From the NCBI GenBank assembly GCA_017881905.1, contig JADGQI010000057.1, positions 1-41,003 of the forward strand: DNA of 41,003 nucleotides. The letters are read 5' to 3'. Position 1 is the first letter of the stretch. The number at the start of each line of letters is the position of its first letter. Under the pieces are notes generated by a model. It worked only from the letters and a program-made list of their open reading frames with translations. It had not been told where the DNA came from and did no database searches. Shown piece after piece: positions 1 to 41,003 of this stretch. The translations under genes and the position numbers were made by a program. The DNA is from Chloroflexota bacterium. Lineage in GTDB: Bacteria > Chloroflexota > Limnocylindria > Limnocylindrales > CSP1-4.

Positions 1-144
1 GCCCTCCGCCGCTTCAACAAGAAGATCCAGCAGAGCGGGATCCTCGCCGAGGCTCGCCGTCGCGAGCACTACGAGAAGCCGAGCGTGAAGCGCAAGCGCA
101 AGGAAGCCAAGCGCAAGAAGGCCGCCCGCACGCAGCAGAGCTAG
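1..144 (+). CDS. rpsU: 30S ribosomal protein S21, C-terminal part (truncated by window start)
   Basis: Frame 1 reads [47 protein letters not shown] with TAG at 142-144; typical S21 sequence followed by yqeY. Confidence 0.93.
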
Positions 145-197
145 GCCGCGGTCGCGCGTCCGCTCAGCAAGGGCAGCTCCTCCGAGCCCCGCCCGAG

Positions 198-692
198 GTG
201 CCAGATCCGGTGACCCTCAAGGAACGCCTCCAGACCGAGACGACCGCCGCGATGCGGTCGGGTGACTCGCTGCGCCGTGATGTCCTGCGGATGGCGAGCA
301 ATTCGATGTACATGGTCGAGAAGAAGCAGGGCAAGCCGCTGACCGAGGACGAGGAGCTCCAGGTCCTCAGCCGCGAGGTCAAGACCCGCCGGGAGTCGGT
401 CGAGGCCTACCGTGCCGCCGGCCGAGAGGACCTCGCCACGAAGGAGGAGGCGGAGATCGCCATCCTGTCCGAATTCCTGCCGCAGCCGTTGAGCGAGGCC
501 CAGCTGCAGGCCCTCGTGGCCGAGGGGATCTCGGCGACCGGGGCGACCTCTGCGCGGGACCTCGGCAAGGTGATGGGCTGGCTCGCCCCGCGAACGCGTG
601 GCCGGGCCGACGGGAAGCAGGTCAGCCAGCTCGTCGCGCAGGCGCTGGCCGCCGCCGACCTCGCCCGACACGACGCGGCCGGGAGCCACTGA
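198..692 (+). CDS. yqeY: GatB/YqeY domain protein
   Basis: GTG start; TLKERLQTETTAAMRSGD...EEAEIAILSEFLPQPLSEAQLQALV is characteristic of the YqeY family; follows rpsU as is common. Confidence 0.93.
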   Translation: MPDPVTLKERLQTETTAAMRSGDSLRRDVLRMASNSMYMVEKKQGKPLTEDEELQVLSREVKTRRESVEAYRAAGREDLATKEEAEIAILSEFLPQPLSEAQLQALVAEGISATGATSARDLGKVMGWLAPRTRGRADGKQVSQLVAQALAAADLARHDAAGSH

Positions 693-698
693 CCGCCG

Positions 699-2915
699 AT
701 GCTCGCGCAACGCGCGGATCCGCAGGCAGCGTTCTCGAGGCGCGACCTCGGCCGGTTGTTCGTCGCGTCGGCCCTGCTTGTCCTGGCGATGACCGCCATC
801 TTCGCGCTGTCGATCGTCCCGACGCGGATCGACGTCAAGGTGGGCGACGTCGCCGCGTTCGACATCCTCGCGCCGCGCACCCTGAGCTACACGAGCGCGA
901 TCCAGACCCAGGAGGCGCGCGATGCGGCCCGCGTCGCCGTGGCGCCGCAATACGACTTCACCCCCGACAAGGCGTCGGCCGTCGCCCGGCAGCAGGGCCT
1001 GGCGTTCGATCGGATCGTGGCTCCGGTGGATACCGCGTTCGATGCCGCCGTCGCCGAGTCGGAGCGGCTGACCCTGCTCGAATCGGCCCTGCCCGGTCTG
1101 TCGGACGAGGCCCGGGCGACGCTCCTCGCGCTGCCCCTCGCGCGCTGGCCGACCATCCGCGACGAGAGCGCCAGGATCCTCGACCAGCTCGAGTCGGCCG
1201 AGCTCCGCGACGCCGACCTGGCCGACGTCCGCGCCCGCCTCTCCGGACGGATCCTCGGCGGGCTCAACGAGGCCGAGCGGAAGCTGTCGGCCGAGATCAT
1301 CGCCCCGGTCCTGATCGCCAACTCCGACTACGACCAGACCGAGACCGACCAGGCTCGCGAACGAGCGGCCGAGGCGGTGGTCCCGATCGTCGTCGCCGTC
1401 AGCCAGAACCAGGCGATCGTCCGCAAGGGCGACCCGATCACGGCCCTGTCGCTCGAGCAGATCGAGGCCTTCGGGCTCACGACCGCACGCTGGGACGTCG
1501 CGAGGCTCGCCGGCTGGGCGCTGTTCTCGGTCCTGCTGGTCGGCTTCCTCCTGACCTGGGTCTGGCGCTTCCGACCGGAGCTGTGGCATCGGTCCAACGT
1601 CCTGACCCTCGTCGGGATGCTCCTGCTCATCTCGACCTTCGCGCTCGAGGTCACCGCGGGCCGGCCGGGCCTGCCGTTCATCCTCCCGACGGCTGCCGTC
1701 GGCATCCTGGTCGCGCTCCTCCTCGACTCGGGCACGGCGATCGTCCTGATGGCGGTGATCGCGGTCATCGCCGGCGCGGTCAACGGCGGCCAGGTCGAGA
1801 TGACCGCCTACGTCCTGTTCGGAGGCGCCGCCGGGATCGTCGCCATCCGCCGCGGGGATCGGCTCAACGCGTTCGTCCAGGCCGGGATCGCGATCGCCAT
1901 CGTCGACGCGACCGTCGTGACGACCTACGGGCTCCTCGGCCAGCGGGACCAGCTCGCCGTCGTCCAGCTGTGGGGCGCATCGGCGCTGGCGGGTGGCGGT
2001 GCGGCGGTCGTGGCGGTCGGGACGTTCGCGGTGCTCGGCGGTGCCTTCGGGATCCTGACCGCGTTCCAGCTGCTCGAGCTGGCCAACCCGTCGCAGCCGC
2101 TCCTCCGTCGCCTGCTCATGGAGACGCCCGGGACGTACCACCACTCGATCATGGTCGCCAACCTCGCCGAGCGCGCCGCGGAGGCGATCGGGGCGGACCC
2201 GTTGCTGACCCGCGTCGCGGCGTTCTATCACGACGTGGGGAAGCTGGCCAACCCCATGGCGTTCATCGAGAACCAGGCCGGCGGCGACAACATCCACGAC
2301 GACCTGGACCCGGAGGCGTCCGCCCAGATCCTCAAGAGCCACGTCGCGGACGGGATCGAGATCGCCTACCGGGCGCGGTTGCCGAAGCCGCTCATCGCTT
2401 TCATCCCGCAGCACCATGGGACCGCCTTGATCAGCTTCTTCTACGCGAAGGCCCGCGAGCTGGCCGCGGCGCCCTACGGCGGCCTCGAGACGTCGGAAGG
2501 TGAGAAGGCGGCGAACGGCGTGGACCAGAGCCGGTTCCGCCACTCCGGACCGAAGCCGCAGAGCCGCGAAGCGGCGCTGATCATGCTGGCCGACGGCGTC
2601 GAGGCGTCCGTCCGGTCCCTGTCGTCCCGCGACGAGCCGGCGATCCGCGCGATGGTCTCGAGGATCATCGAGGAGCGGCTGGGCGACGGGCAGTTCGATG
2701 AGTGCGACCTGACCCTGCGGGACGTCGAGCAGATCCGCGAGGCGTTCGTCGCGCAGCTGCTCGGGATGTACCACCAGCGGATCGCCTATCCCCAGAGCAA
2801 GATCGTCGAGCTCGAGTCGCGCCGGATCGCCGCGGGTGGCGGTGGCGCCGGTGGACCGATCGGTGGCGCCGGCGCGTCCGGGGGCTCCGGTGGAGGTGGG
2901 GACGACGCCGGCTGA
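699..2915 (+). CDS. 7TM-HD phosphodiesterase, PgpH-like (likely c-di-AMP phosphodiesterase)
   Basis: 738 aa; extracellular 7TMR-HD-like N-terminus, multiple TM segments, then an HD domain (YHHSIMVANLAERAAEAIG...AAFYHDVGKLANP...HHGT); Gly-rich tail. Confidence 0.9.
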   Translation: MLAQRADPQAAFSRRDLGRLFVASALLVLAMTAIFALSIVPTRIDVKVGDVAAFDILAPRTLSYTSAIQTQEARDAARVAVAPQYDFTPDKASAVARQQGLAFDRIVAPVDTAFDAAVAESERLTLLESALPGLSDEARATLLALPLARWPTIRDESARILDQLESAELRDADLADVRARLSGRILGGLNEAERKLSAEIIAPVLIANSDYDQTETDQARERAAEAVVPIVVAVSQNQAIVRKGDPITALSLEQIEAFGLTTARWDVARLAGWALFSVLLVGFLLTWVWRFRPELWHRSNVLTLVGMLLLISTFALEVTAGRPGLPFILPTAAVGILVALLLDSGTAIVLMAVIAVIAGAVNGGQVEMTAYVLFGGAAGIVAIRRGDRLNAFVQAGIAIAIVDATVVTTYGLLGQRDQLAVVQLWGASALAGGGAAVVAVGTFAVLGGAFGILTAFQLLELANPSQPLLRRLLMETPGTYHHSIMVANLAERAAEAIGADPLLTRVAAFYHDVGKLANPMAFIENQAGGDNIHDDLDPEASAQILKSHVADGIEIAYRARLPKPLIAFIPQHHGTALISFFYAKARELAAAPYGGLETSEGEKAANGVDQSRFRHSGPKPQSREAALIMLADGVEASVRSLSSRDEPAIRAMVSRIIEERLGDGQFDECDLTLRDVEQIREAFVAQLLGMYHQRIAYPQSKIVELESRRIAAGGGGAGGPIGGAGASGGSGGGGDDAG

Positions 2916-3543
2916 GGCCGGTACCGGAACGCGGGTCGCCTCGCGAGCGGTCTACCGGCCGCCGTGGCGGATCGACGTCACGGTCCGGCCGGGCGCACAT
3001 CGCGTGGTCCCCATCGCCGAGCTGGCGCGGACCGCGGCGACCGCGCTGGACGCGGCCGGGGCGCCGCGACCGGCGTCGATCGGGCTGATCCTGTCCGACG
3101 ACCGGGAGCTGGCCGGGCTCAACGAGACCTACATGGGCGCCTCCGGCCCGACCGATGTCCTGTCGTTCCCGCTCCTGCCGCCGACGGCATTTCCTGCCCA
3201 TCCCCGGGAGACCGCGCCTGGCGGTCCGTCGTCCGCGCCGGCCACGCCCGCGCCGGCCACGCCCGCGCCGGCCACGTTCGCGCCGGCCACGTTCGCGCTC
3301 CCGCCCCGTGCCCGCCTCCACCTCGGCGACATCGTCGTGTCGGTCGAGCGAGCCATCGAGCAGGCCGAGGCGGGCCGCGGTGGCTGGAGCGGCGACCTCC
3401 GCTGGGCGGCCGCCGACGAGCTGCGCTTGCTGGTGACCCACGGCGCCTTCCACGTCTGTGGGTGGGACCACGCCGAGCCGATCGAGCGGGCCGCCATGCG
3501 AGCCCTCGAGGCCCGGGTGCTCGGCGTCGACGTCCCGCGATGA
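2890..3543 (+). CDS. ybeY: Endoribonuclease YbeY (rRNA maturation factor) with a low-complexity insert
   Basis: Zinc motif HGAFHVCGWDH and TDVLSFPLLP. GTG at 2890 is the likely start, overlapping the upstream stop; an alternative GTG is at 2836. Confidence 0.9.
   Translation: MEVGTTPAEAGTGTRVASRAVYRPPWRIDVTVRPGAHRVVPIAELARTAATALDAAGAPRPASIGLILSDDRELAGLNETYMGASGPTDVLSFPLLPPTAFPAHPRETAPGGPSSAPATPAPATPAPATFAPATFALPPRARLHLGDIVVSVERAIEQAEAGRGGWSGDLRWAAADELRLLVTHGAFHVCGWDHAEPIERAAMRALEARVLGVDVPR
3235..3294 (+). repeat. Four 15-bp tandem repeats inside ybeY encoding (APATP/F)n
   Basis: gcgccggccacgccc x2 then gcgccggccacgttc x2, read directly. Confidence 0.95.
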
Positions 3544-3648
3544 CCGCTCGCCTCCAGGTCACCCGCGGCTGATACCATCCACGCGGGCCCTCCCGGACGG
3601 GATCGGGCCTCATTCGGCGTGCTGGGCACCGGGAGGGATGGACCGAGG

Positions 3649-4338
3649 GTGAGGATCGTCGTCGGCCTGGGGAACCCGGGCGACCGCTACGCGAAGACCC
3701 GCCATAACGTCGGCTGGATGGTCCTCGATCGGCTGGCCGACCGCGCCGGCTGGGACGGCAAGGGCCGCGAGCGCGACGCGTCGCGGATCGTCCAGGGTCG
3801 CTTCCGCTCGCTCGACCTGACGCTGGTCAAGCCGCTCACGTTCATGAACGAGTCTGGCCTGGCGGTGCGCAAGGTCCTCGCCCGCGAGCACGCACCCCTG
3901 GTCGACCTGCTCGTAGTGGCTGACGACTTCGCGCTGCCGTTCGGCAAGCTGCGATTCCGCGAGGGCGGTGGTCCCGGCGGCCACAACGGCCTCGGCTCGA
4001 TCATCGACGAGCTCGGGACCGAGAAGTTCAGCCGCCTCCGGGTCGGCATCGGCGAGCCGGACCGGAATGCGATCGACCACGTCCTCAGCGTGTTCAAGCC
4101 GGACGAACGCCCTCGCCTCGACGAGCTCCTCGACAAGTCCGCCGACGCGGTCGAGGCATGGGCCAGGGACGGGACGAACAAGGCCGCCAACCAGTTCAAC
4201 AGCTTCCAGCTCCGACCGGCCGACGCCGACATGGTCGCCCCGCCCGGCGAGGTCGATGGACCGCCCGGCGCGGACGGCATCCGCCGCACGAAGACCGGCT
4301 GGCGCAAGCCCCGCCCGGTCGAGGACGACGATCGATGA
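3649..4338 (+). CDS. pth: Peptidyl-tRNA hydrolase
   Basis: VRIVVGLGNPGDRYAKTRHNVGWMVLDRLA...KPLTFMNESG...GGPGGHNGLGSI; GTG start with upstream gggagg. Confidence 0.95.
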   Translation: MRIVVGLGNPGDRYAKTRHNVGWMVLDRLADRAGWDGKGRERDASRIVQGRFRSLDLTLVKPLTFMNESGLAVRKVLAREHAPLVDLLVVADDFALPFGKLRFREGGGPGGHNGLGSIIDELGTEKFSRLRVGIGEPDRNAIDHVLSVFKPDERPRLDELLDKSADAVEAWARDGTNKAANQFNSFQLRPADADMVAPPGEVDGPPGADGIRRTKTGWRKPRPVEDDDR

Positions 4339-4351
4339 CCGGTGACGACCG

Positions 4352-7300
4352 ATGACGACCCCACCGCTGCGCGGCAAGCGTGGTGCCGAGCGCCGGCTCG
4401 GGGAGAAGACGATCGACGAGTTCGTCGGGCGCCACCTCGCCCGGACGGAGACCGCCGTCGACTTCGATGTCGCCGAGGTGGACCACGAGGTCGACGATAC
4501 CGACCGGGTCGAGCAGGCCGAGCACGAGGCACGGGCCCAGGCCGCGGCGGCCGGGGCACTCGGTCCGAAGGCCGGTCGACGACTCCCGGACCTGGCGGCC
4601 CTGCCGCCGCTCCTGTCGACCAGCGGTTCGTTCGGCGCGCTTCGCGAGCGTCTCGGATCGGCGGACGCCTCCCTTTCGAAGCACGGCCGGCACGCCGGGT
4701 TGACGTCCGTCCCGCACGGGGCGAAGAGCTTCCTGGCGGCGACGCTCGCCCTCGACGCGGGCGGCGAACGCCTGGTCTGGGTCGCCCGGGATGCCGAGAT
4801 CGGCGACCGCGTCGCGGAGGAGCTCGGCGCGTGGCTCGGCGACCCAGACGCGGTGGTGGTCCTCGAGCCGCGGACCGCGCTGGCCTACGAGCGGAGCGAG
4901 CTCGTCGCGGATGAGACGGCGGCCCGTGTCGCGGCGCTCGCGGCGTGGCGAAGCGGACGCGCCCGGATCCTGGTCGCCAGCGTCCAGGCGCTCCTCCAGC
5001 GGACGCTCGACCCGGCGGACCTCCCGACGACGCCCCGCACGATCGCCCCGGGCGCGCGGATCGGGCTCGAGGCGCTGCTCCATGAGTTGCTCCAGCTCGG
5101 TTACCAGCCGACCCTGGAGGTGGCCGGTCGAGGCGAGTTCGCCCACCGCGGCGGGATCGTCGACGTCTTCCCGCCGGGTGGCTCGCTGCCGGTCCGGATC
5201 GACTTCTTCGGCGACGAGGTCGACTCGCTCCGGCGGTTCGATCCGACCGACCAGCGGACGGTCGGTCCGGCCGACGAGGCGATCCTCCTACCGGCCAGCG
5301 AGTTCCTCCTGTCGCGCGCCGGCGTCGCCGCGATCCGCGACCGCCTCGGCCGCGTCGCCGATCGGCTTCCCGAGCGCCTCACCGCCGACCTCGCCCGGTT
5401 CGAAGGCCACCAGGCCGACCGAGCGGCGAGCACCGCACCGACCGCCACGCAAGGGGCGACCAGGGCACTCGACGCCGGCGACGCGGCCGAGGTCTGGGCG
5501 GGCGTCGTGTGCCCGGCCACCGGGTTGGACCATATCCCGCCGGGAACGCTCCTCGTCCTCGACGAGCCGGGCGACCTGGCCGAGGCCGGGGCGTTCCTGT
5601 GGCGTCAGTCCGAGGAGCGCTTCGCGGACCTGGTGGCCTCGGGCGACCTTCCGAAGACCTGGCCGGCCACGTACCTGCCGGCGCGCGACTGGAAGACGCG
5701 GTTGCTCGCGGCCCGCACGCTTGAGCTGACCTGGGAGTCGGACGCCGGGGAGGCCCTGGCGGGCGGCGGGCTGAGCTCGGGCGACCTCTTCGGCTGGCGC
5801 GAGCCGAGCGTGCCGGGACTCCGTTCCGGCAGGCTCGCCGAGGCCGTCGAGTCGTGGGCCTCCGAGGGGTACCGGATCGTCCTCGCGTCGGACCAGGCGG
5901 CCCGCCTGTCAGAACTCCTGGGGGAGGCCGGTCGGCCCGTCGCCGCGGTGAACCGGGTGGATGCTCCGCCCCCGGCCGGCGCGATCGCGCTCATCGAGCG
6001 CAGCCTCAACGGCGGGTTCATCGGCGGTCCGGACGGCCTGGCGTTCGTCACCGACCGCGAGCTGTTCGGCACGGTCCGCGTCCGCCGCCCGAAGGCGATG
6101 CGCCGCGTCGTGCCACGCGACATCCTCGAGCGCCTGACGCCCGGCGACCTCGTCGTCCACATCGATCACGGCGTCGCCCGCTACGAGCAGATGCTTCGTC
6201 GCGGCGGGGCGGGGGAGGAGCGCGACTATCTCGAGCTGAGCTTCGCCGGGGGCGACCGGATCTACGTCCCCGTCGAGCAGATCCAGCGGGTCAGTCGCTA
6301 CTCCGGCGGGGAGCGCCCGCAGTTGAGCCGGCTCGGTGGGACCGACTGGATTCGGACCAAGCAGCGGGTCAAGCGCGCCGTCGACGACCTGGCCGAGGAG
6401 CTCCTCGCGCTGTACGCCGCGCGAACGTCGGCCCGGGGTCACGCGTTCGCCGGCGACACGCCCTGGCAGGGGGAGATGGAGGCGAGCTTCCCGTACGAGG
6501 AGACGGTCGACCAGCTCCGGGCGGTCGTCGAGACGAAGGCGGACATGGAGGCCGGCCGGCCGATGGACCGGCTGGTGGTCGGGGACGTCGGCTACGGCAA
6601 GACCGAGGTCGCGATCCGAGCGGCGTTCAAGGCGATCCAGGACGGCAAGCAGGTCGCCGTGCTCGTCCCGACGACGGTCCTCGCGGCCCAGCACTTCCAG
6701 ACGTTCGAAGGGCGCTTCGCGGCCTTCCCGATGACGGTGCGGCTGCTGTCGCGGTTCGTCTCCGAGCGCGACCAGGCCGTGACCATCGACGGGCTGACCT
6801 CGGGTTCGGTCGACCTGGTCATCGGGACGCATCGGCTGCTGTCGAAGGACGTCCGCTTCCGTGATCTGGGCCTGGTCGTCGTCGACGAAGAGCAGCGCTT
6901 CGGGGTCGCCGCCAAGGAACGACTGAAGCGGCTGCGCAACGAGGTCGACGTGCTCACGCTGTCGGCCACGCCGATCCCGCGGACGCTCAACCTGGCCCTG
7001 GCCGGGATCCGCGACATGAGCGTGATCGAGACGCCGCCAGAGGACCGCCTCCCGATCCAGACCCGGGTCGCCGAGGCGTCGGCAGGCCTCGTCCGTGACG
7101 CCATCCTGCGCGAGCTCGACCGGGGCGGCCAGGTCTTCTACGTCCACAACCGGGTCGAGACGATCGAAGCCCAGGCCGAGCAGCTTCGGCGCATGCTGCC
7201 CGGTGCCCGCTTCGTGGTCGGCCACGGGCAGATGCCCGAGGGCGTCCTCGAGAAGGTGATGCTCACGTTCGCCGACGGCGCCGCGGACGTTCTCGTCTGC

Positions 7301-8191
7301 ACGACGATCATCGAGTCGGGCCTGGACATCCCGAACGCCAACACGATCGTCATCGATCGTGCCGACACGCTCGGGCTAGCTCAGCTCTACCAGCTTCGCG
7401 GGCGGGTCGGCCGGTCGTCACGGCGCGCCTACGCCTACTTGCTCTACCGCCGGCGCGAGCGGTTGAGCGACGAGGCGCGCAAGCGGCTCCAGGCGATCTT
7501 CAACGCGTCGGAGCTGGGCGCCGGGTTCCAGATCGCGCTGTCGGACCTCGAGATCCGCGGTGCCGGGAACATCCTGGGTGGGGAGCAGTCCGGCCACATG
7601 GCGGCGGTCGGGTTCGACCTCTACTCGAGACTGCTCGCCGACGCCGTCGAGGAGAGCAAGGCGCGCCACGACGGTCGCGAACCGGTCCTCGACAAGCCGG
7701 GCGCGGTGCTCGACCTTCCCGTCGATGCCCATCTGCCCGACGACTACGTCCCCGACGAGGCCCAGAAGCTCGAGCTCTACCGCCGCCTGGCCCGCGCCCG
7801 GTCCGCCGGGGACATCGCCGCGTTCCGACAGGAGGTGGCCGACCGGTTCGGCCCGATGCCGGTGCCGGTCGCCCGCCTCGTCGAGGTAGCCGAGCTCCGG
7901 CTGGCGGCCGAGTCGGCCGGGGTCTCGTCGATCTCGCGCGAGGACGGCCAGCTCGTCGTCAGGTTCGGGGCCGGGCTGTCACGCGGGACCGCGATGCAGC
8001 TGCTCAACCCGCTGGGTGGCGGTCCGCGAGCTGCCGCGCTGGGCCTGCCCGGCATCCGCCCCGGCGACATGACCTTCGCCAGCAACCAGGTCCGGATCCG
8101 GATGCCGCGGGATCCGGCCAAGGGCTGGCTGCTGACTCAGGCGGTCGTCGCCCGGCTGACCGCGGCCCCGGCGTCGATTGACACCCCGTGA
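4352..8191 (+). CDS. mfd: Transcription-repair coupling factor
   Basis: 1279 aa; RecG/Mfd-type helicase motifs (VGDVGYGKTEVAIRAAFKA, DEEQRFGVAAKERLK, TLSATPIPRTLNLAL, QLRGRVGRSSRRAYAYLLY) and CarD-like RNAP-interaction region (GDLVVHIDHGVARYEQM). Confidence 0.97.
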   Translation: MTTPPLRGKRGAERRLGEKTIDEFVGRHLARTETAVDFDVAEVDHEVDDTDRVEQAEHEARAQAAAAGALGPKAGRRLPDLAALPPLLSTSGSFGALRERLGSADASLSKHGRHAGLTSVPHGAKSFLAATLALDAGGERLVWVARDAEIGDRVAEELGAWLGDPDAVVVLEPRTALAYERSELVADETAARVAALAAWRSGRARILVASVQALLQRTLDPADLPTTPRTIAPGARIGLEALLHELLQLGYQPTLEVAGRGEFAHRGGIVDVFPPGGSLPVRIDFFGDEVDSLRRFDPTDQRTVGPADEAILLPASEFLLSRAGVAAIRDRLGRVADRLPERLTADLARFEGHQADRAASTAPTATQGATRALDAGDAAEVWAGVVCPATGLDHIPPGTLLVLDEPGDLAEAGAFLWRQSEERFADLVASGDLPKTWPATYLPARDWKTRLLAARTLELTWESDAGEALAGGGLSSGDLFGWREPSVPGLRSGRLAEAVESWASEGYRIVLASDQAARLSELLGEAGRPVAAVNRVDAPPPAGAIALIERSLNGGFIGGPDGLAFVTDRELFGTVRVRRPKAMRRVVPRDILERLTPGDLVVHIDHGVARYEQMLRRGGAGEERDYLELSFAGGDRIYVPVEQIQRVSRYSGGERPQLSRLGGTDWIRTKQRVKRAVDDLAEELLALYAARTSARGHAFAGDTPWQGEMEASFPYEETVDQLRAVVETKADMEAGRPMDRLVVGDVGYGKTEVAIRAAFKAIQDGKQVAVLVPTTVLAAQHFQTFEGRFAAFPMTVRLLSRFVSERDQAVTIDGLTSGSVDLVIGTHRLLSKDVRFRDLGLVVVDEEQRFGVAAKERLKRLRNEVDVLTLSATPIPRTLNLALAGIRDMSVIETPPEDRLPIQTRVAEASAGLVRDAILRELDRGGQVFYVHNRVETIEAQAEQLRRMLPGARFVVGHGQMPEGVLEKVMLTFADGAADVLVCTTIIESGLDIPNANTIVIDRADTLGLAQLYQLRGRVGRSSRRAYAYLLYRRRERLSDEARKRLQAIFNASELGAGFQIALSDLEIRGAGNILGGEQSGHMAAVGFDLYSRLLADAVEESKARHDGREPVLDKPGAVLDLPVDAHLPDDYVPDEAQKLELYRRLARARSAGDIAAFRQEVADRFGPMPVPVARLVEVAELRLAAESAGVSSISREDGQLVVRFGAGLSRGTAMQLLNPLGGGPRAAALGLPGIRPGDMTFASNQVRIRMPRDPAKGWLLTQAVVARLTAAPASIDTP

Positions 8192-8248
8192 TGCAGACGG
8201 CACCGTTGGACGAGACACTCGAGCCGCGTTGACAGCAGGGAGGGACAC

Positions 8249-9190
8249 GTGACCCCGTGGTTCGGACTGCACCTGCCGAGCTATTCGTTCCCCGGGACTC
8301 CCCCGGAGCGGCTGTTCGAGCGGGTCGTCGCCCTGGCGACGGCCGCGGAGGCCGCCGGGTTCGGGCTGGTCACGGTGATGGACCACTTCTACCAGATCCG
8401 CGGAGTCGGTCCGGAGACCGAGCCCATGCTCGAGGCGTACTCGACCCTCGCCGCGCTCAGCCAGCGGACGACCACGGTCCGGCTGGGGACGCTCGTCACG
8501 GGCGTGACCTACCGCAACCCGGCGATCCTGGCCAAGACGGTGACGACACTCGATTCCCTGTCGGGTGGTCGGGCGATGCTCGGCATCGGCGCGGCCTGGA
8601 ACGAGGACGAGCATCGCGGGTACGGCGTCGAGTTCCCGCCGGTCAGGGAGCGGATGGATCGCCTCGACGAGGCCCTGACGATCTGCCGCGCGATGTTCAC
8701 CGAGGATCGCCCGAGCTTCACGGGCAACCTCTACCGGATCGAGGGGGCGCTCAACGCGCCGCGACCGATCCAGCCCGGTGGTCCGCGGATCCTGGTCGGT
8801 GGCGGCGGTGAGCAGCGGACGCTCAAGATCGCGGCGAAGCATGCCGACATGACCCACTGGTTCCCGCTCGGACTGGAGGCGCTCAAGCACAAGGACGAGG
8901 TCCTCGTCCGCCATTGCGATGCGATCGGCCGCGACCCCGCCACCATCGAGCGGACGATGGCCACGCCGGTCCTCCTGGCGGTCGACGACGCCAGTGGCGC
9001 CGAGCTGCTCGCGCGCCTGCCGCCCGAGCGGCGGGCCGCCGTCGCGACCCGACCCGAGCAGGCCGCCGAAGCCCTCCGTCCCTACCTCGATGCCGGCTTC
9101 ACGGGCTTCACGTTCAACAACCCGATCCTGTCGACGCCCGAGGTGATCGGCTTCGCCGGTGAGGTCCTCCGGCTGATCCAGGCAGCCTGA
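8249..9190 (+). CDS. LLM-class (luciferase-like) flavin/F420-dependent oxidoreductase
   Basis: SGGRAMLGIGAAWNEDEHRGYGVEFPPVRERMDRLDEAL is typical of LLM proteins. Confidence 0.9.
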   Translation: MTPWFGLHLPSYSFPGTPPERLFERVVALATAAEAAGFGLVTVMDHFYQIRGVGPETEPMLEAYSTLAALSQRTTTVRLGTLVTGVTYRNPAILAKTVTTLDSLSGGRAMLGIGAAWNEDEHRGYGVEFPPVRERMDRLDEALTICRAMFTEDRPSFTGNLYRIEGALNAPRPIQPGGPRILVGGGGEQRTLKIAAKHADMTHWFPLGLEALKHKDEVLVRHCDAIGRDPATIERTMATPVLLAVDDASGAELLARLPPERRAAVATRPEQAAEALRPYLDAGFTGFTFNNPILSTPEVIGFAGEVLRLIQAA

Positions 9191-9196
9191 TCGGAC

Positions 9197-10150
9197 GTGC
9201 GACCGTTCCGGTTCCTCGCTTCGGCCGGTGATCCGGTCGACGGGCGCAAGCTCGGTGCCGACGCGCGCCGGGCGGAGGCGATGGGCTACAGCGTCCTGGT
9301 CATCCCGGACCACCTCATCGACCAGCTCGCCCCGATCCCGGCGATGGCGACGATCGCCGCCGCGACCGAGCGGCTGCGCGTCGGGACGTTCGTCCTCAAT
9401 AACGACCTGCGCCACCCGGCGGTCCTTGCCCAGGACCTGGCCACGCTCGACCTGCTCAGCGGCGGGCGGCTCGAGATCGGGATCGGCGGCGGCTGGCGCC
9501 AGCCCGAATACCGGGCGATCGGCCTGCCGTTCGAACCGGTCGCGCTGCGCTCGGCGCGGCTGGCCGAGGCGATCGCGGTCCTCGACGGCTGCTTCGGCGA
9601 CGGTCCGTTCAGCTTCGCCGGTGCGCACTACACGATCACCGACCACGACGGCCAGCCCAAGCCGGTCCAGCGCCCTCGCCCTCCGCTGTTCGTCGGCGGC
9701 GGCGGCCGCGCGACGCTGTCCCTGGCTGGGCGGACGGCGGACATCGTCGGTCTCGCGCCCCGGCTCATCCAGACCGATCCGACCGACCCGCGCGCCGATC
9801 CGCGGAGCATCACCCTGGCGGCGACCGCCGAGAAGATCGACTGGGTCCGCGAGGCGGCCGGCGAGCGGTTCGACGACCTGGAGCTCAACGTCTACCCGAC
9901 CACCGTCCCGATCACCATCACCGACCACGCTCGCGCCGAAGCGCGCTCCGTCGTGGACCGTTTCCGGGCCCGGACCGGCCACGAGCTGACCGAGGACGAG
10001 ATCCTCGAGTCGCCGCATATCTTCATCGGCTCGATCGCGGGACTCGCCGACAAGTTCGTCGCGCTTCGCGAGCGCCTCGGGATCAGCTCGATCCTGACCG
10101 GCGACATCGACGAGCTCGCCGGGGTCGTGGAGCTGCTGGCCGGCACGTGA
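9197..10150 (+). CDS. LLM-class flavin/F420-dependent oxidoreductase (second, tandem)
   Basis: LSGGRLEIGIGGGWRQPEYRAIGLPFEP...RPPLFVGGGGRATLSLAGRTADIVGL. Confidence 0.9.
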   Translation: MRPFRFLASAGDPVDGRKLGADARRAEAMGYSVLVIPDHLIDQLAPIPAMATIAAATERLRVGTFVLNNDLRHPAVLAQDLATLDLLSGGRLEIGIGGGWRQPEYRAIGLPFEPVALRSARLAEAIAVLDGCFGDGPFSFAGAHYTITDHDGQPKPVQRPRPPLFVGGGGRATLSLAGRTADIVGLAPRLIQTDPTDPRADPRSITLAATAEKIDWVREAAGERFDDLELNVYPTTVPITITDHARAEARSVVDRFRARTGHELTEDEILESPHIFIGSIAGLADKFVALRERLGISSILTGDIDELAGVVELLAGT

Positions 10151-10221
10151 AAGCGCGGCCACCGAGGCGCTGCCTCGACACCCGATGGTTACCCTCTCGG
10201 CACGAGGGAGGACGGCTGGCG

Positions 10222-11001
10222 ATGGTGCACGACGAGTCGGGTGGGGCGGCCCCGGGGTCTGCCGACCCGGGCACTGCGGGGCAGCCCACCGCGAGCCCGT
10301 CCCCGCCACCCTCGAGCTCGTCCTCTCCGAACCAGCCGTCTCCAGCGTGGGCGATCCCCGCCCCGGCGAAGGTCGAGATCGCACCCGGACTGGTGCTCGC
10401 GTCGACCGGGCGGCGGGTCGTGGCGTGGATGATCGACGGCTTCATCACGTCGTTCGTCGCCTACATGCTGTGGACCCTGTTCCTCATCGTCACCGGCGTG
10501 AGCGCGATCACGGACTTCAGTGCCGTCGTGCTGGGGGTCACGATCACGGCGGTGAGCTTCGTCTACTTCGTCGGTGGGTGGCGGACCACGGCGCAGGCGA
10601 CGGTCGGGATGCGCCTGCTCAAGCTCCAGATCGGCAACGCCTTCGACGGCCGGAAGCTGACGCTCGACCAGGGGACCCGACGCTGGATCGCCCTGGGCTT
10701 CCCCCTGAGTCTGTTCGCCGCCTTGCCGGTCATCGGCTCCGTCGCGGCCCTGGCCGATGTCGTCCTCGAGATCGTCCTGCTCGTGACCACGGTGCGCAGT
10801 CCGACCAAGCAGGGGCTCCACGATCGGTACGCGAACAGCGCGATGGTCGAACCGACCGGCGCGGGTCTCGGCGCCCTGGCCGGCTGCCTCCTCGCCCTGG
10901 TCATCGTGGTCTTCATCTCGACGGTCGGGATCGTCGCGCTGCTCTTCCTCGGCGGTCAGATCAGCACGATCCTCAGCGCGACCGGCTCCCCGGCACCCTA
11001 G
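10222..11001 (+). CDS. RDD family membrane protein
   Basis: ASTGRRVVAWMIDGFITS...TVGMRLLKLQIGN...TKQGLHDRYANSAMV; ATG at 10222 after gagggagga. Confidence 0.85.
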   Translation: MVHDESGGAAPGSADPGTAGQPTASPSPPPSSSSSPNQPSPAWAIPAPAKVEIAPGLVLASTGRRVVAWMIDGFITSFVAYMLWTLFLIVTGVSAITDFSAVVLGVTITAVSFVYFVGGWRTTAQATVGMRLLKLQIGNAFDGRKLTLDQGTRRWIALGFPLSLFAALPVIGSVAALADVVLEIVLLVTTVRSPTKQGLHDRYANSAMVEPTGAGLGALAGCLLALVIVVFISTVGIVALLFLGGQISTILSATGSPAP

Positions 11002-11065
11002 CCAGGACAGGACCGCGGGTCCGGCCCGGGCGAGCGAACGTCCGGCCGATGCATCCTTAGGCACC

Positions 11066-12634
11066 GTGAGTGACGCCCTGCTCGATCCCGTGACCGCCGA
11101 TCCCGCCGACGAGGTCCCATCGGAACGACGATCCACGCCGGCTGCGGCTCAGCTCGGTGAGATCCCGATGGACGGGCCGAGCGACGACCCCGTGACCGAC
11201 CTCGCCGAGGTCGGCGGGCTGTTCTCGCCGGGGCGCCGCGCGCTCACGACCGGCCTGGTGATGACGATCACGCTGGTCGCCTTCGAAGCCCTGGCCATCG
11301 CGACGATCATGCCGCTGGTGGTGCGGGACCTCGGCGGCCTCGACCTGTACGGCTGGGTCTTCTCGGCGTTCTTCCTGGGGGACCTCATCGGAATCGTCGT
11401 GGTCGGTGGGCTGATCGACCGCGGCGGACTCGTCCGCCCGCTCGCGGCCGGGCTCGGGCTGTTCTCGATCGGCCTGATCATCGGGGGGCTGGCGCCGTCG
11501 ATGGGCGTCCTCGTCTTCGGTCGGTTCCTCCAGGGGCTCGGGGCGGGGGCGATCCCACCGACGGCGTACGTCGTGATCGGCCGCTCGTACCCGGACGAGC
11601 TCCGGCCGCGGATGTTCGCGACGCTGTCCACGGCCTGGGTGCTGCCCGGTCTCATCGGCCCGGCGATCGCCGGCGCGGTCGCCCAGCTGACGATCTGGCG
11701 GGTGGTCTTCCTCGGGCTCTTGCCGCTGATCGTGATCGCCGGTGCGATCACCCTGCCGGCGATCCGGGCGGCCGTCCCGCCGCGCCCGTCCGGCGCTGAC
11801 GGCGGCGACCGACCGGACGCGATCGGCGAGGTCATGGCGATGCGCCGTCGGGTCCCGCTCGGCCTGGTGCTGACCGCCGGCGCCGGGATCCTCGTCGTCG
11901 GGTTGACGGCGGGCACGCTCGTCCTGAGCGTCCCACTGGCGCTGATCGGTCTGGCCCTCGTCGTCCCATCGTTCCGCCGGCTGACCCCGACCGGGACGCT
12001 CCGGGCGGCTCGCGGGCTGCCGGCCGCCGTCCTCCTTCGCGGCATCCTCACGTTCGCCTTCTTCTGCGCCGATGCATACGTCCCGCTGGCGCTCCAGGAA
12101 TGGCGGGGACTCGGTCCCGCCGTGGCCGGGATCGCCCTGACCGGTGCCACCCTGTCGTGGACTGCCGGCGCGTGGATCCAGGCCCGGCGGATCGAGACCT
12201 GGGGAGTCCCGCGGCTCGTCCGGAGCGGGTTCACGGTCGTCGTCGTGGGGATCGCCGCCTTCGGGCTCGTCCTGTCGCCGGCGGTCCCGGTGGCCGTCGG
12301 GATCGTGGCCTGGACCATCGCCGGGCTCGGGATGGGCCTGTCGTATTCGCCGTTGTCGCTGACGGTCCTGCGCGAGGCGACACCCGGCGCGGAGGGCGCG
12401 GCCACGTCCGGCCTCCAGCTGAGCGACGTCCTGGGCACCGCCCTCGGGACCGGCGTCGGCGGCGCGCTGCTCGCCGCGGCGACGCGCGCCGGCCTCGAGA
12501 CCTGGGTCGGGCTGGCCGGCGCGTTCGCGGTCGGGGCGACCGTCGGGCTCGTCGGCATCGCGCTCGCGGGGCGGCTGGTCACCCACCCGTCCGACACCGC
12601 ACAGCCCTCGGGTCCGGGTCCGCGGCTGGGGTAG
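11066..12634 (+). CDS. MFS transporter (EmrB/QacA-like)
   Basis: Multiple TM helices; FEALAIATIMPLVVRDLGGLDLYGWVFSAFFLGDLIGIVVVGGLIDRGG. Confidence 0.88.
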   Translation: MSDALLDPVTADPADEVPSERRSTPAAAQLGEIPMDGPSDDPVTDLAEVGGLFSPGRRALTTGLVMTITLVAFEALAIATIMPLVVRDLGGLDLYGWVFSAFFLGDLIGIVVVGGLIDRGGLVRPLAAGLGLFSIGLIIGGLAPSMGVLVFGRFLQGLGAGAIPPTAYVVIGRSYPDELRPRMFATLSTAWVLPGLIGPAIAGAVAQLTIWRVVFLGLLPLIVIAGAITLPAIRAAVPPRPSGADGGDRPDAIGEVMAMRRRVPLGLVLTAGAGILVVGLTAGTLVLSVPLALIGLALVVPSFRRLTPTGTLRAARGLPAAVLLRGILTFAFFCADAYVPLALQEWRGLGPAVAGIALTGATLSWTAGAWIQARRIETWGVPRLVRSGFTVVVVGIAAFGLVLSPAVPVAVGIVAWTIAGLGMGLSYSPLSLTVLREATPGAEGAATSGLQLSDVLGTALGTGVGGALLAAATRAGLETWVGLAGAFAVGATVGLVGIALAGRLVTHPSDTAQPSGPGPRLG

Positions 12635-12676
12635 ACTTCGCGTGCCATCCGAGGCCGCCCAAGGAGCCCCTTTCGC

Positions 12677-13204
12677 ATGACCGCGACCGCCGAGGACCTG
12701 CGCGCCAAGATCCGCGAGATCCCGGACTTCCCCAAGCCCGGGATCCTGTTCTACGACATCACCACGCTGCTCAAGGATGCCGCGGCCTACCGCTCCGCCA
12801 TCGACCTGATGCTGGCGCCGTATCGCGACGACAAGATCGACCTCGTCGTCGGGATGGAATCGCGCGGGTTCATCTTCAGCGCCCCGATGGCGTACCTGCT
12901 CGGGGCCGGGCTCGTCCCGGTCCGCAAGCTGGGCAAGCTGCCGGCGGAGACGATCACCGTCGAGTACGCGCTCGAGTACGGATCGAACACGCTCGAGATC
13001 CACCGCGACGCGATCCAGCCCGGTCAGCGCGTCCTCATCGTCGACGACCTGCTGGCGACCGGTGGCACGGTCCACGGCACCATCGAGCTCGTCGAGCGGC
13101 TCCAGGGTGAGGTCGTCGGGGTCGGCTTCCTCGTCGAGCTCGACTCCCTCAAGGGCCGCGACCGCCTCCAGGGTCACCGCGTCGAGAGCGTCATCCGGTA
13201 CTGA
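12677..13204 (+). CDS. apt: Adenine phosphoribosyltransferase
   Basis: IREIPDFPKPGILFYDITTLLKD...GMESRGFIF...VLIVDDLLATGGT. Confidence 0.97.
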   Translation: MTATAEDLRAKIREIPDFPKPGILFYDITTLLKDAAAYRSAIDLMLAPYRDDKIDLVVGMESRGFIFSAPMAYLLGAGLVPVRKLGKLPAETITVEYALEYGSNTLEIHRDAIQPGQRVLIVDDLLATGGTVHGTIELVERLQGEVVGVGFLVELDSLKGRDRLQGHRVESVIRY

Positions 13205-13212
13205 GTCGGAGG

Positions 13213-14610
13213 ATGGTCGAGGGCGCACAGGACGAGCCGGTGGATGGGCCGGAGACGGCCGCGCCCGCCGATGTCGACCTCGCCCGACGACGCTTCTTCC
13301 GGCAATTCGCCGCCGACGCGTTCCAGGCCGCCGCGACGGTCGTCGGCGCGGCCAACGCCATCCAGCAGACGTCCATCCAGGCGGCCAGCGCGATCCTCGA
13401 TCCCGAGGCCGGGGCGAAGGCGATGGCGGCCGCGGCGAGCCCGGCGACGGCCGAGCCGGTCGCCCCGACCGGCTTCCGGACCGCGTTCCGGCTCGACGGT
13501 GAGCGGCTGATCCTGGTCGACCAGCGGTCCCTGCCCGGTCGGCTGAACGAGATCGAGTGCCGGACCGGGGCGGACGTGGCGTGGTCGATCCGCGAGATGG
13601 TCATCCGCGGCGCCCCGGCCATCGGCCAGGCCGCAGCCTACGGGATGGCGCTGACCGCGGGTCGAGCGATCGCCCTCCAGCCGACGGTCCGGCGCGCGAC
13701 GATCCGCGCGACCGGCACCTCGCTGCGCAGCGCTCGACCCACCGCGGTCAACCTCGGTTGGGCCGTCGACCGGATGATGGCCGCCATGGAAGCGGTGGGG
13801 CTGCGCGACGAGGACGAGGACGGGGCCGCCATCGCCGACGCCATGTGGGCCGAGGCCAACGCGATCTGCGCCGAGGCGACCCGCGACCATGGCCTGCTGG
13901 CCGAGCACGGGCTCGCCAGCCTGCCGGCCCCGCTCGACCGGCCGCTGCGTCTGCTTACCCACTGCAATACCGGACCGCTCGCCTGCGGCCAGTTCGGGAC
14001 GGCGCTCGGGATCGTCCAGGCCGCCGTCCACGCCGGCCGCGAGGTCCACGTGCACGTCGACGAGACGCGGCCCTACCTCCAGGGCGCCCGCCTGACCGCC
14101 TGGGAGCTCGAGCAGGCCGGCGTCCCCTATACGCTCATCGCCGACTCGGCGGCCGGTGCGCTCCTGGCGACCGGCACGATCGACGCCGTCCTCGTCGGAG
14201 CGGACCGGGTCGCGGCCAACGGTGACACGGCCAACAAGGTCGGGACGTATCCGTTGGCGGCCCTGGCCGCGCGACACCGCGTCCCGTTCTTCGTCTGCGC
14301 ACCGATCAACTCGGTCGACCGCGCGACGCCGGACGGCGCGTCGATCGAGATCGAGGAGCGGTCGGCGTCCGAGGTCCTCGAGTTCGGCGGTGTCCGGGTC
14401 GCACCGCCCGGTGCGACCGTCTGGAACCCGTCGTTCGACGTGACCCCGGCCGACCTCATCTCGGCGATCGTCACCGAGGAGGGCGTCCTCGTCGCGCCGT
14501 TCGGGCCGGCGCTCGAGCGAGCGGTCGCGGCCCGCCACGCCCGACCGCCGATCGTCGCGGGGACGGCCGCCCCGAACCCGGCCCGCGTCGCCGCGGCGGT
14601 CGCCGGCTGA
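13213..14610 (+). CDS. mtnA: S-methyl-5-thioribose-1-phosphate isomerase with about 85-aa N-terminal extension
   Basis: ECRTGADVAWSIREMVIRGAPAIGQAAAYGMAL, LTHCNTGPLACGQFGTALG, VLVGADRVAANGDTANKVGTYPLA. Confidence 0.92.
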   Translation: MVEGAQDEPVDGPETAAPADVDLARRRFFRQFAADAFQAAATVVGAANAIQQTSIQAASAILDPEAGAKAMAAAASPATAEPVAPTGFRTAFRLDGERLILVDQRSLPGRLNEIECRTGADVAWSIREMVIRGAPAIGQAAAYGMALTAGRAIALQPTVRRATIRATGTSLRSARPTAVNLGWAVDRMMAAMEAVGLRDEDEDGAAIADAMWAEANAICAEATRDHGLLAEHGLASLPAPLDRPLRLLTHCNTGPLACGQFGTALGIVQAAVHAGREVHVHVDETRPYLQGARLTAWELEQAGVPYTLIADSAAGALLATGTIDAVLVGADRVAANGDTANKVGTYPLAALAARHRVPFFVCAPINSVDRATPDGASIEIEERSASEVLEFGGVRVAPPGATVWNPSFDVTPADLISAIVTEEGVLVAPFGPALERAVAARHARPPIVAGTAAPNPARVAAAVAG

Positions 14611-15482
14611 TGGCCACCGTGGCGATCCGCGGCCAGCGGGACGCGACCGTCGCTCGGACGACGACCGACCGTTCGCTCCTGCGCGGCTTCCTCGAGCGGG
14701 ACCGGCTGTTCGCCGCCTATGCGATCTGCGACCTTGACGAGCGCGAGTTCGGCAAGACCCGCTGGGGCGGGGCGTTCGATGGCGACGAGCTCGTGGCCGT
14801 CGCCCTCGAGTACGCCGGCCTGTCCCCGCAGCCGCTGTTCGTGATGGGCCGGACGGACGGGATCGCCACGATCCTGCGCGACGTCATCAAGCCGCGCGCG
14901 GCCTACGTCGCGACGCTCGGTGCCGGCCTGCCCGCCGTCGCGACGCAGTACCGCGTCGATCCCGGCCCGCTGATGGTCCGGATGTGGGTCGACCGGTCGA
15001 CCTTCCGGCCCTACCCGGCGGACGTCCGTCGGCTGCTGCCGGTCGAGGTCAGCGACCTCAACCGGCTCTACCAGCTCGGGTTCGCCTCGTGGCTGCCCTC
15101 ATCGACGATCGCCGACGGTGTCTACTACGGGATGCGCGTCGGCGGCCGGCTGGTGTCCGCCGCCGGGACCCACGTGATCAGCCAGGACGCCCGGCTGGCG
15201 GTCGTCGGCAACGTGCTGACCCAGACCGATTACCGCGGTCGCGGCTTCGCGACGGCGACCACCGGGGCCGTCACGGCCGACCTCCTGCGCACGTGCGACC
15301 AGGTCGTGCTCAACGTCCGGTCCGACAACCCGCCGGCGCTCCAGGCGTATCGCCGGCTCGGCTACCAGGAGCACGTCCGCTTCGAGGAGCGGCTCGTCCA
15401 TCGCCTCGGCTCACCGTGGCCGGGCATCCCCGGCCCGCTTCGCCGCTTCCTGTCGTCCACCAAGGAGAACCCGCCCCGATGA
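14610..15482 (+). CDS. GNAT family N-acetyltransferase
   Basis: [65 protein letters not shown]. Confidence 0.88.
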
Positions 15483-16756
15483 CCGCGACCACCAGCCTGC
15501 CGCCGCACGACGTGACCGATCTCGGCCTGGCCGACGAAGGCGTCCGCCGGATCGAGTGGGCCGAGCGGGAGATGCCCGTCCTGCGCCTGATCCGCGAGCG
15601 GTTCGAACGCGAACGCCCGCTCGAGGGACTCCGGATCGGGGCATGCCTCCACGTCACGACCGAGACGGCCAACCTGATGCGGACACTCAAGGCCGGCGGG
15701 GCGGACGTCGTCATCGCGGCGTCGAACCCGCTGTCGACCAAGGACGACGTCGCGGCCGCGCTCGTCTCGGCCTATGGGATCGCCTGCTATGCCCGGCGCG
15801 GCGAGGATCGCGACACGTACTACGCGCATCTCAACGCGGTCGCCGACACGCACCCGAGCCTGACCATGGACGACGGCTGCGACCTCGTCTCGCTCCTCCA
15901 CGCCGAGCGACCCGACCAGGTCTCCGAGGTCCTGGCCGGGACGGAGGAGACCACGACCGGCGTCATCCGGCTCAAGGCGATGGCCGCCGCCGGCGCGCTG
16001 CGCTTCCCGGTCGTCGCGGTCAACGAGGCGCAGACCAAGCACCTCTTCGACAACCGCTACGGGACGGGTCAGTCGACGATCGACGGCATCCTCCGGGCGA
16101 CGAACATCCTGATCGCCGGTCGGAACGTCGTCGTGGCGGGCTACGGCTGGGTCGGCAAGGGGATCGCCTCCCGGATGGACGGCCACGGCGCCCACGTCGC
16201 GGTCGTCGAGGTGGACCCGGTCCGCGCCCTCGAGGCGCTGATGGACGGTTACCTCGTGATGACCCACACGGAAGCCGCGGCCTGGGGCCAGCTGTTCGTG
16301 ACCGCGACGGGCAACCTCAACGTCTTCCGGCGCGAGCATTTCGCCGCGATGCGGGACGGGGCGATCATGGCCAACAGCGGTCACTTCGACGCCGAGCTCG
16401 ACCTGACCGCGCTACGCGAGATGGCCGAGGGCCACGTCCGCGAGGTTCGCGACAACGTCCAGGAGTTCGACATCGGCGGGAAGAAGCTCAACCTCATCGC
16501 CGAGGGTCGGCTGGTCAACCTCGGCGCGGCCGAAGGCCACCCGGCCGCGGTCATGGACATGAGCTTCGCCAACCAGGCGCTGTCGGCCGAGTACGTCGCG
16601 CTCCACCACGCGGAGCTCGAGGATCGGGTCTACGTCGTGCCCGAGGCGATCGACGCCGAGGTGGCCCGTCTCAAGCTCGCTGCGCTCGGGATCGAGCTGG
16701 AGCCGATGACCGCAGAACAGACCGCCTACGTCGCCTCCTGGCAGCACGGGACCTGA
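15479..16756 (+). CDS. ahcY: Adenosylhomocysteinase
   Basis: [46 protein letters not shown]...[14 protein letters not shown]-type motif ([19 protein letters not shown])...[14 protein letters not shown] overlap with upstream gene. Confidence 0.96.
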
Positions 16757-16765
16757 CCCGGGCCG

Positions 16766-17371
16766 GTGGTGCTCTCGGGAGCCGCGATCCTCGACATCGC
16801 GGTCAAGGTCATCGCGATCGTGATGGTCGTCGTGCCGCTGTTCGACCCGGCCGCCTCGCAGTTCATGGGCAAGGCGCTCGCGCTGCGGACGATCGCGGCG
16901 CCGCTGTTCGTCCTGGCCATCCCGGCGATCTGGCTCGTTCGCCGGCGCCCCGTGCCCTACCCGTACCTCGCCGACATCATGCTGGTCATGCCGATCGTCC
17001 TTGACGCCGCGGGCAACGGGTTCGGCTGGTTCGTCGGCACGCCGTTGGAGCTCGCCCCGCACTTCCTCGGCTGGCTCAGCCTGGCCGTTGCGTTCGGCCT
17101 CGCGGTCGCGCCGGTGATCGAAGAGCGCTGGGTCGCCTTCGGCCTCGTCGTCGGCTTCGGGGCGATCGTCGACGTCGTCTGGGAGATCGGCGAGTTCACC
17201 CTCGCCCGGACCGCTGGTTCCGGGATCCGGCTCGGCTACACCGACACCATGCGCGACCTCGGTGTGTCGCTGTCCGGCGCGGTCGTCGGCGGCATCCTGG
17301 TCGTGACCGTCCTGTGGCCCCGGGCAGGGACGCCGCGGGCGCTGTTCGGCTGGTCGCCGGCCCCCGACTGA
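16766..17371 (+). CDS. Multi-pass membrane protein, YjdF/DUF2238-like
   Basis: About six hydrophobic helices; family guess from DVVWEIGEFTLA...YTDTMRDLGVSLSGAVVG. Confidence 0.6.
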   Translation: MVLSGAAILDIAVKVIAIVMVVVPLFDPAASQFMGKALALRTIAAPLFVLAIPAIWLVRRRPVPYPYLADIMLVMPIVLDAAGNGFGWFVGTPLELAPHFLGWLSLAVAFGLAVAPVIEERWVAFGLVVGFGAIVDVVWEIGEFTLARTAGSGIRLGYTDTMRDLGVSLSGAVVGGILVVTVLWPRAGTPRALFGWSPAPD

Positions 17372-17382
17372 CGAACGACGCC

Positions 17383-18957
17383 ATGGACCCGACCGCAGCC
17401 ATCGAGCTCGTCCTCCTGCTGCTCGTCATCGCGACGGGGCTCGCCTTCGTCGCCCGGCGGATCGGGGTCGCCTACCCCATCGTGCTCGTCCTCGGGGGGC
17501 TGGCGCTCGGGCTGCTCCTGGCCAGACTGCCGGAGCCGCCGTCGGTCGAGCTCCCGCCGAGCCTCGTGTTCCTGCTGTTCCTGCCACCGATCCTGTTCGC
17601 CGCGGCCTACTTCACGCCGATCCGCGACTTCAAGGCGAATCTCCGACCGATCGGCCTGCTGGCGGTCGGGCTGGTCGTGTTCTCGACGCTCGTGGTCGGC
17701 GGCGTCGCGCTGCTGCTGATGCCCGAGCTCGGCGTGGCCGCGTTCGCGCTCGGGGCGATCGTCGCACCGCCCGACGCGGTGGCGGCGACGGCGATCTTCC
17801 GGCGGCTGGGTGTCGCGCCGCGGATCGTGACGATCCTCGAGGGTGAGAGCCTGATCAACGACGCGAGTGCGCTCATCCTCTATCGCGCCGCGCTCGTCGC
17901 GATCGCCGGGACGTTCTCGATCGCCGGCGCCGGCGCCGAGTTCATCTACGTGGCGGCCGTCGGGATCGCCGTCGGCGCCGTCGTCGGGCTCGGGCTGGCC
18001 TGGGTCTGGCGTCGGGTCAGCGACCCGACCCTCGAGCTCGTGATCTCCCTGCTCGTCCCGTTCGCGGCGTACCTGCCCGCCGAGGCGGTCCACGCCAGCG
18101 GCGTCCTGGCGGTGGTCACCGCCGGGATCATCGCCGGGCAGCGGGCGGCCCGGGTGCTGTCGCCCAACGCCAGGCTGATGGGCGCCGGTGTGTGGTCGGT
18201 CGTCCTGTTCATGATCAACGGCTTCGCCTTCCTGCTCATCGGCGTCCAGCTCCCGTCGATCCTCGATGCCTTGAGCGCCTATCCGGCGTCGGAGCTCATC
18301 GGGCTGGGCGTCGCGATCAGCCTGACCGTGATCGTCGCGCGGATCGCCTGGGTCTTCCCGGCCACCTACATCCCGCGCTGGGTGAGTGCCAGGATCCGGA
18401 CGCGCGACCCGCTGCCGCCGATCGGGGCCGTCTTCGTGATCTCATGGGCGGGCATGCGCGGCGTGGTCTCGCTGGCCGCGGCGCTGTCGCTGCCGCTCGA
18501 CGTCCCGGATCGCCCGCTGCTGATCTACCTGACCCTGTGCGTCATCCTGGCCACGCTCGTCGGCCAGGGACTGACCCTGCCGTGGGTGGTCCGTCGCCTC
18601 GGGGTCGTGGCCGGGTCGAGCCGGGAGGTCGAGGAGCGGATCGCGCGCACGGCCGCGACCGACGCCGCCCGAGAACGGCTCGACGGTCTCGCGATGGAGT
18701 ATCCAGACCACCTCGAGCTCGTCGACAACCTCCGGGCCGAGCTCGAGCACGAGGCGGCCCACGCGGCCGGAGAAGCCGACGGCGACCTCGATGCCGAGGA
18801 GCGCGAGCGCCTCGAGCACCAGGAGATCCGCCTGGCCCTCGTGGCGGCGCAGCGCGAGGCGGTCATCCGGCTCCGCGACGATGGCGCGATCGGCGACGAC
18901 GCGCTCCGGACGATCGAGCGCGAGCTGGACCTCGAGGCCGTCCGCGCCGGGGCCTGA
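17383..18957 (+). CDS. Na+/H+ antiporter (CPA1/NhaP-type)
   Basis: [18 protein letters not shown]...[20 protein letters not shown]...[19 protein letters not shown]. Confidence 0.92.
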
Positions 18958-19035
18958 CCAGGCGTCGCCGGACGGCTCCGGTCGTCAGGAGGCACGCCCG
19001 ATCACCTCGCCCGCCGGACCCGCGAAGGGTCGTGC

Positions 19036-19041
19036 TAGGCT
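19036..19041 (+). promoter_or_regulatory. Predicted -10 box TAGGCT upstream of metK
   Basis: 8 nt between the box and ATG at 19050; no evident -35. Confidence 0.45.
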
Positions 19042-19049
19042 TCCCGGCG

Positions 19050-20276
19050 ATGAGCATCGTCGACGCCGCCCAGTACCTGTTCACGTCCGAATCGGTCACC
19101 GAAGGCCACCCGGACAAGATGTGCGACCAGATCTCCGACGCCATCCTCGATGCGATCATCCGCGAGGATCCGGACGCCCGCGTCGCGTGCGAGACGGCCA
19201 CCACGACCGGTCTGGTCATGGTCCTCGGCGAGATCAGCACGACGACCTACGTCGACTTCCAGTCGATCGTCCGCGACACCGTCCGGGACATCGGCTACAC
19301 CCGCGCCGACTATGGCTTCGACTACCTGACCTGCGGCACGCTCGTGTCGGTCAAGGAGCAGTCGCCGGACATCGCCCTGGGCGTCGATTCGGCGCTCGAG
19401 GTCCGCGACGACGCCGCACCCGCGTTCGAGCTCGGCGCCGGCGACCAGGGGATGATGTTCGGGTTCGCCTGCCGCGAGACCCCCGAGCTGATGCCCCTGC
19501 CGATCGCCCTCGCCCACCGGATGGCTCGCCGCCTGGCCGAGGCCCGCAAGAGCGGCCAGCTGACGGGGCTGCGTCCGGATGGCAAGACCCAGGTCACGGT
19601 CGAGTACGAGCGCGGTATCCCGAAACGCGTCCGGACCGTCGTCGTGTCGACCCAGCACGATCCCGACGTGCGGGTGGAACGCCTGCGCGCCGATATCGCT
19701 GAGGCGGTCATCCTGCCGGTCATCCCGCGCGAGCTGCGCGTCGACGACCCGGTGATGCACGTCAACCCGACCGGCCGGTTCGTGACCGGTGGGCCGATGG
19801 GCGATGCGGGCCTGACCGGACGCAAGATCATCGTCGACAGCTACGGCGGGATGGCTCGCCACGGCGGCGGCGCGTTCAGCGGCAAGGATCCGACCAAGGT
19901 CGACCGCTCCGCGGCGTATGCGGCCCGCTGGGTGGCCAAGAACGTCGTCGCGGCGGGCCTGGCCGACCGGTTCGAGGTGGAGGTCGCCTATGGCATCGGG
20001 ATCGCCCGGCCGATCAGCCTGAGCGTCGACTCGTTCGGGACGGGCAAGATCTCGGACGACCGGATCCTCGAGATGGTCGAGCACACGTTCGACCTGCGAC
20101 CGGCCAGCATCATCGCCGCGCTCGATCTCCGCCGGCCGATCTATCGCCAGACCGCCGCGTACGGCCACTTCGGCCGGCCCGACCTCGACCTGCCGTGGGA
20201 GCGGACCGAGAAGGCCGCCGAACTGGCTGCGGAAGCCGGGCTCCCCGAGCCGGAGCCGGTCGCCGCCGCGATTTGA
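19050..20276 (+). CDS. metK: S-adenosylmethionine synthase
   Basis: [25 protein letters not shown]...[24 protein letters not shown]...[27 protein letters not shown]. Confidence 0.98.
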
Positions 20277-20298
20277 GCACGCTCCCGCTCGGCAGGGG

Positions 20299-21132
20299 GT
20301 GACCTCGCCGGCGATCCGCCTGGCCGGCGTCCGGCGGACCTTCGAGGCCCCGGGCGGGTCGACCCTCATCGCCCTGGACGGCGTCGATCTCGAGGTCGCT
20401 CCGAATGAGGTCGTCGCCCTCATCGGCCCGAACGGGAGCGGCAAGAGCACGCTGCTGCGGGTCATCGGCGGGTTGCTGACCGCGGACGGCGGCACGGTCG
20501 AGGTCGAGGGGCGGGCAGTGACCGGGCCCGACCCCGCCGTCGGGTTCGTCTTCCAGGAGCCGCGGCTGCTGCCGTGGCGGGATGTCCTGGCGAACGTCGC
20601 GCTCCCGCTGGAGCTCGCGGGCAAGCCGCGGCCGGAACGCGAGGCACGCGCCCACGACCTGCTGCGGCTGGTGGGGCTCGACGGGTTCGCGGCGGAACGG
20701 CCCACACGTCTGTCGGGCGGGATGCGCCAGCGCGTGGCGCTCGCCCGGGCGCTGGCGCTCGGGCCGTCGATCCTGCTGCTGGACGAACCGTTCAGCGCAC
20801 TCGACGAGCTGACCCGGGAGCGCTTCGACATCGAGCTGCTCAACCTGTGGCAGAAGACCTCGACGACGGTCGTGCTGGTGACCCACAGCATGACCGAGGC
20901 GGTCTTCCTGGCCGACCGCACCGTCGTCCTCTCGCCGCGGCCGGGACGGGTCGTCGCCACCGTGCCGTCGCCGCTCGGCCGGCCGCGCCGGCTGGCCGAC
21001 CTCGGCAGCGCCGCCACGGCCGCCGCGGCCGCCGAGGTGCGTGCCGCGCTCGGCGACATCCGCGCCATGAGCGCCGACCCCGATCCGGCTGAGCTCGCCG
21101 CGGTCCGCGCCGGCACCGAGGATGCGACGTGA
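20299..21132 (+). CDS. ABC transporter ATP-binding protein (NrtD/SsuB/TauB type)
   Basis: Walker A GPNGSGKSTLLR, signature LSGGMRQRVALARAL, Walker B ILLLDEPFSALDE; FQEPRLLPWRDV typical of the nitrate/sulfonate/THI5 importer class. Confidence 0.92.
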   Translation: MTSPAIRLAGVRRTFEAPGGSTLIALDGVDLEVAPNEVVALIGPNGSGKSTLLRVIGGLLTADGGTVEVEGRAVTGPDPAVGFVFQEPRLLPWRDVLANVALPLELAGKPRPEREARAHDLLRLVGLDGFAAERPTRLSGGMRQRVALARALALGPSILLLDEPFSALDELTRERFDIELLNLWQKTSTTVVLVTHSMTEAVFLADRTVVLSPRPGRVVATVPSPLGRPRRLADLGSAATAAAAAEVRAALGDIRAMSADPDPAELAAVRAGTEDAT

Positions 21133-21908
21133 GCGCCCAGCCGCGTCGGCGCGGTCGGCTGACCCGGAGTGCCGTGCCGGTCGTGCTCGGGCTGGTCGTG
21201 TTCATCGTCGTGTGGCAGCTGGTCGTGTTCCTCGGCCGCTACCCGGACTACATCCTGCCGGGGCCGTGGACGGTCCTCCAGCGCTTCGTGACCGCCTGGA
21301 CCGAAGGGACGATGGCGCCGGAGGTCGCCGCGACCCTCCAGGAGATCGTCCTTGGGTTCGTGTTCGGTGCCGGGATCGGCCTCGCGGCCGGCTACGCGCT
21401 GGCCCGGTCGCGCGTCGTCGGGCTCGTCCTGTCGCCGTACCTGGTCGCGGCCCAGTCGACGCCGATCCTCGCCCTCGCCCCGCTGCTCATCCTGTGGTTC
21501 GGTCCCGGCCTGCTGAGCAAGATCGTCATCTGCTCGTTGATCGTGTTCTTCCCGGTCGCGGTGTCGACCGCGGTGGGATTCCGGTCGGTCGACCCGAGGC
21601 TGCTCGAGCTCGGCCGCAGCCTCCGCGCGACGCCTCGTCAGATCCTGATGACGCTCGAGGTCCCGGCGGCGATGCCGTCGATCATGGGCGGCATCCGGGT
21701 CGGGGTCACCCTCGCCGTCGTCGGGGCGATCGTCGCCGAATGGGTCAGCCCGGAGTCCGGTCTCGGCGTCTTGATCAACCTGGCCCGCGGCAGCCTGTTC
21801 GACATCCCGCTGATGTTCGCCGCGCTGCTCATGCTCGCGCTGGTCGGCGTCGGCCTGTACGGCATCGCCGTCCTTGCCGAACGCTGGCTGGTCGGCGACC
21901 GCGGCTGA
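21129..21908 (+). CDS. ABC transporter permease (SsuC/TauC type)
   Basis: TM segments; EVPAAMPSIMGGIRVGVTLAVVGAIVAEW EAA-loop pattern; ATGA-type overlap with the ATPase gene. Confidence 0.92.
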   Translation: MSAQPRRRGRLTRSAVPVVLGLVVFIVVWQLVVFLGRYPDYILPGPWTVLQRFVTAWTEGTMAPEVAATLQEIVLGFVFGAGIGLAAGYALARSRVVGLVLSPYLVAAQSTPILALAPLLILWFGPGLLSKIVICSLIVFFPVAVSTAVGFRSVDPRLLELGRSLRATPRQILMTLEVPAAMPSIMGGIRVGVTLAVVGAIVAEWVSPESGLGVLINLARGSLFDIPLMFAALLMLALVGVGLYGIAVLAERWLVGDRG

Positions 21909-21951
21909 GCGGGATCGCCGCTCGGCTCGCGGGGCCGGCGGTCCAGAGGCG

Positions 21952-22260
21952 CTACGGCCCTCCGGGCGGCGTGAGGCGTCCCGCGCCGTCGAGCTCGAGC
22001 CGGGACGACGCGCGGTCGTCCGTCGTGGTCCGGGTGATCCGCGCCACGGCCGCGAGGCCGGAGAAAACCCCGATCTCCGTCGTCATCTCGACCGTGACCG
22101 GGCGATCCGATGGGACCCGGACGTCGGCGGCGTCGAGTCTGACGACGACGTCCCAGGAGCGACGACCGAGCAGGTCGCGCCGGACCGACAGGATGCCTGC
22201 CGTGATGTGGCAGGCACGCTGGTCGATCTTGAACGACGTCAGGCGATACTTGCGCTCCAT
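21952..22260 (-). CDS. Uncharacterised 102-aa protein
   Basis: MERKYRLTSFKIDQRACHITAGILSVRRDLLGRRSWDVVVRLDAADVRVPSDRP...; no family recognised. Confidence 0.55.
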   Translation of the reverse strand: MERKYRLTSFKIDQRACHITAGILSVRRDLLGRRSWDVVVRLDAADVRVPSDRPVTVEMTTEIGVFSGLAAVARITRTTTDDRASSRLELDGAGRLTPPGGP

Positions 22261-22288
22261 CGGCGCCCCTAGCGGCGCGATCGCCGCG

Positions 22289-22672
22289 TTACTTCGCGAT
22301 CTCCCAGATGTGACCCGCCGGATCCATGAAGCATGCCGTGCGCACGCCCCAGGGCCGATCCAGCGGGCCGTTCAGCAGCTCGACTCCGCGGGTGGCCAGC
22401 TCAGCGCACATCGCATCGACGTCATCCACGTCGATGGTGAACTGGAAACGAGACCCGGCGTCGCGACTCGCCACGGCGGCTGGCTCGATCAGCTCCCGGG
22501 CCGCCGTCGTCTTCAGCAGGTTGACCAGCGTGGAGCCGAACTTGAACACCGCCGAATCGTCGTCCTCGAACACGATCGGCAGGCCGAAGACCTCCTGGTA
22601 GAACCGCTTCGTCGTCGCCAGATCCTCGACGAACAGCGTGACGGCGCTGATGCCGCTCGGCCATGGACCCAT
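22289..22672 (-). CDS. VOC/glyoxalase superfamily protein
   Basis: ISAVTLFVEDLATTKRFYQEVFGLPIVFEDDDSAVFKFG...GVRTACFMDPAGHIWEIAK; ATG at 22672 preceded by GGGAGGAG. Confidence 0.92.
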   Translation of the reverse strand: MGPWPSGISAVTLFVEDLATTKRFYQEVFGLPIVFEDDDSAVFKFGSTLVNLLKTTAARELIEPAAVASRDAGSRFQFTIDVDDVDAMCAELATRGVELLNGPLDRPWGVRTACFMDPAGHIWEIAK

Positions 22673-22779
22673 TCGCTCCTCCCGTTCCGGACTGACGCCC
22701 GACCGGGTGTCGTCAGTCGATCCGTCGCCTCGAGATGTATACAGCCTGGGGGCTCGCCGATGCCGGCTGCAACGTCGGC

Positions 22780-22785
22780 TAGGCT
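22780..22785 (+). promoter_or_regulatory. Predicted -10 box TAGGCT upstream of the 22792 gene
   Basis: 6 nt between the box and ATG at 22792; expected +1 is the A of ATG. Confidence 0.45.
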
Positions 22786-22791
22786 GGAGGC

Positions 22792-23556
22792 ATGGCGCGG
22801 GCGGTGGTTCCTGGCACGACGGTCGAACGGCTCGCCCGGGAGCTGCTCGACGGCGCACCGTCGGACCCGTTCGTCGACGAGCTCGAGGCGTGGCTGGCCG
22901 GGTCGCCGCGGTTCCGCTCGTTCGCCGAGGCGAACCGCGCGAAGATCCGGAAGAAGCTGCGCGGTGCGGCGGACGCCGAGGCGCGGCGCGACGTCCGGGC
23001 GGAGCTGCGTGTCGCCCACCTGCTTCTGGCGGATCGCCGGATCGAGCTCGAGTTCGAGGCCTACGGCTCCGGCAAGCCCGGGCCGGATTTCACGATCACG
23101 TTCCGGGCCGAACGGCCGTTCAACCTCGAGGTCACTCGACTGCGTCGGCCGCCGGACGCCCCCGGGCAGGGCGGCCAGTTGCTGACCAAGCTTCACCAGC
23201 TTCCGCCGAGCGTGGCGAACGTCGTCCTTCTCGCGATCCAGGGCGACCGAGCAGACGCGTTCGACGTCGCCGGCGCGACCCGCGCCCTGCGAGCCCGCGC
23301 CGACCGGAAGGACGAGGCGTTCTTCGTCGATCGAGGGTTCGCCGGGACGCGTGGCTTCTACGAGCGGTATCTGCGGCTCGGCGCGGTCCTGGTCTGGTCC
23401 GAGAGCGCGGTCGGCGACGCGCGCGCCTCGCTGTGGAGCAACTCGTCGGCTCGCATCGCCGTTCCCCCGCGAACCGCGCGGGAATGCCTGCGCTGCCTTC
23501 GAGCGGAGACCCGAAGACCCGGGGAGTATCCTCGTGACCCTCGCAGCGCGATCTGA
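22792..23556 (+). CDS. Uncharacterised protein, possible PD-(D/E)XK-like nuclease fold
   Basis: 254 aa; helical N-terminus then GSGKPGPDFTITFRAERPFNLEVTRLRR, resembling a D-...-ExT/K core. Family is a guess. Confidence 0.6.
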   Translation: MARAVVPGTTVERLARELLDGAPSDPFVDELEAWLAGSPRFRSFAEANRAKIRKKLRGAADAEARRDVRAELRVAHLLLADRRIELEFEAYGSGKPGPDFTITFRAERPFNLEVTRLRRPPDAPGQGGQLLTKLHQLPPSVANVVLLAIQGDRADAFDVAGATRALRARADRKDEAFFVDRGFAGTRGFYERYLRLGAVLVWSESAVGDARASLWSNSSARIAVPPRTARECLRCLRAETRRPGEYPRDPRSAI

Positions 23557-23561
23557 GGCCC

Positions 23562-24422
23562 ATGCCCCGTCTGCAGTTCAAGACCTTCGCGGAGCCTGAC
23601 GAGGACCGACCGTTCCCGCTGGGCAACGGGCGGATCGTGAGCCTCGGCGAGACGACGGTCGGCCTGGCCCGATGGGAGCCCGGATGGCGATGGACGACGC
23701 ACCTCGCTCCGATCGCCGGCACGACCTCGTGCCAGGTCCACCACCTCGGGTACGCGATCTCGGGGCGGCTTCGGGTCGAGATGGACGATGGCCAGACCAT
23801 CGAGATCCCCCCGGACTCGGCCTACGAGATCCCGGCGGGGCACGATGCCAGCGTCGTCGGGGACGAGCCCTTCGTGACGCTCGAGTGGACGAGCGCTCGC
23901 GTCGTCGGCATCGGGCCCGAGGGGCCGAGCGAGCGCGTCCTCGCCACGGTCCTGTTCACGGACATCGTCGACTCGACCGCCGCCCTCGAGCGGATGGGCG
24001 ATGAGGCGTGGCGGATGCTGCTCAACGACCACAACCGACGGATGCGGGACCTGCTGAACGGCTTCCGCGGCCGCGAGATCGACACCACCGGGGACGGTTT
24101 CCTGGCGGTCTTCGACAGCGCCTCCCGCGCGGTCCGCTGCGGCCTCGCGATGGTCCAGGCTGCCCGAGACATGGGGATCTCGATCCGGGTCGGCGTCCAC
24201 ACCGGCGAGGTCGAACTCATCGGCGGTGATGCTCGTGGCGTCGCGGTCCACGCCGCAGCGAGGGTCCTGTCCAGCGCCGGAGCCGACGAGGTCTTCGTGT
24301 CGTCGACGACCCGCGATCTCCTCGATGGATCGGGGCTCGCCGTCGAGGAGGCGGGTTCGTATCAGCTCAAGGGCCTGACCGGCGAGCGACGTCTCTACCG
24401 AGCTGTGGCCCCCAGCGCATGA
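23562..24422 (+). CDS. Cupin domain fused to class III adenylate/guanylate cyclase catalytic domain
   Basis: N-terminus CQVHHLGYAISGRLRVEMDDGQTIEIPPDSAYEIPAGHDASVVGDEPFVTLEW (cupin); C-terminus ATVLFTDIVDSTAALERMGD...DTTGDGFLAVFD...IRVGVHTGEVE...GVAVHAAARVLSSAGADEVFVSSTTRDLL (cyclase homology domain). Confidence 0.88.
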   Translation: MPRLQFKTFAEPDEDRPFPLGNGRIVSLGETTVGLARWEPGWRWTTHLAPIAGTTSCQVHHLGYAISGRLRVEMDDGQTIEIPPDSAYEIPAGHDASVVGDEPFVTLEWTSARVVGIGPEGPSERVLATVLFTDIVDSTAALERMGDEAWRMLLNDHNRRMRDLLNGFRGREIDTTGDGFLAVFDSASRAVRCGLAMVQAARDMGISIRVGVHTGEVELIGGDARGVAVHAAARVLSSAGADEVFVSSTTRDLLDGSGLAVEEAGSYQLKGLTGERRLYRAVAPSA

Positions 24423-24488
24423 CCGTCGGCTGAGTGAGCTCGGCGTCGGCATCACCCGGATCGCTAGGCTGATCGCCTCTATAGGGGT

Positions 24489-25019
24489 GTGATCTCGATC
24501 GGCATGACCCTGGACGAGCTCGACCTCGAGCGGACGGCCGGTGACCTCGCGACGGATACGCTGGTTGACGCGCTCGAGCGCCATCGGCCGCGGCTGCTCG
24601 CGATCGCCCGATCCCTCCGCGCCGGAGACCCCGAGGACCTGGTCCAGACGACCTTCGAGCTCGCGATCCGGAACGTCGGAGGGCTCCAACGGGCCGAGTC
24701 CCTCTGGCCCTGGCTCGTCACCATCCAGGCCCGCGAGGCCTATCGCCTGCGCCGGCGACTTCGGGCCGCCATTCCGTTCGGGTCCGCCGATGACATCGAC
24801 CGGGGCCGCGTCGCCGAGACGGAGCCCGACCTCGCAGCCTCCGCGGATCTCCGGGACGCGCTGCGACGGCTTCCGACCCGGGTGCGCGCAGCCGTCGTCC
24901 TGCACTACATGGCCGACCTCTCGGTCGCCGAGACCGCCGCCGCGCTCGGCGTCTCCGAGAACACGGTCAAGACCCAGCTCAAGACCGGACTGCGAAAGCT
25001 CAGGGAGTCGATGTCGTGA
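24489..25019 (+). CDS. ECF-type RNA polymerase sigma factor
   Basis: DPEDLVQTTFELAIRNVG...(region 2) and RLPTRVRAAVVLHYMADLSVAETAAALGVSENTVKTQLKTGLRKLRE (region 4). Confidence 0.9.
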   Translation: MISIGMTLDELDLERTAGDLATDTLVDALERHRPRLLAIARSLRAGDPEDLVQTTFELAIRNVGGLQRAESLWPWLVTIQAREAYRLRRRLRAAIPFGSADDIDRGRVAETEPDLAASADLRDALRRLPTRVRAAVVLHYMADLSVAETAAALGVSENTVKTQLKTGLRKLRESMS

Positions 25020-25021
25020 CG

Positions 25022-26314
25022 ATGCCCGATGACGACCCGATCGTCCGACGCCTCAAGGCACTCCATGAGGCCGAGACCGTCCGGGCGACCCGCGACCTCG
25101 CGCGGTCGACCCCTCGACTCTCGTCGCCGACGATCCGCTCGTCGATGCCCCGCCTGGCTCCGCTCGGCGTCGCGGTCGTGGCCATCGGCATCCTTGCGTC
25201 GCTGGTCTTCGTCGGCACCGGCTCGCGACTCGGTCGGATCGAGGGCGCCACTGGAGCCCCGATCACGTCCGGTGTCGCGTCGGCTGGTCCGGCCGCCTCG
25301 TCGGGCGCTTCGGTCATGACCTCCCCGGCACCGTCGTCCGCGCCGTCGGCCGACCCATCCAGCGCGCCGCAACACGCTCAGTCGGTCGAGGGTCGCTTCC
25401 GCCTCGACTTCGAGCTGCCGAAGACGATCTGGACGGCCGGAGAGCCGATCGAGGGCCTCGCGACCCTCTCCCTGGTCGACGGCACGAGCGTCGACCTCGG
25501 GACGTCCGGTGGCGGGCCGTTCGGGTTCGCATATGTCGATCCCAACGGGAAGCACGACGTCGAACCCGCATGGACGAGCGACTGCAGGGCGACTCAGCTG
25601 AAGGGCGACAAGCCGATGACATCGGGCCTCAGCAAGTCGGGCGGTTTCTCGGAGTCCGATCCCGACGCCGCCTTCTTCCATGCATTCCTGAATGGCGATC
25701 CCGTCGTGCGCCTGCCGGCGGGAGACTGGACGATCACCGCGGTCGCGTCGTTCGTCGAGGAAGCGGGCTGCACGGGCAATGTTCACCGCATGACGGCGAG
25801 CATCCCGATCCACGTCCTGCCATCCGCGGACGGTCAGTGGCAGCCGCCGATGGCCAGCTCGGCCGAGGCGTCCACGCCCAGCACCGGACCAACGCCATCA
25901 GCCCTCCCCGAAGCACCCAGGCATTCGATCGACTGGCGGACCAACGTCGTGTCTCTTACGGCGACGAACCTCGCCATCGATGCCGACGGGCGGAGCTTCG
26001 TGGGCGAGAAGCCGATCCTGCTCCACTCGGATCCCGGCTCATCCCGGTATTGGACCCTCGAAGCCACCTGGCACGAGGATGGGGTCGAGATGCGTCTCTT
26101 CATCTACTTCGCCGCCGACGACACCTCCTGGTGGGCGACCGAGATCCGGACGTACGACGGGCACCGGCCCGCGAACTGGATCGAATACCTCGGAACCTTC
26201 TTCAAGCGCCCGCTCGGCCAGGCGTATCTCGGTGACCTGGACGTCACCAGTTCCGATCCGCTACCGGGACGACTCGTGCTCGACGGGCTTTCGATCAGCG
26301 TCCACCCCAGGTGA
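25022..26314 (+). CDS. Single-TM membrane protein coupled to the ECF sigma gene (anti-sigma-like) with extracytoplasmic Ig-like region
   Basis: Overlaps the sigma gene; about 40-aa cytosolic region, one TM (LGVAVVAIGILASLVFVGTG), Ser/Pro/Ala linker, beta-rich C-terminal domains. Confidence 0.65.
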   Translation: MPDDDPIVRRLKALHEAETVRATRDLARSTPRLSSPTIRSSMPRLAPLGVAVVAIGILASLVFVGTGSRLGRIEGATGAPITSGVASAGPAASSGASVMTSPAPSSAPSADPSSAPQHAQSVEGRFRLDFELPKTIWTAGEPIEGLATLSLVDGTSVDLGTSGGGPFGFAYVDPNGKHDVEPAWTSDCRATQLKGDKPMTSGLSKSGGFSESDPDAAFFHAFLNGDPVVRLPAGDWTITAVASFVEEAGCTGNVHRMTASIPIHVLPSADGQWQPPMASSAEASTPSTGPTPSALPEAPRHSIDWRTNVVSLTATNLAIDADGRSFVGEKPILLHSDPGSSRYWTLEATWHEDGVEMRLFIYFAADDTSWWATEIRTYDGHRPANWIEYLGTFFKRPLGQAYLGDLDVTSSDPLPGRLVLDGLSISVHPR

Positions 26315-26375
26315 CCTCCGGGCTTCATGAGGCGCCTTGGACGGCGGAAGGCCGGCCTCGTGCTACGATCGGGAC

Positions 26376-26560
26376 GGCTTTCGGGGCAGGGTGAGAATCC
26401 CGACCGGTGGTACGGTCCGGCCGATGCGACAGCGTCGACGGACGAGCCCACGAGCGGCCCGGCACGACCCGTCGTGCCGAGTGTCAGCAGATCCGAGGGC
26501 GGCGGACGCGAGTCCGTCGGCCCGACCGGAGCCGACGGTAGAGTCCGGATGGAAGAAGGC
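26376..26560 (+). promoter_or_regulatory. FMN riboswitch (RFN element)
   Basis: ctttcggggcagggtgagaatcccgaccggtggtacggtcc...gagcccacgagc...cagcagatccg...gagccgacggtagagtccggatggaagaagg matches the RFN conserved blocks. Confidence 0.93.
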
Positions 26561-26607
26561 CTGGACCCGCGTGCGACCGTGCGCGAGCTCCATCTTCGGG
26601 CGCCCCG

Positions 26608-27771
26608 TTGGCCGAATGGACGACATCCGGCGTGGAGGAGCCCGTGGACCCGCTTTCGACCCGCCCCACTGTCCGGCCGCTCGTGGCCCTCGTCGCCGTC
26701 CTCGTGGGGTTGATCGTCGTCGCCTGCTCGTCCGGAGGAGCTTCGCCATCGGTCGTGGCCCCCTCGCCGTCGGTCGGAGCGAGTGCGGCGATCGCGAGCA
26801 CGTCGCCCGCCAAGTCAGCGACCGCACCGGCCTCGGCATCACCGTCTGCCACGCCGACCAAGCTGACGGTCGGGCTCGGCTACATCCCCAACGTCCAGTT
26901 CGCCCAGTTCTACCTCGCCGACCAGGCCGGCTACTACCGCGACGCCGGTCTCGACGTGACCTTCCAGAACGGCAACGATCCCGAGTTGATCACGCTCGCC
27001 GCGGCCGGCCAGGTCGACGTCGCGATCGCCGACGGCACGAGCGTCATCCCGGCCGTCAGCCACGGCATACCGGTCCGCTACCTGGCCACGATCTACGCCA
27101 AGTTCCCCAACGTGGTCTTCGCCAAGGCGTCGAGCGGGATCAAGACCGCGGCCGACCTGAAGGGCAAGACGATCGGGACGCCGGGCAAGTACGGGTCGGG
27201 CTGGATCATGCTCCAGGCGCTCCTGTCGTCGGCGGGGCTCACCCCGGCCGACACGAAGATCAGCCTCTATCCCGACTACGGCCAGCTCGTCGGGGTCGAG
27301 CAGGACAAGGTCGACGCCGCCACGGGCTTCTCCAACAACGAGCCGATCCAGCTCGCCCGGACCGGTGTCCCGCCGGTCGTCCTGACCGTCGACGACATCG
27401 TCCCGCTCCAGGGCAACGGGCTGATCGCGGGAACGAAGACGCTCGAGACGAAGAAGGACGCGATCGCGGCGTTCATCGCGGCCACGCTCCGCGCGATGGA
27501 CGACATCACCGCCGATCCACAGAAGGGACTCGATGCCGCGATCACGGTGGTCCCCGAGATCGCCAACGACAAGGACGCGCAGATGGCCGTGCTCCAGGCG
27601 ACCATCGACGGCTGGCATGACAGCCTGACGGCCACCCAGGGCCTCGGCGCGATCGACCGCGATGGGTGGGCGAAGTCGATCGACTTCATCGCCGGCCTGC
27701 CAGGTGGGCTCGTGCCGAACCCGGTGACGGTCGACGGGATCGTCGACGCCAGCCTCCTGCCGGTGCGGTAG
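26608..27771 (+). CDS. ABC substrate-binding lipoprotein, NMT1/THI5-like (candidate riboflavin-binding, RibY-like)
   Basis: Lipobox-like LIVVACSSGG; LTVGLGYIPNVQFAQFYLADQAGYYRDAGLDVTFQNG; downstream of FMN riboswitch. Start codon uncertain (26608, 26632 or 26644). Confidence 0.85.
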   Translation: MAEWTTSGVEEPVDPLSTRPTVRPLVALVAVLVGLIVVACSSGGASPSVVAPSPSVGASAAIASTSPAKSATAPASASPSATPTKLTVGLGYIPNVQFAQFYLADQAGYYRDAGLDVTFQNGNDPELITLAAAGQVDVAIADGTSVIPAVSHGIPVRYLATIYAKFPNVVFAKASSGIKTAADLKGKTIGTPGKYGSGWIMLQALLSSAGLTPADTKISLYPDYGQLVGVEQDKVDAATGFSNNEPIQLARTGVPPVVLTVDDIVPLQGNGLIAGTKTLETKKDAIAAFIAATLRAMDDITADPQKGLDAAITVVPEIANDKDAQMAVLQATIDGWHDSLTATQGLGAIDRDGWAKSIDFIAGLPGGLVPNPVTVDGIVDASLLPVR

Positions 27772-27799
27772 GCCCTGAGCGGTCCCTAGAATGAGCGCG

Positions 27800-28879
27800 G
27801 TGTACGCCGTCATCATGGCCGGCGGCGGCGGGACCCGATTGTGGCCGCTGTCGACCCCCGAGCGCCCGAAGCCGTTCCTGCCGCTCTTCCCGGGCGAGGC
27901 GCGTGACCAGACGCTGTTCCAGAAGACGATCGCCCGGATCCTCGGGCCGGACCTGGATCTCGACGACATCACGGTCGTCGCTTCGAGCGCCTCTGCCGAG
28001 CTCGCGCGGGGGCAGGTCCCCGGCGTGCACATCCTCGAGGAGCCGCAGGGTCGCAACACGGCGGCCGCGATCGCCCTCGCGGCGGCCGCGATCGACCGCC
28101 CCGACGACGACGTCATGATCGTCCTCCCGGCCGACCACCTGATCGTCGCCGAGGACATCTTTCGAGGCGTGCTCGCCGGCGCCGCCGGCCTGGCCGCGAG
28201 CGGAGCGACGGACCGGTTCGGGATCGCCGACCCGCTGGTCACGCTGGGGATCCAGGTCGACCGAGCGGCGACCGAGTACGGCTATCTCCTGCCGGACCTC
28301 GAGCGCGGGGCCGACGTCGGCGGGCTCTTGGCGTACCCGCTCCGGGCCTTCGAGGAAAAGCCGGACCCGGCCCGGGCAACCGAGCTCGGCAGGACGCCGG
28401 GTGTCGCCTGGAATGCCGGCATGTTCCTGTGGCGGCGGGGCGCGATCCTGGCAGCATTCCGCGACTTCGCTCCGGACGTCTTCGACCCGATCGCCGAGGG
28501 CTGGGCGGATGGGCGGCTCGCCGGCGGGTACGCCGCCGCCCGGGCCGTCTCGATCGACTACGCCGTGATGGAGCCGGCCGCCGCGGCGCACCGGGTCGTG
28601 ATGGCCTCGATGGAGGTCGGCTGGAGCGATCTCGGGAGCTGGACGGTGCTCCTCGCCGCGCTCGACGGGGCCGGGACCGGCCGGGTCGTCCAGCCCGGCG
28701 AGGCGGCCGAGGCCGGTCCGGACGACCTCGTCGTCGAGCGCCTCGACGGTCGGCTCGTCCTGACCGACGGTCCCCGCGGTATCCTCGCCGGGACGCCGGT
28801 CGCCCTGCTCGCTGGCGCTCGTCCCACGCGCGACATCGTGGTCCAGCTGCTCGACAGGGCCGCTCGACAGGAGGCCTGA
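27800..28879 (+). CDS. manC: Mannose-1-phosphate guanylyltransferase
   Basis: VYAVIMAGGGGTRLWPLSTPERPKPFLPLF...FEEKPDPARA...WNAGMFLWR. GTG at 27800 fits the family N-terminus better than ATG at 27791. Confidence 0.9.
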   Translation: MYAVIMAGGGGTRLWPLSTPERPKPFLPLFPGEARDQTLFQKTIARILGPDLDLDDITVVASSASAELARGQVPGVHILEEPQGRNTAAAIALAAAAIDRPDDDVMIVLPADHLIVAEDIFRGVLAGAAGLAASGATDRFGIADPLVTLGIQVDRAATEYGYLLPDLERGADVGGLLAYPLRAFEEKPDPARATELGRTPGVAWNAGMFLWRRGAILAAFRDFAPDVFDPIAEGWADGRLAGGYAAARAVSIDYAVMEPAAAAHRVVMASMEVGWSDLGSWTVLLAALDGAGTGRVVQPGEAAEAGPDDLVVERLDGRLVLTDGPRGILAGTPVALLAGARPTRDIVVQLLDRAARQEA

Positions 28880-28881
28880 TC

Positions 28882-30363
28882 GTGACCAACATCGCCGAGG
28901 CTCCGGCACCGACCAAGATCGTCTTCGGCACCGATGGCTGGCGGGCGAAGGTCGCCGACGAGTACACGTTCGAGAACGTCCGGCGCTGTGCCGACGGGGT
29001 CGCCCGCTACGTCATCGACCGCGGCGAGCAGGCCAAGGGCGTCGTCCTGGCCTACGACCGTCGCTTCGCGAGCGAGCATTTCGCGATAGCGGCGTCCGAG
29101 GTCCTCCTCGCCCACGACATCCCGGTCGCCTACGCCAGCCACGCGGTGCCGACCCAGATGTCGAGCTATGAGGTCGTCGAACGTGGGGCTGCCGCGGGGA
29201 TCGTCATCACGGCCAGCCACAACCCGTGGACCGACAACGGCTTCAAGATCAAGGCGCCGACGGGGTCCGCCGCCGGGCCGGACATCCTGTCGGTGATCGA
29301 GGCGACGATCGCCACGAACGGTGGGACGGCCATCGAGCGTCGCCCGTTCGCCGACGCCGAGGCCGCCGGGCTCGTCGAGCGGTTCGACCCGTTCGAGGGC
29401 TACGAGCGCTACCTTCGCCGGACCGTCGATCTCGACGCGCTCAGGGCGGCCGACGCCTCGGTCCTCGTCGAGCCGATGTGGGGCGCCGGGGCGGGCTGGA
29501 TCTCCAGGCTCCTGTCGGGCGGCAGGATCCGGGTGACCGAGATCCACCAGGAGCGCAACCCGTATTTCGGCGGGGTGAACCCGGAGCCGATCCGGCCGAA
29601 CGTCGATGAGGCGCTCGGGATGCTGTCGCGCGGCGGGTACGACATCGGACTCCTGCTCGACGGCGACGCCGACCGGGCCGGTGCGGCCGACGAGCGGGGT
29701 GACTTCATCCACCAGCTCGAGGTCACCGGGCTGCTGATGTACTACCTCGCCGAATACCGCGGGCTGCGCGATCCGGTCGTCATCAGCGTCAACAACACGT
29801 CGATGGCGGAGCGCCTCGGCAAGCACTACGGCATCCAGATCTACGAGACCTCGGTCGGGTTCAAGTACATCGGCCCGAAGATGATGGAGACGGGCGCGAT
29901 GATGGGCGCCGAGGAGTCGGGCGGGTTCGGGTTCGGGATGCACCTTCCCGAACGCGACGGTGTCTACGCCGACCTGCTGCTGCTCGACCTGTTCCTGCGC
30001 GAGCGGGCCGCCGGACGATGGCCGGTCTCGAAGGCGCTGGCCGCCTTCCACGAGCTGGCCGGGCCGTCGAACTATCGCCGGGTCGACGTCCACATCGAGC
30101 GGGCGGCCTATCCGGCGCTCAAGGATCGGCTCCTCGTCGACCTTCGCGTCCACGCTCCGAGCGAGCTGGCCGGCGAGCCGGTCACGAAGACGGTCGCGCT
30201 CGACACGAACGACGGGTTCAAGTTCTTCGTCTCCGACGGGTCGTGGCTGCTGGTCCGGTTCAGCGGGACCGAGCCGCTGGTCCGGATCTACACCGAGGCG
30301 ACGACGCCGGAGGTTCGCGAGGCGATGATCGATGCCGGGGAGCGGCTCGTACGTGGCGCCTGA
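28882..30363 (+). CDS. Phosphoglucomutase/phosphomannomutase family protein
   Basis: IVFGTDGWRAKVADEYTFENV...GIVITASHNPWTDNGFKIK...LLLDGDADRAGAADERG...VRFSGTEPLVRIYTEA; GTG start after caggagg. Confidence 0.95.
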   Translation: MTNIAEAPAPTKIVFGTDGWRAKVADEYTFENVRRCADGVARYVIDRGEQAKGVVLAYDRRFASEHFAIAASEVLLAHDIPVAYASHAVPTQMSSYEVVERGAAAGIVITASHNPWTDNGFKIKAPTGSAAGPDILSVIEATIATNGGTAIERRPFADAEAAGLVERFDPFEGYERYLRRTVDLDALRAADASVLVEPMWGAGAGWISRLLSGGRIRVTEIHQERNPYFGGVNPEPIRPNVDEALGMLSRGGYDIGLLLDGDADRAGAADERGDFIHQLEVTGLLMYYLAEYRGLRDPVVISVNNTSMAERLGKHYGIQIYETSVGFKYIGPKMMETGAMMGAEESGGFGFGMHLPERDGVYADLLLLDLFLRERAAGRWPVSKALAAFHELAGPSNYRRVDVHIERAAYPALKDRLLVDLRVHAPSELAGEPVTKTVALDTNDGFKFFVSDGSWLLVRFSGTEPLVRIYTEATTPEVREAMIDAGERLVRGA

Positions 30364-30790
30364 GTCCGTCGCGTCGGCGCGCGGCGCGGCGGGTCCGTCG
30401 GCCGCCGGGTCCGCGGCCGCAGTCGAGCCGGCCGCGCGCCGGGTGGACAAGCCGTGGGGCCACGAGCTGATCTGGGCCCACACCGACAAGTACGTCGGGA
30501 AGATCCTGGTGATCGAGACCGGCAAGCGGCTGTCGCTCCAGGTCCACGAGCTGAAGGACGAGTCGATCCTCGTCATCTCGGGGCGGCTGCGGCTCCATCA
30601 CGGCGAGCTCGGCGGGGAGCTCGGCACGACCGAGATGGGGCCCGGCGATCACCGGCGCATCCCCGTCGGGATGGTCCACCGGTTCGAGGCGATCGAGCGC
30701 TGCGAGCTGATCGAGGTGTCGACGCCCGAGCTCGACGACGTCATCCGGATCGAGGACGACTTCGGCCGCGAGGGCACCTCCGCGCCCTGA
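30353..30790 (+). CDS. Cupin protein, mannose-6-phosphate isomerase type II-like
   Basis: DKPWGHELIWAHTDKYVGKILVIETGKRLSLQVHELKDESILVISGRLRL...GDHRRIPVGMVHRFEA. Confidence 0.85.
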   Translation: MAPESVASARGAAGPSAAGSAAAVEPAARRVDKPWGHELIWAHTDKYVGKILVIETGKRLSLQVHELKDESILVISGRLRLHHGELGGELGTTEMGPGDHRRIPVGMVHRFEAIERCELIEVSTPELDDVIRIEDDFGREGTSAP

Positions 30791-30949
30791 CCGGTCGGGG
30801 CGTCCGGACCGAAAGGACCGGTCGGGTACGGGGTTCCGGGCGGGTTCCGTCGGGTGTATGGTTCGGTCAGCGACCGCCCTCACCGGTCGATGGTGCAGGA
30901 CCGGACGGCGGCCTCGTCAGCGCCCTCGGGCGACGGAGGATCCTCGACG

Positions 30950-31225
30950 ATGCACAGCTCCCTCATCGGCAAGGTCGAGAAGGCGAATCGCTACGCTCGC
31001 GAGCTGGATCGGATCACGATCGATCGCCTCAGCCTCACGTTCCGCGGTGACAACGACACCCATCACGTGAGCCTCGACGCCGGTAGCTGGCGCTGCACCT
31101 GCCACTACTTCGACAGCTGGGATTCGTGCGTCCATCTCCTCGCGCTCCAGAAGATCTTCGGCGTGATGCTGCCCGAGGAGGCGCAGGTCTCGATCTTCAG
31201 CGCGCGCGAACCGGTCACCGCCTGA
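30950..31225 (+). CDS. Small stand-alone SWIM zinc-finger protein (91 aa)
   Basis: SLDAGSWRCTCHYFDSWDSCVHLLALQKIFG (CxCx(n)CxH); ATG after ggagga. Confidence 0.8.
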   Translation: MHSSLIGKVEKANRYARELDRITIDRLSLTFRGDNDTHHVSLDAGSWRCTCHYFDSWDSCVHLLALQKIFGVMLPEEAQVSIFSAREPVTA

Positions 31226-31265
31226 CCCTGTCCGTCGCCTGATCCGGGCCGGGCGCGATGTGGCG

Positions 31266-32378
31266 TCACGGCAGCCAGGCGACCACCGCGCGATCCGCAC
31301 CGGCCGCCAGCGGGATGGACCGTCCCTGGCGCCAGCGATCCGCCCGGTCGTGGATGGTCAAGCCGACCGACGCACCGTCGGCGTCCGTCCGGACCATCCC
31401 GACCCGCTCGCCGTCGGGCGCCAGGGCGAGCCAGGCGAACGAGCGTGATCCGTCGAGGCCCGGCTCCAGCCCGACCGGGGCCGGCGTGGCCGACGGCGGG
31501 TCAGTCGCGGCATCCGTCACCCACCGTTGCGTAGGTCCGACGACGACCCGGCCATCCCGCGACCCGACGGCGACGGTCCGTCCATCGGCCGCGATCGACA
31601 GTCCGGCGATGGGCGCAGGAGGGTCGCCGGAGGCCCGCTCTATGCGGGCGACGCGGCCCGGCGCGGCCGGGTCGATGAGGAATGCCTGGACCGCGTCGCC
31701 GGAGGTCCGGGCGAGGACGACGATCCGGCCATCGAGCCATGACGGCGGCGCGCCCTCCGCGCCAAGATCGACCCGGGTCACCAGCGGACGGGCCGTCGAC
31801 GGTGGCACGGGCAGGATGACCACGTCGAACGGACCACCGCTGTCGTAGTCGGCCGCCAGGAACGCCGCCCGGGACCCGTCGGGCGACAGTGTCCCGAACG
31901 TGAGCGGGCCGGCCAGGGTTCGACGGTCCGGTCCGGGAGCCGTCCGTCGCCAGGCAGGGTCCGCGTCGTCGTCGAGCGGTCCGGAGACGTAGGCTCGGCC
32001 GTCCAGGGTCGTCACGAGCGCGCGACCGTCGAGACTCGTCGAGATCCAGGCGACACCGGGCACCGGCGACGGGATCGACCGCCGCTCACCGGCGCCGTCG
32101 ACGACCTCGAGTCGCATCGTCCCGGTCCGGCCCGACAGGAGCAGCAGTCGTCCCGGCTGGTCACCGCCCCCCGGAGAGGGCGCACTCGACGGTTCGCTCG
32201 AGGATGCCTCGGCTCGGGTCTCCGCCGTCGGTGACGGCGCCGACCCCGGCGGTGACCCGACGACCGTCCGACCCGGGACCGGCGGTGCAGGACCGCAGCC
32301 GGTGCCGATCGCCATCGCGATGAGCGTGACGGCGATCGGCCCGAGTCTTCGTCCCTGGGAGCGCCACGACGACCTCAT
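31266..32378 (-). CDS. Lipoprotein with TolB/WD40-like beta-propeller repeats
   Basis: MRSSWRSQGRRLGPIAVTLIAMAIGTGCGP lipobox; repeated LSPDGSRAAFLA, SIAADGRTVAVGS, LAPDGERVGMVR motifs. Confidence 0.75.
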   Translation of the reverse strand: MRSSWRSQGRRLGPIAVTLIAMAIGTGCGPAPPVPGRTVVGSPPGSAPSPTAETRAEASSSEPSSAPSPGGGDQPGRLLLLSGRTGTMRLEVVDGAGERRSIPSPVPGVAWISTSLDGRALVTTLDGRAYVSGPLDDDADPAWRRTAPGPDRRTLAGPLTFGTLSPDGSRAAFLAADYDSGGPFDVVILPVPPSTARPLVTRVDLGAEGAPPSWLDGRIVVLARTSGDAVQAFLIDPAAPGRVARIERASGDPPAPIAGLSIAADGRTVAVGSRDGRVVVGPTQRWVTDAATDPPSATPAPVGLEPGLDGSRSFAWLALAPDGERVGMVRTDADGASVGLTIHDRADRWRQGRSIPLAAGADRAVVAWLP

Positions 32379-33304
32379 CGCAGGACGTCACCGCCGAGCA
32401 GCGAACCGTCGCCGGCGTCGATCCAGATCTCGAGGCCGCGAAGGGAGGCGGCCAACGTCCCGGTCGACCGGACGGTCACGACCCAGGCGAGGCGGCGGAT
32501 CTCCGCGGGTGCATCGGGCCGCGCCGGCTCGAAGGTGTCGTTCGGGGCGACCCAGGCGAGGGACGACGACGAGATCCGGGCTTCGGACCGGTGCTTCGCC
32601 GGGATCCACCGGTCGAGGAGGGTCGTGGCGGCCGCTTCCGCCCGCCCACTCGCGAGCGTCGCGCCCGGTGCCGCCGCGAGGCCGTGCTCCGAGACCGCCA
32701 GCCCGTGGAACGTGCCATCGGCCCAGAGCTGGACCCGAACGCCGTCGCCCGGGACGGGGATTCCGGCGACGACCCGATCCCAGCGGACGTTCCAGCCGTT
32801 CACGCCGCGGCCCTCGGCGACGGGTCGGCCATGGGGCACGATCCCGACCGATCGGGCCAGGTGGTCGGCGGCCCGGATCGCGTTCGCCGACCCATCGAGC
32901 GGCCGACCCACGGCGCCCGGCCAGCCCAGGCGACTGGCGGCGATCAATCGCCCGCCGACGTCGTAGCGCAGGACCTCGACGGGTCGCCCGCGCGGATCGA
33001 GGCCGGTCACCTCGTCGAAGGTCCGATGGACGCGTCGATCGACGATCCGGTCGACCGTCCGTCGTGCCACCGCGACCGATCCGAGGACATGCTCGTCGGC
33101 GGCCGCCCGATCAGCGATCGAGGCCGCCCGCGCGTCCGTCAGCCGGCTGACCCTCGTCGCGTCACCACCGGCGACGTAGGGGTCGCTCGCGTCGGCCGGG
33201 CGGGCCAGTCCGGTCACGAGTAGGCCGATCGCGGCGAAAAGAAGGAGGATCGCCGCCGACCGGCGTCCGAGGCGCAGGAACGAGGGGTGGAGGAGCTGAG
33301 GCAT
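32375..33304 (-). CDS. Exported protein with PepSY/FTP (YcdB-like) type domains
   Basis: TM/signal RRSAAILLLFAAIGLLVTGLARPADA; GWNVRWDRVVAGIPVPGDGVRVQLWADGTFHGLAVSEHG and LEIWIDAGDGSLLGGDVLR. Overlaps the downstream gene by 4 nt. Confidence 0.65.
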   Translation of the reverse strand: MPQLLHPSFLRLGRRSAAILLLFAAIGLLVTGLARPADASDPYVAGGDATRVSRLTDARAASIADRAAADEHVLGSVAVARRTVDRIVDRRVHRTFDEVTGLDPRGRPVEVLRYDVGGRLIAASRLGWPGAVGRPLDGSANAIRAADHLARSVGIVPHGRPVAEGRGVNGWNVRWDRVVAGIPVPGDGVRVQLWADGTFHGLAVSEHGLAAAPGATLASGRAEAAATTLLDRWIPAKHRSEARISSSSLAWVAPNDTFEPARPDAPAEIRRLAWVVTVRSTGTLAASLRGLEIWIDAGDGSLLGGDVLR

Positions 33305-33314
33305 GTCGACACTC

Positions 33315-34094
33315 CTAGACGCACGACGGGCAGGTGCCGACCGGGCCAGCCCGGCCGGACCAGATGTAGCTGCCCCACCAGTCCGCGTCGAACGAGCTGT
33401 GGGTGAAGTCCTCGAGCATCGCCAGCTCGAACGCCGGTCCGACCCCCTTGCCCCGCTTGAGGGCGTCCCAGAACGTGACCTCGAACGTCTCCTCGTCGTT
33501 GTCGTACGTCTCGCCGACGTAGCCGAGGAAGAACTTCGGTCCGTTCCAATCGAGCTCGCCCGCCTTGGACTTCGCGATCCCGAACGCGCCGGGCATCGTC
33601 GTGTTGGGGTCGCCGTTGCTGCAGGTCGAGATGACGACGAGGTTCGTCTGCCGGCCGTTGCGCTTGTCCTTGATGTCCTTCGAGTACACGATCGACTGGT
33701 CGCAGTCCCCGGAGTCCTCGCGGAAGCCGGAGTAGCGGCGCTGGTCGCCCGCATGCCAGTAGTAGTCGCCGTGGGAGTGGACGTAGTAGGCCCAGTCGCC
33801 GATCGTCCGGCTCAGGACATGAGCGCGGGTGAACGCCGCACCCTTGTATGCCTTGACGTCGTAGCCGAGTGCCTTCATCCCCGCCGTGGCCAGGGTCAGC
33901 ATCCGCTCGGGATGCGGGTCGTCCCAGCCGATGCACGGCGGCTCGAAGGCGGATTCGTTCGAATCCGCCGTTCCCTGGTAGGCGGCCGCGACCGGATGCG
34001 GACCGGCCGCCGCGACGGTCACGAGCACGGTGGCGATGCCGAGGAGCGGCGGGACCCATGACCTCCACCGTCTTCGCCTGGTTCGTCCGTCCAC
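33315..34094 (-). CDS. Exported caspase/gingipain-like (clan CD) putative cysteine protease
   Basis: GTG at 34094 after GGAGGAGG; signal peptide RRRRWRSWVPPLLGIATVLVTVAAAGPHPVAA; DWAYYVHSHGDYYWHAG (His) and QTNLVVISTCSNGDP (Cys), then KFFLGYVGET...FWDALKRGKGVGPAFELAM. Confidence 0.6.
   Translation of the reverse strand: MDGRTRRRRWRSWVPPLLGIATVLVTVAAAGPHPVAAAYQGTADSNESAFEPPCIGWDDPHPERMLTLATAGMKALGYDVKAYKGAAFTRAHVLSRTIGDWAYYVHSHGDYYWHAGDQRRYSGFREDSGDCDQSIVYSKDIKDKRNGRQTNLVVISTCSNGDPNTTMPGAFGIAKSKAGELDWNGPKFFLGYVGETYDNDEETFEVTFWDALKRGKGVGPAFELAMLEDFTHSSFDADWWGSYIWSGRAGPVGTCPSCV
33948..33969. repeat. Perfect 10-bp inverted repeat with 2-nt centre inside the clan-CD protease gene
   Basis: GGCGGATTCG-TT-CGAATCCGCC read directly. 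Confidence 0.9.
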
Positions 34095-34168
34095 GATCTG
34101 GACCTCCTCCGGCGGGGTGGGGCTGGTGGCGGGAGGAGGGCGAGGGAGGGAGTCTCGCAGCGGGCGCT

Positions 34169-34198
34169 CACCAGCGACGTATCGCGTGATCACCAGCG
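34169..34198. repeat. Pair of 9-bp direct repeats TCACCAGCG spaced 21 bp in a divergent intergenic region
   Basis: TCACCAGCG at 34169-34177 and 34190-34198. Confidence 0.85.
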
Positions 34199-34282
34199 GC
34201 TTGCCCAGGAGTCACCGCGGACCGCCGTGGCGCTTCCGGGGGCGCCTCGCCGCAGGGCGGAGGGGTGTCGCGTGGTACAGTC

Positions 34283-34440
34283 GGCGGGTCAACCGCATAC
34301 GCCAGACCGCTGGGTCGCGAAGCCGGTGAGATCCCGGCACAGTCCCGCTACGGTGGTCGCGGCGTCTCGGGCATCCGTGCCCGGGCCGACCGCGCGAGTC
34401 CGGTCGCCGGCCCAGGGGTCCATGCTCCACCTTCGAGAGA
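34283..34440 (+). promoter_or_regulatory. Cobalamin riboswitch
   Basis: gcgaagccggtgagatcccggcacagtcccgctacggt matches the B12-box/core; followed by gcgcgagtccgg and a btuFCD operon. Boundaries approximate. Confidence 0.9.
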
Positions 34441-34455
34441 AAGGGTAGGCATCCC

Positions 34456-35583
34456 GTGACCCCGACCTCCACCCCTCGACCGCCCGGCGAGGGGTTTGGT
34501 ATGCCCGGCGCAGCCCGGACGAACCGGCGCATCGCGACCGTCCTGTTCGGCGCGGCGTTCCTGCTGAGCGCCTGTACCGGCGGCTCGTCCGCGACCCCCG
34601 TCTCGATCCCGCCCGATGCGACTGCGTCGGCGATCCCGCCCGCGGCCGGCACGCCGAAGCCGGCCACGCCCAGCCAGACACCGGTCGCCGCGGCGACCTT
34701 CCCGTTGACCCTGACCGACGACGAGGGCACCGCCGTCGTCCTCAAGGCAGCCCCCCAGAAGATCGTCTCGCTCACGCCGGCGACGACCGAGATCCTGTAC
34801 GCGATCGGCGCCGGCGACCGGACCGTCGGCAAGGTCGAGGACTTCACCCCCTACCCGCCCGAGGCCGACAAGCTGCCGATCGTGGCGAAGTTCGGGTCGG
34901 TCGACGTCGAGCAGATCGTCAGTCTTGGCGCCGACCTGGTCATCGCCGGAGGCAACGGCTTCAACCCGCCCGAGGCGATCACCCAGCTGCGCACGGCGGG
35001 CATCCCCGTCGTCGTCACCTACGCCACCGACGTCGAGGGCGTGCTCAAGGACATCGAGCTGGTCGGCGATGCGGTCGGCGAGGGACCCGCGGCGCGCGAT
35101 CTCACCGCGTCGATGCAGGCCGGCCTCGACCGGGTCGCCGCCGCGACGAAGGGCCTGCCGGCGCCGAAGACGTTCTATGAGCTTGATGCGACCAAGGAGA
35201 TCTATGGCCCCGCCAAGGACTCGTTCATCGCCCAGATGATCGGCCTCGCCGGGGGGACCCCGATCACGACCGAAGACCCGGCCGTCTTCGCGATCCCGCT
35301 CGAGAAGCTCGTGGCGGCGGATCCGGAGATCATCGTCCTCGGCGACGCCGTGGGTGGGACGACCCCCGCCATCGTCGCCGGGCGGGCGGGCTGGGACACG
35401 ATGACGGCGGTGAAGGACGGCGCGATCCGCCCGGCCGACGACACCGTCATCAGTCGCCCGGGCCCGCGACTGGTCCAGGGCCTCCAAGCGCTGGCGGTCG
35501 CCATCCACCCCGAGCTCGCCGCCATGTTCCCCCAGCCGACCCCGACGGCGTCGCCGGCCGCCTCCGGCTCGGCGGCGCCCTGA
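34456..35583 (+). CDS. btuF: Cobalamin ABC transporter substrate-binding lipoprotein (BtuF-like)
   Basis: Lipobox LLSACTGG; KIVSLTPATTEILYAIGAGDRTVG...LGADLVIAGG; downstream of B12 riboswitch. Alternative ATG at 34501. Confidence 0.88.
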   Translation: MTPTSTPRPPGEGFGMPGAARTNRRIATVLFGAAFLLSACTGGSSATPVSIPPDATASAIPPAAGTPKPATPSQTPVAAATFPLTLTDDEGTAVVLKAAPQKIVSLTPATTEILYAIGAGDRTVGKVEDFTPYPPEADKLPIVAKFGSVDVEQIVSLGADLVIAGGNGFNPPEAITQLRTAGIPVVVTYATDVEGVLKDIELVGDAVGEGPAARDLTASMQAGLDRVAAATKGLPAPKTFYELDATKEIYGPAKDSFIAQMIGLAGGTPITTEDPAVFAIPLEKLVAADPEIIVLGDAVGGTTPAIVAGRAGWDTMTAVKDGAIRPADDTVISRPGPRLVQGLQALAVAIHPELAAMFPQPTPTASPAASGSAAP

Positions 35584-35588
35584 CCGCG

Positions 35589-36671
35589 GTGGCGACCCGG
35601 ACGGAGGTCCTCGGCGCACCACTGGCCCGGACGGGCCCGCTCGAGCGCGTCCGCTCGCGCCCGGCGATCCTCCTGGGCGGGAGCGTCGTCGCGCTGTTCG
35701 TCGTACTCATCCTCGGGGTGGCGCTGGGGAGTGTGGCCGTCGCCCCGGCGGACACCGTCGCGATCCTCGCCCACCGCCTGCTCGGGCTCGACCTCGGCGC
35801 GACGTGGACGCCCGCCGCCGAGACGATCGTGATGGATCTGCGACTCCCTCGGGTGCTCGCGGCGATGGTCGTCGGGCTCGGCCTGGCCGTCGCCGGCGTG
35901 ACGTTCCAGGGGATCCTGCGCAACCCGCTGGCGGACCCGTACGTGCTCGGGACCGCGTCGGGTGCGGCGCTCGGTGCCGCGATCGCTGTGCTCATCCCGA
36001 TCCGGATCGCGCTGCTCGGGTTCGGGCTGGTCCAGGTCCTGGCGTTCGTCGGGGCGTTGCTGGCGGTGACGGTCGTCTACCGCTTCAGCCGGACCGGGAC
36101 GCTGGCTCCGCTCACCAGCCTGCTGCTGACCGGCTACGCGGTCGGGTCGCTCCTGGCGGCCGGCCTGGCGATGACGATGTACCTGTCGGGCACGAACCTG
36201 CGCCAGATCTTCTACTACCTGCTCGGTGGGTTCGAGGGAACGTCGTGGTCGCAGGTCCTGCTCACTGCGCCGATCATCCTCCTCGCCACGATCGCGATCC
36301 TGGCTCGGGCCCGGTCGCTCAACGGGTTCCTCCTCGGCGAGGAGACCGCCGCCCATCTTGGCGTCGACGTCCGTCGTGAGCGGGCGATCCTGCTCGGCCT
36401 GGCCAGCTTGATCACCGCGGCGGCGGTCTCGATCAGCGGGCTGATCGGCTTCGTCGGACTGGTCGTGCCGCACGTCGTCCGGCTCGTGGTCGGGCCGAAC
36501 GCGCGCTGGGTCCTGCCGCTGTCGGCGATCATCGGGGCGAGCCTGCTGGCCGCCGCCGACCTCGTCGCGCGACTCGCCGGCGGGATCCCGGTCGGCGTCG
36601 TCACCGCGATCATCGGGGCGCCGTTCTTCCTCGTCCTTCTCCGTCGGGCGCGGACCGGGTACGAGCTGTGA
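35589..36671 (+). CDS. btuC: FecCD-family ABC permease (BtuC-like)
   Basis: RLPRVLAAMVVGLGLAVAGVTFQGILRNPLADPYVLGTASGAALGA...GLIGFVGLVVPHVVRLVVGP. Confidence 0.93.
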   Translation: MATRTEVLGAPLARTGPLERVRSRPAILLGGSVVALFVVLILGVALGSVAVAPADTVAILAHRLLGLDLGATWTPAAETIVMDLRLPRVLAAMVVGLGLAVAGVTFQGILRNPLADPYVLGTASGAALGAAIAVLIPIRIALLGFGLVQVLAFVGALLAVTVVYRFSRTGTLAPLTSLLLTGYAVGSLLAAGLAMTMYLSGTNLRQIFYYLLGGFEGTSWSQVLLTAPIILLATIAILARARSLNGFLLGEETAAHLGVDVRRERAILLGLASLITAAAVSISGLIGFVGLVVPHVVRLVVGPNARWVLPLSAIIGASLLAAADLVARLAGGIPVGVVTAIIGAPFFLVLLRRARTGYEL

Positions 36672-37474
36672 GCGCCGTCGACACACCGGTGGTCGAGCTC
36701 GTCGGAGTCGACGCCGCTTATCGCGAGCGGGTCGTCCTGAGCGGGATCGACCTGTCGATCGCGCCCGGCGAGCGAGTCGCGATCGTCGGGCCGAACGGAG
36801 CCGGCAAGTCGAGCCTGCTGCGGGTGGTCACCGGGACGCTCCGGCCCAGCGCGGGACGGGTGACCCTCGACGGCGATCCCGTCGAGCGGCTCGACCGGAT
36901 GGCGATCGCCCGGCGGCTGGCCGTCGTCCCGCAGGCGGGGGCGCTGCCGTTCGCCGCCCGGGTCGAGGAGGTCGTCGGGCTCGGTCGTCTCGCTCACGAG
37001 GATCCGTTCCGTGGTCACCGGCCGGCAGACCGGGCAGCGATCGCAGCCGCGATCGAGCGCGTCGGCGTCGGCGGGTTGCTCGGCCGCGATGCGCGCGAGC
37101 TCTCCCTCGGCGAGCGTCAGCTGGTGCTCCTGGCGATGGCGGTCGCCCAGGCGGCTCCCGTCCTCGTCCTCGACGAGCCGACCGTCCACCTCGACCTCCG
37201 CCACCAGGTCGAGACGATGGACCTGCTGGTGGACCTGAACCGGCGCGACGGTACGACGATCGTGGCCGTCCTCCACGACCTCGGCCTGGCGGCGCATTTC
37301 TTCCCGCGTCTCGTCCTCATGGCGCACGGGCGGATCGTCGCCGACGGCGCCCCGGACAACGTCCTGGTCGACGACCGGATCCGCGAGGTGTTCGGCGTCG
37401 ATCCAGCCTTCGTCCGGCGGTCGGGCGGCCAGACGGGCGTCTCCGCGATCGACGGGGTGCCCGCGTCGCGTTGA
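36668..37474 (+). CDS. btuD: ABC transporter ATP-binding protein (BtuD-like)
   Basis: GPNGAGKSSLLRVVTG, ELSLGERQLVLLAMAVAQ, LVLDEPTVHLDLRHQ; overlaps the permease stop. Confidence 0.93.
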   Translation: MSAVDTPVVELVGVDAAYRERVVLSGIDLSIAPGERVAIVGPNGAGKSSLLRVVTGTLRPSAGRVTLDGDPVERLDRMAIARRLAVVPQAGALPFAARVEEVVGLGRLAHEDPFRGHRPADRAAIAAAIERVGVGGLLGRDARELSLGERQLVLLAMAVAQAAPVLVLDEPTVHLDLRHQVETMDLLVDLNRRDGTTIVAVLHDLGLAAHFFPRLVLMAHGRIVADGAPDNVLVDDRIREVFGVDPAFVRRSGGQTGVSAIDGVPASR

Positions 37475-37500
37475 CCACCTGCTGCGGGACGGGCTAGGCT
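37471..37500 (+). promoter_or_regulatory. Predicted promoter TTGACC-N18-TAGGCT for the 37507 lipoprotein gene
   Basis: Sigma70-like boxes; expected +1 coincides with the GTG start at 37507. Confidence 0.6.
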
Positions 37501-37506
37501 GCGGCG

Positions 37507-38256
37507 GTGATGCGAGCGCGCGGTCCGAGGCTGTCGCCCATCGGCCGGCGCCCGGGAGGGATCGCTCGGGGCCGGGCGACGACGGTCGTCCTGCTCGTCG
37601 CGATCGCCCTGGGCGGCTGCAACGGCACCGCCGATACAAGCCCGACGGCGCAGACGTCCGCGGGCCCATCGGAGGCGCCGTCGGCGTCCGGCGGTCCGGC
37701 CTCCGAGGGGCCGAGCACCGGGTCCACCGACGAGCCGTCGGCCGGACCCAGCGACGAGCCCACGCTCGAGCCGTCGCCCACCGACGGGCCGACCGAGGCG
37801 CCGACGCCCGTCGGCACGCCGTCAGCCGGAGGGACCGACGCCTGCTTCGGTTCGGCCCAGACGCGTGACGACTTCTTCGGGGTCTTCGCCGACGACGTGT
37901 CGTGGCCGGTCTACTGTGCCGTGCTGCCGAAGGGTTGGTCGGTCGAGGACGGGCATTTCCAGCTCAAGGACGGCGGTCGGCTGTGGATCATCTACCGGCG
38001 CCGCTCCGACGGGGCGAAGGTCGTCCTCGACCAGGGTTCGGTCTGCCAGGAGACGACCCCGTGCGTGCCGTCCGGGGATGACCTCGGGTCGATCCCATTC
38101 GGCGACCGCCAGGCGGACCTCAGCTCGACGTCGGCGGGCGTCCTGAGCGCGGTCGTCGATGAGACCGAGAACCCGGCCTGGCTGCTGACCGGCACCGGCA
38201 TCGAAGCCAGGGACTTCAAGACCATCGCCGCGAAGCTCCACCTGCTCGACCGCTAG
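37507..38256 (+). CDS. Uncharacterised lipoprotein with Ser/Pro/Gly-rich linker
   Basis: TTVVLLVAIALGGCNGTAD lipobox; low-complexity linker; globular C-terminus with four Cys. Confidence 0.75.
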   Translation: MMRARGPRLSPIGRRPGGIARGRATTVVLLVAIALGGCNGTADTSPTAQTSAGPSEAPSASGGPASEGPSTGSTDEPSAGPSDEPTLEPSPTDGPTEAPTPVGTPSAGGTDACFGSAQTRDDFFGVFADDVSWPVYCAVLPKGWSVEDGHFQLKDGGRLWIIYRRRSDGAKVVLDQGSVCQETTPCVPSGDDLGSIPFGDRQADLSSTSAGVLSAVVDETENPAWLLTGTGIEARDFKTIAAKLHLLDR

Positions 38257-39381
38257 ATGCGGATCGCCGAGTTCGAGCTGGAGCGGTACTTCGCCCGTTG
38301 GGAGTTCGCCGTCAGGCACCTGCTCTGTGCGTCGGACGTCCAGGGCTACCCGATGGCGGACCTCCTGGCCCTGGCGGATGACGAGACCCGCGGACTGTGG
38401 GACGGCCTCCAGCTCGGCTACACCGAATCGACCGGGCATCCGCTGCTGCGCCGCGAGATCGCCGGGTTGTACGAGGGGATCTCGGCCGAGGAGGTGCTCG
38501 TCTTCGCCGGCGCCGAGGAGGCGATCTTCTGCCTGATCTCGGTCATGCTCGGGCCGGGCGACCATGCGATCGTGACCTGGCCCGGCTACCAGAGCCTGTA
38601 CGAGGTCGCGCGGGCCGCGGGTGCGGACGTGACCCTCCACGAGCTGCACGAGACGGACGGCTGGGCGCTCGATGTCGGGCGACTGCGAGCGGCGATCCGG
38701 CCGGACACCCGCCTCATCGTCGTCAACGCGCCGCACAATCCGACCGGGATGCTGCCGACCCACGCCGAGTGGCGGACGCTGACCGACCTGTGCGCCGAGG
38801 CCGGTGTCCACCTCCTGGCCGACGAGGTGTACCGGTTCCTCGAGCTCGACCCCGCCGACCGCGTGACGGCCGGAGCCGACGCCATCGAGCGTGGGGTGTC
38901 GCTCGGCGTCCTGTCGAAGTCGTTCGCGATGGCCGGGCTCCGGATCGGCTGGCTCGCAAGCCGCGACCGAGCGCTGCTCGCCCGAGCCGCCGCGTTCAAG
39001 GACTACACGACGATCTGCTCGTCCGCGCCCGCCGAGATCCTCGGGATCGTGGCGCTCCGGGCACGGGACACGGTCCTCGCTCGGACCCAGGCGATCGTCG
39101 GTGCCAACCTGCCGCTGCTCGACCGGTTCTTCGCCGTGCGCTCGGACGCGTTCTCGTGGGTCCGACCGCGAGCGGGCTCGGTCGGCTTCCCGCGCCTGAC
39201 GATCCCCGGCGTGTCGATCGACGCGTTCGCGGCCGACCTGGTCGAGGCGGAGGGGGTCCTGCTCCTGCCGGGCTCGCGGTTCGGCGTGCCGGGCGACCAC
39301 TTCCGGGTCGGCTTCGGTCGGACGGACCTGCCCGTCGCCCTTGCCCGTCTCGAGGCCTTCGTCGATCGCTGGTTCGGTTGA
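38257..39381 (+). CDS. Aminotransferase class I/II (PLP-dependent)
   Basis: VNAPHNPTGMLPTHAEW...LLADEVYRFLEL...GVLSKSFAMAGLRIGWLASRD. Confidence 0.93.
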   Translation: MRIAEFELERYFARWEFAVRHLLCASDVQGYPMADLLALADDETRGLWDGLQLGYTESTGHPLLRREIAGLYEGISAEEVLVFAGAEEAIFCLISVMLGPGDHAIVTWPGYQSLYEVARAAGADVTLHELHETDGWALDVGRLRAAIRPDTRLIVVNAPHNPTGMLPTHAEWRTLTDLCAEAGVHLLADEVYRFLELDPADRVTAGADAIERGVSLGVLSKSFAMAGLRIGWLASRDRALLARAAAFKDYTTICSSAPAEILGIVALRARDTVLARTQAIVGANLPLLDRFFAVRSDAFSWVRPRAGSVGFPRLTIPGVSIDAFAADLVEAEGVLLLPGSRFGVPGDHFRVGFGRTDLPVALARLEAFVDRWFG

Positions 39382-39429
39382 TCGCGACCAGGGCTTGTCT
39401 GGCGGCCCGGATGCGTGGATAGTCTCGTC

Positions 39430-39570
39430 ATGCGTCTGCGACGAGCGACCGGCGGCATCGGGATCGGGGCCGGGCTGAGCTTCGTCCTGCTCCACGCCGT
39501 GCACGTGGCCGCCATCTCTGCGCCGGCTGCCCTCGGCGCCGCCGTCAGCTTCGTCTGCCACATCCGCTAG
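39430..39570 (+). CDS. Small membrane ORF (46 aa), below the ORF-track cutoff
   Basis: MRLRRATGGIGIGAGLSFVLLHAVHVAAISAPAALGAAVSFVCHIR*; preceded by TTGTCT-N19-TAGTCT. Confidence 0.45.
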   Translation: MRLRRATGGIGIGAGLSFVLLHAVHVAAISAPAALGAAVSFVCHIR

Positions 39571-39583
39571 GCGCGCCGCAGGG

Positions 39584-40651
39584 TCAGGCCCGGACGGTGA
39601 CCGCCACGTCCTGGACGAGGTTGTTGGCGAGCCCCTTGACGTTCCAAGCCGGGACGGTGGGTTGGGTCGTGCCGTCGGCGTCGGTCGCCCGGCACGACAG
39701 GGTGTGCTCGCCGGGCGGTGCGAGCCAGTCGTACGTCCAGCTCCGCCACGCGTGCTCGCCGAGCGGTGGTCCGAGCGTCGCCTCGGCCCAGACCCCGTCG
39801 ATCCCGACCTCGACCCGGACGATCGGCGCGAAGCCTCCCCAGGCCCGGCCCCGCAGGGTCGTCGGTCCTGGGTCGAGCGACCGGACGCGGGTGTAGAAGT
39901 CGGGGATGCCCGGTGGGATCATCAGCGCCCGGACCCGCATCCGGGTGACCGGCTGGCCCGGGTCGTCGTCCGACTCGCGGAAGGTGTACGCCTCGATCTG
40001 CTGGTAGCCCTCGAACGGTGCTGCGACCGCCTCGATCGCGGTCAACCACTTCACACTTGTCATGCCGTACCAGCCAGGGACCAGGAGCCGGACCGGGAAG
40101 CCGTGCTGCGGCTCGAGCGGTCGTCCGTTCATCTCATAGGCCAGGAGGACCTCGGGGGCCGTCGCCTGGGCCACCGTCAGGCTCCGCTGGTAGTCCTGCT
40201 CGATGTCGCCCTGCGTTCCTCGGTCGGCTCCGGTGAACACGAGCTCCACCGCGTCCGGTCGGACCCCGGCGTCGGCGAGGATCCCCGCCAGCGGCGTCCC
40301 GGTCCACGTCGCCGTCCCGACGGCTTCCACCAGCCAGGGCTGGCTGAGCGGCCGAGGGTCCAGCCGGGCGCGGCCGTTGCCGGCGCACTCCATCGTGACC
40401 GGGAGCGTCCGGGCCGGTCGTCGGCGCAGGTCGGCCAGGCTCAGCTCGAGCGGACGCTCGACCAGGCCTCCGATCCGGAGTCGCCAGGAGTCGGCGTCGA
40501 CGTCGGGGATGTCGAAGTGGACAAGGAGGTAGTGCATCCCGATCGGCGTGACGTCGTAGCGCAGCCCCTCGAGCGGCATGCCCCGGTTGCGCGTCGCGAG
40601 CTGGAGCTCCTCGAGACGGATCCCCTCGCCGGGTTCGGCGGTGCTGGCCAT
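39584..40651 (-). CDS. Sulfite oxidase-family molybdopterin-dependent oxidoreductase
   Basis: LPVTMECAGNGRARLDP (Mo-ligand Cys), HGFPVRLLVPGWYGMTSVKWL, Ig-like dimerisation domain WGGFAPIVRVEVGIDGVWAEATL...; ATG at 40651. Confidence 0.92.
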   Translation of the reverse strand: MASTAEPGEGIRLEELQLATRNRGMPLEGLRYDVTPIGMHYLLVHFDIPDVDADSWRLRIGGLVERPLELSLADLRRRPARTLPVTMECAGNGRARLDPRPLSQPWLVEAVGTATWTGTPLAGILADAGVRPDAVELVFTGADRGTQGDIEQDYQRSLTVAQATAPEVLLAYEMNGRPLEPQHGFPVRLLVPGWYGMTSVKWLTAIEAVAAPFEGYQQIEAYTFRESDDDPGQPVTRMRVRALMIPPGIPDFYTRVRSLDPGPTTLRGRAWGGFAPIVRVEVGIDGVWAEATLGPPLGEHAWRSWTYDWLAPPGEHTLSCRATDADGTTQPTVPAWNVKGLANNLVQDVAVTVRA

Positions 40652-40734
40652 CCACGGATGGTCGCACCGATGGCCAACGCCCGCGCGGCGCCGGCGATCC
40701 GCCGACCGGCCCGGCGCATGACCGGCCCGGCGCG

Positions 40735-41003
40735 TCAACCGAGCCGGGCGAACTCGTCGAGGAACCGGGCAGTGAGCTGGGCGGCCTTGGCGGCGTAGTC
40801 GATCCGGACGTTCTCGTTCGGAGCATGGGCCCGACAATCCGCTGAGCCGCCGCCGAGGGTGGTCGTCGGCACCGCATCACGGCCGCAGACCTGCCACATC
40901 GGAGCCGTTCCCGGCATCGACACGTAGCGGACCGACGGGCTCTCGAAGACGGCCTCGGAGACCCGGGCGGCAGCGTCCAGGATCGGGTCGTCGGCCTTGC
41001 TCC
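40735..41003 (-). CDS. M20-family metallopeptidase, C-terminal fragment (truncated by window end)
   Basis: SKADDPILDAAARVSEAVFESPSVRYVSMPGTAPMWQVCGRDAVPTTTLGGGSADCRAHAPNENVRIDYAAKAAQLTARFLDEFARLG*. Confidence 0.8.
   Translation of the reverse strand, partial: SKADDPILDAAARVSEAVFESPSVRYVSMPGTAPMWQVCGRDAVPTTTLGGGSADCRAHAPNENVRIDYAAKAAQLTARFLDEFARLG

Follow-up and report, generated by a model that had tools for sequence, protein, structure and literature searches.

What does a bacterium of the phylum Chloroflexota gain from an exported protein of predicted caspase fold that is encoded with two further exported proteins, and when is this set made? The question is raised by a window of 41,003 nucleotides (the whole stretch of DNA that was analysed), which contains three translationally coupled genes on its minus strand (31266-34094), all with export signals. 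Gene 1 (33315-34094; 259 aa, GTG start) encodes an exported putative cysteine protease of the clan CD type, gene 2 (32375-33304; 309 aa) an exported protein with three tandem PepSY-like alpha-beta repeats that is a putative chaperone or inhibitor for gene 1, and gene 3 (31266-32378; 370 aa) a propeller-like lipoprotein. Genes 1 and 2 are separated by 10 nt and have plain N-terminal signal sequences as read by eye, and genes 2 and 3 overlap by 4 nt (ATGA), so that the coordinates and spacing given in the earlier note stand. A mechanically called longer frame for gene 1, reaching to 34193, is rejected in favour of the start at 34094, because relatives have a CCGCCGGAGGAGGT site equally far from their starts; in the window the ribosome-binding site, GGAGGAGG, lies at 34103-34110 (minus strand) upstream of the GTG.

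The gene 1 product has a signal peptide of residues ~1-38 and a mature part of ~220 residues. It is without an N-terminal prodomain, since the first core strand is the start of the mature protein. The sequence marks of clan CD are a His-Gly and a Cys, and specificity in this clan is typically P1-driven (PMC12445089). The segments VHSHGD and LVVISTCSNGD, which the earlier note had placed at these positions, are both present, and in an alignment of 22 homologues (the others being 32-58% identical to the window protein) S107, H108, G109, S156 and C158 are invariant, as are C54, C131 and D127; D110 is kept in 21 of the 22, the exception (L034) having HSHGA in place of HSHGD. An AlphaFold model made from these 22 sequences (pLDDT 87) has its strands and helices in the order of a caspase fold. 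In this model the putative catalytic His108 of the S-H-G-D motif (codon 33771-33773, minus strand), together with G109, comes directly after strand 102-106, and the putative catalytic Cys158 of the S-T-C motif (codon 33621-33623, minus strand) directly after strand 152-156, which are the strand ends expected for clan CD. Foldseek ranks SAVED-CHAT best (2.1e-6), followed by caspase-1 (2.6e-5), procaspase-8 (6e-5), DdvA (7e-5) and MALT1 (1e-3), with TM values of 0.4-0.5 in the fold comparison. The proposed clan CD fold is thus borne out by structure prediction. Membership in peptidase C25, on the other hand, is not supported: the C25 model gives 13.5 bits where the cut-off is 23, with a weak match spanning the part from the His to the C-terminus, and the nearest fold is that of SAVED-CHAT and then of caspases. 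Weak matches are found in 3 of the 22 homologues to C25 (best E 0.005) and in 3 of the 22, the window protein not among them, to CHAT (PF12770; best E 0.0028). None of the curated family models is matched above threshold by gene 1, and PDB sequence profiles contain no relative of gene 1 or gene 2. Gene 1 represents a new family, restricted to this lineage, whose predicted fold is that of caspases.

The AlphaFold model of gene 2 (pLDDT 86) consists of three tandem repeats, each with a single helix and a roughly four-stranded sheet. Its first Foldseek match is the C-terminal domain of YpeB (6e-8), and the propeptides of vibriolysin (2.6e-4) and fungalysin (3e-3) follow, in agreement with the PepSY/FTP-like character first proposed for it. 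By sequence, most of the 19 gene 2 homologues tried reach no PepSY or FTP model; the FTP model is reached by 2 of the 19 (best E 0.0062), and the window protein reaches none. SleB requires YpeB, which is believed to keep it inactive until YpeB itself is degraded (PMC13393411). Of precedents in which an enzyme has a separate PepSY protein as its partner, SleB-YpeB is the nearest. By this analogy gene 2 would control gene 1.

Gene 3 was earlier called a propeller lipoprotein, and some of its relatives point the same way: PD40 is matched by 2 of 11 homologues (best 2e-5; the window copy has no match), and the lipobox-like Cys, imperfect in the window copy (IGTG-C), is often in a canonical context in relatives (LVG-C, VLAG-C, VTA-C). 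The window genome has another copy of gene 3 (G000:C169). The idea that it marks a second cassette is rejected; assembly contamination is likelier, because a second SWIM fragment, 78% identical, adjoins it. The fragment and the second cassette site lie at G000:C169:1-3334 (L289).

Gene 1 is present in 27 of 61 related genomes, mostly at 34-61% identity and with open frames. Of the 61 genomes, 28 have gene 1 or gene 2, and 26 of these have both; in each of the other two the single gene lies at a contig end. Wherever one contig holds both, gene 2 adjoins gene 1 (Fisher p 6e-15, relatedness ignored), and gene 3 adjoins gene 2 in most genomes of the window's family. Because gene 1 recurs in these 27 genomes with gene 2 adjacent and gene 3 mostly adjacent, the operon is not a chance arrangement, and the neighbourhood predicted to be conserved among relatives is so. 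As a unit, the trio stands in part: genes 1 and 2 form a constant core, whereas gene 3 is missing from some family members and from the freshwater sister family (no copy adjoins gene 2 there or at L048 and L050), and it also occurs in a different cassette described below. In a survey of the phylum, gene 1 was found in 18 of 400 genomes, and all 18 belong either to the window's family or to a single sister family within its order. An alignment-based scan of genome contigs gave 38 loci, nearly all labelled Chloroflexota, and a scan with the single sequence gave no match. Named homologous contigs are of Chloroflexota, including Candidatus Limnocylindrales and Candidatus Aquidulcis, and one has Thermoflexus in its title; the hosts of the cassette are uncultured Chloroflexota of soil and freshwater. 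At one locus (L054, G032:C21) an additional copy of gene 1 is interrupted by an in-frame stop and is apparently a paralogue in decay.

The promoter and the exchange of cassettes at the locus tell more of function than the proteins do, and neither the comEA-type promoter nor the exchange with a matrixin-like cassette was part of the first reading. The family consensus 5' of gene 1 is GATAAG-N5-GATAAG-N10-TAnnnT, an 11-bp direct repeat with a -10 element. In the window this promoter (34146-34183, minus strand) is made of GATACG (34183-34178) and GGTGAG (34172-34167) at 11-bp spacing and a -10-like GAGACT (34156-34151). A matrix of 38 positions was derived from 29 gene 1 promoters, with zero comEA sequences in training. 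The window site has a leave-one-out score of 25.3, compared with 4.6 for the runner-up on both strands of the whole 41-kb window, and all scores of at least 12 in a further 13 cassette loci, 385,228 positions in all, are gene 1 promoters. Of the 25 comEA genes of the family, 23 have an upstream match of at least 15 with this matrix; among 50 control windows, 1 does (Fisher 6e-16, relatedness ignored). In both of the two loci examined, comEC comes after comEA, and the gene 1 operon has the promoter type of comEA-comEC. In the window genome (2.58 Mb, 77.8% complete) ComEA and ComEC were not detected, and DprA is present. The motif has diverged in the freshwater sister family, where the matrix scan gave no match before comEA.

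A census of the 61 genomes with the exact pattern yields ~100 sites, against about a dozen with the reversed pattern, and the gene next downstream is comEA in many genomes. Sites also precede genes for SSB, YraN/UPF0102 and a phosphoribosyltransferase that looks like ComFC. Most genomes have 0-5 exact sites, and one (G027) has 23. The regulon may be wider than competence, since genomes rich in exact sites also have them before unrelated genes, among them XRE-type ones, the latter chiefly in G027. The XRE-type regulator genes with the GATAAG direct-repeat promoter are many in this genome (L159, L160, L161, L163, L232) and often have an uncharacterised C-terminal region. Across the family, the 11-bp direct-repeat signature marks comEA (L164, L176, L178, L184, L186, L191, L194 and others). 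The conserved DNA upstream of gene 1 was also considered as one long 5' leader; this is rejected, as part of it is a divergent cobalamin riboswitch and the remainder is the promoter.

The cassette site is bounded on one side by a small SWIM-like zinc-finger gene (30854-31225, plus strand), which serves as a marker in relatives and has CxC...CxH by eye and no Pfam match. On the other side is a B12-type ABC transporter (34456-37474, plus strand) composed of a binding protein (34456-35583), a permease (35589-36671) and an ATPase (36668-37474), with matches to Pfam Peripla_BP_2, FecCD and ABC_tran. The cobalamin riboswitch of this divergent operon (34292-34452, plus strand; RF01482, 39.3 bits, below gathering) lies outside the cassette; it is degenerate in the window and has a same-place counterpart above the Rfam gathering threshold in several relatives. 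The interval from the transporter to the SWIM gene was surveyed with the latter as anchor. It contains cassette A, namely genes 1 and 2 and mostly gene 3, in 12 genomes including the window. In 18 genomes it contains cassette B, which was found via gene 3 relatives in genomes lacking gene 1 and consists of an exported propeller, a matrixin-like protein, a small lipoprotein and gene 3. Among the 33 other family genomes with the anchor, 11 have A, 18 have B, 4 have neither or are unreadable, and none has both (Fisher 7e-6 for mutual exclusion, relatedness ignored). The interval is empty in G025, apparently in G023, and in the outgroups G056, G057 and G059. On a tree of the flanking transporter proteins the A/B label requires 7 changes, and at least 3 per label are forced by well-supported branches. 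Where the sequence upstream is long enough (16 loci), cassette B is also preceded by a comEA-type promoter in 13. Since unrelated exported cassettes swap behind a comEA-type promoter, cassettes A and B are best understood as alternative solutions to a single extracellular task connected with DNA uptake. It is not certain that the matrixin-like protein is a protease, because the canonical HExxH is found in few genomes: the motif is HExxHxxxxxH in those few and DExxHxxxxxHH in most. The latter is an unusual zinc-site variant for matrixin-like exported proteins (L288, L294, L297, L308 and others).

The operon is probably a competence-co-regulated cassette for an exported putative cysteine protease with a PepSY chaperone or inhibitor. 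Gene 1 would be a cysteine protease of the caspase/CHAT fold that is exported and lacks a prodomain. Gene 2 most likely folds with gene 1, anchors it and keeps it inactive in trans, on the model of YpeB with SleB and of PepSY/FTP propeptides with thermolysin-type proteases, and gene 3 most likely tethers the pair or presents a substrate at the outer face of the membrane. As the promoter type is that of comEA-comEC, the operon is most likely expressed as cells make ready to take up DNA. Gene 1 would then cut surface or DNA-bound proteins. These might be the cell's own envelope proteins, whose cleavage would allow the uptake machine to work, or proteins of neighbours or of extracellular DNA, whose cleavage would make DNA available. 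Several findings weigh against this reading: ComEA and ComEC went undetected in the window genome (which is incomplete and does have DprA), exact sites also stand before unrelated genes, the motif has diverged in the freshwater family, most matrixin-like proteins have DExxH, and most gene 2 homologues match no PepSY or FTP model. The analysis suggests that natural competence in these Chloroflexota involves secreted proteases. It is also possible, as a more tentative proposal, that competence here includes a chromosomal site reserved for exported protease cassettes that can replace one another, either caspase-fold with a trans-acting triple-PepSY inhibitor or matrixin-like, both under the comEA promoter and both serving to obtain DNA at the cell surface.

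Other readings explain part of these data. It might be that comEA is just one target of a response regulator whose regulon broadly covers envelope or nutrient genes, and the operon would then encode a general envelope or stress protease with no specific part in DNA uptake. The 11-bp direct repeats beside the -10 element would fit a regulator of the OmpR/PhoB type, and the genes behind the exact-pattern sites are diverse, with 23 sites in G027; this reading is nevertheless doubtful, given that the site precedes comEA in 23 of 25 family genomes and that exact sites number just 0-5 in most genomes. Fratricide proteins are known in competence (PMC7992943), and by analogy with the streptococcal effectors made at that time, gene 1 might lyse or damage neighbours to free their DNA, with gene 2, together with gene 3, conferring immunity on the producer. 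An exported effector with an exported partner under a comEA-type promoter would suit such killing, and the repeated swapping of unrelated exported cassettes at one locus is expected too of effectors under diversifying selection. Lone immunity genes are not seen, however, gene 2 without gene 1 occurring solely at a contig end, and gene 1 is well conserved between genera and not hypervariable, which makes killing unlikely.

The caspase fold also serves non-digestive roles, since DdvA, one of the Foldseek matches, is an anti-sigma factor. Gene 1 might similarly be a binding or signalling domain without protease activity and gene 2 its structural partner, and the homologue with HSHGA would accord with this; the invariance of His, Gly and Cys in 22 of 22 homologues makes it quite improbable. 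Immediately upstream, in both the family and the sister family, the cobalamin riboswitch and BtuFCD-type genes might even point to a function in vitamin B12 uptake. The riboswitch, however, points away from gene 1, the transporter adjoins the SWIM gene without any cassette in outgroups and in G025, and in one genome (G002) the cassette is on a different contig from the SWIM gene with no transporter alongside. From the outgroup gene order the B12 link is rejected as positional, and a B12 function is very improbable. A defence-system reading is unsupported, because PADLOC and NCBIfam searches gave nothing meaningful.

As a putative competence-linked protease cassette, the operon resembles several known systems in part. 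Gene 1 is similar to CHAT and caspase (C14) proteins of clan CD in fold, in strand order and in having His-Gly and Cys ~50 residues apart, although it is an exported single domain with no prodomain or fused sensor and reaches no curated model. Members of peptidase C25, the gingipain family, are likewise exported and give a weak profile match, but gene 1 stays below the curated cut-off and, with its mature part of ~220 residues, has neither an N-terminal propeptide nor further domains. The SleB-YpeB pair of Bacillus spores also combines an exported hydrolase with a PepSY-repeat partner, YpeB being the best fold match of gene 2; SleB, however, is a peptidoglycan hydrolase of sporulation, while a caspase-fold putative protease with a competence-type promoter is found here. 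The repeat fold of gene 2 is common to the FTP-PepSY propeptides of thermolysin- and fungalysin-type enzymes, which are covalent parts of a metalloprotease precursor, whereas gene 2 is a separate gene beside a cysteine-protease fold. Streptococcal fratricide regulons contain exported hydrolase-like proteins together with DNA-uptake genes, an association suggested here by the promoter, although promoter and organisms differ. The streptococcal effectors are mostly murein hydrolases.

If the protease reading is true, exported caspase-fold proteases join the known contents of competence regulons, and the operon exemplifies a PepSY protein that has a gene of its own next to that of a caspase-fold protease. 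The function is testable in two independent versions, because unrelated cassettes repeatedly swap behind one promoter. A literature search found no work on competence control in this bacterial group, and the promoter signature would predict DNA-uptake genes in what is a large uncultured group. Behind the same promoter type, one locus (L266:222-2000) encodes a secreted protein with a lamin-tail (LTD) domain and OB-fold regions, a possible surface DNA-binding protein.
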